From contig NZ_JAJEWI010000008.1 in assembly GCF_020687785.1 (NCBI RefSeq), forward strand, positions 186,001 through 250,000: a stretch of 64,000 bases of DNA, read 5' to 3'. A model generated the notes under the pieces. It did not search any database. It had not been told where the DNA came from and worked only from the letters and a program-made list of their open reading frames with translations. Below, one piece after another: positions 1-64,000 of this stretch. Positions within the stretch are counted from its first letter, which is position 1; each line of letters begins with the position of its first letter. A program made the position numbers and the translations under genes. The DNA comes from Sphingopyxis yananensis (lineage in GTDB: Bacteria; Pseudomonadota; Alphaproteobacteria; Sphingomonadales; Sphingomonadaceae).

Positions 1-490
1 TCAGCGCGCCATGCCCGCCCATGCTATGCCCCATGATCGACTGACGCCCCATATCCGCTGCGGCAAATTCTGCGCCGATCAAGGCTGGCAGTTCATCCTC
101 AATATAATGGCGCATCTGATAATGTTTGGCCCATGGCTGCTGGGTCGCATTGACATAAAATCCGGCACCAAGGCCGAAATCCCATGCCCCTTCGGCATCG
201 TCAGCAACATCGGCGCCGTCCACATCGGGTCCGCGCGGGCTGGTGTCTGGCGCAATAAAAATCACGCGTTGCAGGGCGCAAGCCGCGCGATATTCCCCCT
301 TTTCCATCACATTGGCATGGGTGCAGGTCAGCCCCGACAAATACCATAGCACGGGCAATTCTTCGCCCTCGGCGTGATCTGGAATGAAGATGGCAAAGGT
401 CATCGGTGTGTGCGTTGCATCGCTGTTATGGCGATAGACCGCCTGCACGCCGCCATGGCTGCGGTTGGACGAAAGCAATTCGATGGTCAT
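1..490 (-). CDS. fghA: S-formylglutathione hydrolase, 3' part outside window
   Basis: Hydrolyses S-formylglutathione to formate and glutathione, the second step of glutathione-dependent formaldehyde oxidation in the cytoplasm. About 163 codons are visible. The N-terminus (SNRSHGGVQAVYRH) and the block WYLSGLTCTHANVM are typical of the esterase D/FghA family, and the nucleophile elbow GHSMGG places the catalytic serine near residue 156. The Asp and His of the triad lie beyond base 1. The ATG at 490 lies 32 bp after the upstream deacylase gene. It is the last visible gene of an operon that also encodes the preceding enzyme, the class III alcohol dehydrogenase, which strongly supports the call. 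Confidence 0.93.
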   Translation of the reverse strand, partial: MTIELLSSNRSHGGVQAVYRHNSDATHTPMTFAIFIPDHAEGEELPVLWYLSGLTCTHANVMEKGEYRAACALQRVIFIAPDTSPRGPDVDGADVADDAEGAWDFGLGAGFYVNATQQPWAKHYQMRHYIEDELPALIGAEFAAADMGRQSIMGHSMGGHGAL

Positions 491-522
491 GACAGGCCCT
501 ATTTTGGCGAAATGGCCGCTGC

Positions 523-1026
523 TTAAGCTGCGGCAGGAATGGCGATAATTTGGGGATCATGGCCCCAATGGCGCAGCAATTGCAAGATCGACGAACCAGA
601 CAAAGCCAGCGTCCCCGTGTTGCGCAGCGGGTGAACATTCACCACATCTGCCACCGCTAAGGACTGGTCCAGCACAATGTTGATACGGCCCACCGTTGCA
701 TTGATCGCTGCCAAGGGCGTGACGGACCCCGGCTCTACGCCAAGCAAAGCGTGCATATCCGCCGCTTTGCCAAAGCTGACTCGCTTGCTGCCCATGGCGG
801 CGGGCAAGGCCTTCAGGTCCACACGCTTGTTGGCGGGCACCGTGACCAACCAAAAAGCACCGACCTGATCTTTTAAAAACAGATTTTTGCTATGTTCGCC
901 CATAAGGTCGGCGTTCACCAATTCGCTTTGTGCGACCGTAAACACCGCCTCATGCTCATGCGCGGTAAAGGGGATGGACAGGCTGTGTAAATCCGCCAGC
1001 AACCCAGCCTCACCGCGCATCATCAT
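523..1026 (-). CDS. ProX/YbaK-family aminoacyl-tRNA editing deacylase
   Basis: About 167 aa, one YbaK/ProRS-type editing domain. This family hydrolyses mischarged aminoacyl-tRNAs in trans, typically Ala-tRNA(Pro) for the ProX branch. Visible family blocks are the early HEHEAVFTV strand, a KNLFLKD segment with the conserved lysine, and a late GSVTPLAAIN stretch. The reading frame extends to 1056, but three consecutive ATGs at 1026, 1023 and 1020 lie just after the stop of the upstream VOC gene (1035), so I place the start at 1026. It sits inside the C1 operon 8 bp after the VOC gene. The exact tRNA substrate is inferred from family only. Confidence 0.85.
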   Translation of the reverse strand: MMMRGEAGLLADLHSLSIPFTAHEHEAVFTVAQSELVNADLMGEHSKNLFLKDQVGAFWLVTVPANKRVDLKALPAAMGSKRVSFGKAADMHALLGVEPGSVTPLAAINATVGRINIVLDQSLAVADVVNVHPLRNTGTLALSGSSILQLLRHWGHDPQIIAIPAAA

Positions 1027-1034
1027 CTTATATC

Positions 1035-1412
1035 TTACATCCGGTGCAAAGCGCACAGCTTGTTGCCAGCGGGATCACGCAGATAGGCCAAATACATGGA
1101 CATACCGCCGCCATCGCGCACGCCCGGCGGATCTTCGATCGCCGTGCCGCCATTTTCCAGACCCGCCCGGTGCCAAGCATCCGCCTGTTCCGGATTTTCC
1201 ATGGCAAAACCGATGGTGCAGCCATTGCCAGCCGTCGCGGGCTGGCCGTCGATGGGGGCGGTTACCAGAAACAATCCACCATTGTGCATGTAAATCACGC
1301 GGCCCTTGGGATCTACGATACCTGGCTTGCCGCCAATGGCGGTAAATAGCGCGTCATAGAATTTCTTCGACGCGTCGATGTTATTCGCACCGACCATATT
1401 ATGACTATACAT
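1035..1412 (-). CDS. VOC (glyoxalase/bleomycin-resistance) family protein
   Basis: A 125 aa single-domain vicinal oxygen chelate protein. The N-terminal segment MVGANNIDASKKFYD and the C-terminal YLRDPAGNKLCAL are the usual beta-alpha-beta-beta-beta module signatures, and the protein would act as a dimer. The substrate cannot be read from sequence. Its position between purU and the deacylase gene in a formaldehyde/C1 operon suggests a role with glutathione adducts or reactive aldehydes, but this is only context. ATG start at 1412, 42 bp after purU. Confidence 0.85.
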   Translation of the reverse strand: MYSHNMVGANNIDASKKFYDALFTAIGGKPGIVDPKGRVIYMHNGGLFLVTAPIDGQPATAGNGCTIGFAMENPEQADAWHRAGLENGGTAIEDPPGVRDGGGMSMYLAYLRDPAGNKLCALHRM

Positions 1413-1454
1413 TGTCGATCTTCTCCCACCTAATATTGGGGTTTATTCCCCAAT

Positions 1455-2309
1455 TTAACGAAATACGACGGTCTTGCGGCCATCAATCAGCACGCGCTGT
1501 TCCGAAACCCAGCGCACCGCGCGGGCCAGAACCTGTGCCTCAATATCGCGGCCCGTGCGGATCAAATCCTCGATGCTGCTACGATGGTCCACACGGTCCA
1601 CAGCCTGCTCGATAATCGGTCCTTCGTCCAGATCGCTGGTAACGAAATGCGCGGTGGCACCGATCAGCTTTACGCCGCGCTCATGCGCGCGGTGATAGGG
1701 CTTGGCACCCTTGAATCCGGGCAAGAAGCTGTGATGGATATTAATACAGCGCCCCGCCAATTGTTGCGACAGGTCCGCCGACAACACCTGCATATAACGC
1801 GCCAATACCAAATATTCCGCGCCGCCCCGTGCCATCAAATCCAAAATCGCCGCTTCTTGTGCTTCGCGATTGTCGTTGTTCACCGGCAAATAATGGAAGG
1901 GAACACCATGCCATTCAGACAGGCGGCGCTGGGTTTCATGGTTGGACACCACGCCCACAATATCAATCGCCAAATTACCGGTCGACCAGCGGTGCAGCAA
2001 ATCGTTCAAGCAATGGCTACCCTGCGACACGGCAATCACAAAGCGCGGCTTTGTTTTGCCATCGCTGATCCGTGCGTCCATAGCAAAGCGCCCGATGATG
2101 GGAGCAAACGCCGCCTCGACGCCCGCCAAATCGGCTGGAAATTTGTCGCCCGCCCCGCGAAATTCGACGCGCATAAAGAAACGACCGCTGTCCAGATCGG
2201 CATATTGCTGGCTGTCCAAAATAAAGCCGTCACGCTCTGCGAGCAGGCCGGTGACAGCCGAAACAATACCCACCGCATCGACGCAGCTAAAGGTCAGCAC
2301 ATATGCCAA
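1455..2309 (-). CDS. purU: Formyltetrahydrofolate deformylase
   Basis: Hydrolyses 10-formyl-THF to THF and formate, balancing one-carbon pools and supplying formate to PurT. An N-terminal ACT domain (YVLTFSCVDAVGIVSAV, residues about 3-80) is followed by a formyltransferase-fold catalytic domain containing NIHHSFLPGFKGA and a later TSDLDEGPI block. No ATG is available: the frame is closed by a TAG just upstream of 2324 and offers TTG at 2324, 2315 and 2309. TTG 2309 has a GGGGA Shine-Dalgarno about 9 nt upstream and gives a normal PurU N-terminus, about 284 aa. It lies 82 bp downstream of adhC. Confidence 0.92.
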   Translation of the reverse strand: MAYVLTFSCVDAVGIVSAVTGLLAERDGFILDSQQYADLDSGRFFMRVEFRGAGDKFPADLAGVEAAFAPIIGRFAMDARISDGKTKPRFVIAVSQGSHCLNDLLHRWSTGNLAIDIVGVVSNHETQRRLSEWHGVPFHYLPVNNDNREAQEAAILDLMARGGAEYLVLARYMQVLSADLSQQLAGRCINIHHSFLPGFKGAKPYHRAHERGVKLIGATAHFVTSDLDEGPIIEQAVDRVDHRSSIEDLIRTGRDIEAQVLARAVRWVSEQRVLIDGRKTVVFR

Positions 2310-2391
2310 AATCAATATCCCCAAATTCTATTTTGGCGGGGCATCCCATGGCCCCGCACATTATAACGTCCCCGATGCGGTTGGTGATGCC

Positions 2392-3504
2392 CTAGAACAC
2401 CACCACGCTACGGATGCTTTCGCCCGCATGCATCAGGTCAAAACCCTTGTTGATTTCGTCCAAGGTCAGCACATGGGTAATCATCGGGTCAATCTCGATC
2501 TTGCCGTTCATATACCAATCGACAATTTTCGGCACATCGGTGCGGCCCTTGGCCCCGCCAAAGGCTGTGCCTTTCCACACACGGCCCGTCACCAGTTGGA
2601 ACGGGCGGGTGGCAATTTCCTTGCCGGCTTCGGCGACGCCGATGATGATGCTTTCGCCCCACCCACGGTGGCAACATTCCAGGGCGGTGCGCATCACTTC
2701 GGTGTTGCCCGTCGCGTCAAAGCTATAATCCGCGCCGCCATCAGTAATCTTCAGGATCTCGGCCACGGTTTCGTCGCGTGACAGGCCTTTGCTGTTGACG
2801 AAATGGGTCATGCCGAACTTGCGGCCCCATTCTTCGCGGTCGCCGTTGATGTCGATGCCGATAATCTTGTCCGCGCCGACCATCTTCGCGCCTTGAATGA
2901 CGTTCAGACCAATACCGCCCAGACCAAAGACAACAACATTTTCGCCCGCCTGCACCTTGGCGGTATTAACCACCGCGCCAACACCCGTGGTGACACCGCA
3001 ACCAATATAGCAGCTCGTTTGGAATGGCGCGTCTTCGCGGATTTTCGCCACCGCAATTTCGGGCAAAACCGTGAAGTTCGAAAAGGTCGAGCAGCCCATA
3101 TAATGGAAAATCGGCTGACCCTTATAGCTGAAACGCGTCGTTCCATCGGGCATCAAGCCCTTGCCCTGTGTTGCACGAATGGCGGTGCACAGGTTGGTTT
3201 TGCCCGACAAGCAGCTTTTGCATTGGCGGCATTCGGGCGTGTAGAGCGGGATCACATGGTCGCCCGGCTTGACGCTGGTCACGCCCGCGCCCACTTCGCG
3301 CACAATGCCCGCGCCTTCATGGCCCAAAACGCTGGGGAATATGCCCTCGCTGTCAAAGCCGTCGAGCGTATAAGCATCAGTGTGGCAAATGCCGGTGGCC
3401 ATAATTTCCACCAACACTTCGCCAGCCTTGGGGCCTTCCAAGTCCAGTTCCACAATTTCCAATGGCTTTTTGGCTTCAAATGCCACGGCGGCGCGCGTTT
3501 TCAT
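2392..3504 (-). CDS. adhC: S-(hydroxymethyl)glutathione dehydrogenase (class III ADH)
   Basis: Zinc-dependent, NAD-linked oxidation of S-hydroxymethylglutathione (the spontaneous formaldehyde adduct) to S-formylglutathione. Its 370 aa are full length. The sequence shows the catalytic zinc region ([22 protein letters not shown]), the four-cysteine structural zinc loop ([15 protein letters not shown]), the class III block GKGLMPDGT, and the Rossmann motif [13 protein letters not shown] at 3504 with AAGGAAG Shine-Dalgarno. It is the core of a formaldehyde detoxification operon with fghA downstream. Confidence 0.97.
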
Positions 3505-3582
3505 GGGCGTCTTCCTTGTTGAAAAAAACTCTTACCCCAGCCTCTACACACAAGCGTCACGGGATAAAATCTTTATTCACCC

Positions 3583-4959
3583 TCAACATTCCACCACATT
3601 GACGGCCAAACCGCCTTTGGATGTTTCTTTATATTTATCGCGCATATCGCGGCCCGTTTGCAGCATTGTCGCGATCACATTGTCCAAACTGACAAAATGT
3701 TCGCCGTCGCCAATTAAGGCGATGCGGCTGGCGTCAATCGCCTTGACCGCGCCCATCGCATTGCGTTCAATACACGGGATTTGCACCAAACCGCCGATCG
3801 GGTCACAGGTCAGGCCCAAATTATGCTCCATGCCAATTTCGGCGGCATTTTCAATCTGGGCATTGCTGCCGCCCAGCGCCGCCGTCAAACCCGCCGCCGC
3901 CATGGAACAGGCCACGCCCACTTCGCCTTGGCAGCCCACTTCTGCGCCCGAAATCGACGCATTGCGTTTATATAAGGTGCCAATCGCCGCCGCCGTCAGC
4001 AAGAAAGTGCGCACCCCCGCCGCATCACCGCGATAACAGCGGCGATAATATCGGATCACAGCCGGAATAATGCCCGCCGCGCCATTGGTCGGGGCGGTCA
4101 CGACGCGGCCGCCCGCGGCATTTTCCTCATTCACCGCCATGGCCCATAGGTTGATCCAGTCCAGCATCACCATCGGATCGGCCAAGTCATTTTCTTGCCG
4201 CGCCCGAATGCCCGCCGCAATTTGCGGAGCGCGGCGTTTGACCTTTAAGCCGCCCGGCAAAATCCCCTCGGATGAACAGCCTGCCTGAATGCTCTCATCC
4301 ATCGCCGCAGCAACAGCGTCAATCCCCGCCTCCACCGCATCAAGACTTTGAAAGGACAGTTCATTTTCCAGCATCATCTGCGCGATGCTCAGGCCCGACG
4401 CCTGCCCCATGGCCAGCAGGTCCTTCCCGCTGGTAAAAGCATAAGGCACGGGACGACCAGCGTCCGCCAAACTATTGCGCCCAGCCTCATCTTCATCGAC
4501 GACAAAGCCGCCGCCGACCGAAAAATACATGCGCTTGGCCAAAATCTCGCCATCATCACCGCGCGCGGTAAAGCTGAGGGCATTGCTGTGAAAGGGTTGG
4601 CGCTGGCGCATTTGAAAATGCAAATCGCGTTGGGGCTGAAACAACACATCCTGCCCACCCGCCAAAGTCAGACGCCCTTCATCCTCGGCGCGCTGCCAAT
4701 GGGATAGGATCGCGGACAGGCTGGTTTCCGCCGGAATTTCGCCCGCCAATCCGGCCACGGCCGCGGTATCCGCCGCATGGCCTTTGCCAGTCAGGGCCAG
4801 TGACCCATAAAGGTCAATTTCAATATGATGGGTCTGGCGCAGCCAATGCTGATCATCCAGCCACAAAGCGAAACGCCGCGCTGCCACCATCGGTCCCACC
4901 GTGTGGGAACTGGATGGGCCAACGCCAATTTTAAACAGGTCAAATAGGCTGATCGTCAT
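3583..4959 (-). CDS. sdaA: L-serine ammonia-lyase (iron-sulfur type)
   Basis: Deaminates L-serine to pyruvate and ammonia with a [4Fe-4S] cluster. About 458 aa, single-chain type with the beta domain (SLFDLFKIGVGPSSSHT) fused to the alpha domain. The cluster cysteines lie in the C-terminal half, around GCQGEVGVAC and CDPIGGLVQIPC. The open frame begins at a TTG at 4977, but the ATG at 4959 gives the family N-terminus MTISLFDLF. First gene of the C1 operon, 78 bp before adhC. With PurU this would drain serine/folate-derived carbon. A palindrome at 5013-5031 lies just upstream. Confidence 0.95.
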   Translation of the reverse strand: MTISLFDLFKIGVGPSSSHTVGPMVAARRFALWLDDQHWLRQTHHIEIDLYGSLALTGKGHAADTAAVAGLAGEIPAETSLSAILSHWQRAEDEGRLTLAGGQDVLFQPQRDLHFQMRQRQPFHSNALSFTARGDDGEILAKRMYFSVGGGFVVDEDEAGRNSLADAGRPVPYAFTSGKDLLAMGQASGLSIAQMMLENELSFQSLDAVEAGIDAVAAAMDESIQAGCSSEGILPGGLKVKRRAPQIAAGIRARQENDLADPMVMLDWINLWAMAVNEENAAGGRVVTAPTNGAAGIIPAVIRYYRRCYRGDAAGVRTFLLTAAAIGTLYKRNASISGAEVGCQGEVGVACSMAAAGLTAALGGSNAQIENAAEIGMEHNLGLTCDPIGGLVQIPCIERNAMGAVKAIDASRIALIGDGEHFVSLDNVIATMLQTGRDMRDKYKETSKGGLAVNVVEC

Positions 4960-5012
4960 GGCGGCGCTATATCCCAAGCGCCGCCGATAACCTAGGACAA
5001 CAGTCCCTTATG

Positions 5013-5031
5013 TTTAGCAAATTTCGCTAAA
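5013..5031. promoter_or_regulatory. Palindrome, candidate operator of the C1 operon
   Basis: The 19 bp sequence TTTAGCAAATTTCGCTAAA is a near-perfect palindrome (one mismatched pair around a central T). It abuts the sodB stop codon and lies 54 bp upstream of the sdaA ATG, where an operator for the operon would be expected. It is AT-rich with no T-run, so it does not look like a terminator. The cognate regulator is not encoded in the window. Confidence 0.35.
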
Positions 5032-5646
5032 TTATGCAGGATAAGCCCAAACGCCATCACGGGCGTAATTTTCGGCTGCGAAATCCCAGTTCAACAGTTG
5101 GTCAACAACCGCATTCACATAGTCCGGACGCACATTCTTGCGGTCGATATAATAAGCATGTTCCCACACGTCGATCACGACCAACGGCTTTCCACCATCA
5201 ACCGCTTCGGTGCCAGCGTCGTGGCTGTCGGTGACTTCCAGCTTGCCGTCCTTGGAAACCAACCAAGCCCAGCCCGATGCGAAGTGATTGACGGCTGCGT
5301 CCTTCAGCTTGGTGTTCAGCGCGTCGAGCGAACCGAAATCACGCTCAATTGCCGCCAACAGGTCGCCCTTGGGCTCGGTCTTCGAAGGCGACAGGCTTTC
5401 CCAATAAAAAGCGTGGTTCCACGATTGCGCAGCATTGTTGAACAGGCCCTTGTTGCCAGTTTCTTGCGCGTGACGAATCAGTTCTTCTACCGATTTGTCG
5501 GCCAGATCGGTGCCGTCAATGGCGGCATTGGCCTTGTCGACATAGGTTTTGTGATGCTTGCCGTGGTGCGTCGCCAGCGTTTCCGCCGAAATATGCGGGG
5601 CCAAGGCGTCCTGAGCATAAGGCAAAGGGGGATGAGCAATGGTCAT
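5032..5646 (-). CDS. sodB: Superoxide dismutase (Fe/Mn type)
   Basis: Dismutates superoxide to H2O2 and O2 in the cytoplasm. Its 204 aa are full length. Metal ligands are all visible: His in the N-terminal HHGKHHKTYVDKAN helix, His in AQSWNHAFYW, and Asp and His in DVWEHAYYID. The iron/manganese preference cannot be fixed from sequence, though the FNNAAQSWNHAFYW context is usual for proteobacterial iron enzymes. ATG at 5646 with a GGAG Shine-Dalgarno. The 235 bp upstream to udgX contain no gene I can defend. Confidence 0.96.
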   Translation of the reverse strand: MTIAHPPLPYAQDALAPHISAETLATHHGKHHKTYVDKANAAIDGTDLADKSVEELIRHAQETGNKGLFNNAAQSWNHAFYWESLSPSKTEPKGDLLAAIERDFGSLDALNTKLKDAAVNHFASGWAWLVSKDGKLEVTDSHDAGTEAVDGGKPLVVIDVWEHAYYIDRKNVRPDYVNAVVDQLLNWDFAAENYARDGVWAYPA

Positions 5647-5881
5647 GGCAGTCTCCTGTTATTGTTGAATTCCTTGTGTAACTCGGCATCTAGCGGCTCA
5701 GTTGCAAGCCCTTTGGCACGCAATTTTTCCTTATACCGCCCAAATCTGGGTAAATTCGGGCAAACTGCGCTGATAAATATCGTTATTCTGGTCAGCCATT
5801 GCCGATACAGACGGGCAAAAAAGATCGGCAGCGCTGTTTTCGTCCCGATCAGGGCGGGATCGCAAACGCCGCAAGCCATGA

Positions 5882-7402
5882 TCACCCTACTCCCGCCGCG
5901 GCCAAATGCTGGGCCGCCCGCCGCAAATCAGCGGCGAACATCGCGCGTTCTTCCGCCGCTTTTTCTTTGTCCGGCAGGCGAAGCAAATAGGATGGGTGAA
6001 TGGTTGGAAACAGCACGGCCCCATCGGATAAGGGGATGACCTGCCCGCGCAGGTCCGCCAATTTACCCTTGGGGCCCAGCACGCCGCGCAGCGCCGTCGC
6101 GCCCAATGTGATAATGAATTTCGGGCGCACCATCTGCCGTTCCAAATCCAACCACCAACGGCACTTATCAATTTCCCCCGCCGTCGGGCGTTGATGCAAA
6201 CGCATTTTTCCGCGCGGCTGGAATTTGAAATGTTTAACGGCGTTGGTCATATAAATATCGCTGCGGGTCAGGCCATTTTGGGCCATCATCTCAGTCAGCA
6301 ATTGCCCCGCTGGCCCCACAAAGGGTCGCCCCGCCAAATCTTCCTGATCGCCCGGTTGCTCGCCGACCATCATCAAGGCCGCATCCACCGGCCCCTCCCC
6401 CCGCACCGCCTGTGTGGCCGCACAATGCAAGGAACAGCGTCGGCATTGGTCCAAGCTGCGCCCCAATTGCTCTAAATTTTCCGGCGCATCCAGCCCATCC
6501 CCCGCCCCGCCCAATACATCGGCCAAGGCAGCTTGCGCATTTTTCTGCCATTTCTCGGTCCGCTTGTTCGGCGTTTGATGTTCGGCGGCCTGCATCATCG
6601 CTACCCGCTGCTCTGCGCCCGCCAACAAGGATGCGATATCCTGTGCCTCTGGCAGATTATGCCAATATTTCTTGGGCATCTCCGACCGCATGGCACTGAT
6701 CTTGACCCGCGCCGGATTGAATATCGCGCCATAATAAGCGCGCCATTGCTGTTCCACCACATCATGGTCCGGCACATCGTCCCGCTGGCCGCCCTCCCCC
6801 ATGACCAGCCGTTGCCCGTCCCAAATGGCCCGCGCATCCGGCGTGATAATGGCCCAATTCATGCCCGAAAAGCGCCGCTGGAAAAAAGGCGCACCCAACC
6901 GCAAGGTCAAATGTTCCGGTTCAAACCATGCAGCGTAATTTTCCCGCCCATCATCACCCACACCCAAATGGCGAAAGCGCACAAAGGCGTGCATTTTGTG
7001 AATATCGCGGCTGATGTTTTTGACCATCTTCCGCGCCCAATGGACATCATCGTCCGTCTTGCGGCCCAGCAAATATCGGTCTGCTTGCACCCGCCAGAAC
7101 AGACGATAGAGACGCGCTGGAACATCGGCGCTGCGGTGGCAGATAATATGATCCGCCATATCGACCAACTCACGGGGCAAGGAGATGGTGGGCGCGCGCC
7201 CTTCCGCTTTCTCCTGCCTTATCGGCGCCGCCCCAAGTTGATCACCGAACAAGCTCATATCATTATCCGGCCCGCGCCAATCCACTTGGTGCGGGGGAAT
7301 ATGCTGCGCCAACAGGTGCCGCGCTGCCGCCCGCCACTCGGCAAAATCTCCCTTTTTATCCAAACGAACAACCGTCATCGCAGCGGGCTCAAGGTCGGTC
7401 AT
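5882..7402 (-). CDS. udgX: UdgX-type uracil-DNA glycosylase fused to DUF4130 domain
   Basis: A 506 aa two-domain protein. The N-terminal half (about 1-280) is the DUF4130 / radical-SAM-linked domain (QVDWRGPDNDMSLFG). The C-terminal half is a family 4-like uracil-DNA glycosylase. It has iron-sulfur cysteines in CRRCSLHC, the UdgX signature GEQPGDQED near 347-355, the UdgX loop GKMRLHQRP whose His (about 403) corresponds to the residue that bonds covalently to DNA at excised uracil, and TIHPSYLLR near 469. Canonical UdgX has KRRIH in the loop; here it is KMRLH. The ATG at 7402 lies 15 bp after the radical SAM gene, so the pair is one operon under the LexA box at 8690-8704. Confidence 0.93.
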   Translation of the reverse strand: MTDLEPAAMTVVRLDKKGDFAEWRAAARHLLAQHIPPHQVDWRGPDNDMSLFGDQLGAAPIRQEKAEGRAPTISLPRELVDMADHIICHRSADVPARLYRLFWRVQADRYLLGRKTDDDVHWARKMVKNISRDIHKMHAFVRFRHLGVGDDGRENYAAWFEPEHLTLRLGAPFFQRRFSGMNWAIITPDARAIWDGQRLVMGEGGQRDDVPDHDVVEQQWRAYYGAIFNPARVKISAMRSEMPKKYWHNLPEAQDIASLLAGAEQRVAMMQAAEHQTPNKRTEKWQKNAQAALADVLGGAGDGLDAPENLEQLGRSLDQCRRCSLHCAATQAVRGEGPVDAALMMVGEQPGDQEDLAGRPFVGPAGQLLTEMMAQNGLTRSDIYMTNAVKHFKFQPRGKMRLHQRPTAGEIDKCRWWLDLERQMVRPKFIITLGATALRGVLGPKGKLADLRGQVIPLSDGAVLFPTIHPSYLLRLPDKEKAAEERAMFAADLRRAAQHLAAAGVG

Positions 7403-7417
7403 ATCTCTGCCCTCCGC

Positions 7418-8668
7418 TTATAATGCCAAAGATAATTGCTCGGGCGGCGGAGCAAAGCGGGCGCGCAGATGTTCGCTGTCCGTCAAGCCGCCCGGCCGCC
7501 AATCCCCCGCAACGATAAAGGGCAGCAATTTTTTAACCGATGTCGTGACCCGCGCCAAATCCGCCAAGCGCAAACGGGTTCCGCGCCGCGCCGCCAATAT
7601 TCGCTCCACTGCTCTTGTGCCAAGGCCCGGTACGCGCAACAGCAATTCCTTCGGCGCACGGTTCACATCAACGGGAAACAAGTCGCGCCGTTGCAGCGCC
7701 CATGCCAATTTGGGGTCAATCGCCAAATCCAGCATCTCGTCGGACGCCCCTTCCATAATCTCGGTCTGATCAAAGCCGTAAAAGCGCATCAACCAATCCG
7801 CCTGATAGAGTCGATGTTCGCGCATCAAGGGTGGGCGCACCAACGGCAGATCCTGACTGCTATCGGCAATCGGGCTGAAGGCGGAATAATAAACCCGCTT
7901 CAAACGATAGCCGGAATATAAATGACTGGATGTTTTCAAAATATCACCGTCCCGCGCATCATCCGCGCCGACGATCATCTGGGTTGATTGCCCAGCGGGG
8001 GCAAAGCGCGGCGGCTTGGCCTTGGTGAGCAACCGCCCTTTGCGGGCCTCCTTTGCGTCCTCTTGGCGCAAGCGCACTTCCGCCATGGTTTTGCGGATCA
8101 CTTCTGGCCGTTTTTCGGGCGCGAAATTTTGCAAGCCGCGTTCGGTGGGCAATTCCACATTGGTGGACAAGCGATCGGCATAAAGGCCCGCCAACGCCAG
8201 CAATTGTGGGTCAGCCCCAGCAATGGTTTTCAAATGAATATAACCGCGAAAGCCATGATCCTCACGCAGGCTGCGCGCCACCGCGATCATTTGTTCCATC
8301 GTATAATCTTCGGACCTGATGATGCCCGACGACAAAAACAGACCCTCAATATAATTGCGCTTGTAAAAATCCAATGTGATTTGAACAACTTCAGCGGGTG
8401 AAAATCGCGCCCGTTCCACATTGCTGGACGCCCGATTGATACAAAAGCGGCAGTCGTAAATACAAAAATTGGTCAGCAAAATCTTCAGCAAAGACACACA
8501 TCGGCCGTCGGGGGTATAGCTGTGACAAATGCCCATCCCTTCCGTGGACCCAATACCGCCCGATGCAAGCGAATTGCGCTTGGATGTGCCCGACGATGAG
8601 CAACTGGCGTCATATTTGGCGGCGTCGGCAAGCAATTTCAGCTTTTGTAAGATCGTCTGTTGGGCCAT
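7418..8668 (-). CDS. Radical SAM protein linked to UdgX (putative DNA repair/modification)
   Basis: A 416 aa radical SAM protein of the family consistently found beside UDG/DUF4130 genes. The [4Fe-4S]-SAM cluster motif is CIYDCRFC (CxxxCxxC), preceded by a conserved GICHSYTPDGRC block with further cysteines. The C-terminal part contains a helix-hairpin-helix-like segment (VPGLGTRAVERILAARRG), suggesting DNA binding. The reaction is not established for the family. The ATG at 8668 is 22 bp downstream of an exact LexA box, so expression should rise after DNA damage. Confident of the family, not of a function. Confidence 0.9.
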   Translation of the reverse strand: MAQQTILQKLKLLADAAKYDASCSSSGTSKRNSLASGGIGSTEGMGICHSYTPDGRCVSLLKILLTNFCIYDCRFCINRASSNVERARFSPAEVVQITLDFYKRNYIEGLFLSSGIIRSEDYTMEQMIAVARSLREDHGFRGYIHLKTIAGADPQLLALAGLYADRLSTNVELPTERGLQNFAPEKRPEVIRKTMAEVRLRQEDAKEARKGRLLTKAKPPRFAPAGQSTQMIVGADDARDGDILKTSSHLYSGYRLKRVYYSAFSPIADSSQDLPLVRPPLMREHRLYQADWLMRFYGFDQTEIMEGASDEMLDLAIDPKLAWALQRRDLFPVDVNRAPKELLLRVPGLGTRAVERILAARRGTRLRLADLARVTTSVKKLLPFIVAGDWRPGGLTDSEHLRARFAPPPEQLSLAL

Positions 8669-8689
8669 GAAATGACCTCAGCACAAGTC

Positions 8690-8704
8690 GAACAAAAAGT
8701 GAAC
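8690..8704 (-). promoter_or_regulatory. LexA (SOS) box
   Basis: On the minus strand the bases read GTTCACTTTTTGTTC, an exact match to the alphaproteobacterial LexA consensus GTTC-N7-GTTC. It ends 22 nt before the ATG of the radical SAM gene, and a TATAA-like AT-rich stretch lies immediately further upstream. The position fits repression of the radical SAM-udgX operon. Confidence 0.85.
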
Positions 8705-8774
8705 ATATTTTATAATCGGCTCATCGCATCGTCAGGCTTCTGCGCCGAAAACCATGCTGCGAGCTAGGCCATTC

Positions 8775-10247
8775 CTAAGCCGTTTCCCGCCAACGGGCTG
8801 GCAAATATACGTCGCAAATCAAACCGCCACTGTCCCAGCTTCGTTCAATCCGGCCACCCAGATTGTTGCGGACGCTGCGCTCCATCAGCAATGTTCCAAA
8901 TCGCGTGCGCTCCGGTGGACCGATCGGATTGCCCAAACCGCTCTCCGTCCATCGCAAATGGAACATTCGCTCACCATCCGCATCATTTTCATGCCCCCAA
9001 TGGACCGTCACCTCCCCGCTGTCATACATAAGGGCGCCATGCTTGACCGCATTGGTCGCCAATTCATTGATCAGCAACGCCATTGAAACCAAGGCATTTT
9101 CTGGCAAATCCAAATCAAGGCCCGACCATTTAATGCGTGGAAATCCGGCCTCTACTTCGCGCATAAGAGCATGCATCGAACCGGTCATGAAATTCGCGCT
9201 CAACAACACATTTTGGGCCCGGTTCAACGCTTCTAAACGGTGTGTAATCCGTTCATAATAATCATCAATATTTTCCGCAGACTGGCGGGTTAATGATACG
9301 ATAGCGCCGACGGTCGCGAACAAATTGCGCATACGATGATGCAATTCGCGCATCAATAAAGTGGAATGTTCCTGCCGATTCTTTTGATCCGTGATATCCG
9401 CGTTGATGCCGATCAAAAAATCTTGGTTGTTCAGCACATCCCAGTCGCTTTTCGCTGCCAACCAGCGCACCCCGCGTTCTGGGTTGACCACCCGAAACTC
9501 GATCTGAAGCGGGGTTTTATGTTGGGTGGCATATAATAAAGCGGCACGCACATTTTCTTGGTCTTCGGGGTGAATACGCTGGATGACATCCGCGCTGGTC
9601 TGTAATTCCTCGACCGCGCCCGCCCCCCATATTTCCTCAACCGCGCCGCTCAGCAGCGCACGGTCGTTGACAGGGTCCAATTGCCACATCACCATTTCGG
9701 AAAAATCCACCGCCCGTTCCAAGAATAGACGGGATTCATCGCGCTGTCTGGCCATGCGATGCAAATTGGCTTCGTTGATGATAATGGCGGCGAAATCTTT
9801 CAGCCGGTCAACCTCGCGTTCCGTCAACGGAGCCCGCGGTTCAGCGCTGAGGATGCACAAGGTGCCAAGAATGATACCCTCGCTGGTGCGCAGCGGAACA
9901 CCCGCATAGAAACGAACCGCCTGTGGATCATCGCCAGCCAAACTCGCGAATCGGGGGTCCTGTCGAATGTCCGGCACGACCAAGGCGCTATCGCTCTCGA
10001 CAATATGGTTGCAAATCGCCGCTTCCCGCGCGGCGACGGGCGATGCTAGGCCGGTTTCATCGTGAAACCATTGATATTCTGCATCGATCAAAGAGATAAA
10101 GGCTTTGGGAACGTCAAATATTTCAGCGACCAATCTGGTAATCCGCCCATAGCTGGGTTCGGACGATGGGGACAAAAAGCCATAGTCGCGCAAGGCCTCA
10201 GCTCGCGCGGCACTTTTCACCTCAACCTGTCCAAAATGGCCGAACAC
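8775..10247 (-). CDS. HWE-family sensor histidine kinase (GAF-PAS), likely PhyR kinase
   Basis: Soluble sensor kinase of about 490 aa with no membrane segment. A GAF domain occupies roughly residues 25-160 (AICNHIVESDSALVVPDIRQ), a PAS/PAC domain about 175-290, then the HWE dimerisation/phosphoacceptor box RELHHRMRN (His near 303) and an ATPase domain with ELATNAVKHGAL and the WxE-type HLRWTESG. The frame opens at a TTG at 10271 and has no suitable ATG. GTG 10247 has GGAG 5 nt upstream and is my choice; GTG 10220 is possible. It is divergent from phyR, which makes PhyR its probable target. Confidence 0.88.
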   Translation of the reverse strand: MFGHFGQVEVKSAARAEALRDYGFLSPSSEPSYGRITRLVAEIFDVPKAFISLIDAEYQWFHDETGLASPVAAREAAICNHIVESDSALVVPDIRQDPRFASLAGDDPQAVRFYAGVPLRTSEGIILGTLCILSAEPRAPLTEREVDRLKDFAAIIINEANLHRMARQRDESRLFLERAVDFSEMVMWQLDPVNDRALLSGAVEEIWGAGAVEELQTSADVIQRIHPEDQENVRAALLYATQHKTPLQIEFRVVNPERGVRWLAAKSDWDVLNNQDFLIGINADITDQKNRQEHSTLLMRELHHRMRNLFATVGAIVSLTRQSAENIDDYYERITHRLEALNRAQNVLLSANFMTGSMHALMREVEAGFPRIKWSGLDLDLPENALVSMALLINELATNAVKHGALMYDSGEVTVHWGHENDADGERMFHLRWTESGLGNPIGPPERTRFGTLLMERSVRNNLGGRIERSWDSGGLICDVYLPARWRETA

Positions 10248-10540
10248 CAATTCTCCAACCTTCCGTCGCAACCTGCCGCTAAACTTTGCCTATGCGCCGA
10301 ATTGCGCGAAACATGATGGTCATTTTGATGTCATATTAAGCAGCAAATCCTATCATTCCACTTCAAATATTTTGCATTTCTATATTCGCTATATTCATCA
10401 ACTGCGGTGGCCCTTTTATAAGGACCAAACTCCAAGCTGCTCCCTTGGTGATCCCACATGTGCCGCGCCGCCGTTCCTCTAACGCTTCAAACGGCGCGAT
10501 GTTTCCGCAAAACAAATGTTTTTTTACATGGCGCGAATGC

Positions 10541-10566
10541 GGAACAAAAAATCGCGTTTAATCGTT
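10541..10566 (+). promoter_or_regulatory. EcfG-type promoter of phyR
   Basis: GGAAC at 10541-10545 and CGTT at 10563-10566 with a 17 bp spacer match the general stress sigma factor consensus GGAAC-N16/17-CGTT. The element ends 22 bp before the phyR ATG, consistent with autoregulation. The rest of the 10272-10588 intergenic stretch is AT-rich and shows no gene, only likely promoter sequence for the divergent kinase. Confidence 0.82.
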
Positions 10567-10588
10567 GCTACAAGGACGGGAGGGTCAG

Positions 10589-11380
10589 ATGTCTTTGAGC
10601 GAACAAATCCGACAATATTTGCCGTTGCTGCGGCGCTATGCGCGGGCGCTGACCGGCAGCCAAAGCCATGGCGACGCCATTGTGCGTATGACCCTTGAAG
10701 CCATTGTGGCGGCCCCCAACGAATTTTCCAGCCATTATGGAACGCGGGTCAGCCTCTATCGCTATTTCCATCGCATTTGGAGCAGCGCCAATTTGCCCGA
10801 TATCGATCTGGATATGGAAGAAGACCCCTATGTGCGCGATGCGCATCGCCGCTTATCCATCGCAACATCATCCGGACGGCAGGTTTTGCTGTTGAATGCG
10901 CTGGAAGGTTTTACCTTAAGCGAAACGGCGATGATCATGGACTGCGCGCGTGATGATGTCGAAATGTGGCTGCGCGAAACTATTGCCGAGGTGGATCGGG
11001 AATCCCGCACATCGGTGTTGATCATCGAAGACGAACCATTAATTGCCATGGAATTGGAACGCATCGTGACCAGCTTGGGCCATCATGTGTCTGGTATCGC
11101 AACCACATTGAGCGATGCTGTCACCGCCTTTGCCCGGTCCGATGCCTCTTTGGTCTTGGCTGATATACAATTGGCCGATGGGTCCTCGGGTATTGACGCG
11201 GTTCAGGAAATTTTGGCGATCGCGCCGGTTCCGATTGTCTTTATCACGGCATATCCCGAACAATTGCTGACGGGCAGCCGCACAGAGCCGTCTTTTCTGA
11301 TCGCCAAACCTTTTCATGAAAATAGCGTTCGGGCCGCCATCAGCCAAAGCCTATATTTCGACACATTGCTGGCAGCTTGA
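10589..11380 (+). CDS. phyR: PhyR, general stress response anti-anti-sigma regulator
   Basis: 263 aa with the diagnostic PhyR architecture: an EcfG-like sigma2/sigma4 pseudo-sigma domain (about 1-135) fused to a C-terminal receiver (about 142-260). The receiver has the acidic pair in IIEDEP, phosphoacceptor Asp192 in LVLADIQL, Thr220 and Lys240. When phosphorylated, the sigma-like domain captures NepR and frees EcfG. The ATG at 10589 has a strong GGGAGGG Shine-Dalgarno; an upstream in-frame TTG at 10565 falls inside the promoter and is unlikely. Likely phosphorylated by the divergent HWE kinase. Confidence 0.96.
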   Translation: MSLSEQIRQYLPLLRRYARALTGSQSHGDAIVRMTLEAIVAAPNEFSSHYGTRVSLYRYFHRIWSSANLPDIDLDMEEDPYVRDAHRRLSIATSSGRQVLLLNALEGFTLSETAMIMDCARDDVEMWLRETIAEVDRESRTSVLIIEDEPLIAMELERIVTSLGHHVSGIATTLSDAVTAFARSDASLVLADIQLADGSSGIDAVQEILAIAPVPIVFITAYPEQLLTGSRTEPSFLIAKPFHENSVRAAISQSLYFDTLLAA

Positions 11381-11438
11381 GCTAGGCCTGCGCAAACATA
11401 AGCCAGCCCGAAACCCCATTCATGGGATGTAATGCAGG

Positions 11439-12032
11439 TTATTTGCGCGCCATTTGCGCGCCGCCGGTCAATTCGTTCACACTGTCCATAATGGCACCAA
11501 AGGCTTCGCTTGACGCCAGTTGGTCTTCGCTACGTAGCGGCATTGCGCCGCCTTCCAAAATCGCCTGCAATGCTGTCCGCGCCCGCGACACGCGGCTTTT
11601 CATCGTTCCCACGGCGCAATCGCAAATCTCTGCGGCTTCCTCATAGGATAATTGCCCCGCGCCAATCAGCACCAACGCCTCGCGCTGGTCGATGGGCAGC
11701 ATCAGCAAGGCCCGCTGCACATCGCCCAAATGCAAGCTATCATCCTGATCATCCGGTGCGACCAACAACCGTTCGGCGGCTTGCTCGTCATATTCGCCCG
11801 TGAATTTCCGGCGCCGAACCTGTGATAAAAAGCAATTGCGCAAAATCACAAAGGCCCAGCTTTTCATGGTCGCGGGCCCGGGAATATAGGTTTCACGGGC
11901 ATTCCATGCTTTCAACATGGTTTCTTGCACCAAATCGTCAGCCATGTCGGGATTACCGCATAGGCTTCGCCCAAAAGCGCGCAAATGTGGCAGCATCGCC
12001 GCCAATTGGCGTTTGAATTCTTGGCTATCCAT
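11439..12032 (-). CDS. EcfG-family sigma factor (second paralogue)
   Basis: 197 aa ECF sigma factor. Region 2 is about residues 10-80 (LRAFGRSLCGNPDMADDLVQ, then SWAFVILRNCFLSQVRR), and region 4 about 105-160 (LPIDQREALVLIGAGQLSYEEAAEI, GTMKSRVSRAR). Close relationship to the EcfG encoded at 12596 is plain, including the C-terminal AIMDSV block typical of the EcfG class. It lies between phyR and nepR on the opposite strand, with no EcfG-type promoter visible upstream, so it may respond to a different cue. ATG start at 12032. Confidence 0.92.
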   Translation of the reverse strand: MDSQEFKRQLAAMLPHLRAFGRSLCGNPDMADDLVQETMLKAWNARETYIPGPATMKSWAFVILRNCFLSQVRRRKFTGEYDEQAAERLLVAPDDQDDSLHLGDVQRALLMLPIDQREALVLIGAGQLSYEEAAEICDCAVGTMKSRVSRARTALQAILEGGAMPLRSEDQLASSEAFGAIMDSVNELTGGAQMARK

Positions 12033-12262
12033 TGGCTGGCCCGTTACGTTGCTGATAAAATACCCTTTGCAGATTTCCGATCAACCTACCGTAGAAGTAA
12101 CGCGGCCCATCGAAACTGCAAGCGATAAGCCAAATTAACCGGAACAGCGGTTGGCCATCAGCATGCCTGCCCATGCGCCACCATGCGCCTGCGGCGATTT
12201 AACAATTTATTCCCAACATGATCCATCTGCTGTGCAACTGGTCGCAACAGCTACTGCGGCAG

Positions 12263-12287
12263 GGAACCACCGCCCTCGCTTGTCGTT
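12263..12287 (+). promoter_or_regulatory. EcfG-type promoter of nepR-ecfG
   Basis: GGAAC (12263-12267), a 16 bp spacer, then CGTT (12284-12287), matching GGAAC-N16/17-CGTT. CGTT ends only 9 bp before the nepR ATG at 12297, so the transcript would have almost no leader if that ATG is used. Confidence 0.8.
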
Positions 12288-12296
12288 GAAGAAGGC

Positions 12297-12587
12297 ATGA
12301 CTATGTGCGGCGACAGCGAAATGAAGATGAAATCCCTGCAAGACCAAATCCACAACGGCATGATCCAAAATCAGCCCAACCGCGCGCTTTCGCCGCGTCG
12401 GTCGGCCAATTTTGGCGAAATTAATCCGTCGTCGCAAATGGGGGACCATTGGCATCGCAGCCTGACGGGGCGGCAATCCCCCGAACCCGTCAGCGAAAAA
12501 CTCAAGCTGATCTATGGCCGCGTGATTTCTGAAAAGCTGCCGCAAGACATGCTGGACTTATTGTCCGAACTCGAAACGAAAAGTTAA
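12297..12587 (+). CDS. nepR: NepR, anti-sigma factor of EcfG
   Basis: 96 aa anti-sigma factor that holds EcfG inactive until phosphorylated PhyR binds it. The conserved NepR core is the C-terminal helix pair, about residues 67-92 (LKLIYGRVISEKLPQDMLDL). The N-terminal 60 residues are low-complexity and probably disordered. The start at 12297 follows a GAAGAAGG stretch. Internal ATGs at 12303, 12318 and 12324 are alternatives because the predicted promoter sits so close. It lies 8 bp upstream of ecfG in the same operon. Confidence 0.92.
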   Translation: MTMCGDSEMKMKSLQDQIHNGMIQNQPNRALSPRRSANFGEINPSSQMGDHWHRSLTGRQSPEPVSEKLKLIYGRVISEKLPQDMLDLLSELETKS

Positions 12588-12595
12588 GAAAACTA

Positions 12596-13240
12596 ATGCC
12601 AAATGACACAGCCGAACAAACGGGCGATCCTGAAAACACCCAATTGTCGGATGATGAATTCCGGCATTTGCTGGGCAGCGTCATTCCGCATCTGCGCGCT
12701 TATGGCCGCAGCTTGTCGGGAAATCCTGATTTGGCGGATGATCTGACACAAGACACGATGGTGAAAGCATGGGCATCTCGTGATCGCTTCGAACGCGGCA
12801 CCTCGATCAAGGCATGGACCTTTGTCATTTTACGCAACACATTCCTGTCCCAAATGCGGCGTAACAAGTTTCGCGGCGAATATGATGAAGCATCGGTGGA
12901 GCGCACCTTATCATCGCCCGCTTCCCAAGAAGGGACCAGCGAAATGGCCGATTTGCAGCGCGCCCTGATGGAATTGCCACAGGACCAGCGCGAGGCGCTG
13001 ATTCTCGTTGGCGCAGGGGGCATGTCCTATGATGACGCCGCGATTATCTGCAATTGCGCGTTGGGCACCATGAAAAGCCGTGTATCACGAGCGCGCACGG
13101 CGTTGGAGCAAATCATGGAACGGGGCGAGTTTAAACAAACCCGCGCCGAGTCCATTCCCGCGACCGAGGCGCTGGACGCCATTATGGACAGCGTAGAAAC
13201 CATCACCGCGCGGCGCGAAGCGGATAATCTGCCCCGTTAA
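12596..13240 (+). CDS. ecfG: EcfG, general stress response sigma factor
   Basis: 214 aa ECF sigma factor directing RNA polymerase to GGAAC-N16/17-CGTT promoters. Region 2 covers about 22-95 (LRAYGRSLSGNPDLADDLTQ, AWTFVILRNTFLSQMRRNKF) and region 4 about 125-180 (LPQDQREALILVGAGGMSYDDAA, GTMKSRVSRAR). It carries the EcfG C-terminal block DAIMDSV. Its position right behind nepR marks it as the principal EcfG, with the protein at 11439 as the paralogue. ATG at 12596, 8 bp after the nepR stop. Confidence 0.95.
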   Translation: MPNDTAEQTGDPENTQLSDDEFRHLLGSVIPHLRAYGRSLSGNPDLADDLTQDTMVKAWASRDRFERGTSIKAWTFVILRNTFLSQMRRNKFRGEYDEASVERTLSSPASQEGTSEMADLQRALMELPQDQREALILVGAGGMSYDDAAIICNCALGTMKSRVSRARTALEQIMERGEFKQTRAESIPATEALDAIMDSVETITARREADNLPR

Positions 13241-13419
13241 CCCATTGACCCAGCGGGAACGCACTGTCCCAGCATTAACGTATGGCTTGGCGCCATCATG
13301 CGGTCACTTCTGTCAATCCTGATCTGTGCCTTGTTCTGGGCAGGGGTCGACAGAATGTGACCAAACAGACAAAGTCATGCGCCAAATCGCCCTCAATTCC
13401 GATGTTGAAAAGGCCCTGT

Positions 13420-14637
13420 ATGACCCCGGCTCAAACCCTGCGCGCCCTTGCCCCCATCCTTTCCCTTGCCATGCTATTTTCGGCCTGTTCCGCCGCGCCT
13501 GTCCAAGCCGGCCCGAGCCCGTGGGACCATAAAGGCGAACATCCCGCCGCGCCGCTGGCCGATGCGCCCTTCACCTTAACCGAAATAGCATCGCTGAATG
13601 AACCATGGGCGATGGTCTTTCTGCCCGCTACGCCTTATGCGCTGATCACCGAAAAAAGCGGCCAATTGAAATTGTGGCAAGATGGTGGCCCCGTTCAGAC
13701 GGTCCAAGGCGTTCCAGCCGTCAAATATGCGGGCCAAGGCGGTTTGGGCGATGTCATTTTGGCACCCGATTTCGCCGCCACCGGCACCATTTACCTTAGC
13801 TGGGCGGAAGCAGGCGACAATGAATCCGGCGGGGCTGATGTCGCAGGGGCCGTCGTAGCCAAGGCCAAATTGGTGCTGGGCGACAGGCCCGCCCTTGAAA
13901 ATCTGGACATCATCTGGCGGCAAACACCCAAGGTCAGCGGCGGCGGCCATTTCAGCCATCGTTTGGCCTTTTCCCCCGACGGGAAATATTTGTTCATCGG
14001 TTCGGGTGATCGCCAGAAAATGGAACCTGCCCAAGATTTGAACAGCCAGTTGGGAAAAATCCTGCGCCTATACCCCGATGGGTCGGTGCCCGCCGACAAT
14101 CCTTATACGGACCAAGGCGATGTCTCTGCGCTCATCTGGTCGCTGGGCCACCGCAATATTTTGGGCCTGACCTTTGACGCCAATGGCCAGCTATGGAACC
14201 AAGAAATGGGCCCAAAGCATGGGGATGAGGTGAATTTGGTTACCCCCCGCGCCAATCATGGCTGGCCGATTGTGTCCAACGGCGATCATTATGATGGCCC
14301 CAACATCCCCGACCATGCCACCCGCCCCGACTTTGCCGCGCCGAAACTCTGGTGGAACCCCGCTGTGTCGCCTGGTGGCTTGGCCTATTATGGCGGCAAT
14401 CTCTATCCGAACTGGCACGGCAGCCTGTTGATGGGGGCCTTATCCGGTCAGGGGCTCGTCCGCATGGCGATCAACGGCGACCAACTCAGCAAGGCCGACC
14501 GTTGGGATTTGGGTATGCGCATCCGCGAGGTTGAAGTGCGCGATGATGGCAGCGTCTGGTTACTGAGCGACGGCAAAGACGGCAAATTGTGGAAATTGAC
14601 GCCCAAAAATACAGCCCCATCGCCGGCCAAATCTTAA
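13420..14637 (+). CDS. PQQ-dependent soluble sugar dehydrogenase, lipoprotein
   Basis: Exported beta-propeller of the aldose sugar dehydrogenase (YliI/ASD, glucose/sorbosone dehydrogenase) family, oxidising sugars at C1 with PQQ. About 405 aa. Its N-terminal signal MTPAQTLRALAPILSLAMLFSAC ends in a lipobox-like FSAC. Family landmarks include EPWAMVFLP, AGQGGLGDVILAPDF, FSHRLAFSPDGKYLFIGSGDR and WNQEMGPKHGDEVNLV. The frame extends to 13282, but the ATG at 13420, preceded by AAAAGG, gives a clean signal peptide. Whether it is lipidated or simply secreted depends on that weak lipobox. Confidence 0.9.
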   Translation: MTPAQTLRALAPILSLAMLFSACSAAPVQAGPSPWDHKGEHPAAPLADAPFTLTEIASLNEPWAMVFLPATPYALITEKSGQLKLWQDGGPVQTVQGVPAVKYAGQGGLGDVILAPDFAATGTIYLSWAEAGDNESGGADVAGAVVAKAKLVLGDRPALENLDIIWRQTPKVSGGGHFSHRLAFSPDGKYLFIGSGDRQKMEPAQDLNSQLGKILRLYPDGSVPADNPYTDQGDVSALIWSLGHRNILGLTFDANGQLWNQEMGPKHGDEVNLVTPRANHGWPIVSNGDHYDGPNIPDHATRPDFAAPKLWWNPAVSPGGLAYYGGNLYPNWHGSLLMGALSGQGLVRMAINGDQLSKADRWDLGMRIREVEVRDDGSVWLLSDGKDGKLWKLTPKNTAPSPAKS

Positions 14638-14669
14638 ACCTTAAACCGAAAGCAAAAGCCTATCTGCCG

Positions 14670-14705
14670 CCGCGCCCCTTGCCATTTAGTGGTGATGGGG
14701 CGCGG
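14670..14705. terminator. Hairpin between convergent genes
   Basis: CCGCGCCCC at 14670-14678 pairs with GGGGCGCGG at 14697-14705, a perfect 9 bp GC stem. It lies between the convergent sugar dehydrogenase and GNAT genes, partly close to the 3' end of the latter. No clear T-run follows on either strand, so terminator activity is uncertain. Confidence 0.4.
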
Positions 14706-14713
14706 TCATGGCA

Positions 14714-15244
14714 TCAGCATACATCAATACGCTGACTTGCATTGGCGGACCACATCAACAAACGGCGTCCCGCACGGCGGCCATCCAAGCCCATGGGCGC
14801 AAAACCAATGCGTCGAAGCAAGGCCCATGACCGTGTGTTGGCGGGCGCACATTCGGCCACCACCGCACATCCGGCGGCGGCCCCGACCAAATGGCGCACC
14901 ACCGCTGACACACTGCGTCCGGCAAGGCCGCGTCCCCGCGCTTTTTGTGCAAACCAATATCCGGTTTCAAAGGCTGGCCCATCCCCGCCATCTTGAACAT
15001 GCACGCCAATCACGCCAACCAAAGCCCCATCGCTGGTGCACCGCACGGCATGAAATATATGCTGGTCATTCATATCGGCGATCAACCGCTGAGCATCGGC
15101 CAGGTCAAATGTCTCGGGCAAGAAATCGACACGCTGGGTCACCGACGCATCCGTAATCTGGGCCAATTCAGCCGCATCGGCCATAGTCATACGCCGAATA
15201 TGCGCGTCTGGCGTGGTCAGGGAAATTACAGGCACTTTCATCAT
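14714..15244 (-). CDS. GNAT acetyltransferase, RimJ/RimL-like
   Basis: About 176 aa, one GNAT fold of the ribosomal-protein-alanine acetyltransferase-like group. The N-terminal HIRRMTMADAAELAQI, the GYWFAQKARGRGLA motif A (acetyl-CoA pyrophosphate loop) and ANTRSWALLRRIGF motif B are visible. The acceptor is unknown. The frame opens with a TTG at 15256; ATG 15244 is the more likely start. It stands alone, convergent with the sugar dehydrogenase gene. Confidence 0.82.
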   Translation of the reverse strand: MMKVPVISLTTPDAHIRRMTMADAAELAQITDASVTQRVDFLPETFDLADAQRLIADMNDQHIFHAVRCTSDGALVGVIGVHVQDGGDGPAFETGYWFAQKARGRGLAGRSVSAVVRHLVGAAAGCAVVAECAPANTRSWALLRRIGFAPMGLDGRRAGRRLLMWSANASQRIDVC

Positions 15245-15350
15245 CGCATCTTTCAATAAAGGCCGCGCATGACAGAAAAGTGATGATGGGTTTATATATA
15301 TCCGATCGCCTTCCAGTCATGGCGGCGATGGGCATAAATACTGGCCAAGC

Positions 15351-15370
15351 CGCTCCTATCTAAAGGAGCG
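15351..15370. repeat. Small hairpin in intergenic region
   Basis: CGCTCCT and AGGAGCG form a perfect 7 bp stem around a 6 nt loop, in a 221 bp gap between two GNAT genes. The gap has no convincing gene. The hairpin may be a weak transcription end for the GNAT gene cluster on one side or a leader element on the other. Confidence 0.3.
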
Positions 15371-15465
15371 CCAATATAATGTAGACCCCGAAATGGTCTG
15401 GACAGGCAAAGCTTGCTTGGTCATCGAAGCGGCCATTACCATAGCATGTGCTTATGGGCAATGGG

Positions 15466-15960
15466 TCACAGCGTTTGATACAGCAGCAAGGCGTCCACAG
15501 GGCCATGGCTGGGATGGTCAAAGGCCGCAGGCATCCGGCCCATAATCTCGAAACCCATCCCCTGCCACAGGGCGATAGCGCGTTCGTTGGTGCTGATCAC
15601 AAAGTTAAATTGCATGGCGCGAAATCCGCGTGTGCGCGCATGGTCCAGCGAATGGGCGCACATTTGCCGCGCCACGCCTTTGCCCGTGGCATGGGCCGCC
15701 GTCATATATCCGCAATTGCAAACATGGCGTCCGCCGCCCCCTTGATTGGCCCGAATATAATAGGTCCCCAAAATAGCCCCATCATATTCGGCGACAAAGG
15801 TTTCGCGGTCATCGCCCATCCAATAGGCCAAGGCGGCATCGTGGCCCATGTCCCGGTCCAGCGCATAGGTTTCGCCGGCCGAAATGGTCGGACCAATGAT
15901 GGACCAAATCGCTGCCGCATCATCGCCGCGGGCAGGACGAATGGTTAAAGCCTGTGTCAC
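15466..15960 (-). CDS. GNAT acetyltransferase, phosphinothricin acetyltransferase-like
   Basis: 164 aa GNAT protein. N-terminal LTIRPARGDDAAAIWSIIGP resembles the PAT/Pat-like group. The acetyl-CoA loop lies around HATGKGVARQMCAH, and NERAIALWQGMGFE supplies motif B. It starts at GTG 15960, overlapping the TGA of the upstream GNAT gene by 4 bp (GTGA), so the two are translationally coupled. Substrate unknown; similarity to herbicide-detoxifying enzymes is general and does not prove that activity. Confidence 0.85.
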   Translation of the reverse strand: MTQALTIRPARGDDAAAIWSIIGPTISAGETYALDRDMGHDAALAYWMGDDRETFVAEYDGAILGTYYIRANQGGGGRHVCNCGYMTAAHATGKGVARQMCAHSLDHARTRGFRAMQFNFVISTNERAIALWQGMGFEIMGRMPAAFDHPSHGPVDALLLYQTL

Positions 15961-16463
15961 ATATCCCCCAAAATATATTCCATCACCATGGTGCCTTCGC
16001 CATATGGCGCATCATCCCCCACGCGGTGAAACGCTTTTTGCGCCCAATAACGGTCTGCGCCGTCCACCGCCGTCAACCAAATGCGGGAAAAACCGCCGCG
16101 CCGTGCCAAATCCATCAAATGGCGCAATGCCGCCCCGCCTGCTCCGCTGCCGCGCGCATCAGCCAAAATCGCCACATCATGCAAATAAAGCGCGTCGCTG
16201 TCTGGCATTTGGTCCACCAAAGCGCCCAAAGCGGGCGGTTCGCACTCCATCGGCCAAGGATGCGCGATCATATAACCCAGCGCGCGCGGGCCATCATCGC
16301 CCGCTTGTTCCAAGATCATGCACCCATCGGGATATTGCGCCTGCCGATTGGCGAACACAGCTTTGGGTTCGGGGAAATTCACATGGACCACCGCCGCAAT
16401 CGCATCGACACTATCCACATCATCTGGGCGCATCGCCCGCCATTGCATGGGATTTTCCGTCAT
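15957..16463 (-). CDS. GNAT N-acetyltransferase
   Basis: 168 aa GNAT-fold protein. N-terminal WRAMRPDDVDSVDAIAAVVH, then LYLHDVAILADARGSGAGGAALRHLM with the acetyl-CoA-binding loop, and a final YWAQKAFHRVGD. It is the first gene of a two-gene GNAT operon with the 4 bp overlap at 15957-15960. ATG at 16463. The substrate is not evident; this group often modifies small metabolites or protein N-termini. Confidence 0.83.
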   Translation of the reverse strand: MTENPMQWRAMRPDDVDSVDAIAAVVHVNFPEPKAVFANRQAQYPDGCMILEQAGDDGPRALGYMIAHPWPMECEPPALGALVDQMPDSDALYLHDVAILADARGSGAGGAALRHLMDLARRGGFSRIWLTAVDGADRYWAQKAFHRVGDDAPYGEGTMVMEYILGDM

Positions 16464-16508
16464 ATCATATTGTCTTTCGGTAACCGTTCTCGCCGCACCA
16501 CAACGCTT

Positions 16509-16937
16509 TCAGGCGGACGGATTGGATGGAATATCGCCCATAAAGGGCTGTGCAAATGGTGCCAAAATCGCCTCCGTCACCCGCAAGGGACGGCCGCTAT
16601 TTTTGTCCAGCAAGGCCCAACTGGTTTTGGCGCGCACATGAATACGGCCATCGGCATCGACAAATTCGACAAAGCGGTCCGACTTTGCGCCGCTGGGTGT
16701 CAGAGACACCCACGTCCGGCCCGTCACCGATGCATCGGGTCCCAAGGCGCGCAAATAATCAATTTCATGCCGCACCACGACCCAAATATGCGCGGCCTTA
16801 TGCGCATTGGGGGCCACGGCATCCCAATGGTCGGTCGATATTTTCTGAATCCACTGAACCCAAACGGCATTGTTCACATGACCCAATTCGTCAATGCTGT
16901 CCGGCACCGCGACAAATTTCTGCGTAAAGACCGTCAT
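16509..16937 (-). CDS. Acyl-CoA thioesterase, 4HBT (hotdog) family
   Basis: About 142 aa hotdog-fold thioesterase. The region DSIDELGHVNNAVWVQWIQ matches the 4HBT active-site helix, in which the residue at D/E-x-x-x-HVNN is catalytic. Such proteins hydrolyse acyl-CoA thioesters. The ATG at 16937 has an AGGAAG Shine-Dalgarno; an upstream ATG at 16955 is possible. It lies 45 bp upstream of the GNAT pair on the same strand and may be co-transcribed with it. Confidence 0.87.
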   Translation of the reverse strand: MTVFTQKFVAVPDSIDELGHVNNAVWVQWIQKISTDHWDAVAPNAHKAAHIWVVVRHEIDYLRALGPDASVTGRTWVSLTPSGAKSDRFVEFVDADGRIHVRAKTSWALLDKNSGRPLRVTEAILAPFAQPFMGDIPSNPSA

Positions 16938-16999
16938 CTTTGCGCTTCCTTTCATCCCCCCCAAAAAACACCCCGAGAGCAGTGTTGTCGCCTCAAAGG

Positions 17000-18247
17000 T
17001 CAGGCCAGTTCCACCGCCGTGACCATATAGCCATTGTCCCGCAGCGACTGCACCAGCGCATCCAAATGTTCACGGTCGCGCGCTTCGCATTCAATGTCTG
17101 TGATCAGCCCCTTGGCGGGCAAGGTGGTGAAAATGCGCTGATGGTAAATTTCGATGATATTCACCTGATGCGCGTTAAACACTTCCATCACTTTGAACAA
17201 AGCGCCGGGGCGGTCCTGCAAACGAATACGCAGGCGCGCAATGCGGCCTGACCGCGCCAAATCGCGCAGCAACACATTGGCCAGCAAACGGGTGTCAATA
17301 TTGCCGCCCGTCAGAACCAAACCAATTTTGCGGCCCGAAAATTGTTCCGGATGGGCTAGCAAAGCTGCCAAACCCGCAGCACCTGCCCCTTCGACCACCG
17401 TTTTTTCAATTTGCAGCAACAGGCTGACGGCGCGTTCCAAATGGCGTTCGGCGACCAGAACAATATCATCCTGCAAATCACGCACCAGTCGGCGGGTATA
17501 TTCGCCCGGCTGCTTCACCGCGATCCCTTCGGCCAATGTATCGCCCTCGCACGCCATATCGACGCCGTTCAATTCGGCATACATGCTGGGGTATAATTCC
17601 GCTTGCACACCCACCAAGCGAATGTCGTTTTTCACGCCGCGCGCCGCTGTGCCCATACCGCTCAACAAGCCGCCGCCGCCAATTGGAACGATCAGCGTGT
17701 CGATTTCCGGCACATCTTCCAACATTTCCAAGGCCACCGTGCCCTGCCCCGCCGCCACATGCGGATGGTCAAAGGGGTGGACAAATACCAAATTGCGCTT
17801 TTCGGCCAATTCCAGCGCATGGGCCTGTGCATCGTCGAATTTTTCGCCAAACAACACAATTTGCGCGCCATGTCCGGCGGTTTGCGTAACCTTCACCTGC
17901 GGCGTGGTTTTCGGCATGACGATGGTGACAGGCACACCCAAACGCTTGCCATGATAGGCCAAGCCCTGTGCATGATTGCCCGCCGACGCCGCAATCACGC
18001 CGCGCTTTTTGGCATCATCGTCCAGCAACAACAGCGCGTTCAGCGCGCCCCGTTCTTTATAAGCCGCCGTAAATTGATGATTTTCAAACTTAATCCAAAC
18101 ATCCGCGCCCACCAATTGCGATAGGGTCTTGCTGTGCAAGGTCGGCGTGCGCACCACCGCGCCCTGAATTCGCTCAGCAGCAGCCTGAACGTCGGTCAAG
18201 GTGATGGCCGGCAATGCGGCCGCGGGCGTATTTTGTTGATCTGTCAT
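17000..18247 (-). CDS. ilvA: Threonine ammonia-lyase
   Basis: PLP enzyme converting L-threonine to 2-oxobutanoate and ammonia, first step of isoleucine synthesis. 415 aa: a fold-type II catalytic domain with the PLP lysine in the FTAAYKERGA motif (Lys64), a GGGGLLSG phosphate-binding loop, and one C-terminal ACT domain (about 330-415). The single ACT and the ~400 aa length match the TIGR01127-type enzyme rather than E. coli IlvA with its longer regulatory part; both biosynthetic and catabolic roles are possible. ATG at 18247, divergent from the dehydrogenase at 18307. Confidence 0.93.
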   Translation of the reverse strand: MTDQQNTPAAALPAITLTDVQAAAERIQGAVVRTPTLHSKTLSQLVGADVWIKFENHQFTAAYKERGALNALLLLDDDAKKRGVIAASAGNHAQGLAYHGKRLGVPVTIVMPKTTPQVKVTQTAGHGAQIVLFGEKFDDAQAHALELAEKRNLVFVHPFDHPHVAAGQGTVALEMLEDVPEIDTLIVPIGGGGLLSGMGTAARGVKNDIRLVGVQAELYPSMYAELNGVDMACEGDTLAEGIAVKQPGEYTRRLVRDLQDDIVLVAERHLERAVSLLLQIEKTVVEGAGAAGLAALLAHPEQFSGRKIGLVLTGGNIDTRLLANVLLRDLARSGRIARLRIRLQDRPGALFKVMEVFNAHQVNIIEIYHQRIFTTLPAKGLITDIECEARDREHLDALVQSLRDNGYMVTAVELA

Positions 18248-18306
18248 ATGAACAAGCGCCCTAGCCTATCTGGCGTCATGTGAAAACAATGCTTATGATT
18301 TAATCT

Positions 18307-19185
18307 ATGCGTGATCATCCTTACCACATTAGCTTCATCGGAATGGGCGTCATGGGCGCCCCGATGGCCCGTCATTTGGCCCAAGCTGGGCACAAATTGT
18401 TCGTCTATAACCGCTCCCCCGAAAAGGCCGCCGCATGGGTCGCCGGCCATGGCGGGCGGCAGATTTTTAGTCCCGCCGAGGCAGGCGACGGCGCGGATGT
18501 CGTGATTAGCTGTGTTGGCAATGACGATGATCTGGCCGCCGTCACCATTGGTCCCGACGGGGCCTTTCACCATATGAAATCTGGCGCTTTGTTCATTGAC
18601 CACACCACGGTTTCCGCCAAAATCGCACGGCAATTGGCACTGGACGCGGCCCAGCGCGGCATATTGGCACTGGACGCCCCCGTATCAGGCGGGCAAGCGG
18701 GCGCGGAAAATGGCGCCTTGTCGATCATGTGCGGCGGCGATGTTGCGGCCTTTCAGGCGGCGGAACCCATCATGCAGGCCTATGCCGCGCGCATGGTGCA
18801 TATTGGCGAAGCGGGTGCGGGCCAGACCGCCAAAATGGTCAACCAAATTGCCATTGCCGGCGTGTTACAAGGCCTGTCCGAAGCCGTAAAATTTGCCGAA
18901 GCCGCCAATCTTGACAGCGGTAAAGTGTTTGATGCTGTCTCCGGCGGCGCAGCGTCCAGTTGGCAAATGCTCAATCGCTGGCACAGCATGGCCGAAGGGC
19001 GCTTTGATTTCGGCTTTGCCATTGACTGGATGCGCAAAGATTTGGGGCTGGCACTGGACGAGGCACGCAACAATGGGGCCAGTTTGCCCGTTACCGCCTT
19101 GGTGGACCAATTTTATGCAGAGGCGCAGGCGATGGGACACGGCCGTTCCGACACCTCTGCCCTGATCGAAAGGCTGGGTCGATGA
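18307..19185 (+). CDS. NAD(P)-dependent beta-hydroxyacid dehydrogenase (HIBADH family)
   Basis: 292 aa. The N-terminal Rossmann motif is ISFIGMGVMGAPMARHL, the substrate signature is LDAPVSGGQAGAENG, and the catalytic lysine is in GQTAKMVNQI. The family oxidises or reduces 3-hydroxyisobutyrate, tartronate semialdehyde or similar beta-hydroxyacids; the exact substrate cannot be read. It begins a three-gene operon whose members overlap by 4 bp (its TGA overlaps the next ATG), placing it with an amidohydrolase and a FAD oxidoreductase. Confidence 0.9.
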   Translation: MRDHPYHISFIGMGVMGAPMARHLAQAGHKLFVYNRSPEKAAAWVAGHGGRQIFSPAEAGDGADVVISCVGNDDDLAAVTIGPDGAFHHMKSGALFIDHTTVSAKIARQLALDAAQRGILALDAPVSGGQAGAENGALSIMCGGDVAAFQAAEPIMQAYAARMVHIGEAGAGQTAKMVNQIAIAGVLQGLSEAVKFAEAANLDSGKVFDAVSGGAASSWQMLNRWHSMAEGRFDFGFAIDWMRKDLGLALDEARNNGASLPVTALVDQFYAEAQAMGHGRSDTSALIERLGR

Positions 19186-20885
19186 GCTTTTCACGTCGCG
19201 GGCAGAACCGCTCTGCCCTCGGCTGGACGGGGATGGTGGCTGCACTATCCGTGACCATCGCCCCCGCCGCCCGTGCCGACACATTGATTGACAATGTGAA
19301 CGGCATCACGCTGGACGATCATGGCAAAATGCTCCGTTTTACCGGTCTGCTGATCGGCAAGGACGGTCATGTCAAACAAGTGCTGGAACGCGGCGACAAG
19401 CGTCCCGAACGCCCTGATTACCGCGAAGATGGCAAGGGCCGCACGATGATCCCCGGCCTTATTGACAGCCATGGCCATATGATGGGGCTGGGCTTTCAAC
19501 TCATGCTGCTGGACCTTAGCGAGACAAAATCCTTGGCCGAGGCACAGGCCGCCATCCGCGCCTATGCCGCCGAAAATCCGGAAATGCCGTGGATTGTCGG
19601 CCGCGGCTGGAATCAAGAAAAATGGGGTTTGGGCCGTTTTCCCACAGCCAATGATTTGGACGCCGCGGTGCCCGACCGCCCCGTCTGGTTGGCGCGGGTG
19701 GACGGTCATGCGGGCTGGGCCAACAGCGCCGCCATGCGCGCCGCAGGGGTGACAGCAACCAGCCAGTCGCCCGCTGGCGGACGTATAGAAATGGCCGGTG
19801 GCCAGCCCAGCGGTGTGTTTGTCGACAGCGCCATGGCGCTGGTTGAACGGGCCAAACCCCGCCCGCTAGCCCGCGACTTGGACCGCGCCTTTTTGCTGGC
19901 CCAGCGCCATTTGCTGGCGCAAGGCATCACCACCTTAACCGATATGGGAACCACCATCGAAGAATGGCAGGCCTATCGCCGCGCTGGGGACCGTGGGCAA
20001 CTGGCAATGCGGATCATCAGCTATGCCGGCGACGTCGACAATATGGCGATCATCGGCGGCCCCGGCCCCACGCCATGGCTTTATGATGACCGTCTGCGGA
20101 TGGTCGGCGTCAAATTGATGCTGGACGGGGCCTTGGGGTCACGCGGTGCATGGATGAAGCAAGCCTATTCCGACTTGCCCGCCAATGCGGCGAATAACAA
20201 AGGCTTGGCACTACTCAGCCCCGCGCAACTCCGCAACAAAATGGTCCGCGCATCCATGGACAAATTCCAAGTGGCGATTCACGCCATTGGCGATGCCGCG
20301 AACAGCGAAGCGATGGGCGCGATTGCCGATTTGAATGGCGATTTGCCCGGTGAACGCCGCTGGCGCATTGAACATGCACAGGTCATCGACCCCAGCGAAA
20401 TCGCGCGCTTTGGCCAATTGAACATTATCGCGTCGATGCAGCCCATCCACCAACCCAGCGACCGCCAAATGGCCGACCTGCGCCTTGGGCCAGTGCGCGT
20501 GGCGGGGGCCTATGCATGGAACAGCTTGAAACAAGCGGGCGCGCGCTTGGCCTTTGGGTCGGACACGCCGGTCGAAAGCCCCAATCCCTTCGCGGGCCTA
20601 GCCGCCGCCATGTCGCGCACCGACGCCGATGGTCAGCCCTTTGGCGGCTGGCAACCCCAAGAAGTGGTGGACCGCGAAACGGCGCTGGACGGCTTCACCC
20701 GCAGCGCCGCTTATGCTGCATTTGCCGAAGATCGGCTGGGCAGCTTGACGGTCGGCAAGCGCGCCGATTTTCTGCTGATCGACATCGACCCCTTCATGGC
20801 CAATCCATCGGACATTTATTCGATCAAGCCGTTGGAAACATGGGTCAATGGCGCACGCCTGTATAAACAGGGGGATGGCCGTTGA
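19182..20885 (+). CDS. Exported metal-dependent amidohydrolase (YtcJ/amidohydrolase_3 family)
   Basis: 567 aa. An N-terminal signal peptide ends around the AARA cleavage region near residue 33. A TIM-barrel amidohydrolase follows, with the metal motif PGLIDSHGHMMG, DGALGSRGAW, AIHAIGDAANSEA, RIEHAQVI and FGSDTPVESPNPFAG. The family cleaves amides and carbamates, including N-acyl compounds, but the substrate here is unknown. It overlaps the upstream dehydrogenase (ATGA) and the downstream oxidoreductase (TTGA), indicating a single transcript. Confidence 0.9.
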   Translation: MSFSRRGQNRSALGWTGMVAALSVTIAPAARADTLIDNVNGITLDDHGKMLRFTGLLIGKDGHVKQVLERGDKRPERPDYREDGKGRTMIPGLIDSHGHMMGLGFQLMLLDLSETKSLAEAQAAIRAYAAENPEMPWIVGRGWNQEKWGLGRFPTANDLDAAVPDRPVWLARVDGHAGWANSAAMRAAGVTATSQSPAGGRIEMAGGQPSGVFVDSAMALVERAKPRPLARDLDRAFLLAQRHLLAQGITTLTDMGTTIEEWQAYRRAGDRGQLAMRIISYAGDVDNMAIIGGPGPTPWLYDDRLRMVGVKLMLDGALGSRGAWMKQAYSDLPANAANNKGLALLSPAQLRNKMVRASMDKFQVAIHAIGDAANSEAMGAIADLNGDLPGERRWRIEHAQVIDPSEIARFGQLNIIASMQPIHQPSDRQMADLRLGPVRVAGAYAWNSLKQAGARLAFGSDTPVESPNPFAGLAAAMSRTDADGQPFGGWQPQEVVDRETALDGFTRSAAYAAFAEDRLGSLTVGKRADFLLIDIDPFMANPSDIYSIKPLETWVNGARLYKQGDGR

Positions 20886-22129
20886 CCCTTGACCGCCGCC
20901 AATGGATGACCGGCCTCAGCGCGCTGGGCATCACCGCCGCCGCCCATGCGGCATCCCCCCTTTGGGCCGCAACCAGCAGCAAAAAACGCGAATCGCGCAA
21001 GCGCAGGGACGCCAAATCCCCCGATACCCATGTCGATGTGGCGATTATTGGTGCCGGTGCCTTGGGTGCGTGGACGGCGTGGCATTTGGTGCGGCGCGGG
21101 CAGAATGTGCGGATATTTGATGCTTATGGCGCGGGCAATGGCCGTGCCGCATCCAATTTGCAGACCATGTTCTTGGACCCGACACAAGGCGGCGACGCGC
21201 TTTATGCCAGCATGGCCCAACGCGCCTTGGATGGGTGGCAAAATCTGTCCAACAGCGCCAGCCTGCCGATTGTGACGCCCTGCAGCGTGCTGACCGGCCT
21301 TGGGGCCAGCGAAGCCGCCACCATCGCAGCCGCAGCCAATTCGTCCGCCCAGTCGGCGGACATGCTGCGCCGTTCCTATCCGCAAATGCTGTGGCAGGAC
21401 GGCGAATATGCCATTGCCAACAGCGGCGGCGGGATGATTGCGGGACGCCGTGCGATATTGGAAACCTTGGCCGACGCGCGGCTGAGCGTGGAAGACATTG
21501 TGATGCCTGCCCCGCTGCAGGACAAGCGCCAGCAGCGCTATACTTTGCCGGATGGCGGCACCGCTACGCATTTACTCTATGCTTGCGGCGCTTGGTTGAC
21601 CGAGGTTTTCCCCCAACTCATCACCCCCGCCAAATTATCCGCCGTGCGGCATCAGCTCTTTCATTTCGGTGCGGGCCAAGGCGATGTGCAATATCGCATG
21701 CCCGCCATGCCCGCCGTGGTTGACCGGCATTTCGGCTTTACCGCATTGCCCGACCTCGAAGGTCGCGGGGTCAGGGTGTGGAGCCACCGCCCGGATGCCA
21801 GCATCGACCCCGACAGTTTCGACCGCCGCAGCGACGACCGCGCTTTGGCCGCCTGTCGCCAATGGCTGGCGGCGCGCCTGCCACGGCTGGCCAATGCTCC
21901 GGTCGTCAACAGCCAAGCCGCCCATGATTGCCGCACCAACAGCGGGGATTTGTTGATGGATCGCTTCCCCAATCACAATCGCGTCTGGATGCTGAGTGGG
22001 GGTGCGGGGCGCGCATTTGGTCTGGCCCCCGCCATTGGCGAACGCATGGCCGATCATATTTTGGACGCCAACCGCGCGGTGGAACCGCGCTGGTCCCTGC
22101 CCAGCCTGACGGGCAGCATCATCAGCTAG
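20882..22129 (+). CDS. Tat-exported FAD-dependent oxidoreductase (DAO family)
   Basis: 415 aa. The N-terminus DRRQWMTGLSALGITAAAHA is a Tat-like twin-arginine signal. The FAD dinucleotide-binding motif is VAIIGAGALGAWTAWHL (about 57-73), and the C-terminal block RVWMLSGGAGRAFGLAPAIGE is typical of D-amino-acid/glycine oxidase-like flavoproteins. The start is TTG 20882, overlapping the amidohydrolase stop and preceded by GGGGGATGG. Location is probably periplasmic, like the amidohydrolase. Its TAG stop is part of the CTAG that flanks the MITE-like element. Substrate unknown. Confidence 0.85.
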   Translation: MTLDRRQWMTGLSALGITAAAHAASPLWAATSSKKRESRKRRDAKSPDTHVDVAIIGAGALGAWTAWHLVRRGQNVRIFDAYGAGNGRAASNLQTMFLDPTQGGDALYASMAQRALDGWQNLSNSASLPIVTPCSVLTGLGASEAATIAAAANSSAQSADMLRRSYPQMLWQDGEYAIANSGGGMIAGRRAILETLADARLSVEDIVMPAPLQDKRQQRYTLPDGGTATHLLYACGAWLTEVFPQLITPAKLSAVRHQLFHFGAGQGDVQYRMPAMPAVVDRHFGFTALPDLEGRGVRVWSHRPDASIDPDSFDRRSDDRALAACRQWLAARLPRLANAPVVNSQAAHDCRTNSGDLLMDRFPNHNRVWMLSGGAGRAFGLAPAIGERMADHILDANRAVEPRWSLPSLTGSIIS

Positions 22130-22293
22130 GGTCAGGACCTATGTATTTCGCGATCGAGGTTTGAGGCGATATGCCGCAGGGCGAGGAGGAAAGACGAAGG
22201 AATATGATAATATTTCAAGGATTTTCGACGAAGCCATGGGGCCTATCGGTCAAATCCCTACGGGACGCCGAAATACATAGGTCCGGACCCTAG
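22126..22293. mobile_element. MITE-like element with terminal inverted repeats and CTAG duplication
   Basis: A 160 bp core (22130-22289) is bounded by 21 bp inverted repeats at 22130-22150 and 22269-22289 that differ at one position; each begins GGTC(A/C)GGACC and ends TATTTCG. Both ends are flanked by CTAG (22126-22129 and 22290-22293), the target duplication expected for IS5-group elements that insert at YTAR. No transposase fits inside, so it would be non-autonomous. The left CTAG provides the stop codon of the FAD oxidoreductase. Confidence 0.7.
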
Positions 22294-22301
22294 GGTCAAT
22301 T

Positions 22302-22326
22302 GGGCAGGCCGTAACCAGACCTGCCC
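22302..22326 (-). terminator. Hairpin downstream of torF-type gene
   Basis: GGGCAGG (22302-22308) pairs with CCTGCCC (22320-22326), a 7 bp GC stem with an 11 nt loop, 27 bp past the stop of the putative porin gene. No T-run follows, so it may be a weak or Rho-assisted end. Confidence 0.35.
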
Positions 22327-22352
22327 CCCCGACTTGTCGGTTACTTCCCCCG

Positions 22353-23096
22353 TTAAAATGACGCACCCAAGGAAAAAAGCACGGCGCCATCCGCGCCAAC
22401 GCCTTCCTTAAACCCAAAGGCTCGCGGCGCATCGGTGTTCACATAAGAAACGCCCAAGGTCAGCATTTTATAGCTGAAATCGACCCCAACGGAATAATCC
22501 AAAACATCGCCGTCCAAGCCGCCCAAGGCGCTGTCGCTCTTGGAATAGCCAACATGGCCTTTCAGCGTCAGCGGCGTGTTGGTGATGCCCACACCCACAT
22601 CGCTATAGACATAAACCGCGCTATAATCGCCCAGTGCCGTCTGGCCGCTGGGAGCCCATGCCACACCAGCCTTTACCGACGCAGGGCCAACATCCCCCGA
22701 CAAAGAGAAATAGGGTTCCAGAATATTGGTGCCCGAACCACCACCAGGATAGAAATAGCTGGTCAGGCCAATATCAGCGGTCAAGCCCGACGTCACTTCG
22801 CGGGCATAGCCAGCAAAGACGTCAATTTCGGTGCCATTGGCAAATCCAATGCTGCTGCCCCATGTACCGATATATAATCCGCTGTCGTGGCTGACCGTCA
22901 AGCCACCCTGAATTGCGGCCTTTTCATTGCTTTGTGAAAATCCGCGAAAGCGGTAATCGCTGACCACCGTGGCGCTGCCCGAAATGGTGATGCCGTCACT
23001 ATCGTCAGCCCCTGCACCATCTTGGGCCAAGGCGGCGACCGGAAAAGCGGCGACGGCCGCGAAAACAGCCAAGGCTGCATGTGCAATTTTTTTCAT
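22353..23096 (-). CDS. TorF-family putative outer-membrane porin
   Basis: 247 aa. A cleavable signal peptide (MKKIAHAALAVFAAVAAFPVAALAQ-type, cleavage after ALA near residue 24) precedes a beta-rich domain of the TorF (Gcw_chp) family, with the hallmark SGSATVVSDYRFRGFSQS near residues 39-56. It predicts an outer-membrane beta barrel ending in aromatic LGASF. The substrate of the family is not defined. The ATG at 23096 has AAGGATC upstream. A second, related TorF gene lies 238 bp upstream on the same strand. Confidence 0.9.
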   Translation of the reverse strand: MKKIAHAALAVFAAVAAFPVAALAQDGAGADDSDGITISGSATVVSDYRFRGFSQSNEKAAIQGGLTVSHDSGLYIGTWGSSIGFANGTEIDVFAGYAREVTSGLTADIGLTSYFYPGGGSGTNILEPYFSLSGDVGPASVKAGVAWAPSGQTALGDYSAVYVYSDVGVGITNTPLTLKGHVGYSKSDSALGGLDGDVLDYSVGVDFSYKMLTLGVSYVNTDAPRAFGFKEGVGADGAVLFSLGASF

Positions 23097-23228
23097 GGAT
23101 GATCCTTTTAATCAAAAAGTGGATCGTCCCTGCCTGCTGCAAACCGGCCAGCCTCTTGTTGGGCTGAATCCTTGCCTGCCCGTTCATCTTGTCCAAAATT
23201 ATTGCAGCGCACAATTTAAAAAAGTGCG

Positions 23229-23244
23229 GTTCCGAATTTGGAAC
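23229..23244. promoter_or_regulatory. Palindrome GTTCC-N6-GGAAC upstream of torF gene
   Basis: GTTCCGAATTTGGAAC is an inverted repeat with 5 bp arms, 133 bp upstream of the second porin start. It could be an operator. The GGAAC halves are not followed by CGTT at 16-17 bp on either strand, so it is not an EcfG promoter. Confidence 0.3.
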
Positions 23245-23283
23245 ATTGCGCTGCGATAAATATACAACAATGCGGTGCTGCTG

Positions 23284-23316
23284 GCGATGCTGCAAACCCA
23301 TCAGCCGCAGCATCGC
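23284..23316. terminator. Strong hairpin between the two torF genes
   Basis: GCGATGCTGC at 23284-23293 pairs perfectly with GCAGCATCGC at 23307-23316, a 10 bp stem with a 13 nt loop, 18 bp after the stop of the upstream porin gene. Lacking a T-run, it may stabilise the 3' end or attenuate read-through. Confidence 0.45.
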
Positions 23317-23334
23317 TATACTGGCCTTGTACGG

Positions 23335-24099
23335 TCAGAAAAATAATCCAAGCGACAAGATGATCTGCCCATCATAATATTTGTCCAGCGCCTTCACGCC
23401 CGTAGTGCGGACATTGGTGTCCACATAGCTCAGCCCTGCGGTGACTGGCCCAATATTGGCCGATGCCCCCAACGACCAATCCCAAACATGATCCTTGGGA
23501 CCAAAACGGGCCAAGGCGCCGTCCGTATAGCCCGTCTGTGCCTTGATGGTCACGGGCGTATTGGGGATGCCCGCCGACACAGCAAAGGACGCATAAAGAT
23601 TGTCGGATCCCAACGCCGACTGGTTCCACGCATAATCCAGCGATGCCTTGGCCTCGACCGGCCCAATCAAATAGCCGATCTGGCTGTTCAATTCGGCATA
23701 ATCGCTATTGCCCATCGCCTGTTTTCCATCGGGATATAGATAATAGGTCAGGCCGACATCCAAGGTCGTTCCCGATGCAATTTCGCGGGCATAGCCGCCA
23801 TATAATTGCGTTTCCAAGCCCCCCAGAATCGCCGTATCTTTGATGTTACTGGCCCAAGCCCCCGCATAGATGCCGCTATAATGTTGGACAGTGATTTGGG
23901 GCTGAAAGGCGATATCGCCGCCGGTTTGCGACAATCCACGATAGCGATAATCGCTGACCAGCACGGCCCCGCCCGTCACGCTGATATCGCCAGGGGCATC
24001 CGTCTGTGCGGACGCCGACGGCGCAGCAGACAGACCCACCGCCATGGCCAGCAGCAATTTCGCTGCCACTGGGAGTGATATATTTTTGCCCGCCATCAT
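23335..24099 (-). CDS. TorF-family putative outer-membrane porin, paralogue
   Basis: 254 aa. The signal peptide is about 31 residues, with cleavage after SASA. The same TorF hallmark follows (VTGGAVLVSDYRYRGLSQTGGD), as does an outer-membrane barrel pattern ending LSLGLFF with a terminal Phe. It is clearly related to the downstream gene (shared SDYRxRG, GxYAGxWxS, PNTPxTxK motifs), so the pair arose by tandem duplication and then diverged. ATG at 24099 with GAGGTGAAGG upstream. Confidence 0.9.
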   Translation of the reverse strand: MMAGKNISLPVAAKLLLAMAVGLSAAPSASAQTDAPGDISVTGGAVLVSDYRYRGLSQTGGDIAFQPQITVQHYSGIYAGAWASNIKDTAILGGLETQLYGGYAREIASGTTLDVGLTYYLYPDGKQAMGNSDYAELNSQIGYLIGPVEAKASLDYAWNQSALGSDNLYASFAVSAGIPNTPVTIKAQTGYTDGALARFGPKDHVWDWSLGASANIGPVTAGLSYVDTNVRTTGVKALDKYYDGQIILSLGLFF

Positions 24100-24231
24100 G
24101 CCTTCACCTCATTCTTGCACCACTTTTATCGCGTCATATGGCGGTTGCGGCACTAGGGATAATTTGGGCGTTTCTTAACCCGCAAATTCGACATATTCCA
24201 CCCTATCCGCGTCAACTAACGTCCACGCCCT

Positions 24232-24260
24232 TTGCCATTTCATGGGGGCATTGCTACATA
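24232..24260 (+). promoter_or_regulatory. Candidate sigma-70 promoter of ispG
   Basis: TTGCCA (24232-24237), a 17 bp spacer, and TACATA (24255-24260), 45 bp upstream of the ispG ATG. Box matches are moderate, but the spacing is ideal. Confidence 0.45.
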
Positions 24261-24305
24261 AGGCGGCGACATACCTCCCCTTCTGCATCACCGAGTTGAG
24301 CAAAT

Positions 24306-25457
24306 ATGAGCGATCACAACCCCAGCCTGCGTCCTTGGCGTGATATTGCGCGGCGCGAATGTCGCCAGATCATGGTTGGCAATGTCCCCGTGGGTGGCGG
24401 CGCACCGATCAGCGTGCAAACCATGACGAACACGCTGACCAGCGACGTAAACGCCACCATCAACCAAATCCGCCGATGCGAAGATGCGGGGGCCGATTTG
24501 ATTCGGGTTTCCTGCCCCGACACCGATTCCACCGCCGCCTTGGGCGCGATTGTGAAGGCATCGAATATCCCAATCATCGCCGATATTCATTTTCACTATA
24601 AACGCGCCCTCGAAGCCGCAGACGCAGGTGCCGCCTGTTTGCGCATCAACCCCGGCAATATCGGGTCATCGCAGCGCGTGGCCGAAGTCGTGCGCGCCGC
24701 CAAAGCCAATGGCTGTGCCATTCGCATCGGCGTGAATGCAGGCAGCTTGGAATCCGACCTGCTGGAAAAATATGGCGAGCCGTGCCCCGATGCCTTGGTG
24801 GAAAGCGCGCTGGACCATATCAAGCTGCTGCAAGACCATGATTTTCATGAATATAAGGTCGCCGTAAAGGCCAGCGACGTGTTCTTGGCTGTCGCTTCTT
24901 ATATGCAATTGGCGGAAGCGGTGGATTGCCCGCTGCATTTGGGCATCACCGAAGCGGGCGGCTTGATTGGCGGCACAGTGAAATCCGCGCTGGGCATTGG
25001 CAATATGCTGTGGGGCGGCGTGGGCGACACCATTCGTGTCAGCCTGTCGGCGGAACCAGAAGAAGAAATTCGTGTTGGCTATGAAATCCTAAAATCGCTT
25101 GGCCTACGCACGCGCGGTGTCCGCGTTGTGTCCTGCCCCAGCTGCGCCCGCCAAGGCTTTGACGTCATCCGCACGGTGCAAGCCTTGGAAGACGCGCTGC
25201 AACATATCAAAACCCCTATGTCACTGTCGGTGCTGGGATGCGTGGTCAATGGCCCCGGCGAAGCGCGCGAAACCGACATTGGCATTACCGGCGGCGGCAA
25301 TGGCAAGCATATGGTCTATTTGTCCGGCGTCACCGACCATCATGTGCAGGACGATGATATGATTGCCCATATCGTCAAGCTGGTCGAATCCAAAGCCGCC
25401 GAAATTGATGCGGGCACAGCCATCAGCATGGACACCAAACATGGCAAGGCCGCCTGA
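24306..25457 (+). CDS. ispG: 4-hydroxy-3-methylbut-2-en-1-yl diphosphate synthase
   Basis: Penultimate enzyme of the MEP isoprenoid pathway, reductively opening methylerythritol cyclodiphosphate. 383 aa. The N-terminal TIM barrel begins [27 protein letters not shown]. The C-terminal [4Fe-4S] cysteines are visible in [13 protein letters not shown] and [22 protein letters not shown]. The short two-domain form without the plant/chlamydial insert is as expected in proteobacteria. Followed 54 bp later by a GNAT gene on the same strand. Confidence 0.97.
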
Positions 25458-25470
25458 ACGGTGATGCGTC

Positions 25471-25502
25471 CCATAGGGTGGAAGGGCCATAGGGTGGAAG
25501 GG
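25471..25502. repeat. 16 bp perfect tandem duplication
   Basis: CCATAGGGTGGAAGGG occurs twice back to back (25471-25486 and 25487-25502). The second copy supplies the GGAAGGGG ribosome-binding region of the downstream GNAT gene; the first copy is an upstream duplicate. Confidence 0.9.
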
Positions 25503-25511
25503 GCTGACCGG

Positions 25512-25991
25512 ATGAGCGTGTCACTGCGCCCCGCCCACCGCGATGATTTGCCGCTGATCGCCAACTTCATTCGCGAATTGGCCGAATATGAAAAGCTGGC
25601 CCATGCGGTGCGCTTTTCCGATGCTGATTTGGACCATAACCTGTTCGGCCCACGCCCTTATGCCGAAGTGGTGATCGGTGAAGTGAACGGACAGGCACAA
25701 GGCTTTGCCTTGTTCTTCCACAATTTCTCGACCTTTGAAGGCAAAGCGGGAATCCACCTCGAGGATTTATATGTGCGCCCAAGCGCGCGCGGCCATGGTT
25801 TGGGTCTCGCGTTGCTGCGCCATTTGGCGACCGTCGCCGAGCAGCGCGATTGCGCAAGGCTGGAATGGAATGTGCTGGATTGGAACAGCCCCGCCATCGG
25901 CTTTTACGAAAGCCTTGGCGCGCAAATGATGACGGACTGGTCGGCCATGCGCGTCGATGGTCCCGCCTTGGCGGCGCTGGCGCGGCGCTAG
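25512..25991 (+). CDS. GNAT acetyltransferase, diamine (SSAT)-like
   Basis: About 159 aa. Strong resemblance to the spermidine/diamine or thialysine N-acetyltransferase group: the N-terminal LRPAHRDDLPLIANFIRELAEYEK, the IHLEDLYVRPSARGHGLGLALL acetyl-CoA loop and the WNVLDWNSPAIGFYESLGA motif are all there. The frame opens with GTG at 25461, but the ATG at 25512 follows a GGAAGGGG Shine-Dalgarno and gives the family N-terminus. Probably the second gene of the ispG transcript, ending at the bidirectional terminator 26011-26048. Confidence 0.88.
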   Translation: MSVSLRPAHRDDLPLIANFIRELAEYEKLAHAVRFSDADLDHNLFGPRPYAEVVIGEVNGQAQGFALFFHNFSTFEGKAGIHLEDLYVRPSARGHGLGLALLRHLATVAEQRDCARLEWNVLDWNSPAIGFYESLGAQMMTDWSAMRVDGPALAALARR

Positions 25992-26010
25992 GTCCTCAAC
26001 CAACAACATT

Positions 26011-26048
26011 AAAAAGGGCCGCTTGCGACATCGCAAGCGGCCCTTTTT
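26011..26048. terminator. Bidirectional rho-independent terminator
   Basis: Perfect 18 bp inverted repeat with an A-run on the left arm and a T-run on the right (stem core GGGCCGCTTGCGA), sitting between the convergent GNAT and TonB receptor genes. It can terminate both transcripts. Confidence 0.93.
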
Positions 26049-26053
26049 ATGCC

Positions 26054-28807
26054 TTAGAAAGATTTGCGCCAGCTCAGCTCCACATAGCGGCCCAGCGGGT
26101 CGATATAGCCGGGCTGATAGTTCAGTGGCACCAGCCCGCTACCATCCGTCACCTTGCGCTGCGCATCAAAAATATTATTGAACGAGAAGCGCATACGGGA
26201 ATTTTTCAAAAACGGCAGACTCTCCGTCACCTTGGGCATTTGGTTGAATTCCGCAAAGACGCGCAGATTAAAGGTCGCCAAATCATGGAATTTCAAATCC
26301 CCATTGGCCCCGCCAACAATCCGGCTGCCGCCATCATATTTGGCCGACAAACGCGTACCGATACCCTTGTAGAAAAAGCCACCGTTCAATTCGACCAAAT
26401 GACGCGTACTGCCGCCGCCGCTGCCCGTGGCGTCGCCGTTCAGCAAATCCAATTCTGGCACGCCTTGCCCGATATTCACCGTATCGGTCAGCTTGATGGT
26501 ATGGTTCAAATCGACATTCCAGCGGCCACCGCCGCCGCCGCCGCCCATCATACCACCTGGGCCGCGCGGCCCGCCGCCCATCATGCCCATGCCGCGCCCG
26601 CCGCTGCCGCCGCCAGCCATACGCTCAGGTGGCGGACCATCCATCGGCGGCCGGCCATCCATAGGCGGCACCGCATTGCCCTCACCCATCGGACGAGCAG
26701 GTGTCGTTCCATCCGCTGCCGCTTCGGGGTTGGGAATGAAACGCAGGCTCAGGCCATCGGGGCAGGTCAAACGTGGACGTTCGCCTTCTGCGCTTGGCGC
26801 GCCGCGCTGCGGCGCGACCGATCCGGCTATTTGTCCCTCCACAATGGGGCTGGTCATTTGGTCGGGCGTTACGCAAACCGGACGGCCCCTGCCCATACGC
26901 CGTTCGCCAGCTTCGCGCGGCGGCGCAACGCCGTCACCGCGCGTCCGCGCGCCTTCGGCTACGCCGCCCCCTGACGTAGCAGCACCAGCGCCAGCATTCT
27001 GCCCACGCCCCGACGTCGCGGCGCTGTTCGCCGCAATCTTGCCCGACATGCTAATGCCCCAGCGCAGCTGCGAGCTTTCGGAGCGTGCAAAATTCACTGG
27101 CCGCTGGTCAAAGCTCAGCAACGTGCCATCCGGCGCGCGGGTCACCCGATCAGGGAAAGCGGCCTCAATGGCCTCGGTCAGCAATGGAAAGCTGCTGGGC
27201 GTATCGCTGCTGCGCTTGCGATTATATTCGGCGGAAAAACGCATGCCTTCCACAAAGGGAACCTGCCAGTTCATGCCAAATTTCAACTGGCGGCGGGTTT
27301 CGGCCAGCAAGTCCGGATTACCGCCCGTAATGCTGGTGATTTCCACCGTTTCGCCCTGCTTCAAATCATAATAGGTCACATTCTCTGTCACCAATTGCGT
27401 CGCGCCCAATTGCGACATGGTTGGCGCTGCTTCGTCGACTTGATAGCTGGCGATGAAGGACAAGCGATCGGTCACGCCCCAATTCAGCGAGGAGCCCCAA
27501 CTGGTCAGCCCCGAAAAATCGCTGGGCTTTTCCGCATTGCCATTCAGGGTCAACGACAAACGGCCAATTTTGCCAATATCATAATCGGGGTCCAATAATG
27601 GGATCGTCACCGACCCCAAAATGGACGGCGTATCGCGCGCCAAATCATTGCTACTTATGCCGGTGACATCTTCGGTCCGGCTATCAAAGCGTTGTCCGGC
27701 ATAGCCTGCGGTCACCGATGCCCTAATGGGTCCGGCCCATCCCTCGACAATCGTGCCGGTGGCATTGGCATTGGCCCCAAATGTCTGCTGGCTGCTATCC
27801 ACGCGGCTGCGCTGCGCGGCGTCTTGATCGGTCAAGGTGCGGGTGTCATCATCGGCATAATTGCCAGTCAGCGCCCATGTCCACGACCCCAGCATCCCGT
27901 TCACCGCCGCCGATGTGGAAAAATTCTGGTTGCGGCTGTTGCGGCGGCGCGCGGACACGCCGTCACCGGCGAGACCCAATAACCCCAGACTGTCTGTTTG
28001 TTCAAAGCTGCCGCTTAACGTCAAATCGGTCACACGGTCCAAGTTGCGAACAACCGTTCCCTCAACGACATAAGCATCGCTTTGCGACAATAAGCTGCGC
28101 GCTTCCGTGCTGGCCGATATGCCGTTGGTTGGGGTCAGGTCGCGTTCGCTTTCCAGCAACAATCCCTTATGTTCCCAGCCCGCCTTCATATTCAGGCGGC
28201 CATTTTCGCGGATGGCAATGAAATTGCCTTCCAATTCCGACTGCAAACGTCCGCCTTGGGTCGGCGTACCGCCCTCTATTTCGCCAGAAAATTGCTTGAA
28301 ATTCGGCTTCAGAACAAAGTTCACCACGCGCTGGGTGGCGGCATAGCCATATTGCAAGGCCACTTCTTCTGGGAAAATTTCCATCTTCGCAATGGCTTCG
28401 GGCGGGATCGAACGGATACCGTTAAATCCGCTGATGCGCCGTCCATTGACCAGCATCACCGGCCGTCCGCTGCCGCCCCCCGAACGGGTTTGCGGTTCCA
28501 ACGCCTCTAATAATTCTTCGATGCTGGATGCGCCATAGCTGCTGATGTCCGCCTCATCCAATTCGGCCAAGGCGCGCACATCGGTTTTCAACTGCCCTTG
28601 CAGGCGGGGGGCTGTGACAACAATGTCGGTATCATAAACCTCATCCTCATCGGACGTTTCACTCTGATTTTGATATTCCGCTTCCGCCGGATTTTCCAAT
28701 TGTGCTTCCGCATAGGCCTGCGCAGGCACAATCCACAATGCGGCGCCAACCAACAAAGCAGTACGGGTGCTTCGGCCAAAAATAGGATCGGATACAAAAG
28801 GGGGCAT
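26054..28807 (-). CDS. TonB-dependent outer-membrane receptor with Gly/Met-rich insert
   Basis: 917 aa. An N-terminal signal (cleavage near AQAYA), a TonB-box-like DIVVTA near 61-66, a plug domain (about 75-170: RPVMLVNGRRISGFNGIRSIPPEAI, then YGYAATQRVVNFVLK) and a beta barrel with a C-terminal aromatic Phe. Unusually, residues about 594-762 form a low-complexity insert in the barrel, rich in Gly, Met, Pro and Arg, with two cysteines near 645 and 682 and a Gly/Met run at 728-762. The ligand is unknown; no adjacent transporter genes help. ATG at 28807. Confidence 0.9.
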   Translation of the reverse strand: MPPFVSDPIFGRSTRTALLVGAALWIVPAQAYAEAQLENPAEAEYQNQSETSDEDEVYDTDIVVTAPRLQGQLKTDVRALAELDEADISSYGASSIEELLEALEPQTRSGGGSGRPVMLVNGRRISGFNGIRSIPPEAIAKMEIFPEEVALQYGYAATQRVVNFVLKPNFKQFSGEIEGGTPTQGGRLQSELEGNFIAIRENGRLNMKAGWEHKGLLLESERDLTPTNGISASTEARSLLSQSDAYVVEGTVVRNLDRVTDLTLSGSFEQTDSLGLLGLAGDGVSARRRNSRNQNFSTSAAVNGMLGSWTWALTGNYADDDTRTLTDQDAAQRSRVDSSQQTFGANANATGTIVEGWAGPIRASVTAGYAGQRFDSRTEDVTGISSNDLARDTPSILGSVTIPLLDPDYDIGKIGRLSLTLNGNAEKPSDFSGLTSWGSSLNWGVTDRLSFIASYQVDEAAPTMSQLGATQLVTENVTYYDLKQGETVEITSITGGNPDLLAETRRQLKFGMNWQVPFVEGMRFSAEYNRKRSSDTPSSFPLLTEAIEAAFPDRVTRAPDGTLLSFDQRPVNFARSESSQLRWGISMSGKIAANSAATSGRGQNAGAGAATSGGGVAEGARTRGDGVAPPREAGERRMGRGRPVCVTPDQMTSPIVEGQIAGSVAPQRGAPSAEGERPRLTCPDGLSLRFIPNPEAAADGTTPARPMGEGNAVPPMDGRPPMDGPPPERMAGGGSGGRGMGMMGGGPRGPGGMMGGGGGGGRWNVDLNHTIKLTDTVNIGQGVPELDLLNGDATGSGGGSTRHLVELNGGFFYKGIGTRLSAKYDGGSRIVGGANGDLKFHDLATFNLRVFAEFNQMPKVTESLPFLKNSRMRFSFNNIFDAQRKVTDGSGLVPLNYQPGYIDPLGRYVELSWRKSF

Positions 28808-29091
28808 GACGGGGAAAGCCTTTATTTATCTATATTCTTTCATCGCCATATGACCAAGCTTTGCTGAACAAAGCCTGTCCCATAGTGACGCTATTCACGC
28901 CAACTATGGGCTAATTGTCGCAACAATATGTCATTCACCCCCTTATGACACCACAAAGGCCATATCGTTCCTTCCACACCCAATAGCGCCCAGAGCCGAG
29001 GCAAAATCAGTCCCCAAACCAGACATAGAAAAGCTGGAAATTCAGCCTTGGGTCACTGGACATTTCGGGCCCCTTTCCTTATCGGCCAGCC

Positions 29092-30675
29092 ATGGCGACT
29101 CCAGACAGCACTCAACCACCCGAATCCATCTTGATTGTCGATTTCGGCAGTCAGGTGACCCAGCTTATTGCTCGCCGCGTGCGCGAAGCTGGTGTTTACA
29201 GTGAAATCGTTCCTTTCAATGCAGCCGAGGCCGCTGTCGAACGGATGAAACCCAAGGGAATCATCCTGTCCGGCTCCCCCGCCTCTGTGCCTGCCGAAGG
29301 CAGCCCGCGCGCACCCCAAGCGGTGTTCGACAGCGGCGTTCCGATTTTGGGCATTTGCTATGGCCAACAGGTGATGACCCACCAATTGGGCGGCGAAGTG
29401 CGGCCTGGCCACGAAACCGGCGAAGGCGGCGAATTTGGCCGCGCCTTTTTGACCGTCACCAAGCAATGCAGCTTGTTCGATGGGCTATGGAATGTCGGCG
29501 ACCGCCACCAAGTGTGGATGAGCCATGGCGACAAGGTCACCAAATTCGCCGACGGTTTTGAAATTGTCGCCACCAGCGATGGCGCACCTTTTGCCATTAT
29601 CGCCGACGAAGCCCGCCAATATTATGGCGTGCAATTCCACCCCGAAGTGGTCCACACGCTGGACGGTGCCAAGCTGATTGCCAATTTTGTCACCAAAGTG
29701 GCGAAATGCTCTGGCGACTGGACGATGGCCGAATTTCGCGCCACCAAAATTGCGGAAATCCGCGCACAAGTAGGCGACCAGCGCGTGCTGTGCGGCCTGT
29801 CCGGCGGCGTCGACAGCGCGGTTGCCGCCGTCTTGATTCACGAAGCCATTGGGGAACAACTGACCTGCGTTTTCGTCGATCACGGCTTGCTGCGCATGAA
29901 CGAGCGCCAACAGGTCGAAACCCTGTTCCGCGACCATTATAATATTCCTTTGGTGGTCGTTGATGCCGAAGCCCGCTTCATGGCAGGGCTGGAAGGCGTG
30001 ACGGACCCTGAAAAGAAGCGCAAATTCATCGGTGCAGAATTTATCAATGTGTTCGAAGAAGAAGCGAAGAAAATCGGCGGCGCTGATTTCTTGGCCCAAG
30101 GCACGCTTTATCCCGACGTGATTGAATCGGTGTCCTTTACGGGCGGCCCCAGTGTCACGATCAAAAGCCACCATAATGTGGGCGGCTTGCCCGAACGCAT
30201 GAATATGAAGCTGGTCGAACCCTTACGCGAACTCTTCAAGGATGAAGTGCGCTTGCTGGGCAAGGAATTGGGCCTGCCTGACGTGTTCGTTGGCCGCCAC
30301 CCCTTCCCTGGGCCGGGTCTTGCCATCCGCATTCCGGGCGAAGTGAACAAGGAACGCTGCGACATTCTTCGCAAGGCTGACGCCATTTATCTCGAAGAAA
30401 TCCGCAATGCGGGCCTGTATGACGAAATCTGGCAAGCCTTTGCCGTGTTGCTGCCCGTGAAAACCGTGGGCGTCATGGGCGACAGCCGCACCTATGACAG
30501 CGTGTGCGCCCTGCGCGCCGTGACATCGACAGACGGCATGACAGCGGATATTTATCCCTTTGAGGCGGCCTTTCTGTCGCGTTGCTCAACCCGCATCATC
30601 AACGAGGTACAGGGCATCAACCGCGTCGTTTACGACTATACCTCCAAGCCTCCCGGCACCATCGAGTGGGAATAA
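29092..30675 (+). CDS. guaA: GMP synthase (glutamine-hydrolysing)
   Basis: Converts XMP to GMP using glutamine and ATP. 527 aa, full length. The N-terminal class I amidotransferase has catalytic Cys89 in GICYGQQ and the His/Glu pair in QFHPEV. The ATP pyrophosphatase domain has the P-loop GLSGGVDSA. The C-terminal dimerisation domain ends [14 protein letters not shown] at 29092. The 284 bp gap before it, shared with the divergent TonB receptor, shows no further gene. Confidence 0.98.
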
Positions 30676-30752
30676 GGTGACGGACGGAACCTGCAACAAA
30701 CTTCCGTCCTGCCACCATCCCCGACCTTGAGAAATCACCAGAAAGTCGATCC

Positions 30753-31466
30753 ATGAGCATCAGTGAAAAAATCTATTCCGGCAAGACCAAAGACTTATAC
30801 GCCCTAGAAAATGGCAATATACGTCTGATCTTCAAGGATGATGTCACGGGTGCTGATGGCGTTATCGATCCCGGTGCCAATAGCGTGATTGGTCAGGTTG
30901 CTGGCAAAGGCAATAAGTCGCTGGCGATGACGCAATATTTCTTCAAACTGCTGCATGTCGCCAATGTGCCAACCCATTTGGTGCAGATCAACCTTGAAGA
31001 CAATGCGATGGAAGTGCGCCGCGCTGAGCCTTTGGGCAAGGATGTCGACGGCAAAGGCGGCTTTGAATTCATTTGCCGCACCCGTCCTTGGGGCAGCTTC
31101 GTTCGCCGTTTCCAAAAATATATCCGCGACACCCAAGCATCGCTCAACTATCTGGTGGAAATCACCGCCAAGGACGACGAGCGTGGCGATCCGTTGATGA
31201 ACGACGACACCATCTTGACCCTTGGCCTGCTCAGCCCAGCCCATCTGACCGAAGCCAAGGACATGACCCGCAATGTCTGCCGCATCGTCGAAGCCAATCT
31301 CAAGGAAAAAGGCTTGGTCTTGATCGATATGAAGATCGAAATCGGTCTGGTGGACGATCAGGTCGTGGTTATCGATGAAATTTCTGCCGATGCCATGCGC
31401 GTGGCCGATACTGCTGGCAATGTGCTGGAGCATGGCATGGTTTATGAAAAGCTGATTAACGGATAA
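30753..31466 (+). CDS. purC: SAICAR synthase (PurC family), atypical form
   Basis: SAICAR synthase joins aspartate to CAIR in purine synthesis using ATP. 237 aa. The family core is recognisable: the start IYSGKTKDLYAL, the VIDEISAD segment (usual form VADEISPD) and the LIDMKIEIGL stretch. The middle (GANSVIGQVAGKGNKSLAMTQ, ICRTRPWGSFVRRFQKYI) departs from the usual alphaproteobacterial PurC, which has a KKKAxIEGKGxLNN block and VVRNxxAGS. It therefore looks like the second PurC type. Located 77 bp after guaA, probably co-transcribed, and closed by the terminator at 31522. Catalytic equivalence is inferred. Confidence 0.8.
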   Translation: MSISEKIYSGKTKDLYALENGNIRLIFKDDVTGADGVIDPGANSVIGQVAGKGNKSLAMTQYFFKLLHVANVPTHLVQINLEDNAMEVRRAEPLGKDVDGKGGFEFICRTRPWGSFVRRFQKYIRDTQASLNYLVEITAKDDERGDPLMNDDTILTLGLLSPAHLTEAKDMTRNVCRIVEANLKEKGLVLIDMKIEIGLVDDQVVVIDEISADAMRVADTAGNVLEHGMVYEKLING

Positions 31467-31521
31467 GCCTTTCTGATCCAAATGACATTCGCGGCAGCAT
31501 GTCGGGAAAATATATCAAAAC

Positions 31522-31561
31522 ACCCCTTTGGCGGACGAAGCCGCCGGAGGGGTGTTTTTTT
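31522..31561 (+). terminator. Rho-independent terminator after purC
   Basis: A 14 bp stem, CACCCCTTTGGCGG with CCGCCGGAGGGGTG (one G-T/mismatch in the middle), followed by six Ts at 31556-31561, 56 bp past the purC stop. Confidence 0.92.
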
Positions 31562-31703
31562 GTCCCACATCATCAGCGCATATCGCCGCCCCATATCAGC
31601 CACTCCAAACAGTCACCATGATATGGACATAAGCGCACAAAGGCCCAATCATAGCAGCCCCAGCCAGCACCCAAGCGGCAAGCGAGATTGACAAGGAACG
31701 CCG

Positions 31704-32663
31704 ATGGCCATTCACACGCAATTGACGACTTTGCTGGATATCGATGCCCCGATAATCCTCGCCCCCATGGCTGGCGTGGCGGGCGGAGCCTTGGCAGCGG
31801 CGGTGACCCGCGCAGGCGGTTTGGGATTGATTGGTGGCGGCTATGGCGACCCAGCTTGGGTCGAGCGCCAGTGGGAATTGGCCGACGGCGCGGACGTGGG
31901 CATTGGTTTTATCAATTGGAAACTGAGCGAAGATGACCGCGCCTTGCGAAGCTGTTTGGAGCGCGGCGTCAAAGCGGTCCTGCTGTCCTTCGGCGATATC
32001 ACCCCCTTTGCTAGCGCCGTGAAATCCAGCGGCGCAAAGCTGATCGCACAGGTGCAAACATTGGAAGACGCCAAGCGCGCCGCCGATGCGGGCGCAGATG
32101 TGATCGTCGCTCAAGGCACAGAGGCAGGCGGCCATAGCGGCCAGCGCGCCACCCTGCCCTTGGTTCCGGCCGTGGTCGATGCAGTAGGCAATATTCCGGT
32201 GGTCGCAGCGGGCGGTATTGCCGATGGGCGCGGACTGGCGGCGGCACTGATGCTGGGCGCGGCGGGCGTGATGTGCGGCTCGGCATTTTATCCCTGCGAC
32301 GAAGCATTAAGCCATGATCATGCGAAAGACAGCGCCATCAGTGGCAAGGGCGACGACACTATTTACAGTGGGTTATTTGATATGGTGCGTGGGTTAAATT
32401 GGCCCAGCGAATGGAAAATCCGCACTTTGTCCAATAATTTTTCACGGCGTTGGGCCGATCAAGATCGGGCTTTGGCGGAACATCTGTCTAGCATTGCCGC
32501 AGAATATCGTGCGGCAGCCCCAGGCGACATGCAAACGGTTCCGACCATCGTCGGTGAAGCGGCAGATTTGTTAACGCAGCGGCGCAGCGCGGCGGACACC
32601 ATGGCTGATATTTTGCTCACAGCCCAAGCCTTGCTTGGGCACCCGCCTGCGGCCTTGACGTAA
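31704..32663 (+). CDS. Nitronate monooxygenase (FMN, NPD family)
   Basis: 319 aa FMN-dependent TIM-barrel enzyme oxidising nitronates such as propionate-3-nitronate. Family motifs include the N-terminal PIILAPMAGVAGG, GLGLIGGGYGDP, the VIVAQGTEAGGHSG phosphate/FMN segment containing the conserved His, and VVAAGGIADGRGLAAAL. Class I/II assignment is not certain. ATG at 31704 with an AAGGAA Shine-Dalgarno. It precedes purT by 136 bp on the same strand. Confidence 0.88.
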   Translation: MAIHTQLTTLLDIDAPIILAPMAGVAGGALAAAVTRAGGLGLIGGGYGDPAWVERQWELADGADVGIGFINWKLSEDDRALRSCLERGVKAVLLSFGDITPFASAVKSSGAKLIAQVQTLEDAKRAADAGADVIVAQGTEAGGHSGQRATLPLVPAVVDAVGNIPVVAAGGIADGRGLAAALMLGAAGVMCGSAFYPCDEALSHDHAKDSAISGKGDDTIYSGLFDMVRGLNWPSEWKIRTLSNNFSRRWADQDRALAEHLSSIAAEYRAAAPGDMQTVPTIVGEAADLLTQRRSAADTMADILLTAQALLGHPPAALT

Positions 32664-32799
32664 CAGCTTTGCAGTTCCGGCCCGCAAGTTCCGCAGCATC
32701 CATCACGGCGTTCCCAGCACCGATCACGCACCACATTGAAGATTGCATAGGCCGCGACTAAGGCTGGCATGATCTTCTCTTGAACAAAGGCCCGCTGCC

Positions 32800-33981
32800 A
32801 TGACCCCCACTGCGAAAATCCTGTTGCTCGGTTCCGGCGAATTGGGCCGCGAATTTGTGATTTCCGCTAAGCGTTTGGGTTGTCAGCTGATTGCGTGCGA
32901 CAGCTATGCTGGCGCGCCCGCCATGCAAGTGGCCGACGGGTTTGAAGTATTTTCGATGCTGGACGCCGATGCGCTGAAGGCCGCGATCATCAAGCATCAG
33001 CCCGACCATATCGTTCCCGAAGTCGAAGCCATTCGCACCGAAATTTTGGCCGAGGTAGAGGCTGAGGGTTTCCACGTTGTGCCGTCCGCCCGCGCGGCCC
33101 AACTGACGATGAATCGCGATGCCATTCGTGATGTGGCGGCGAGCGAACTGGGCCTCACCACCTCGCGTTTCGAATATGCGACCAGCCGCGAAGAATTGGC
33201 GGATGCGGCATCGCGCATAGGTTTCCCGCTGGTGGTCAAACCCGTCATGTCGTCGTCGGGCAAAGGCCAAAGCACCGTCAAGGATGCGGACGGCATCGAC
33301 GCCGCATGGGATTATGCCGCTACTGGGATGCGCGGCGACCGATTGCGCGTGATTGCGGAGGCTTTCATTGATTTTGACTATGAAATCACGCTGCTGACCG
33401 TGCGCCACAAAGATGGCATCAGTTTTTGCCCGCCCATCGGCCACCGCCAAGAACGCGGCGATTATCGCGAAAGCTGGCAGCCAACCGCGATGTCCGACGC
33501 CGCCATTGCCAACGCGCAAGACATGGCCGCCAAGGTTGTGGATAATTTGGGCGGATATGGCCTGTTCGGCGTCGAGTTTTTCGTCAAGGGCGATCAGGTT
33601 ATCTTCTCCGAGCTTAGCCCGCGCCCGCATGACACGGGCATGGTGACGCTGATTTCGCAAAGCCTGTCAGAATTTGACCTGCACGCCCGCGCCATTTTGG
33701 GCCTGCCCGTCCCCGCCGCCATCGCCGTGCCGCACGCCAGCGCATCCTCGGTGTTATTGGCGGACCGCGACGCCGAAGATTTTACCATCACCGGATTGGC
33801 CGAGGCCCTAAGCCCGCCAAACGCCGAAACCCATGTAGACGCCCGCCTATTTGGCAAGCCCATCACGCGCCCCTATCGCCGCATGGGCGTGACACTGGCC
33901 CGCGTCGACCATGGCACCACCGATGATGCGCGCCAAATCGCCAATGCAGCGGCGGCAAAACTTGGCATCTTATACCGCTAA
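32800..33981 (+). CDS. purT: Formate-dependent GAR transformylase (phosphoribosylglycinamide formyltransferase 2)
   Basis: ATP-grasp enzyme that makes FGAR directly from GAR, ATP and formate, bypassing formyl-THF. 393 aa. The N-terminal ILLLGSGELGREFVISAKRLG, the EVEAIRTE block and the ATP-grasp segments PLVVKPVMSSSGKGQS and FFVKGDQVIFSELSPRPHDTGMVT are characteristic. Formate supply would come from PurU and FghA encoded in the C1 operon of this window. ATG at 32800 after AAAGG. Its 3' end is 2 bp from the convergent gene. Confidence 0.96.
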   Translation: MTPTAKILLLGSGELGREFVISAKRLGCQLIACDSYAGAPAMQVADGFEVFSMLDADALKAAIIKHQPDHIVPEVEAIRTEILAEVEAEGFHVVPSARAAQLTMNRDAIRDVAASELGLTTSRFEYATSREELADAASRIGFPLVVKPVMSSSGKGQSTVKDADGIDAAWDYAATGMRGDRLRVIAEAFIDFDYEITLLTVRHKDGISFCPPIGHRQERGDYRESWQPTAMSDAAIANAQDMAAKVVDNLGGYGLFGVEFFVKGDQVIFSELSPRPHDTGMVTLISQSLSEFDLHARAILGLPVPAAIAVPHASASSVLLADRDAEDFTITGLAEALSPPNAETHVDARLFGKPITRPYRRMGVTLARVDHGTTDDARQIANAAAAKLGILYR

Positions 33982-33983
33982 TT

Positions 33984-34601
33984 CTACGGCTGATCAGGAT
34001 CACATATGATCAGCTTGGGCCAGTGATACAGCCAATTTTTGCTGGCCACTCGGGCATCGAACAGGCTGCGCTTATCACCCGTAAAAGACGGCGTGGGGCG
34101 CAGCAGCAAAGCCAATAAATCGCCCAAGCCAAAGGGTGCAGTAATATCGAGTTCGGCGTCCGGCGCGCGCATTCCATCGCCGCGCCGGACGGCAATAGCG
34201 GTGGCGGTTTCTGGCCAAAATCGCATGGCATCCACCGCGCTGGCATAAGGCGCATCGCCATTGCGGCCATGCATGCGTGCCTGATTTTTCACCGACCAGT
34301 GAATATGCGGCTCGCGCAGATGCAAAGCCTGTTCCACGGCGCGGTCGGCGCTGGGGTCGGTACGCAGCGGATCAAAATAAATCACATCCACATCCGTGCT
34401 CAGCGGTGTGGGATGCCGCCCATGCAATGCATCCCACACCGCGTTTCGCACAAAGCCCGCCGCAATCCAGCAATCGGGCAGGTTCAAGCCTTGGATTACG
34501 CCCAACAGATGCCAACGCAGCGGGTCGGTGCGCAGCAACCTAGCCAGCCACATTCCAAGCTCAGACCCCGCCCATTCCCCTGTCCCATCCCTCACCATCA
34601 T
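33984..34601 (-). CDS. Nucleotidyltransferase-like protein (PF06042 type)
   Basis: 205 aa. The segment WIAAGFVRNAVWDALHG followed by STDVDVIYFD matches the nucleotidyltransferase-fold family NTP_transf_6, in which two acidic residues of DVDV bind metal. Members are mostly uncharacterised. Adjacent ATGs at 34601 and 34598 are both possible. It lies between purT (convergent) and polA (divergent, 109 bp), with no obvious functional partner. Confidence 0.8.
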   Translation of the reverse strand: MMVRDGTGEWAGSELGMWLARLLRTDPLRWHLLGVIQGLNLPDCWIAAGFVRNAVWDALHGRHPTPLSTDVDVIYFDPLRTDPSADRAVEQALHLREPHIHWSVKNQARMHGRNGDAPYASAVDAMRFWPETATAIAVRRGDGMRAPDAELDITAPFGLGDLLALLLRPTPSFTGDKRSLFDARVASKNWLYHWPKLIICDPDQP

Positions 34602-34710
34602 TCTTCATCCTTTGGCGCATAGTTGGACCAGACAAAGCCCAGACTGGGCAAAGGCAAAATGAACGGAGCCCCACTCGCATGGCTGGCTTCCCCCTGCTAC
34701 AGCATGGCCC

Positions 34711-37545
34711 ATGTCCACCAAGAATCATCTCTATCTGGTCGATGGGTCCAGCTATATTTTCCGCGCCTATCACCGTCTCCCGCCGCTCACCAACCCGCAA
34801 GGTGTGCCTGTTGGCGCGGTATATGGCTACACCACCATGTTGTGGAAGCTGGCAAAAGACCTGAATGACGCCGAAGAACCCACCCATTTGGCGGTGATTC
34901 TGGATCATAGTGGTAAAAGCTTCCGCAACGATATTTACCCCGAATATAAAGCCAATCGCCCCGAAGCGCCGGAGGATTTGAAACCGCAATTCCCCCTGAT
35001 CCGTGACGCGACCCGCGCCTTTTCCTTGCCCTGCATCGAGATGGAAGGTTTTGAGGCGGACGATCTGATCGCGACCTATACCGAATCCGCCGTCGCGGCG
35101 GGGTGGGATGTGACCATTGTGTCGTCCGACAAGGATCTGATGCAGTTGATCCGCAAGCCAGATAATGGCCCCTGCGTCGACATGCTGGACACGATGAAGA
35201 ATATTCATCTTGGCCCTGATGAAGTGATGGAAAAATTTGGCGTCACCCCCGATCTGGTCGGTGATGTTTTGGCGCTGATGGGGGATAGCGTCGATAATGT
35301 CCCCGGCGTGCGCGGTGTTGGCCCCAAAACAGCGACCAAGCTGATCGTCGAATATGGCGATTTGGACGGCGTCTTGGCGGGCGCTGAGACGATGAAAAAG
35401 TCGAAGCTGCGCGAAAATCTGATCGAACATGCCGAAATGGCGCGCCTGTCGCGAATATTGGTCGACTTAAAGCGCGATATCCCCCTGCCCCAGCCCTTGG
35501 ACGAACTGACGCTGGGCGATATTCCGCCCGACCCGCTGCGTGATTTTCTCGATCATCATGGTTTTCGTTCACTGGCGGCCAAGGTCAATAATGGCACCAC
35601 GCCAGCTGGCCCCAAATTGCCCAGCCGCGCTGACAGCGCCGCCGCCATCACGGCGGCGGCCGGCCGCGCTGCGGCGACGCCATCGGCGGGCACGCCTTCC
35701 CTGCCCGCCATGCCGCCCATCGACCGCAGCCAATACGAATGCGTCACCACCATCGATGCCCTGCACCGCTGGATCGCGGCGGCGAAGGACAAGCATGTCG
35801 TGGCGGTCGATACGGAAACCGCGACGCTGGACAGCGTCACCGGCGAATTGGTGGGCTTCAGCCTTGCCACCGATGTGGGCAAGGCTTGCTATGTCCCGCT
35901 GGGGCATGGCGGCACCGATATGTTTGCCGAACGCCCCGTGCAGATTGAAAAATCGGCTGCGCTGGCGGCGTTGGGCGAATTGCTGGCCGACGACAGCGTG
36001 CTAAAAGTCGGTCATAATCTGAAATATGACATGAGCGTTTTGGCCCAGCATGGCCTGACCATCACGCCTTATGACGACACTTTGGTCATGAGTTTTGCGC
36101 TGGATGCTGGCAAACATGGTCATGGTATGGATGAACTGGCGAAAACCCATCTCGATCATATTTGCCTGTCCTTCAAGGATCTGTGCGGCACGGGCAAATC
36201 GCAGATCAGCTTTGCCGAGGTTCCGCTGGACCGCGCCACCGAATATGCAGCCGAGGATGCGGACGTCACGCTGCGCCTGTGGAAACTGGCGAAACTGCGT
36301 CTGCCCTTGGAAGGCGGCACGCGTATTTACGAAATGGTGGACCGCCCATTGGTCGCCACCCTTGAGGCGATGGAGCGCACCGGCATTTTGGTGAACCGCG
36401 ATTATTTGGCGCGCCTGTCCAGCGAATTTGCCACCGAAATGGTGCGCATAGAAAGCGAGATTCACGACCTTGCCGGACAGCCCTTTGCGATAGGCAGTCC
36501 CAAACAATTGGGCGAAATTTTGTTCGACAAATTGGGCTATAAGGGCGGACGCAAGGGCAAGTCAGGCACATGGTCCACCGACCAGAGCGAGCTGGAGCGT
36601 TTGGAACGGGGAGGCGTACCGATTGCGCGCAAAATCTTGGAATGGCGCCAGCTTGCCAAGCTGAAATCCACCTATACCGATGCGCTGCAAGAACAAATTA
36701 ACGCCAAAACGGGCCGCGTTCATACCAGCTACAGCCTGTCTGGCGCGCAGACGGGCCGCTTGTCGTCCACCGATCCCAATCTGCAAAACATCCCCATTCG
36801 CACCGAAACGGGCCGCCAAATCCGCGATGCCTTTATCGCACCAGCGGGCCGCGTACTGATCGCGGCGGACTATAGCCAGATCGAACTGCGCCTTGCCGCG
36901 CATATGGCCGATGTGCCGGAACTGAAGCAAGCCTTTGCCAATGGCGAAGACATTCACGCCGCCACCGCCAAAGAATTGTTCGGCGAAGTCACGCGCGACA
37001 CGCGCGCCAAGGCCAAAACGGTAAATTTCTCCATCCTCTATGGCATTTCACGCTGGGGCCTTGCGGGCCGATTGGAAATATCGTCGGATGAAGCCCAAGC
37101 GTTGATCAGCCGTTATTTTGAACGCTTCCCTGGCATCAATAATTATATCCGTGAAACGCTCGAGGCGGTTCGGGAAAAAAGCTATACGGAAACGCTCTTT
37201 GGCCGCAAAACATGGTTCCCGCGCATCAAGGCCGCCAATGCCGCCGAACGTCAGGGGGCCGAACGCGCCGCGATTAACGCCCCCATCCAAGGCACCAGCG
37301 CCGACTTGATCAAACGCGCCATGGTGCGGATGCCAGGGGCCTTGGCCGAAGCGGGCTTGGCGGATGTCAAAATGCTGCTTCAGGTCCATGACGAACTGGT
37401 GTTCGAAGCCGCCGAAGATCAAGCACAGGCAGCAGGTGCGGTCATTCGCCGCGTGATGGCCGATGCAGCCCAGCCCTTGCTGGCATTAAGCGTTCCGCTG
37501 GATGTCGAAATTGGTGTCGGCAAAAGCTGGGGCGAAGCTCACTGA
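34711..37545 (+). CDS. polA: DNA polymerase I
   Basis: 944 aa, full length. The 5'-nuclease domain (about 1-295) starts HLYLVDGSSYIFRAYH and contains VTIVSSDKDLMQL. An Ala/Pro-rich linker spans about 305-340. A 3'-5' exonuclease domain (about 345-535) retains its acidic residues (VAVDTETATLD, HNLKYDMSVLA, YAAEDADV), so proofreading is likely. The polymerase domain (about 570-944) has ADYSQIELRLAAH, the O-helix region RAKAKTVNFSILYG and LLQVHDELVFE. It acts in Okazaki fragment maturation and excision-repair filling, complementing the UdgX operon. ATG at 34711. Confidence 0.98.
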   Translation: MSTKNHLYLVDGSSYIFRAYHRLPPLTNPQGVPVGAVYGYTTMLWKLAKDLNDAEEPTHLAVILDHSGKSFRNDIYPEYKANRPEAPEDLKPQFPLIRDATRAFSLPCIEMEGFEADDLIATYTESAVAAGWDVTIVSSDKDLMQLIRKPDNGPCVDMLDTMKNIHLGPDEVMEKFGVTPDLVGDVLALMGDSVDNVPGVRGVGPKTATKLIVEYGDLDGVLAGAETMKKSKLRENLIEHAEMARLSRILVDLKRDIPLPQPLDELTLGDIPPDPLRDFLDHHGFRSLAAKVNNGTTPAGPKLPSRADSAAAITAAAGRAAATPSAGTPSLPAMPPIDRSQYECVTTIDALHRWIAAAKDKHVVAVDTETATLDSVTGELVGFSLATDVGKACYVPLGHGGTDMFAERPVQIEKSAALAALGELLADDSVLKVGHNLKYDMSVLAQHGLTITPYDDTLVMSFALDAGKHGHGMDELAKTHLDHICLSFKDLCGTGKSQISFAEVPLDRATEYAAEDADVTLRLWKLAKLRLPLEGGTRIYEMVDRPLVATLEAMERTGILVNRDYLARLSSEFATEMVRIESEIHDLAGQPFAIGSPKQLGEILFDKLGYKGGRKGKSGTWSTDQSELERLERGGVPIARKILEWRQLAKLKSTYTDALQEQINAKTGRVHTSYSLSGAQTGRLSSTDPNLQNIPIRTETGRQIRDAFIAPAGRVLIAADYSQIELRLAAHMADVPELKQAFANGEDIHAATAKELFGEVTRDTRAKAKTVNFSILYGISRWGLAGRLEISSDEAQALISRYFERFPGINNYIRETLEAVREKSYTETLFGRKTWFPRIKAANAAERQGAERAAINAPIQGTSADLIKRAMVRMPGALAEAGLADVKMLLQVHDELVFEAAEDQAQAAGAVIRRVMADAAQPLLALSVPLDVEIGVGKSWGEAH

Positions 37546-38108
37546 TGATGACACTGGCTGTCATATGGGCCGCGTTAACGGCGGCAGCGCTGGTGCCGCC
37601 CGATGGCGCTGCGTCGGACCGTGCTGCCCCAGTGGTGGTGAACGGTCCGACGCTGGACCTTCCTGTGCCCATATCACCCACACCGCCGATAGCGCCGCCA
37701 TCTGTCGCCGACAGTGACGTTCGCGAATTCATTGCCGTCGCCGCCCGCAAGCAAGTGGGCAAGCCCGCCTTTGGCGGCATCGGCCCTGTGGATAAGTTAA
37801 TGGTCATCGCCCGTGGTCGCGCTGATTTTCCCGAAGTCATCGGCAGCGCCGGTGTCCCCGAACGCCAACAATTGATGCCGCCGCCAGAGGGCAGCGTCGC
37901 CTTGGTGCGTTTTCGCCAAAGCCGCGATGCCGTTCGGCCCGGTCCCACCGCCCAAGATTTAGCCTATGTCGCTGCCCATAAACTTCCGCTATTTGTGATT
38001 GGGGAATGGACCCGCGCCGCGCCCATGTGGGAAGTCGCATGGACCGGCGCGCATGTCCAATATCGCAGCATAGGCGATGTCGGTGAAATCGGTCCATGGC
38101 ACGATTGA
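37545..38108 (+). CDS. Exported hypothetical protein
   Basis: 187 aa protein I do not recognise. The first 20 residues (MMTLAVIWAALTAAALV) look like a signal peptide, followed by a Pro-rich stretch (PVPISPTPPIAPPSV) and a compact C-terminal half ending VQYRSIGDVGEIGPWHD. No cysteine pair, metal motif or catalytic signature is visible. Its ATG overlaps the polA stop by 1 bp (TGATG), so it is co-transcribed with polA, though a functional link is not implied by sequence. Probably periplasmic. Confidence 0.65.
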   Translation: MMTLAVIWAALTAAALVPPDGAASDRAAPVVVNGPTLDLPVPISPTPPIAPPSVADSDVREFIAVAARKQVGKPAFGGIGPVDKLMVIARGRADFPEVIGSAGVPERQQLMPPPEGSVALVRFRQSRDAVRPGPTAQDLAYVAAHKLPLFVIGEWTRAAPMWEVAWTGAHVQYRSIGDVGEIGPWHD

Positions 38109-38347
38109 CGCTTGCGCTTTGTCGGAGGCAGCCCTGTTCCGCACCATAGCCCAGCTATTGGGCGTATCGCACATCGCCACCCATTGGCGTGAATTCGGCA
38201 CATTTCATCCCATCGCCTGCCTTGTACCGGCCAAGCAGACAAACACATGTCTATCGCAATCCATATGACAATATTATGATGTAAGTTTAACGCCGAAATT
38301 GCTGGCCACTCTCGCTGCAATAAAGCCAACAAAGGATATGCGTCACC

Positions 38348-39025
38348 ATGGGCCATATGCCAAATAATCCGGTGACGCCGCCGCAGCGGATACAGCAAAA
38401 TTTGCTGGCCCGAAAAGAACGACAATTGTTAAATTATTTATGCGCCCATATGCCCGCATGGGTCACACCGGATAAATTAACCAGCCTCGGCTTTGTGGGC
38501 GCGGCCATGGTGGCGGCAGGATATATCCTCAGTTGGCAAACCCCGCATTGGCTGACGCTCAGCGTGCTGGGATATTTTGTGAATTGGTTCGGCGACAGCT
38601 TGGACGGCAGCCTTGCCCGATGGCGGCGCATTGAACGGCCCGCCTATGGTTATTTTTTGGACCATAGCGTCGATGGCTTGGCGATTTTCTTGATGGTCGG
38701 CGGACTGGGCCTGACGCCCTATATGCGATTTGACGTCGCGTTAATTTGTGTCATTTGCTATTTATTATTGGCCATTCACACATTTTTGGCGGCCAAGGTT
38801 TTGGGAGAATTTCGCTTATCTTATATGGCGGGCGGCCCAACAGAGTTGCGGATCATGTTGATTGTGATGACCATGTTGATGCCCCTTGTCGGTGGGCGCG
38901 ATATTGGCAGCAGCAACATGTCCGGCTTTGACATTTTCGCTTTGGGGGTTGCCGCTATCTTGCTGACATTATTTTTGTTCCAAAGCTTTGCCACCGCGCG
39001 GCATCTGCGCGCACGCGGTGGTTAA
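38348..39025 (+). CDS. CDP-alcohol phosphatidyltransferase family protein
   Basis: 225 aa integral membrane protein with about six hydrophobic segments. The diagnostic CDP-alcohol motif D-x2-DG-x2-AR-x8-G-x3-D-x3-D is intact at about residues 83-105 (GDSLDGSLARW, then YGYFLDHSVDG), with its four metal-binding aspartates. The enzyme would transfer a phosphatidyl or phospho-alcohol group in the inner membrane; the alcohol (inositol, glycerol phosphate, choline or other) is not determinable. Start at ATG 38348 or 38357. Confidence 0.88.
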   Translation: MGHMPNNPVTPPQRIQQNLLARKERQLLNYLCAHMPAWVTPDKLTSLGFVGAAMVAAGYILSWQTPHWLTLSVLGYFVNWFGDSLDGSLARWRRIERPAYGYFLDHSVDGLAIFLMVGGLGLTPYMRFDVALICVICYLLLAIHTFLAAKVLGEFRLSYMAGGPTELRIMLIVMTMLMPLVGGRDIGSSNMSGFDIFALGVAAILLTLFLFQSFATARHLRARGG

Positions 39026-39053
39026 AGATATTTTCCAAAATCAGGTCCCAAAA

Positions 39054-39956
39054 TCAGGTCGCGGTGGCTGGCCGCGCCCGTGCTTGGCGATAGCTGCCCA
39101 GCAAGGCGACAGATTTGGTCTGGAAATCCAATTCTTCCAAGGCCCTGTCCACCGCTGGCTCACCAGGGGCACCCACAATATCGGCAAAAAATTTGGTCGC
39201 CGAAAAACTGCCGCCCATTTGATAGCTTTCCAGCTTGGTCATATTGACTCCATTGGTCGCAAAACCGCCCAAGGCCTTGTACAGCGCCGCGGGAATATTC
39301 TTCACCTCAAAGACCAGCGTGGTCATCAGCGGTCCGTCACTGGGCAATTGCGCCAAGGGTTCACGAGCCAACACTACAAAGCGGGTCATATTATGGTCGG
39401 CGTCCTCGATGCCCGACTGGTGCAGCGTCAGCCCGTATAAATCCGCCGCATGGGGCGGCGCAATGGCCGCAAGGCCCACTTCGTCACTATCCGCAACCCA
39501 TGCCGCCGCGCCCGCCGTATCGCTGTGCGCAACCGGCGCAATGCCATTGGCGCGCAGCCATTTGCGGCACTGCCCCAAGGCTTGCTCATGGCTCATCGCG
39601 CGCGTGATCGGGCCCAAATCCCGGCTCATCAGCCCGTGGCGAATCCGCAAGAAATGCTCACCAACAATCGACAGGCCAGATTCGGGCAATAGAAAGTGAA
39701 TGTCGGCCACACGGCCATGCAGGCTGTTTTCGATCGGAATAATCGCACGGGCCACGCTGCCGTCCCGCACAGCTTCTATTGCATCTTCAAAGCTATAGCA
39801 TGGCATGGCCAGGGCGCTTGGATCAAATTCCCGTGCGGCCAAGTCGCTGTTGGCGCCCGGTGCGCCTTGAAAGGCCAACCCCTGCGCTGGCTGTGCCAAA
39901 GCGGCGCGGCGCATTTTTTCCACCAAAACTTCTGCGGATGCTGAATAACTGCCCAT
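39054..39956 (-). CDS. pheA: Prephenate dehydratase
   Basis: Converts prephenate to phenylpyruvate for phenylalanine synthesis. 300 aa, monofunctional (no chorismate mutase domain). The catalytic domain has AFQGAPGANSDLAA near the N-terminus, IPIENSLHGRVAD, and the conserved Thr in NMTRFVVL. A regulatory ACT domain follows (about 205-285; GGFATNGVNMTKLESYQ), where canonical ESRP is ESYQ. The frame begins at TTG 40004, but ATG 39956 follows GAGAGG by 6 nt. It is divergent from the cytochrome genes. Confidence 0.94.
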   Translation of the reverse strand: MGSYSASAEVLVEKMRRAALAQPAQGLAFQGAPGANSDLAAREFDPSALAMPCYSFEDAIEAVRDGSVARAIIPIENSLHGRVADIHFLLPESGLSIVGEHFLRIRHGLMSRDLGPITRAMSHEQALGQCRKWLRANGIAPVAHSDTAGAAAWVADSDEVGLAAIAPPHAADLYGLTLHQSGIEDADHNMTRFVVLAREPLAQLPSDGPLMTTLVFEVKNIPAALYKALGGFATNGVNMTKLESYQMGGSFSATKFFADIVGAPGEPAVDRALEELDFQTKSVALLGSYRQARARPATAT

Positions 39957-40169
39957 TTCGACCCTCTCACGCACAGAATTGGTGCGTCTATGCGGCTCTA
40001 GCAATCGAAGCTAACATTGCAAGATAGAGTGAATATCACGGCCAATCCCGCAAAAGCATGACAGGAAGATGCTGCTTCCCCTTGCGCCTTCTCATGTCGC
40101 TCAGTAAGGGATCGACAAAATGTTTCGGGAGCGTCCACTACAGGGCGAAAAATAACGGGGCTGCAAAGC

Positions 40170-40784
40170 ATGGACAATCGCTTCAATACTATCGCTGGCT
40201 GGGGCTTATTTGCTATGGCTTGTGCGTTGGGACTTTCCATCGGGTCGGGCATGATCTTTTCCAGCCACGCCCCAGAAACACCAGGCTATCCCATTGAAGA
40301 TGCCGAAGCAGGCGGCGGCGGCGAATCCGCAGTCCCCTTGGCCAATCTGTTGGCCGCAGCCGACCCTGCAAAGGGTGAAACCATCTTTGCAAAATGTTCT
40401 GCCTGCCACACGATCAACCAAGGCGGTGCCAATGGAATCGGCCCCAATTTGTGGGGCGCATTGGGCAAAACCCATGGCCATGTTGCGGGCTTTGCTTATT
40501 CGGATGCTTTGAAATCGGTTCCAGGCAACTGGACGTTCGAGGGTATGGACGCTTGGCTGGCCAGCCCACGTAAATATGCCAATGGCACGAAAATGTCCTT
40601 TGCGGGCTTAAGCAACCCCGAAGACCGTGCAGCCGTGATCGTCTATATGAACAATCAAGGTTCGAACCTGCCTCTGCCCGCGCCTGAAGCGGTGCCTGCT
40701 GCGGGCGAAGCGCCAGCGGCTGATGCCCCTGCAACCGATGCAGCAGGCACAGATGCAGCCCCCGCTGACGCAGCAGCGAAATAA
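40170..40784 (+). CDS. Membrane-anchored class I cytochrome c
   Basis: 204 aa electron carrier. A single uncleaved N-terminal anchor (about 8-30), a short linker, then a cytochrome c fold with the haem site CSACH (Cys76, Cys79, His80) and an axial Met in GTKMSFAGL. An unusual Ala/Pro/Asp-rich tail of about 35 residues follows the domain. It resembles CycM-type cytochromes that shuttle electrons from complex III to terminal oxidases. It is directly followed, 1 bp after its stop codon, by a second cytochrome c gene. Confidence 0.92.
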   Translation: MDNRFNTIAGWGLFAMACALGLSIGSGMIFSSHAPETPGYPIEDAEAGGGGESAVPLANLLAAADPAKGETIFAKCSACHTINQGGANGIGPNLWGALGKTHGHVAGFAYSDALKSVPGNWTFEGMDAWLASPRKYANGTKMSFAGLSNPEDRAAVIVYMNNQGSNLPLPAPEAVPAAGEAPAADAPATDAAGTDAAPADAAAK

Positions 40785-40785
40785 G

Positions 40786-41235
40786 ATGAACAGGCGCGCT
40801 CCCGCCCTGTTTGCGGCGGGATTGATGCTGGCCGGATGCGGTTCGCCAGACACGGGGAACCAAACATCCGCTGCCAGCAACAGCGCGCCAACATCCACCG
40901 TCGCCGCACCAGCCCCCAATGTGGAGCCCAGCGTAAAAATCGGCCAAATGATCTTTCGCCGTTGCATGTCCTGCCACACAATTGAGGCGGGCGGCCGCAA
41001 TGGCATTGGGCCCAATTTGCACGGTATTGTAAACCGCCCCGTCGGCAGCGTGGCCGGTTTTGCGTATAGCGGCGCGATGCGCGCCAAGGGCGGCATTTGG
41101 GACGAAGCTGCCCTCGATCATTATCTGGAACAGCCCATGAAGGCGCTGCCCGGCACGCGCATGGCCTTTGCCGGCATCATTGATCCCATTGATCGCAAAT
41201 CTCTATATTTATATCTGCAAACGAACGGCGAATAA
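40786..41235 (+). CDS. Lipoprotein cytochrome c, class I
   Basis: 149 aa. The signal ends in the lipobox LAGC, so Cys18 should be lipidated. After a disordered Ser/Ala/Thr linker, the cytochrome domain has CMSCH (Cys60, Cys63, His64) and the axial Met in GTRMAFAGI. It is closely similar to the core of the upstream cytochrome, implying duplication, but with a lipid anchor instead of a membrane helix. ATG 40786 begins 1 bp after the upstream stop. The pair ends at the terminator 41255-41290. Confidence 0.9.
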   Translation: MNRRAPALFAAGLMLAGCGSPDTGNQTSAASNSAPTSTVAAPAPNVEPSVKIGQMIFRRCMSCHTIEAGGRNGIGPNLHGIVNRPVGSVAGFAYSGAMRAKGGIWDEAALDHYLEQPMKALPGTRMAFAGIIDPIDRKSLYLYLQTNGE

Positions 41236-41254
41236 GCCCGTTCAACGGATTATG

Positions 41255-41290
41255 AAAAAGGGCTGGGAACACCGCGTCCCCAGCCCTTTT
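41255..41290 (+). terminator. Rho-independent terminator after cytochrome genes
   Basis: AAAAAGGGCTGGG pairs with CCCAGCCCTTTT, with a 10 nt loop and a T-run at 41287-41290. The A-run on the left arm could also serve the convergent LOG-family gene. Confidence 0.9.
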
Positions 41291-41324
41291 ATATTATCTG
41301 GGCCAATGCCCGATCAACCGCCGA

Positions 41325-42194
41325 TCATTCTGGGTCTTGATCGTAGAATTTTTCAAAAATGTCCCACGCCTCTTCGGCCGTTTCCACAAATTGGAACAGA
41401 TTAAGATCGGGCGCGCTAATCACACCTTCGTCCACCAACGCGTCAAAATTGACCACGCGGTTCCAAAATTCCTTGCCGAACAACACAATCGGAATCGGCT
41501 TGACCTTGCCGGTTTGAATCAAGGTCAGCAGTTCAAACATTTCATCGAATGTACCGAAACCGCCGGGAAACACTGCGACGGCGCGGGCGCGCAGCAAGAA
41601 GTGCATCTTGCGCAGCGCGAAATAGTGGAATTGGAAGCTTAATTCCGGCGTCACATAACGGTTGGGCGCTTGTTCATGCGGCAAGACAATGTTCAAACCG
41701 ATGGATTCGCAGCCCTTGTCACTGGCCCCGCGATTGGCGGCTTCCATGATCGAAGGACCGCCGCCGGAACACACAACAAAATGGCGCTGGCCTTTGTCGT
41801 CGGCGGGGTAACAACTTGCCATATTGGCCAGTTTGCGCGCTTCGTCATAATATCGCGCTTTGGCCTTGAGGTTGCGGGCAATGGTCCGCGACCGATCATC
41901 GCCTGCCGCAGCCTCCAGCCCTTCGGCGTCCTGCGGTTCGGGAATACGGGCAGAGCCATAAATCACCATGGTCGATGCGATTTTCGCTTCGTCCAGCAGT
42001 AGTTCCGGCTTCAGCAATTCCAACTGAAAGCGAACAGGACGCAAATCGTCGCGCAGCAGAAATTCTTTGTCCTGAAACGCTAGCTTATAGGCTTCGCTGG
42101 ACGTTTGCGGCGTCGAACTGGCTTGTTTTGCAAATTGGGCGTCTTCCTTGGCTTTGTGGAAGCGCGTGGGATGTTTCGTCTTATCTTTTGTCAT
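41325..42194 (-). CDS. LOG-family (TIGR00730-like) nucleotide 5'-monophosphate phosphoribohydrolase
   Basis: About 289 aa. The Rossmann-fold LOG domain starts near residue 75 (STMVIYGSARIPEP) and carries the signature PGGFGTFDE with the catalytic Glu, preceded by CSGGGPSIMEAANRGA. An N-terminal extension of about 70 residues is charged and probably disordered. Family members remove ribose 5-phosphate from adenine/cytokinin nucleotides; older annotation as lysine decarboxylase is wrong. The frame opens earlier (42245), but ATG 42194 gives the family N-terminus MTKDK. Confidence 0.87.
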   Translation of the reverse strand: MTKDKTKHPTRFHKAKEDAQFAKQASSTPQTSSEAYKLAFQDKEFLLRDDLRPVRFQLELLKPELLLDEAKIASTMVIYGSARIPEPQDAEGLEAAAGDDRSRTIARNLKAKARYYDEARKLANMASCYPADDKGQRHFVVCSGGGPSIMEAANRGASDKGCESIGLNIVLPHEQAPNRYVTPELSFQFHYFALRKMHFLLRARAVAVFPGGFGTFDEMFELLTLIQTGKVKPIPIVLFGKEFWNRVVNFDALVDEGVISAPDLNLFQFVETAEEAWDIFEKFYDQDPE

Positions 42195-42278
42195 TCGACA
42201 ATAGCTAATCACCGCTTGCCAATTTGCAAGGCCGCCTTGGCCCATCTCTTATCTATTTCCTTCAACCCCAAGCCTTTA

Positions 42279-42980
42279 TTATCGGCAAAACCCATTTCCG
42301 TTCATTTCAAAATGAAAATGATCATGATGGGCGCGGTTATAATCCGGCCCCAGCACCGTGCCAAAGCGGCGACAGGCGGATTTATGCAAGGCCCGCAGAA
42401 AATCCTGCGCTTTACGATCCCCCTGCCAATCCTTCGTCACCGTAATCCGCCGCCCATCGCTCAGCACAAAGGCCGACACATCAATCGCATTGGCAGAGGC
42501 ATGTTGCGACAAGCGACCGCTGGATGCCCCATTGATATTTCGGCAAGCATAGGTGCCCATGGTTTCAATCTTGACCACTTCCGCCCCGAAAAATTGTCGG
42601 GCCGCCGGACGAACGGCATATTGCGCCCATGCCGAAAAATTGCGCGCCAACGGGCAAGTCATCGCCCCCAAATTGGACACCGGCACGCCGATATCCAGCA
42701 GTTTCACCGAATCAATGGCCGAGCATCCGCCGCCAAAATATTGGTTATCCAGCGCGTCATAACGCACCGATGCTTGTTGCAACGAAACCAGACAGGCGCG
42801 CGAATCTTGCGTGCTGAACGCAGGCACGGCGCCGCGCGGTGGCGGAGCCTTTTGCGTCGTCGATGGCCGATCCTGCTTTTTGTTGCGCTTGACGTCTGGC
42901 TGACCAAAACAAGCCGACAACAACAGGGCCGATACACCCGCCATCGCTATCTGTGCGGTGAATTTCAGTCGCTTATTCAT
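42279..42980 (-). CDS. Extensin-like C-terminal domain lipoprotein
   Basis: About 233 aa. The lipobox LLSAC puts the lipidated Cys near residue 24. A Pro/Lys-rich linker is followed by an extensin-like_C domain, with conserved His/Asp in QHASANAIDVS and HHDHFHFE. These are reminiscent of the LAS/M15 zinc peptidase fold, so a cell-wall role is plausible though unproven. Cysteine pairs in the domain (CLVS, GGCS, TCPL, YACRN) suggest disulfides. ATG 42980; a GTG at 42995 is the alternative. Confidence 0.82.
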   Translation of the reverse strand: MNKRLKFTAQIAMAGVSALLLSACFGQPDVKRNKKQDRPSTTQKAPPPRGAVPAFSTQDSRACLVSLQQASVRYDALDNQYFGGGCSAIDSVKLLDIGVPVSNLGAMTCPLARNFSAWAQYAVRPAARQFFGAEVVKIETMGTYACRNINGASSGRLSQHASANAIDVSAFVLSDGRRITVTKDWQGDRKAQDFLRALHKSACRRFGTVLGPDYNRAHHDHFHFEMNGNGFCR

Positions 42981-43091
42981 CGTTCTGAATATCACTTTCT
43001 TTCAAAACCATAGAATGACCCTATCGGAACAATTTGAAAATTTCACCCACCCCATTCATTTTATTTGACAGTTGCGCCCACTCCTCTACAT

Positions 43092-43148
43092 GCAGCGACG
43101 GGCCACGCGGTCCCAACGCCGCGCGAGCTCTCTGTAAGGAGAGTCTAT
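43092..43148 (+). ncRNA. Candidate serC leader RNA motif
   Basis: Directly upstream of serC. A first stem pairs GGGCC with GGTCC around ACGC, and a second hairpin, CTCTC (43128-43132) with GAGAG (43139-43143), occludes the serC ribosome-binding site GGAGAG. The conserved-looking CCAACGCCGCGCGAGC segment lies between. Position and layout resemble the alphaproteobacterial serC motif, but I judged this by eye without a covariance model. Confidence 0.5.
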
Positions 43149-44276
43149 ATGACTAATGTAGTGAAACCGCAGAATATTCCTGCGCGTCCGTTCTTCTCTT
43201 CCGGTCCATGCGCCAAGGCGCCGACTTGGGCACCCGAAAAATTAGCAACCGAATCGCTTGGCCGCTCGCATCGCGCCAAGATCGGCAAGAATCGCCTCGC
43301 TTATTGCATTGATTTGATGCGCGAGCTGCTGAATCTGCCAGACACGCATCGCATTGGTATTGTGCCCGGTTCGGATACCGGCGCCTTCGAAATGGCCATG
43401 TGGACCATGCTGGGCGCGCGTCCAGTAACGGCAATGGCTTGGGAAAGCTTCGGTGATGGTTGGGTCACCGATGCTGCCAAGCAATTGAAGCTGGACCCTA
43501 CGGTCATCCGCGCAGATTATGGCCAATTGCCTGATCTGACCCAAGTGGACTGGTCGAATGACGTGCTGTTCACATGGAACGGCACCACCAGCGGCGTTCG
43601 CGTGCCGAATGGCGACTGGATTCCCGACGACCGCGAAGGCCTGACCTTCGCTGACTCGACCAGCGCTGTCTTCGCTTATGACATGCCTTGGGACAAAATC
43701 GACGTTGCCACCTTCTCTTGGCAGAAGGTTCTCGGCGGCGAAGGCGGCCATGGCGTCTTGATCCTCGGCCCCCGCGCTGTGGAACGTCTGGAAAGCTATA
43801 CCCCCGCATGGCCTTTGCCGAAGGTTTTCCGCCTCACCAAGGGCGGCAAGCTGGTCGAAGGCGTGTTCAAGGGCGAAACCATCAACACCCCGTCGATGCT
43901 GGCTGTCGAAGACGCCATCTTCAATCTGGAATGGGCCAAGGAAGTTGGCGGCGCAGAAGGCCTTATGGCCCGCAGCAACGCAAACGCCGCAGCGCTGAAC
44001 AAGATTGTGGAAGAGCGCGATTGGCTGGGCCACCTCGCCATCGACGAAGCCAGCCGTTCGACCACCTCGGTTTGCTTGACGGTTGAAGGCGCAGACGCAG
44101 ACTTCATCAAGAAGTTCGCAGGCCTGCTGGAAGCCGAAGGCGCAGCTTATGACATCGCTGGTTACCGCGATGCCCCTGCTGGCCTGCGCATCTGGTGCGG
44201 CGCGACCGTCGACACCGCCGATATTGAAGCGCTCGGCCCGTGGCTCGATTGGGCCTACGCCTCGCTCAACGCCTGA
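43149..44276 (+). CDS. serC: Phosphoserine aminotransferase
   Basis: Transaminates 3-phosphohydroxypyruvate to phosphoserine with PLP. About 375 aa, the alphaproteobacterial/archaeal-like type. The SSGPCAKAPTW start, a WNGTTSGV substrate loop, DSTSAVFAYDMPW and the PLP lysine in FSWQKVLGGEGGHG are visible. The frame extends to 43065, but ATG 43149 with TAAGGAGAG fits. It is followed 89 bp later by serA, forming the usual serine operon, under the leader RNA at 43092-43148. Confidence 0.96.
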   Translation: MTNVVKPQNIPARPFFSSGPCAKAPTWAPEKLATESLGRSHRAKIGKNRLAYCIDLMRELLNLPDTHRIGIVPGSDTGAFEMAMWTMLGARPVTAMAWESFGDGWVTDAAKQLKLDPTVIRADYGQLPDLTQVDWSNDVLFTWNGTTSGVRVPNGDWIPDDREGLTFADSTSAVFAYDMPWDKIDVATFSWQKVLGGEGGHGVLILGPRAVERLESYTPAWPLPKVFRLTKGGKLVEGVFKGETINTPSMLAVEDAIFNLEWAKEVGGAEGLMARSNANAAALNKIVEERDWLGHLAIDEASRSTTSVCLTVEGADADFIKKFAGLLEAEGAAYDIAGYRDAPAGLRIWCGATVDTADIEALGPWLDWAYASLNA

Positions 44277-44365
44277 TTTTTTGCTCCGGCCTGATCTGGG
44301 CCGGAGCCATTTCCCCAGTTTCTGACCCGATCTGTGCCAAAGTGCCAGATTAAGGAGTTCGTAAA

Positions 44366-45952
44366 ATGACTGCACCTAAAGTCCTTATCAGCGACAAGAT
44401 GGACCCCAAAGCCGCGGAAATTTTCCGCGAGCGCGGCATCGACGTTGACGTCATCACCGGCAAGACCAAAGAAGAATTGATCGCCATGATCGGCGATTAT
44501 CATGGCCTCGCCATCCGTTCGTCCACGAAAGTCACCGCAGATGTTTTGGCTGCTGCAACGAACCTGAAGGTTGTTGGCCGCGCCGGTATCGGTGTGGATA
44601 ATGTCGACATTCCCGAAGCATCCAAGAAGGGTGTGATCGTGATGAACACGCCGTTCGGCAACAGCATCACCACCGCTGAACATGCCATTGCGATGATGTT
44701 CGCCCTCGCCCGCCAAATCCCCGAAGCTGATGTTTCGACGCAAGCTGGCAAGTGGGAAAAGAACCGCTTCATGGGCGTCGAACTGACATCCAAGACGTTG
44801 GGCCTGATTGGCTGCGGCAATATCGGCAGCATCGTTGCCGAACGCGCCATCGGCCTGCGCATGAAGGTTGTGGCTTTCGACCCGTTCCTGACGCCAGAGC
44901 GCGCCATTGAATTGGGCGTTGAAAAGGCTGATCTGGAAACCTTGCTCGCCAAGGCGGATTTCATCACCCTGCACACCCCGCTGACCGACCAGACCCGCAA
45001 CATCCTGAGCAAGGAAAATCTGGCCAAGGCCAAGAAGGGCGTTCGCATCATCAATTGCGCACGCGGCGGATTGATCGACGAAGCCGCTTTGAAGGAAGCG
45101 TTGGAATCGGGCCATGTCGCTGGCGCAGCGCTCGACGTATTTGTCCAAGAACCACCCGCAGCCGATCACCCATTGTTCGGCACGCCCAACTTCATCTGCA
45201 CCCCGCATCTTGGCGCGTCGACCGACGAAGCGCAGGTCAACGTGGCCATCCAAGTTGCGGAACAATTGTCGGATTATCTGCTGACCGGCGGCATCACCAA
45301 CGCGCTGAACGTGCCCAGCCTGTCGGCTGACGAAGCACCAAAGCTGCGCCCCTATATGAGCCTTGCCGAAAAGCTGGGCAGCTTGATTGGCCAATTGGCC
45401 CATGACAACCTCACCACCATTTCGATCGAAGTCGAAGGGGCTGCGGCGGAACTGAACATCAAGCCGATCACCGCTGCGGTGCTGACGGGCCTGATGCGCC
45501 GTTATTCCGAATCGGTGAATATGGTCAACGCGCCGCATCTGGCCCGCGAACGCGGCCTTGATATCCGCGAAGTGCGTCATGACCGCGAAGGCGATTACCA
45601 GACCCTTGTTCGCGTGACCGTTGCGACGGAACAAGGCGATCGTTCGGTGGCTGGCACCTTGTTCGGCAATAATGAACCGCGCCTTGTCGAAATGTTTGGC
45701 ATCAAGGTCGAAGCCGACCTCGACGGCAACATGCTCTATATTGTCAACGAAGACGCACCGGGCTTTATTGGCCGTATCGGTTCGGCTTTGGGCGACGCCG
45801 GTTTGAACATTGGCACCTTCCACCTTGGCCGCCGTGCGGCTGGCGGTGAAGCCGTGCTGTTGCTGTCCATCGACTCGGCTCTGCCCGAACCCATGCTGTG
45901 GCAGTTGTGCCAGCTTCCTGGCGTAAAAACCGTGAAGGGCCTGAAATTCTAA
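44366..45952 (+). CDS. serA: D-3-phosphoglycerate dehydrogenase
   Basis: First step of serine synthesis from 3-phosphoglycerate. 528 aa, the long form: N-terminal substrate domain, NAD domain (about 100-290: LGLIGCGNIGSIVAERAIGL), catalytic His in CTPHLGAS, an intervening domain (about 310-450) and a C-terminal ACT domain (about 455-528: GNMLYIVNEDAPGFIGRIGSALG). The ACT domain usually mediates serine feedback. ATG at 44366 after AAGGAG. Continues the serC operon. Confidence 0.97.
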   Translation: MTAPKVLISDKMDPKAAEIFRERGIDVDVITGKTKEELIAMIGDYHGLAIRSSTKVTADVLAAATNLKVVGRAGIGVDNVDIPEASKKGVIVMNTPFGNSITTAEHAIAMMFALARQIPEADVSTQAGKWEKNRFMGVELTSKTLGLIGCGNIGSIVAERAIGLRMKVVAFDPFLTPERAIELGVEKADLETLLAKADFITLHTPLTDQTRNILSKENLAKAKKGVRIINCARGGLIDEAALKEALESGHVAGAALDVFVQEPPAADHPLFGTPNFICTPHLGASTDEAQVNVAIQVAEQLSDYLLTGGITNALNVPSLSADEAPKLRPYMSLAEKLGSLIGQLAHDNLTTISIEVEGAAAELNIKPITAAVLTGLMRRYSESVNMVNAPHLARERGLDIREVRHDREGDYQTLVRVTVATEQGDRSVAGTLFGNNEPRLVEMFGIKVEADLDGNMLYIVNEDAPGFIGRIGSALGDAGLNIGTFHLGRRAAGGEAVLLLSIDSALPEPMLWQLCQLPGVKTVKGLKF

Positions 45953-46110
45953 GGCCTTTCGCATAACCCCATCCGGCTGTTTGCGCCGACAGTTTGGCCC
46001 TTGGCTCTCCCGTCACGCCGCCTGCTTCGCAAACAGCCGCGATTCTTTTCCTATCGCTGGTTGAACAATGCTGGTTGAACAGCGCTTCCCATCCGCCTAA
46101 GGCAATCGCC

Positions 46111-47226
46111 ATGATCAAGGCCCCAGCATTATTGCCCGAAGGCCTGCGCGACCGGCTTCCGGCGCAGGCAGAAGCTTCCTCGCGCGTGACCCGTGCATTG
46201 GTGGATGCTATGCGCGCCCACGGATATCAGCGTGTGTCCCCGCCGCTGGCCGAATTTCGCGAAACATTGGGCGGCGATGACGAACAGACCGCCCGTGAAT
46301 TGTTGCGCTTCACCGATCCTGTATCCCAGCGCACCTTGGCTTTGCGCCCCGACATCACCCGTCAGGTTGGCCGTATCGCCAAATCCTTATTGGCCCATGC
46401 CCCCCGTCCGCTTCGCCTCTGCTATGCGGGCCAAGTCGTCAAATTAAAGGCCAGCCAATTGCGCCCCGCCCGCGAAATGCTGCAGGTCGGTGCGGAAATT
46501 ATTGGCGTGGACAGCGTGGCTGCGGCCCGCGAAATCGTGCTGGTCGCCATTCAAGCCTTGGAAGCGGCGGGCATTGGTCCCGTAACCATTGACTTCACCC
46601 TGCCCGACGCGATTGATTTGCTGGCCGCGGGTCCCTTGCCGCTGGATGCCGATATTGTCGCCGTGCGCGAAGAATTGGACGCCAAGGATGCAGGCGCGCT
46701 GACGCGGCTTGGGGCATCGGCCTATTTGCCGCTGCTGAACGCGACCGGCCCCTTTGACGATGCTTTGGCCAAGCTGCGCGCTTTTGACACCAGCGGCGTG
46801 CTGGCCGAGCGGATTGCCGCACTCGAAGAAATTGCTGCGCCCATTCGCGGCCGCGCGACCTTAACGCTAGACCCCACCGAACGTCATGGCTTTGTTTACC
46901 ATAGCTGGTTCGGCTTCTCGATCTTCGTTCCCGGTTTCGGCGACGCAGTGGGACGCGGCGGCAGCTATTCCATTCCCGTTGGCGAAACCAGCGAAGAAGC
47001 CGCAATGGGCTTCAGCCTCTATCCCGATCCGCTGATCGACGAGGGCTTGGGCCATATGTCGGACAAGGAACGCCGCTTATTCCTGCCGCTGGGCCATGAC
47101 GAAGATGTCGCCGCTGGTTTGCGCATGGACGGTTGGCGCACAGTGGCCGCTTTGTCCGCGAGCGACGATGGCGCTTTGCTGGGCTGTGGTTATAGCCTGT
47201 CGGCGGACGGCCCCGTTCCGATCTGA
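46111..47226 (+). CDS. hisZ: ATP phosphoribosyltransferase regulatory subunit
   Basis: About 371 aa HisRS-like protein without tRNA-synthetase activity that pairs with the short HisG to start histidine biosynthesis. The HisRS-like core is evident (LPEGLRDRLPAQAEASS, RFTDPVSQRTLALRPDITRQVGRIA, REMLQVGAEIIG). The late YHSWFGFSIFVPGFGDAVGRGGSY replaces the canonical HisRS motif 3. No hisG is in the window. The frame begins earlier (45994), but ATG 46111 is preceded by AAGGC and fits the family N-terminus. Confidence 0.93.
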   Translation: MIKAPALLPEGLRDRLPAQAEASSRVTRALVDAMRAHGYQRVSPPLAEFRETLGGDDEQTARELLRFTDPVSQRTLALRPDITRQVGRIAKSLLAHAPRPLRLCYAGQVVKLKASQLRPAREMLQVGAEIIGVDSVAAAREIVLVAIQALEAAGIGPVTIDFTLPDAIDLLAAGPLPLDADIVAVREELDAKDAGALTRLGASAYLPLLNATGPFDDALAKLRAFDTSGVLAERIAALEEIAAPIRGRATLTLDPTERHGFVYHSWFGFSIFVPGFGDAVGRGGSYSIPVGETSEEAAMGFSLYPDPLIDEGLGHMSDKERRLFLPLGHDEDVAAGLRMDGWRTVAALSASDDGALLGCGYSLSADGPVPI

Positions 47227-47454
47227 TTTGCAAACCAAGAATATCCTTCGCAGGAGCGAAACCGCCCCAGGGACGCCCCATTTTATGGGCGTCACCTGTC
47301 ACTTTCATCTTTTGTCGGCTGGCGCATAATAATGTGTAACATTCCAACGCTTAGCCGCCAAATATGGTAAAAATCTGCCCTTTTGCTTGCCTCTTTTGTC
47401 AAATAGGCTAAGGCCGCGCGGGGCGAAATACCACCCATATAGCAGGACAGCATC

Positions 47455-48744
47455 ATGGCAAATGTTACCGTCATCGGGTCGCAGTGGGGCGACGAAGGCA
47501 AAGGCAAAATCGTAGATTGGCTGGCAAACCGTGCCGACGCCGTTGTGCGTTTTCAAGGCGGGCATAACGCAGGCCATACGTTGGTTGTTGGCGACCAAGT
47601 TTATAAATTGTCGCTGTTGCCGTCGGGCATCGTCACTGGCACTTTGTCGATCATCGGCAATGGCGTGGTTTTGGACCCATGGGCTTTGCGCGCCGAAATG
47701 GAAAAGCTGCGAGCCCAAGGCGTTGAAATTAACGCAGAGAATTTCGCGATTGCCGACAATTGCCCGCTGATCCTGCCGTTCCACCGCGATCTGGACGCTT
47801 TGCGCGAACAAGCCGCTGGCGCCGGCAAAATCGGCACCACGGGACGCGGCATCGGCCCTGCATATGAAGATAAGGTTGGCCGCCGCGCGATTCGCGTTTG
47901 CGATTTGGCGCACCTTGATCTGCTCGATCCGCAAATCGACCGCCTGACCGCCCATCATGACGCCCTGCGCGCTGGCTTTGGACAGCCGCCGATTGACCGT
48001 GATCGCCTCAAGGCTGATCTGGCTGAAATCGCCGACTTCGTTTTGGAATATGCGCAGCCCGTATGGAAGCGCCTGAACAAAGTCCGCAAAGCCGGTGCCC
48101 GCATCTTGTTCGAAGGCGCGCAAGGCGTGCTGCTGGACGTCGATCATGGCACCTATCCCTTTGTCACCAGTAGCAACACCGTCAGCGGTACCGCCGCCAG
48201 CGGTTCGGGCCTTGGTCCTTCGGCTGTGGGATTTGTACTGGGCATCACCAAAGCCTATACCACCCGCGTTGGCAGCGGCCCCTTCCCCACTGAGTTGGAC
48301 GATGAAACCGGCCAACGCCTGGGTGAACGCGGCCATGAATTTGGTACCGTCACGGGCCGCAAGCGCCGCTGTGGTTGGTTCGACGCCGTTTTGGTCCGCC
48401 AAAGCTGCGCGGTATCGGGCGTCACCGGCATCGCGCTGACCAAGCTCGACGTGTTGGACGGCTTTGACAAAATCCGTATCTGCACCGGCTATCGCCTGCG
48501 CGGCAAGGTATTGGATTATTTCCCCAGCCACGCCGCCGACCAAGCGGCTGTTGAACCGATTTACGAAGAAATCGACGGCTGGCAGGAAACCACGGCGGGG
48601 GCCCGCAGCTATGCGGAACTGCCAGCCCAAGCGATTAAATATATTCAGCGCGTGCAAGAATTGATCGAAACACCAATTGCCTTGGTGTCGACCAGCCCCG
48701 AACGCGAAGACACGATTTTGATCCGCGATCCCTTTACGGATTAA
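47455..48744 (+). CDS. purA: Adenylosuccinate synthetase
   Basis: Links aspartate to IMP using GTP on the way to AMP. 429 aa. The N-terminal signature [19 protein letters not shown] has the catalytic Asp in GDEGKGK and the His in [44 protein letters not shown] and the C-terminal TSPEREDT are all canonical. The 228 bp upstream hold no other gene; they contain a 7 bp GACGCCC/GGGCGTC stem near 47269 that may end hisZ. Followed by a strong terminator. Confidence 0.98.
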
Positions 48745-48771
48745 TCCAACGCAAGATCACCCAATGATCAC

Positions 48772-48803
48772 AAAAAGGCGGGGCATCAAACCCCGCCTTT
48801 TTT
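48772..48803. terminator. Rho-independent terminator between purA and dehalogenase gene
   Basis: AAAAAGGCGGGG pairs with CCCCGCCTTTTT around a 7 nt loop, followed by Ts to 48803. Symmetric A- and T-runs make it usable from both convergent genes. Confidence 0.93.
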
Positions 48804-48809
48804 CATGCC

Positions 48810-49709
48810 CTAAGTGGAGCGATGGCGTCCGGCCTCTGCGACCATGGAAATGGCTTGCGCAAAGCCTGTAGGGTCGTCTTCTTGGATGAAATGCCCACCG
48901 TGCAGGGCGTGGTGCGGCATATCTTTGGTGCCCGGAACACGGCCAATAAAGGCCCGCTCGCCGCCGCGCGTGATGGGGTCACCGTCCGAAAAACAACATA
49001 AAAATGGCTTTTCATATTGTTCCAGCACGCGCCACGCGGCCTGCTGGTCCGGCACGGCAATATTCGGGCCCAAGGGAACCAACGCCGGATAGGCTCGTGG
49101 TCCGACCTTGGATGCACGGGTGGGAAATGGGGCGTCATAGGCCGCGATTTCCGCCGCGCTAAGGGTGCGTTTACAGCCTTGATTGACAATGCCGCCAATC
49201 GGGAAAATCGGGCTGTAACGCGCAAAATTTCGCCATATCGCAAAGGCGCGCGGCGCCGCCTGCCCTTCGGGCAGCCCACCATTGGCCAAGGCAACACCGG
49301 CGAAGCGATCGGGCATTAAGGCCAGCAAGCGCAGCCCAATCAACGACCCCCAATCTTGACACACCAAGATGATATTGCGCAGATCCAGTGCTTCCACCCA
49401 TTGGCTCATCCACGCCACTTGCCCGGCATAGCTGTGAGCCCCCCGTCCCAAGGGTTTGTCAGATCGACCAAAGCCAATTAAATCTGGCACCAATACGCGA
49501 AATCCGGCGTCCGACACCGGACGAATCATATGACGATATAAATAACCCCATGTCGGCTCGCCATGCAGCATCAGCACAATTTGCCCGTCCGATGGCCCCT
49601 CATCCACATAATGCACCCGCAAGCCTGCGGGTAATGCTGTGTAATGCGGTGCAAAATCCCAACCCGCTAGGCCGTCGAAAACTGAATCGGGCGTGCGATA
49701 AATACGCAT
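48810..49709 (-). CDS. Haloalkane dehalogenase, HLD-I (DhlA/DhmA-like)
   Basis: 299 aa alpha/beta hydrolase. The oxyanion segment LHGEPTWGYLY (Glu51, Trp54) and nucleophile elbow VCQDWGSLIG (Asp119 with Trp120) carry the halide-binding tryptophan right after the nucleophile. FSDGDPITRGG supplies the acid (Asp244), and GGHFIQEDDP the base (His273). This HLD-I layout fits hydrolytic dehalogenation of haloalkanes. The frame extends to 49814, but ATG 49709, preceded by GAGAGG, gives the usual N-terminus. Substrate range is inferred, and an epoxide hydrolase-like relative cannot be excluded. Confidence 0.85.
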   Translation of the reverse strand: MRIYRTPDSVFDGLAGWDFAPHYTALPAGLRVHYVDEGPSDGQIVLMLHGEPTWGYLYRHMIRPVSDAGFRVLVPDLIGFGRSDKPLGRGAHSYAGQVAWMSQWVEALDLRNIILVCQDWGSLIGLRLLALMPDRFAGVALANGGLPEGQAAPRAFAIWRNFARYSPIFPIGGIVNQGCKRTLSAAEIAAYDAPFPTRASKVGPRAYPALVPLGPNIAVPDQQAAWRVLEQYEKPFLCCFSDGDPITRGGERAFIGRVPGTKDMPHHALHGGHFIQEDDPTGFAQAISMVAEAGRHRST

Positions 49710-49812
49710 CTCCCTCTCTCCCCCTATGACATCATCCGTCCCGCGGCGGATCATGACGGGCTTTGCGTCGCTGCCAACCCTTTTGTTTCTGCGCGGTTCG
49801 TGGCAGCACAGC

Positions 49813-50391
49813 ATGATGAGCAGACATATTCTTATCTTTTACGGCAGCTATCGTCAGAATCGCCAAGGCATTCACTTGGCGCAGTGGTTGGTTGATCAAC
49901 TTCAAACATCGGGGGACACCGCCGAATTGGTCGACGCCAAGGCGGTCAACCTGCCCATGCTAGACCAGCGATATAGCGATTATGCCGAGGGGACAGCCCC
50001 GCCCGCCATGGCCGATCTTGCCAGCAAGATCAGCGCAGCAGATGCTTTTGTCTTTGTTGTCGGCGAATATAATGGCGGCATTCAAGCGGGTTTGAAAAAT
50101 CTGGTGGACCATTATCTGCCCGAATTTCGGCGCCGTCCGACGGCCATTGCATCCTATTCCGCTGGGCCATTTTCCGGTCTGCGTTCGGCACAGGATTGGC
50201 GCATCATATTGGGCGCGCTGGGCATGGTGGTCACGCCCAACAGCTTGGGCCTTGCCCGTATCAACCAAGCCTTTGACGGCGATGGCACCCCGATTGGCGA
50301 AGATGGTGCCCGCTTGGAACGCGCCTTTGCTGCCTTTGCGGATGATCTCCATTTCTGGAGCGACGCCGCCAAGATGAAATCCGGTTCATAG
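49813..50391 (+). CDS. NADPH-dependent FMN reductase family protein
   Basis: About 192 aa flavodoxin-fold reductase. N-terminal HILIFYGSYRQNRQGIHLA provides the FMN phosphate loop, and VFVVGEYNGGIQAGLKNLVDH is the family's second FMN motif (usual form PEYNxSxPxxLKNxxD). It reduces flavin or quinone substrates with NAD(P)H. ATGs at 49813 and 49816; no strong Shine-Dalgarno. The 103 bp upstream separate it from the divergent dehalogenase, whose product may need reductant, but a link is speculative. Confidence 0.86.
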   Translation: MMSRHILIFYGSYRQNRQGIHLAQWLVDQLQTSGDTAELVDAKAVNLPMLDQRYSDYAEGTAPPAMADLASKISAADAFVFVVGEYNGGIQAGLKNLVDHYLPEFRRRPTAIASYSAGPFSGLRSAQDWRIILGALGMVVTPNSLGLARINQAFDGDGTPIGEDGARLERAFAAFADDLHFWSDAAKMKSGS

Positions 50392-50440
50392 CGGATGAGG
50401 AATTGGGGCGCATCATGGCATGCGCCCCGCCTATTCTTAC

Positions 50441-51757
50441 TCAGCCCGCCTTCATTTCCGCGGACAAACGCAAGCTGGCCCGCCAGAAAAATAAAGCGGG
50501 GATTAAGCCCAAAAAGGCCGCGCCATACAGGACATAGCGCACGCTTTCTTGTCCAAAGCTGGGCATCAAGCTGTCGGACAAAACGCCAAACAAAAATGGC
50601 CCCATGCCCAGACCAATAAGATTTTGCGAAAATAACATGATCGATGCGGCAACGGCGCGGGCTTGGGGACGCACCAACCCCTGAACGCAAGCAAATGATG
50701 GGCCATAATAAGCAGAGTTCAGCACCGTGGGGAGGACCAGCAATGCTATCGCGATGCGCCAATCCTCCATATAATAACCCAAGAATAAAATGGGGGCCGC
50801 AATCGCCATGCCGACGGCTGGCAGTGTGAGCATATGACGCTTATCCCGCGCGCCATAACGGTCGGCCACTTTTCCGCCCAGCCATGTTCCCAAGGCACCA
50901 GCCACACCCAGAACCACGGCCATGGCCAAGCCCGCCTCAGTCGTCGACAAGCCATGGCTGCGAATGAAGAAGCTGATGGTCCATAATGATTTGCCATAAC
51001 CAAGGAAGGCCGTGACCGACGTGGCGATCAGCAAATAAATATACGCCCGCGACGTGAATATTTCCCGCGCCGCTTCTTTGACGCTAAGCGATTGGACCGC
51101 ATTATGCGTGTCTTGCTCTGCTTGGCTGCGGCGCAGGCGCGGTTCCTTCATCAGCGCCAGCAACACAATCGCCAATATCAATCCTGGCAGACCCACCAAC
51201 ATCAAGGCCACGCGCCAGCCATAAATGTCATTGACGACGCCGCCGATCACCAAGCCCAATAGCGACCCAATCGGCACGCCCATGCCATAGAAAGCGATGG
51301 CAGAGGCCCGTTTTTCGGGCTTTACGCTGTCACTAATCAGGCTGTGTGCCGCTGGCGTGCAACCAGCTTCCCCCACGCCCACACCGATGCGAGCCAAAGC
51401 AAGCTGCCAGAAATTCTGGGCCAATCCGCACACCGCCGTCATCGCCGACCAAATCGCCAAAGAAAGCGAAATGAGGCGGACGCGGTTGGCATTCGGCCTA
51501 TCGGCGTATCGCGCAATCGGGATGCCCAAAACAGCATAGAAAACGGCAAAAGCAGGGCCGGCCAACAAGCCCAATTGTGTATCGCTCAGCGATAAATCAG
51601 CCTTTATTGGCTCGGCCAAAATATTAACGATCTGGCGATCCAGAAAGTTAAAAATATAAACGATCAACAGCAACCACAACATTGTACGGTTTTGCCGAGA
51701 TATCAAAGCGGTATCATTTGCGTACACCGGTGGTGCCGCGCCGATTGCGTGTGTCAT
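50441..51757 (-). CDS. MFS transporter, Spns-like
   Basis: 438 aa with 12 predicted transmembrane helices. N-terminal LLLIVYIFNFLDRQIVNILAEPIK and IARYADRPNANRVRLI, plus the GVGVGEAGCTPAAHSLISD block, are typical of the spinster-like MFS group common in sphingomonads. The substrate is unknown. ATG at 51757. It is convergent with the FMN reductase gene. No regulator is adjacent. Confidence 0.88.
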   Translation of the reverse strand: MTHAIGAAPPVYANDTALISRQNRTMLWLLLIVYIFNFLDRQIVNILAEPIKADLSLSDTQLGLLAGPAFAVFYAVLGIPIARYADRPNANRVRLISLSLAIWSAMTAVCGLAQNFWQLALARIGVGVGEAGCTPAAHSLISDSVKPEKRASAIAFYGMGVPIGSLLGLVIGGVVNDIYGWRVALMLVGLPGLILAIVLLALMKEPRLRRSQAEQDTHNAVQSLSVKEAAREIFTSRAYIYLLIATSVTAFLGYGKSLWTISFFIRSHGLSTTEAGLAMAVVLGVAGALGTWLGGKVADRYGARDKRHMLTLPAVGMAIAAPILFLGYYMEDWRIAIALLVLPTVLNSAYYGPSFACVQGLVRPQARAVAASIMLFSQNLIGLGMGPFLFGVLSDSLMPSFGQESVRYVLYGAAFLGLIPALFFWRASLRLSAEMKAG

Positions 51758-51925
51758 TATGCTCTCCCAGCTGAATGGTGACAGAGACTTATCCGGCGTG
51801 TCAACGCTCTCAGATGTGACAGTTTTGGGGTTCAGGACGCCGACGCTAGGGCTCGCGGGGATTTCTTATTCTATTTTTCTGACGCGCACCGCATAACAAG
51901 GTGCATCGATCCGGCGCTCACGCGC

Positions 51926-52408
51926 CTAGCCGCGTTTTTGCCGCCGCAGCCAGCCCAATTCTTCGGTTTCCAGCAATTCCATGGGCACCTGAATCGCCCG
52001 AATTGCCAAGCGCACTTCATAGAGGAACAGCAATAAGGATATCAGCAACAACAGCATCGCCACCGCAAAAGCACAGGATGTCGCGACCGCCAAGTTCATG
52101 CCGGTAAATGTCTGTGTGAACAGCAAGGCCACACAGACACATACCACAATGCCGCAGCCCACCGCCGCGCCAATGCTGTTGTTAATCACCTGCATCCGCC
52201 GATCCGCCAGCCCCAGTTCGTCGACCACCTTTTTATGGTCGATCCCTTCGGTCTTGGGCCACAAATCCATCAAGGTACGACTACGGTCCACGACGCGCGA
52301 CAAACGCCCCATCAACACGTTCAGCAAACTGCCGGTCGCCACCAATAAAAATACAGGTGTGACCGACAATTGGATCGTTTGCGCGATGGCGCTGGCGCTC
52401 AGCGACAA
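51926..52408 (-). CDS. DUF2721 membrane protein
   Basis: 160 aa with three hydrophobic segments (about 10-33, 75-98 and 103-130) in the pattern of DUF2721, a family of unknown function. The charged loop GRLSRVVDRSRTLMD after the first helix is a family hallmark. No ATG fits: the start is TTG 52408, preceded by GGAG at 7 nt and lying 1 bp after the aminotransferase stop, so it is translated from the same mRNA as the aminotransferase. Confidence 0.78.
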   Translation of the reverse strand: MSLSASAIAQTIQLSVTPVFLLVATGSLLNVLMGRLSRVVDRSRTLMDLWPKTEGIDHKKVVDELGLADRRMQVINNSIGAAVGCGIVVCVCVALLFTQTFTGMNLAVATSCAFAVAMLLLLISLLLFLYEVRLAIRAIQVPMELLETEELGWLRRQKRG

Positions 52409-52409
52409 A

Positions 52410-53630
52410 TTAGGCTCCGTGCGTTCCAGTAGCGGCGGGGGCGTTTACCCCATGCATCGCCAGAAATTTGCGAATATTGCGGGCGGCTTGCCGGATGCGT
52501 TGTTCATTTTCGACCATCGCAATCCGTACAAAACCTTCGCCATCCTCACCATAGCCCACACCTGGGGCCACCGCGACTTTGGCGTGGGTCAGCAATTGCT
52601 TGGAAAATTCCAAGCTGCCCATGTCTTTCAACGCGGGTGGCAAGGGCGCCCATGCGAACATCGATGCCTTGGGGCTTGGGATGTCCCAACCTGCGCGGGC
52701 AAAGCTTTCGACCATCACGTCGCGGCGCTTTTGATATAATTCGCGGTTCTTCTCAACAATGTCTTGCGGACCATTCAGCGCCGCACAAGCCGCCGCCTGA
52801 ATGGGGGTATAAGCCCCATAATCGAGATAGGATTTCACGCGGGTCATCGCGGCGATCAACCGCTTGTTGCCCACTGCAAAGCCCATGCGCCAGCCCGCCA
52901 TGCTATATGTTTTGGACATAGAGGTGAATTCAATCGCCACATCCTTGGCACCGGGAACTTGCAAAATCGACGGCGTAGGGTTGCCGTCATAATAAAGTTC
53001 AGAATAGGCCAGATCGCTGATCACCCAGACCTTATTTTCCTTGGCCCACGCCACCAGCCGTTCATAAAATGCCAGATCGACAGATTCTGCCGTGGGATTG
53101 GATGGATAGTTCACGACCAAAATCGACGGACGAGGCACGGTGAACGCCATCGCCTTGTCCAGCGAACGCCAATAATTTTCATCGGGCGTGGTCGGCACGC
53201 TGCGGATGGTCGCACCAGCGATGATAAAACCAAAAGTATGGATAGGATAGCTGGGGTTCGGGGCCAGCACCACATCACCGGGACCAGTGATGGCGGTCGC
53301 AAGGCTGGCCAAACCTTCCTTGGACCCCATGGTCACCACAACCTCCGTTTCCGGGTCCAATTCCACATTGAATCGGCGTGCATAATAATTGGCTTGCGCA
53401 CGGCGCAGGCCGGGAATGCCCTTGGACTGGCTGTAACCATGGGCGTCGGGCTTTTGTGCAACCTCGACCAGCTTTTCGATTACATGCGACGGCGGCGGCA
53501 AATCCGGATTGCCCATGCCCAAATCAATGATATCCTCGCCCGCGGCTCGCGCGGCCGCTCGCATCGCATTAACTTCGGCGATGACATAAGGCGGCAGACG
53601 CTTGATGCGGTAGAATTCATCTTCTGACAT
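52410..53630 (-). CDS. alaC: Class I/II aminotransferase, AlaC-like
   Basis: 406 aa PLP enzyme. Landmarks are IIDLGMGNPDLPPPSHV, YSQSKGIPGLRRA, APNPSYPIHTFG, NYPSNPTAESVD and the PLP lysine in EFTSMSKTYSMAGWRMGF. The closest group is the AlaC (glutamate-pyruvate transaminase) / YfdZ family, related to LL-diaminopimelate aminotransferases, so alanine synthesis is the best guess. ATG at 53630. Divergent from phaC by 119 bp and followed immediately by the DUF2721 gene. Confidence 0.9.
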   Translation of the reverse strand: MSEDEFYRIKRLPPYVIAEVNAMRAAARAAGEDIIDLGMGNPDLPPPSHVIEKLVEVAQKPDAHGYSQSKGIPGLRRAQANYYARRFNVELDPETEVVVTMGSKEGLASLATAITGPGDVVLAPNPSYPIHTFGFIIAGATIRSVPTTPDENYWRSLDKAMAFTVPRPSILVVNYPSNPTAESVDLAFYERLVAWAKENKVWVISDLAYSELYYDGNPTPSILQVPGAKDVAIEFTSMSKTYSMAGWRMGFAVGNKRLIAAMTRVKSYLDYGAYTPIQAAACAALNGPQDIVEKNRELYQKRRDVMVESFARAGWDIPSPKASMFAWAPLPPALKDMGSLEFSKQLLTHAKVAVAPGVGYGEDGEGFVRIAMVENEQRIRQAARNIRKFLAMHGVNAPAATGTHGA

Positions 53631-53749
53631 GGGAAACTAGTACAACCCCTTTGCGTTGGGAATTTTCGACATGACGACGGCGGACCCTCGCCAGCCGCGT
53701 CGTGGCTTGTTATAAAGACCGCATCACCGACTGACCAGCAGGAACAAGC

Positions 53750-55591
53750 ATGAACAGCGCGGCTAGTGGTATCAATAATGGCAATTTTGGTGACTGGAGC
53801 GCATTCATGCCAGCCGCCGGTGATATGCAGGCATGGACAGAGGTGCTGCACAAGGCACAATCGATGATGCTGAGCTTTGCCGTGGGTCCCGATAGCCCTG
53901 CCTCTGCGTCCGAGTCGCACGACAGCGGGGCCGCCCTTTCCCCCTTATTTGACCCTGCCCAATGGATGACCACAGCCGCCGCCCAGCTATGGGCCGATCA
54001 AATGCAGAAAATGTGGCAACAGGGCATGGATTTCTGGTCCCAATTTTCGGGGGTCAATCCATCCGCCTTTCCGTCTTTTTCCATGACGACGAATGCTGAG
54101 GCGGCACCCACAAATAACGGCACGACCGATCGCCGCTTTGGCCATCCCGACTGGCACAATCACCCCGCTTTTATATTGCTGCGCGAAACCTATGGTTTTC
54201 TGTCAGACCAACTGATGAAAGCGGCCATGGACGTCAAAGGGGTGGACGACGCCACCAAGGTCAAATTGCAATTTGCCGCCCGCGCGGTGACCGATGCCAT
54301 GTCCCCCAGCAACATCGCCATGATGAACCCCGAAGTGATAAAGCGCGCGGTGGAAACGCGCGGCGAAAGCCTGCTAAAGGGTCTACACAATATGCTGAAC
54401 GACCTGTCGCGTGGGCAATTGACCCATGTGGACCGCAGCGCATTTAAAATTGGGGAAAATATCGCCGCGACGCCTGGCAAGGTCGTGCATGAAACCGACC
54501 TTTATCAGCTTATTCAATATAGCCCGACCACCAAAAATCTGCGCGCCATCCCCCTGCTTATCTTTCCGCCATGGATCAACCGTTTTTATATTTTGGACTT
54601 AAACCCCCAAAAAAGCTTTGTTCAATGGGCCGTGGAACAGGGGCTGAGTGTCTTCATCGTGTCGTGGAAGTCGGCGGACGAAAGCATGGCCCATATGGTT
54701 TGGGACGATTATGTCAGCGCGCAGGTCGACGCCATTCATATTGTCCGCGACCTATTATCCGTCCCCGCCGTTCACACCATTGGATATTGTGTCGCTGGCA
54801 CCACTTTGGCCGCAACGCTGGCCATGTTGGCCGCGCGGGGTGAGGCGGATATTGTTCAATCCGTTACCTTTTTTACCGCCCAGGTCGATTTCGAACTGGC
54901 AGGCGATCTGAAAGTCTTTGTCGACGAAACCAGCCTTGCCTTGCTGCAACAGCTCAGCAGCAAAGGATATTTGGATGGCCGCTATATGGCCGCGACATTC
55001 AATGCCCTGCGTGGCCGCGACCTGATTTGGAATTATGTCGTGAACAATTATTTGCTGGGGCAGGATTATCCAGCCTTTGATTTGCTATATTGGAACGGCG
55101 ACACCACCAATTTGCCAGCCAAATGGCATCAGCAATATTTAACCGACCTTTATCACCACAATCATTTGGTGGTGCCCAATGCGCTGACCATTTGCGGCAC
55201 AGCGATTGACCTGCGCTTGATCCAAACCCCCGCTTTCATTCAAGCGGGCCGAGAAGATCATATCGCGCCATTGGCCAGCGTGTGGCGGATCATGGACCAT
55301 TTGTCTGGTCCCAAGGAATTTATGATTGCTGGGTCCGGGCATATTGCGGGGGTGGTAAACCCCCCTGCGGCTGGAAAATATCAATATTGGACTGGCGACA
55401 GCCATGCCCCCTCGCTGGATGCATTTGAGGCGAGCGCACAAGAAACCAAGGGAAGCTGGTGGCCCTATTGGCTGGAATGGCTGGGCACCTATGACGACCA
55501 GATGGTGCCGGCCAAAGGGGCGCGCATTCCAGGCAAGGGAAAGCGTAAAGCCATAGAAGATGCGCCGGGACGCTATGTTCAAATGCCCTGA
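53750..55591 (+). CDS. phaC: Class I poly(3-hydroxyalkanoate) synthase
   Basis: Polymerises (R)-3-hydroxyacyl-CoA into storage granules. 613 aa, usual class I length. The N-terminal domain and the catalytic alpha/beta domain meet near residue 215. The lipase-like box GYCVAG carries the nucleophile Cys347. Later, GREDHIAPLASV supplies the catalytic Asp region and GSGHIAGVVNPP the catalytic His. WINRFYILDLNPQKSFVQW and WKSADESMAHM are family signatures. Followed 136 bp later by the phasin gene, giving a compact PHA module; no phaA, phaB or phaZ in the window. Confidence 0.96.
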   Translation: MNSAASGINNGNFGDWSAFMPAAGDMQAWTEVLHKAQSMMLSFAVGPDSPASASESHDSGAALSPLFDPAQWMTTAAAQLWADQMQKMWQQGMDFWSQFSGVNPSAFPSFSMTTNAEAAPTNNGTTDRRFGHPDWHNHPAFILLRETYGFLSDQLMKAAMDVKGVDDATKVKLQFAARAVTDAMSPSNIAMMNPEVIKRAVETRGESLLKGLHNMLNDLSRGQLTHVDRSAFKIGENIAATPGKVVHETDLYQLIQYSPTTKNLRAIPLLIFPPWINRFYILDLNPQKSFVQWAVEQGLSVFIVSWKSADESMAHMVWDDYVSAQVDAIHIVRDLLSVPAVHTIGYCVAGTTLAATLAMLAARGEADIVQSVTFFTAQVDFELAGDLKVFVDETSLALLQQLSSKGYLDGRYMAATFNALRGRDLIWNYVVNNYLLGQDYPAFDLLYWNGDTTNLPAKWHQQYLTDLYHHNHLVVPNALTICGTAIDLRLIQTPAFIQAGREDHIAPLASVWRIMDHLSGPKEFMIAGSGHIAGVVNPPAAGKYQYWTGDSHAPSLDAFEASAQETKGSWWPYWLEWLGTYDDQMVPAKGARIPGKGKRKAIEDAPGRYVQMP

Positions 55592-55726
55592 GGCGCAAAT
55601 AATTTCCTTTATATTACTGATCACTACATTCAACGTTCGTCATTTTATGTTGCATCGCACAATTTTGACTTGAAACGCCGCAAATCACCCTATATTGTGC
55701 AGTGCGACATAAGGGAGTCGTCTTCT

Positions 55727-56497
55727 ATGGCTAGCAAGCAAAATGATGCAGATCAGACATATGAAGCGGCTGCACCGGCTGTGCTTTCGGGCGCTTCGGT
55801 AACGGCAGCCCCATCGCCCGAGGTTCCGCCTGCGGCGAAAACTGCTGACACAGACGCATCCAAAGCCGCAGCGCCAGTCGACACGACCCGCGCCGCCAAA
55901 ACCGCCAAGTCACCGGCCGCCAAGCCTGCGACAAAAGCGGCCAAGCGCCGGACCGCGTCCCCCAAGAATATATCTTCCAAAAGCCCATTCACGGCGGCTG
56001 CAGCCAAGCCTAAATTTCAGGCAGCTTCCGTCAGCAAAGGACAGTTGAACATGAAAGACATGGTCACAAAATTCGCTGAACAAGCCAAAGCCAATGCCGA
56101 AGCCTTTTCTGCTGAATTTGGTGCGCGCGCCCAAGACGCCATGGCTAAAAGCAGCAAATTGGCAGAAGAAGCCGCTGCCTTTAACAAGAGCAATGTTGAG
56201 GCCGTGGTGGAATCTGGCAAAATTGCCGTGAAAAACTTTGAAACGCTGCGCGACGAAAGCATCAGCTTTGCCCGCAAAAGCTTTGAAGATGGCAGCAACG
56301 CGATCAAGAGCCTGACCAGCGTCACCTCGCCAGCAGAATTTTTTAAGCTTTATGCCGAAAACAGCAAAAAAGCTTTTGATGCAGCGGCGGCACAGGCATC
56401 GAAAAACAGCGAGCTGCTGGTCAAAATGACCAATGAAAGCTTTGCCCCAATTTCCAACCGCATGTCGGTGATCAGTTCGCAACTGAAAGTCGCCTAA
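55727..56497 (+). CDS. phaP: Phasin (PHA granule-associated protein)
   Basis: About 256 aa granule coat protein. Residues about 1-105 are Ala/Pro/Lys-rich, disordered and DNA-binding-like (KPATKAAKRRT-type repeats). Residues about 110-250 are the helical Phasin_2 domain (FAEQAKANAEAFSAEFGARAQDAM). The frame opens earlier, but ATG 55727 follows AAGGGAG. The lysine-rich extension is typical of some alphaproteobacterial phasins. TATATT at 55691 may be its -10 box. Confidence 0.9.
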   Translation: MASKQNDADQTYEAAAPAVLSGASVTAAPSPEVPPAAKTADTDASKAAAPVDTTRAAKTAKSPAAKPATKAAKRRTASPKNISSKSPFTAAAAKPKFQAASVSKGQLNMKDMVTKFAEQAKANAEAFSAEFGARAQDAMAKSSKLAEEAAAFNKSNVEAVVESGKIAVKNFETLRDESISFARKSFEDGSNAIKSLTSVTSPAEFFKLYAENSKKAFDAAAAQASKNSELLVKMTNESFAPISNRMSVISSQLKVA

Positions 56498-56566
56498 GCG
56501 ATATCATTGCATAGGACAGTCGGGGTAACTTCTCCTCTCCCTCCCATCCTGACTGTCTGGACAAGA

Positions 56567-56599
56567 CCGCCCGCCCCTTGCAATTGGCGGGCGGTTTTT
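56567..56599 (+). terminator. Rho-independent terminator after phasin gene
   Basis: CCGCCCGCC (56567-56575) pairs perfectly with GGCGGGCGG (56586-56594), followed by five Ts. Confidence 0.94.
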
Positions 56600-56721
56600 C
56601 CATTTTCGGACCCATGCCTTGGCCTAGGCCAGAATAATCGCATCAAGATTTAGTCAAATCGGGCAAAATCATCCCGATCCCCTCTTGCGCAATGCGACCA
56701 GCCTACGATATCCTATCTATT

Positions 56722-57081
56722 ATGCACCCCGCAATTTCTTCCGATCCCGTTCGCTTGATGGCGAATAAGGATGATGACATCGGCGCGCCAGGTGTTGGCG
56801 TTGCCACACGCACCCGCGCGAAGCCAAAAAAACCATCTATGTACAAGGTGTTGTTGCTGAACGACGACTATACACCGATGGAATTTGTCGTGATGGTGCT
56901 TCAGCGCTTTTTCAATATGGATATTGAACATGCGACACAGGTCATGCTGCATGTGCACCAGCAAGGCGTCGGCGTGTGCGGTATTTTCAGCTATGAAGTC
57001 GCGGAAACCAAGGTCGGTCAAGTGATGGACGCCGCGCGCCAACACCAACACCCCTTGCAATGCACGCTGGAAAAAGCCTGA
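56722..57081 (+). CDS. clpS: ATP-dependent Clp protease adaptor
   Basis: Delivers N-end-rule substrates to ClpAP. About 119 aa. The ClpS core is clear: [40 protein letters not shown] and [13 protein letters not shown]. The start is uncertain: ATGs at 56692, 56722 and 56758 are all in frame and none has a good Shine-Dalgarno. 56758 (MANKDDDIG) resembles many alphaproteobacterial ClpS N-termini; 56722 is kept as a middle choice. No clpA is adjacent. Confidence 0.93.
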
Positions 57082-57141
57082 CAATTTCTAGCGGCGACTG
57101 GCGGCCCCTCAATCAATAATCTCTGAATCAATAATCTGGGG

Positions 57142-57636
57142 TCACACCGCTTGCTTGGCCAAGCGTTCCCGCGCCAAAGCGGGGGATAAAACAGCCTTGA
57201 CGGTGCCAAATCCCAAACGCTCGCCGCACTGGGGGCAATGTATCTCGGTTCCCACATCCGCCCCGCAGCCACGGTGCAAATATTGCACCGCATAGTCCGC
57301 CTCCACCTCTTGCGGGGCATAGGCCCATTTTTCGGCCCAATTGCGCATCACATATAAAATATCGAATAAATCCTGCCCCTTGGGCGTCAGATGATAGGCA
57401 TAGCGCAAAGGTCGCTGCTGATAGGGGCGGCGTTCCACCACATCATGCTGCTCCAGCATTTTTAGGCGCGCCGATACCAGTTGCGGCCCCAATCCCGTCC
57501 CACGGGTGATGGCGTCAAACCGCGCCGACTTAAAGAATAATTCCCGCAAAATCAGAATGACCGCGCGGTCCCCCAAAAACTCGGCCGTGCGGCCCAAGGG
57601 ACAGAAAGTATCGGACAATTTGGTACGTGCCGGCAT
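57142..57636 (-). CDS. HxlR-family winged-helix transcriptional regulator
   Basis: About 164 aa. The HxlR helix-turn-helix (about 10-100) shows CPLGRTAEFLGDRAVILILREL, then ARFDAITRGTGLGPQLVSARLKML and YHLTPKGQDLFDILY. The cysteine near the N-terminus (Cys13) is the redox/thiol-sensing position in several HxlR proteins, and HCPQCGERLGF near the C-terminus could form a metal site. The frame starts with TTG 57639; ATG 57636 is more likely. Divergent from the SDR operon with a perfect palindrome between them. Confidence 0.88.
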   Translation of the reverse strand: MPARTKLSDTFCPLGRTAEFLGDRAVILILRELFFKSARFDAITRGTGLGPQLVSARLKMLEQHDVVERRPYQQRPLRYAYHLTPKGQDLFDILYVMRNWAEKWAYAPQEVEADYAVQYLHRGCGADVGTEIHCPQCGERLGFGTVKAVLSPALARERLAKQAV

Positions 57637-57664
57637 CAACGCTCATTTCATCATTTTGCTTGAT

Positions 57665-57681
57665 ACTATGATTATCATAGT
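57665..57681. promoter_or_regulatory. Palindromic operator between hxlR and SDR genes
   Basis: ACTATGATTATCATAGT, two perfect 8 bp arms around one central base, midway between the divergent regulator (57636) and SDR (57711) starts. The position is what an HxlR operator controlling both promoters would need. Confidence 0.75.
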
Positions 57682-57710
57682 TACGATGATTGCACTAGGG
57701 AGAGAAACGC

Positions 57711-58436
57711 ATGAGCGCAGCCATGATCATCGGGGCAGGTGATGCCACAGGGGCCGCCATTGCCCGCGCCTTTGCCGCACAGGGCCTAACCGCCTGCATT
57801 AGCCGCCGCCCCCGCAGCCATGCGGCGCTAGAGACCCTAGCCGCCGACATTTGCGCTACAGGGCATCAGGCCCTACCCTTTCCCTGCGACGCGCGGGACG
57901 AAGCCAGTGTCGTGCAATTGTTTGAAACGGTGGAACGCGATGTCGGACCTATTGAGGCTTGCGTGTTCAACATCGGCGCCAATGTGCAATTTCCCATCAT
58001 CGAAACCACGGCCCGCGTGTATCAAAAAGTATGGGAAATGGCGTGCTTCGCGGGTTTTCTAACGGGCCGAGAGGCAGCACGCCATATGACCCCCCGCGGC
58101 CGTGGCACCATCATTTTCACGGGCGCCACCGCCTCTTTGCGCGGCAGGGCAGGATTTTCCGCTTTTTCCGGTGCCAAAGCCGCCCTGCGGATGCTGGCGC
58201 AATCCATGTCGCGGGAATTGGGACCACAGGGCATCCACGTCGCCCATGCCGTCATTGATGGCCCAATTGATACCGATTTCATCCGGCAGCGGCACCCTGA
58301 TTTCGACGCCGCCAAAGCGGAGCAATTGTTGCTGTCGCCAGACGCCATCGCCGCCAATTATGTGATGCTGCACCAACAAGAAAAAAGCGCATGGACCCAC
58401 GAATTGGACCTGCGCCCTTGGGGAGAGAAATTTTGA
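57711..58436 (+). CDS. SDR-family protein lacking the catalytic tyrosine
   Basis: 241 aa short-chain dehydrogenase/reductase fold. The N-terminal cofactor motif is IIGAGDATGAAIAR. The active-site region reads FSAFSGAKAALRMLA: Lys156 is kept, but the usual Tyr four residues before is Phe152. It may therefore be a non-canonical or non-reducing member. ATG at 57711 after AGGGAG. The next gene overlaps it (TTGA), and both are probably controlled by the divergent HxlR regulator. Confidence 0.87.
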   Translation: MSAAMIIGAGDATGAAIARAFAAQGLTACISRRPRSHAALETLAADICATGHQALPFPCDARDEASVVQLFETVERDVGPIEACVFNIGANVQFPIIETTARVYQKVWEMACFAGFLTGREAARHMTPRGRGTIIFTGATASLRGRAGFSAFSGAKAALRMLAQSMSRELGPQGIHVAHAVIDGPIDTDFIRQRHPDFDAAKAEQLLLSPDAIAANYVMLHQQEKSAWTHELDLRPWGEKF

Positions 58437-59044
58437 CCAAAGCCTTGGAACTCATCTTTGATTTCGGCAGCCCTAACGCCTATTTGATTATGGATATGGC
58501 CGCCGAATTGGCAGCGCGGCAAGGTGCCGAATTGCGTATTACGCCTTGCTTGCTGGGCGGCATATTCAAGGCAACGGGCAATAAAGCGCCCTTCATTCGC
58601 TATGCCGACGCCCCCGCCCGCATGGCCTATGAACAGCTAGAGATGCAACGATTTATTCAGCGTCACCATTTGACGAAATTTCGCATGAATCCGCATTTTC
58701 CGCTGAACAGCTTATTGGTGATGCGCGGCGCGATTGTTGCCCAGCAAGACGGGCGCTTGATGGACTATATTCACATAGTGAACCGCGCAATCTGGGAAGA
58801 TGGCGCAAAGATGGATGACCCCGCAATCGTGCAACAAGTGTTGGACGCGGGCGGTTTTGACGGCACAGAAATATTGGCGCGCACCCAAGATGACAGCGTT
58901 AAAAATCAGTTGGCGCAAAACACCCAAGACGCCGTGCAACGGGGTGTATTTGGTATTCCAACCTTCTTTGTTGGCGATGATATCTTCTTTGGCAAAGAGC
59001 GGTTGACCCAAGTCGAAGAGGCACTGGCTAAGCTAGCGGGCTAA
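58433..59044 (+). CDS. DsbA-fold 2-hydroxychromene-2-carboxylate isomerase-like protein
   Basis: About 203 aa, kappa-GST/HCCA isomerase family (DsbA fold without the CXXC). The start LIFDFGSPNAYL matches the family's FxFDFxSP motif, and GVFGIPTFFVGDDIFFG contains the cis-Pro and C-terminal signature. Members isomerise glutathione adducts or aromatic-degradation intermediates. It starts at TTG 58433 with GGAGAG about 8 nt upstream, overlapping the SDR stop by 3 bp within TTGA. No other aromatic-degradation genes are nearby, so the substrate is open. Confidence 0.85.
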   Translation: MTKALELIFDFGSPNAYLIMDMAAELAARQGAELRITPCLLGGIFKATGNKAPFIRYADAPARMAYEQLEMQRFIQRHHLTKFRMNPHFPLNSLLVMRGAIVAQQDGRLMDYIHIVNRAIWEDGAKMDDPAIVQQVLDAGGFDGTEILARTQDDSVKNQLAQNTQDAVQRGVFGIPTFFVGDDIFFGKERLTQVEEALAKLAG

Positions 59045-59051
59045 CCGCCCA

Positions 59052-60146
59052 TCATGGCTGTGGGCGGCGGGCACCAACCCCTTGCCCCGCCACCCCAATA
59101 CCCAGCAAAGCCAGCAGCAATCCCGCCAGATGAAAGGGACGAAAACTCTCCCCCAAAAATAAGATCGCCAATCCTGCGCCCATCACTGGCATGATATTGA
59201 CGAACAGTCCCGCTTGGGCCGAACCCAATAATTCAACCCCGCGATTGAAACATAAATAAGAGATAACCGACGGGAAAATACCGACATAGACGATGGCCAG
59301 CGCGCTGCCGACGCTGGCCTCGATCCGCGCACCGGATGCTAGTTCCATCATATATATCGGGAATATGCCGCACAGCCCCAGCCCAATCACCGCGATCAGG
59401 AAACTGAGGGGATGCACTATGGGGCGCTTGCGCAGCAAAACAGAATAAGTCCCCCAAGCCAGCAAAGCGGCCGCGATCAACGCATCCCCCGCATTCAAAC
59501 GCAGGTTCAGCACATCCCCCAAATGGCCGCCCGTCAAAATGACCATCACACCCAATATCGACAAGCATAGGCCCAGCCACTGCCGCCAGCCAACCTGATC
59601 GCCCATGAACAAAATGCCCAGCCCCATGATCACGGCGGGTTGCGCCGATTGAATCAACAGGCCGTTCATCGCCGTCGTATGGTTCAGCCCCGTATAAAGC
59701 ATCAGGTTAAAGGTGCAGATGCCCAGCAAGGCCATGGGTAGCATCAGCCGCCATGCGCGTATAATCGGCCGCCAATCGTAGCGCAAATGCGGCCATGCAA
59801 AGGGCAGCAGAACAGCAAAGGCCAGCGTCCAGCGCCAAAAAGCCAAAGCGGTGGGCGGAACCGCCCCATGGGCGGCGCGGCCGACAATCGAATTTCCGGC
59901 CCAAAATAACGCCGTAATGGTCAACAAAATATAGGCCCGCGACCACAGGCTGGAAATCAGCGCGGACAAGGCAAAAGGTCGGCCAACTGCGTTCTTATCA
60001 TGCGGCGCGTCTATTGCGGGAATATTGGGCATTGTTGCATTGGCTGGCGCAGCGAGCATTTGCGTGTCCGTGGCGGGGTTATCAATCCCGCTCCTGCTTC
60101 CACTCTCGCCTTCCCCCTTTGCGCCCATGTTCAACGGCTTATCCAT
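59052..60146 (-). CDS. EamA (DMT) transporter
   Basis: About 364 aa with ten transmembrane helices in two EamA repeats ([22 protein letters not shown]; then [14 protein letters not shown]). This is a drug/metabolite transporter, probably an exporter. The N-terminal cytoplasmic extension of up to about 80 residues is Gly/Ala-rich and of doubtful extent: starts at 60194, 60179 and 60146 are all ATGs, the last preceded by GGAGATAGG, while a Met at 60032 would give a conventional length. Convergent with the isomerase-like gene. Confidence 0.82.
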
Positions 60147-60317
60147 ATCAACCAGCCTATCTCCCGTCCCTATCCCCATTCTGAACCAGCCCATGGTTGG
60201 GACTATGGCTGGTCACCCGCCATGCCTATTGGCTCCGTGCAACTTAACCGCGCTTTCTGGTTATCAAAGTGGCGATCACAATTGCAGCGTGAAAATCTTC
60301 GGTGTAAGGCCCAGACT

Positions 60318-61601
60318 ATGGATCAAATCGTTATTCGCGGCGGCAATCGCCTCTCGGGCCGCATTCCCATCTCTGGTGCCAAAAATGCGGCACTGACCCT
60401 GCTGCCCTGTGCTTTGTTGACGGACGAACCGTTAACATTGCGCAATCTGCCCCGCTTGGCGGACGTCGACGGTTTTGGTCATTTGCTGAACCAATTGGGC
60501 TGTTCGACCACCATCGAAGGGTCGCGTCCCGAAGATTTTGGCCGCGTGATGACGGCGCGTGCCACGACGCTGAGCAGCACCGTCGCCCCATATGACATTG
60601 TCCGCAAAATGCGGGCCTCTATTTTGGTGCTGGGCCCATTGCTCGCCCGCGCAGGCGAAGCCACAGTGTCGCTGCCTGGCGGCTGCGCCATTGGCAACCG
60701 TCCCATTGACCTCCACCTCAAGGCGCTCGAAGCCTTTGGCGCCGAAATTGAACTGGCATCGGGCTATGTCAAGGCCGTGGCCCCCGGTGGCCGCCTAAAG
60801 GGCGGCAGCTATAGCTTCCCCGTCGTGTCGGTTGGCGCGACGGAAAATGCGCTGATGGCGGCGGTGCTCGCCAAGGGCACCTGTGTGCTGGAAAATGCGG
60901 CGCGCGAGCCGGAAATCGTTGATCTGTGCAACTGCCTTGTGGCGATGGGCGCGGAAATTAACGGCATCGGTACCGACCGCTTGGTCATCGAAGGCGTCGA
61001 CCGTCTGCACGGCGCAACCTATGCCGTGATGCCCGACCGTATCGAAGCGGGCAGCTATGCCTGCGCCGCGGTCATCACACAGGGCGATGTCGAACTGGTC
61101 GGCGCAAACCCCGATGATATGGTCGCCACCCTTGCCGCGCTGCGCGAAGCGGGCGCGACGGTGGAAACCACCAAAAAGGGTATCCGCGTGGCGATGTCAG
61201 GCCGCCCACAGCCCATCACTTTGTCAACCGCACCGCACCCCGCCTTCCCCACCGACATGCAAGCCCAGATGATGGCGATGGCAACACTCGGTTCAGGGGC
61301 TTCGGTGTTCACCGAAACCATTTTTGAAAACCGCTATATGCATGTGCCGGAACTCACCCGCATGGGCTGTGACATTCAGGTCAAGGGCCGCACCGCCGTG
61401 GTGCGCGGTGTCGACAAATTGGTCGGTGCCCAAGTGATGGCAACCGATTTGCGCGCGTCGATGAGCCTGATAATCGCGGGTCTTGCTGCCGAAGGCGAAA
61501 CGCAGGTCAACCGCATCTATCACTTGGATCGCGGCTATGAGCGTTTGGAAGAAAAGTTCCAAGCGGTCGGCGCGGATATTGAGCGTATCAGCGCAGACTG
61601 A
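60318..61601 (+). CDS. murA: UDP-N-acetylglucosamine 1-carboxyvinyltransferase
   Basis: First committed step of peptidoglycan synthesis. 427 aa EPSP-synthase-fold enzyme. [23 protein letters not shown] is the family N-terminus (Lys23 equivalent in SGAKNAAL), and the fosfomycin-binding cysteine lies in [25 protein letters not shown] and the C-terminal [13 protein letters not shown] are conserved. The open frame runs from 60000, but ATG 60318 is the family start. Followed by a bidirectional terminator. Confidence 0.97.
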
Positions 61602-61617
61602 TTGCTCCATGGCCACA

Positions 61618-61654
61618 AAAAGAAAAGCGCCCGATTTTCGGGCGCTTTTCTTTT
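61618..61654. terminator. Bidirectional rho-independent terminator
   Basis: A perfect 17 bp inverted repeat with a GCGCCCGA core, a three-base loop, and A/T-runs on both arms, between convergent murA and the EamA gene at 61661. Confidence 0.94.
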
Positions 61655-61660
61655 GGATCA

Positions 61661-62620
61661 TCAGCCTTGCGGATCAACCGGCACAGACACCATATTGCCG
61701 TTAAGGCTGGGCTTTGCGGGCCGTTTGATCACCGCAATGATCAGGCCCACCATCGCCAGCGCGCCGCCATAGATGGAAAGGCTGGACCAGACATAGCCTT
61801 CCATCAGCGTCGAAATGCCCATGGCTATCACAGGGATTAACACGCCCGACCATGCTGCCTGCCCCGGCCCAACTTCGCGAATGATGTTGAAATACATCGG
61901 GAAGCTAATCGCGCTGCCGATAACCCCAAGATAAAAGACGCCCGCAATATAGCCCGCATTCACATGCAGCGTCGGCGCGCCCACGGTCACCAGCGCGAAC
62001 AATGCATTGATAAGAGCGCCAATCAGCATCGCCCATGCCAGCATCACCACCATCGACTGACGGCGCGCAAATTGCGTCCCCTGCATGATATTAGCCGTAG
62101 AGGCGGACATTAATCCGGCCAGTGTCAGCGCAATGCCGATGATCACCGCCGAGGAACCCATCGATGCGGCGCGATATTCATGGATCAGCATCAAGGCCAC
62201 CCCGACGATCGCCACGCCCGCCCCCATTAAAAATCGCCGTTCGAGCGGGGTTTTCAAAAATGCACGGCCCATGATGCTGTTTGGCACAATCATCAGCGCA
62301 TAGATGACCGCAACCAAGCCAGAGGTAATGAAAGCCTCCGCCCGATAGACGAAATTAAAGTTCAACACGAACTGCGCCAAGCCAAGCAGTGCCGCAAAAC
62401 CCAAGGCTTTACGTCCGACGATCAGCTTTTCCCCGCGCAGCGCGCCGTAAAGAAACATCGCAGCCGCAGCAATGAAGAAGCGGTAAGCGACCGACCAGGT
62501 CGGCGGAACAACACCTAGCTGGTCCTTAATGACAATCCATGTCGAACCCCAAATCAGGGTGATGATGATGAACGGAATGAGGACGCGGGGCGTCAACAAT
62601 GTCGCCTGAGGCTGGTTCAT
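61661..62620 (-). CDS. EamA (DMT) transporter
   Basis: 319 aa with about ten hydrophobic segments. The first EamA repeat begins FIIITLIWGSTWIVIKDQLGVVPP; the second includes ARRQSMVVMLAWAMLIGAL and GVIGSAISFPMYF. It is probably an amino-acid or metabolite exporter; the substrate is not fixed by sequence. The ATG at 62620 overlaps the stop of the threonine aldolase gene by 4 bp (ATGA), so the two are coupled and the cargo may be a related amino acid. Confidence 0.87.
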   Translation of the reverse strand: MNQPQATLLTPRVLIPFIIITLIWGSTWIVIKDQLGVVPPTWSVAYRFFIAAAAMFLYGALRGEKLIVGRKALGFAALLGLAQFVLNFNFVYRAEAFITSGLVAVIYALMIVPNSIMGRAFLKTPLERRFLMGAGVAIVGVALMLIHEYRAASMGSSAVIIGIALTLAGLMSASTANIMQGTQFARRQSMVVMLAWAMLIGALINALFALVTVGAPTLHVNAGYIAGVFYLGVIGSAISFPMYFNIIREVGPGQAAWSGVLIPVIAMGISTLMEGYVWSSLSIYGGALAMVGLIIAVIKRPAKPSLNGNMVSVPVDPQG

Positions 62621-63627
62621 AGCGCCGCAATCGCCGCAGCCAATTCGGCCACTGCCCTTTCATCTTGATCCCAGCTGGTCACCAAACGCGCCAAATCTTG
62701 CCCCCAATCATAAAAATCAAAACCCTGCGTCCGCAGAATCGCCGCTTCCTGTGCGGTTAACCGCAGAAATATCTCATTTGCTTCAACAGGATAGTACAAA
62801 CGGTCGCCCGCTGCTGCTGCGATACACGCCGCTCCGCGATTGGATGCACGGGCATTTTGCAGCCACAGATCGTCTTCCAACATCGCCTGAATTTGCGCTG
62901 CGACGAACCGTCCTTTGCTGAGCAAATGACCGCCGCGTTTTTTCAATTCACGCACACCGGCCCCGCCGCTGTCGCCAAAAAAGACCATCGCCTCCGCTGT
63001 CATCGCACCATTTTTGGTGAAACCAAAGGACAGCGCATCCACACCGGCCCGCCATGTGACATCCGCAGGCGAACAACCCTGATGCGCCACCGCATTGGCA
63101 AAGCGCGCCCCATCCATATGCAATTTCAGACGATGCCTGCGCGCCACTTCGGCAATTGCGCCGACTTCGCTGGGCGACCAGCTTTGGCCATATTCGCTCG
63201 CATTGGTAATGCTGATCGCGGCGGGTTGGATTTGATGCACATCTTGGCGAATGCCCGCTAATTTGGCCTGCAACCCCTCGGCGCTGATCTTGGCCCCCGC
63301 CCCGCCCAAGGTCATCAGCTTGGCACCGCCCGCATAAAAAGCAGGCGCACCGCATTCATCCACCTCGATATGCGCTTCTTCGTGGCACAATACCGCCTGC
63401 CATGGCCGCACAAAATGGGCGAGAATGATGGAATTTGCCACCGTACCTGTCGCCACCCACACCACTTCTGCGGGGGTTTCAAACAGGTCGGAAAAGGCCG
63501 CGTCCAAAGACTGGCTGATCGCGTCACCATCATAAGCCGTGTCGACATGATTGGCGGCCATCATCGCCTCCATCACCTTGGGATGAACAGCGGCGGCATT
63601 GTCGGAGAAATAGCGTTTCGAAACCAT
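62617..63627 (-). CDS. ltaE: Low-specificity L-threonine aldolase
   Basis: PLP enzyme cleaving L-threonine/allo-threonine to glycine and acetaldehyde. 336 aa. RYFSDNAAAVHPKVMEAM start, HEEAHIEVDECGAPAFYAGG, LHMDGARFANA with the PLP-pairing Asp, and the PLP lysine in LSFGFTKNGAM are characteristic. It is close to the sphingomonad group that starts MVSKRYFSDN rather than E. coli LtaE. ATG at 63627. Coupled to the downstream EamA gene. Confidence 0.92.
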   Translation of the reverse strand: MVSKRYFSDNAAAVHPKVMEAMMAANHVDTAYDGDAISQSLDAAFSDLFETPAEVVWVATGTVANSIILAHFVRPWQAVLCHEEAHIEVDECGAPAFYAGGAKLMTLGGAGAKISAEGLQAKLAGIRQDVHQIQPAAISITNASEYGQSWSPSEVGAIAEVARRHRLKLHMDGARFANAVAHQGCSPADVTWRAGVDALSFGFTKNGAMTAEAMVFFGDSGGAGVRELKKRGGHLLSKGRFVAAQIQAMLEDDLWLQNARASNRGAACIAAAAGDRLYYPVEANEIFLRLTAQEAAILRTQGFDFYDWGQDLARLVTSWDQDERAVAELAAAIAAL

Positions 63628-63677
63628 ATGCGCTCTGTAGCGCGAGCCGCCGCCCAGCGCACCCGCTTTTCCACACG

Positions 63678-63715
63678 AAAAAAGGGCGGCCAGACCAACG
63701 CCTGACCGCCCTTTT
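63678..63715 (-). terminator. Rho-independent terminator of argG
   Basis: On the minus strand AAAAGGGCGG pairs with CCGCCCTTTT; six Ts follow at 63683-63678. It lies 21 bp past the argG stop and upstream of ltaE. Confidence 0.92.
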
Positions 63716-63736
63716 CAATGTCGCTGATTGCGCCTA

Positions 63737-64000
63737 TTAAGCTTGCTTCGCCAACAATTTCAGGCGCAGAGCGTTCAGCTTGATAAAGCCTGCGGCGTCC
63801 TTTTGATCATAAGCGCCCGCATCATCTTCGAACGTCACATGGCGTTCGCTATACAGGCTGTGCGGCGACTTGCGGCCCACCACATTGGCATTGCCCTTAT
63901 ACAGCTTCAGACGAACCGTGCCCGAAACCTTGGCTTGGCTGTGGTCGATGGCCGCTTGCAGCATCTCGCGTTCGGGTGAGAACCAGAAACCATTATAGAT
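63737..64000 (-). CDS. argG: Argininosuccinate synthase, 3' end only
   Basis: The last 87 residues of ArgG, which joins citrulline and aspartate for arginine synthesis; the rest lies beyond base 64000. The visible part reads [19 protein letters not shown] and continues through [20 protein letters not shown] and [21 protein letters not shown] to the stop at 63737, all diagnostic of the ArgG C-terminus. Followed by a rho-independent terminator. Confidence 0.96.

Follow-up and report, generated by a model that had tools for sequence, protein, structure and literature searches.

A conserved LexA-type box ahead of a radical SAM gene and a DUF4130-UdgX fusion gene in Sphingopyxis yananensis

What does a radical SAM gene do beside a UdgX domain and behind a LexA-type box, and is UdgX central to the arrangement? 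The question is raised by a locus on contig NZ_JAJEWI010000008.1 of Sphingopyxis yananensis, within a stretch of 64,000 nucleotides (positions 186,001 to 250,000) that was analyzed whole and is called the window below. A sequence-only reading of this DNA had proposed that the radical SAM gene and udgX form an operon with a damage-inducible LexA promoter and that their products act jointly on a lesion or a covalent DNA–protein adduct.

The operon and its two proteins

The radical SAM gene (7418..8668, minus strand) encodes a protein of 416 aa that scores 551.9 bits with TIGR03916 (rSAM_link_UDG), whose cut-off is 343.5, and also matches PF04055. Its ORF (8668-7418) is separated from the next one (7402-5882) by 15 nt, exactly the spacing that had been claimed. 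The second gene, which had been taken for udgX, does contain a UdgX domain, but its ORF and profile matches reveal an overlooked fusion: the 506-aa product (5882..7402, minus strand) carries DUF4130 at residues 16-253 (6644..7357, minus strand; TIGR03915, 193.8 bits; cut-off 112.25) and UdgX at residues 256-495 (5918..6637, minus strand; TIGR03914, 304.5 bits; cut-off 189.95). Immediately upstream of the operon is an HWE histidine kinase gene (8775-10271 of the window), and ORFs at 10565-13240 resemble, by eye only, general stress response genes of the PhyR and EcfG types.

Passages of PMC10359453 on the Mycobacterium smegmatis enzyme give Q53, R107 and H109 as the UdgX signature, with H109 as the covalent nucleophile, and report that UdgX crosslinks to AP-DNA, that the resolution of these complexes is open and that its physiological role is largely unknown. 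Unlike that protein, the UdgX studied here is fused behind DUF4130 and encoded in an operon with a radical SAM gene. Alignment nevertheless places the same signature plus motif B in the fusion (motif A GEQPG, R-loop KMRLH and motif B HPSYLLR, all within 5918..6637, minus strand), and the codon of H403, the equivalent of H109, lies at 6194..6196 (minus strand). This nucleophile equivalent is invariant in 53 of 53 aligned fused proteins, a set preselected for GEQPG. That the fused UdgX domain has the residues of the covalent mechanism is strongly supported by these alignments. Among 62 long downstream ORFs with HPS, GEQPG is found in 59 and missing from three of Paracoccus. These Paracoccus fusions (L183, L197 and L206) retain an R-loop, KRRIH, and the one at L183 passes both the DUF4130 and the UdgX family models.

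The radical SAM protein, which has its TIGR03915 partner in the next ORF, carries the motif CX3CX2C as C69/C73/C76. N-terminal to it lie three further cysteines, C23, C48 and C57 (C23-C57 codons at 8498..8602, minus strand, with C48 between), possible ligands of an auxiliary Fe-S cluster. They are invariant in 46 of 46 aligned sequences and present in 164 of 165 in a partly redundant set, which has near-duplicates from two overlapping locus sets and omits L058 (replaced by the window protein), L107 (truncated at a contig end) and L236 (for which the chosen ends give 897 aa). In the AlphaFold2 model of the protein (mean pLDDT 79.4), lipoyl synthase tops a tied list of fold matches, among the matches listed. 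Lipoyl synthase also has three cysteines ahead of its CX3CX2C motif, arranged as the auxiliary-cluster motif CX4CX5C. The two proteins are thus alike in this feature and in the tied best structural match, whereas the spacing here is C23-X24-C48-X8-C57 instead of CX4CX5C, and the radical SAM protein, unlike lipoyl synthase, has a putative helix-hairpin-helix tail. None of the 21 sequence matches in the PDB with an E of at most 1 is a lipoyl synthase, and no lipoyl synthase family model matches the protein, TIGR03916 being the only NCBIfam match at E up to 0.001. NCBIfam likewise gives no SplB family match; spore photoproduct lyase is absent among the 50 matches listed in each of two fold lists, although such absence is no test. 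The three N-terminal cysteines and the lipoyl synthase fold match together hint at a second, auxiliary Fe-S cluster. The helix-hairpin-helix that had been attributed to the protein appears as a weak signal at residues 333-362 (7583..7672, minus strand), a ComEA-like stretch that matches PF12836 at 23 bits, below the gathering cut-off of 27, and the ComEA-related 2duy profile at E 0.0057. For the fused protein, the DUF4130 profile found a single PDB match, at E 0.62, and the fold list of the model is filled by UdgX matches, so that it says little about the DUF4130 fold.

The LexA-type box and its conservation

Is the operon preceded by a genuine LexA site? The direct repeat GTTCACTTTTTGTTC (8690..8704, minus strand) is the sole exact GTTC-N7-GTTC match in the window. 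It had been placed 22 nt ahead of the first ATG; 21 nt intervene, so that the A of the ATG is the 22nd base past the box. A sigma-70 scan of 5700-9000 returned three promoter-like sites, against a shuffle mean of 2.0 (sd 1.7), one of which (8735-8707, minus strand) stops directly ahead of the box. An exact match by itself is weak evidence, because the 3.2-Mb genome holds 79 such sites and 110 sites of a reversed control, with no enrichment of the pattern. These counts, with a chance expectation of 1.08 per 64-kb window, are what speaks for a box that arose by chance ahead of an operon outside SOS control.

The sequence-only reading had also proposed comparing this promoter with those of other alphaproteobacteria, and there the box is kept. 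In a count of exact matches within 150 bp upstream on both strands, 74 of the 77 alphaproteobacterial loci compared, the window's own included, have it ahead of the radical SAM gene: 28 of 28 other loci of the same genus (29 of 29 counting the window's), 32 of 32 from other genera of the family, where it stands on the opposite strand relative to the window's genus, and 13 of 16 from other families. The three loci without an exact box have a spacer of 6 (L031), one mismatch (L092) or nothing seen (L097). Controls were near zero, with five shuffled half-sites and other spacers giving 0-2 matches per group. In an organism-named set of 80 loci, the box is found in 65 of 66 alphaproteobacteria and in 0 of 14 Xanthomonadales; half-site controls in those 66 gave 4 matches for CGTT, 1 for one other and 0 for the remaining five. 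The named and unnamed sets have genomes in common, so their counts are not additive, and loci were sampled as up to 30 best per search rather than as every match. Twelve matches (L108-L119) were left out of the ortholog counts, none being over the family cut-off and all but the first far below it.

Box orientation relative to the gene is flipped between the window's genus (L032-L060) and other genera of the family (L061-L090, L093 and L096), and other alphaproteobacteria show either orientation. A forward-strand count (29 of 77) would have confined the box to the genus, a view rejected once both strands were counted and opposite-strand boxes appeared elsewhere. Conservation at the orthologous position, in both orientations and with controls near zero, makes chance a very improbable origin; the box is genuine and shared by relatives.

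How does the box compare with other candidate LexA sites of the genome? LexA is encoded once (TIGR00498, 154.5 bits against a cut-off of 110.95). When a weight matrix built from 73 orthologous boxes, with the operon's own box left out, was applied to the 79 exact sites, 11 scored at least 20 bits; the operon box came 11th at 20.2 and the next site reached 15.1. High-scoring sites neighbor uvrA (10 nt), a Y-family polymerase gene (2 nt), rmuC (5 nt) and a glyoxalase-fold gene (16 nt), and the scanned neighbors of three others (L147, L005 and L127) have no Pfam match. The recA site is weaker (14.7 bits, 76 nt away), and a lexA site 13 nt ahead of the 246-aa ORF at the LexA match scores 8.9 bits; the matrix thus separates this gene's box type well while underrating some true-looking SOS sites. 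Two genes for D12-class DNA adenine methylases (L125 and L128) each follow a high-scoring LexA-type box, at distances of 10 and 22 nt, and a second radical SAM gene, of the PA0069 family (L122), has a 29.4-bit box within its longest frame, just ahead of a likely internal start. For the promoter studied here, ortholog conservation, the matrix score and the LexA gene in the genome strongly support LexA/SOS control, as the claim of a damage-inducible promoter would have it.

Does such control extend beyond the alphaproteobacteria? In betaproteobacteria, three of three loci have a box of the E. coli type, which starts 27-29 nt ahead of the ATG (at -27 in Cupriavidus). Of six further loci, one on a Clostridia plasmid and five on fecal contigs without an assigned host, four carry GAAC-N4-GTTC: L309 has it at -69 and -38 relative to the start used, L314, L320 and L322 only at -152 to -187, and L311 and L321 lack it. 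None of the scanned motifs was found in Bacteroides-type, Fusobacterium or Acinetobacter loci. Betaproteobacterial and some Clostridia-like loci thus carry LexA-type boxes of their own.

In Xanthomonadales, a palindrome, GTCTCA-N5-TGAGAC, lies upstream of the radical SAM gene, exact in 7 of 14 loci and with at most one mismatch in 13 of 14 (palindrome loci L211, L215, L216, L218, L220, L224, L225, L242, L244 and L246); it occurs in 0 of 66 alphaproteobacteria. Four genomes hold merely 1-4 exact sites each, with 0 for the control. Some of the sites (L297, L302, L304 and L307) adjoin rmuC, DEAD helicase genes or a gene for a BlaI-type repressor, and the other neighbors have no Pfam match; the DEAD helicases show a weak, sub-cut-off match to an Hrq1 winged helix.

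COG4277 we take to be the TIGR03916 family. Passages of PMC8565304 predict a two-gene COG1573-COG4277 SOS operon in Bacteroidetes and, with reference to Erill 2016 and da Rocha 2008, describe it as reported from Verrucomicrobia and Alphaproteobacteria; as described there, it is this gene pair with LexA as its regulator. LexA control was also proposed for CAC3343-CAC3344 of Clostridium acetobutylicum, in passages that mention no UdgX (PMC3828012). SOS control of the pair is very likely on the promoter comparisons, and has already been published in kind.

A pair with DUF4130, and the place of UdgX

Which of the two fused domains is the standing partner of the radical SAM protein? Among 289 genomes of the class, the radical SAM protein is over its cut-off in 18, DUF4130 in 18 and both in 17; the exceptions are G386, whose radical SAM match is truncated at a contig end, and G522, described below. 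In the family sample of 249 genomes, a strong radical SAM match occurs in 154 (over the cut-off in 153), DUF4130 in 155 and both in 153, with G213, G143 and G252 as exceptions. UdgX is over its cut-off in 24 genomes of the class. In 10 of these it forms the fusion with DUF4130, 2 that have the pair (G374 and G599) encode it unfused at another place, and 12 have neither radical SAM protein nor DUF4130. Five of the 17 genomes with the pair have no UdgX over the cut-off. By a length-and-GEQPG test, a DUF4130-UdgX-type fusion follows the radical SAM gene in at least 58 of the 66 named alphaproteobacterial loci. Other lineages supplied ten TIGR03916 loci (an Acinetobacter contig, Parabacteroides, Bacteroides, Pusillibacter, Fusobacterium and five fecal contigs). 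Judged from annotation, BLAST or HMM, the ORF that follows in each encodes a stand-alone TIGR03915 protein with no UdgX fused.

The box tracks the radical SAM–DUF4130 pair and not UdgX: it is exact in six of seven class loci without fused UdgX, from about four genera (L091, L094, L095 and L098-L100; L092 has one mismatch), and precedes 1 of 14 unfused udgX genes, a count that a promoter farther upstream could escape. These 14 come from 15, L286 being left out because its ORF was not found, and three of them (L276, L289 and L290) come from genomes in which the pair is present too. Profile and synteny comparisons strongly support DUF4130 as the regular partner and UdgX as optional. Joint action of the radical SAM protein and UdgX on a lesion or adduct, as the core function, is not supported by these distributions, with a pair that persists with or without UdgX and half of the UdgX genomes lacking both partners; a role for UdgX alongside the pair within the fused lineages is possible. 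SOS control is the part of the sequence-only interpretation that the sequence comparisons strongly support, as predicted from the promoter.

Three records deserve mention in their own right. In G522 (C1:4828899-4829965), a DUF4130 gene adjoins only a C-terminal radical SAM fragment, perhaps through decay of the pair. A Gemmatirosa plasmid protein (L316:2938-4173) is TIGR03916-like at a sub-cut-off 303 bits, has no N-terminal cysteines and is followed, by HMM scan, by a hybrid-type histidine kinase gene. The L308 record "Acinetobacter phage MD-2021a" resembles a bacterial chromosome, with glyS, glyQ and an acyl-CoA dehydrogenase gene.

What the pair may do

The literature searched gave no established reaction for the radical SAM neighbor of UdgX, in line with the earlier claim, and a term search of the part of PMC10776899 available found no mention of SOS or DUF4130. 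The reading we prefer, with a probability of about 0.6, is a LexA-repressed repair operon in which the radical SAM protein and DUF4130 are the unit, directing radical chemistry at a lesion with the help of a probable second cluster, and UdgX is an optional module for targeting and protection. DNA damage would lead RecA to inactivate LexA, and both proteins would be made; the helix-hairpin-helix tail of the radical SAM protein would keep that protein bound to DNA, where together with DUF4130 it would perform radical chemistry on a damaged nucleotide. UdgX would capture uracil sites, thereby bringing the unit to a single lesion class or keeping it there. C23, C48 and C57 are the probable ligands of the second iron-sulfur cluster, which makes chemistry of the single-cluster spore photoproduct lyase type improbable. 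Only tentatively do we suggest that the two-cluster TIGR03916 protein and DUF4130 are an SOS-induced DNA enzyme of a new type that remodels a lesion by radical, possibly sulfur-transferring, chemistry, and that UdgX was added later and pins this unit to uracil sites.

That the radical SAM protein instead prepares or resolves a covalent UdgX–DNA adduct would account for a shared operon with 15 nt between the genes, for the prevalence of the fusion in named alphaproteobacteria (the Paracoccus fusion without GEQPG passes both models too) and for the question, left open in passages of PMC10359453, of how UdgX–AP-DNA complexes are resolved. It becomes quite unlikely in view of the 5 of 17 pair genomes without UdgX over the cut-off and two more with UdgX unfused elsewhere, the 12 of 24 UdgX genomes with neither partner, and the pairs of other phyla with no UdgX, fused or within the stretch shown. 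Passages of PMC8565304 treat the pair as a UDG base-excision system, whereas here DUF4130 is the regular partner and UdgX optional. The suggestion made there for COG1573-COG4277, "addressing ribonucleotide misincorporation", would have the UDG remove residues misincorporated by SOS polymerases, with the radical SAM protein as an accessory. This is rather unlikely for an enzyme described as crosslinking rather than turning over (PMC10359453, in part), with a nucleophile equivalent kept in all 53 aligned fusions and a pair retained without UdgX. A figure legend in PMC3765255 connects DUF4130 with UDGs and SplB-like radical SAM proteins and says of DUF4130 and its partners, "which might modify thymines". 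The pair could accordingly act on undamaged DNA, modifying its thymines or other bases with no repair involved; we consider this unlikely, since the LexA-type boxes that different clades have at these orthologues are more in keeping with damage repair than with a standing modification.

If the preferred reading, of a lesion-directed radical SAM–DUF4130 unit, is right, attention shifts from UdgX to that pair. C23, C48 and C57 would be the residues to mutate, and the UdgX-free pairs would offer a simpler system for finding the lesion.
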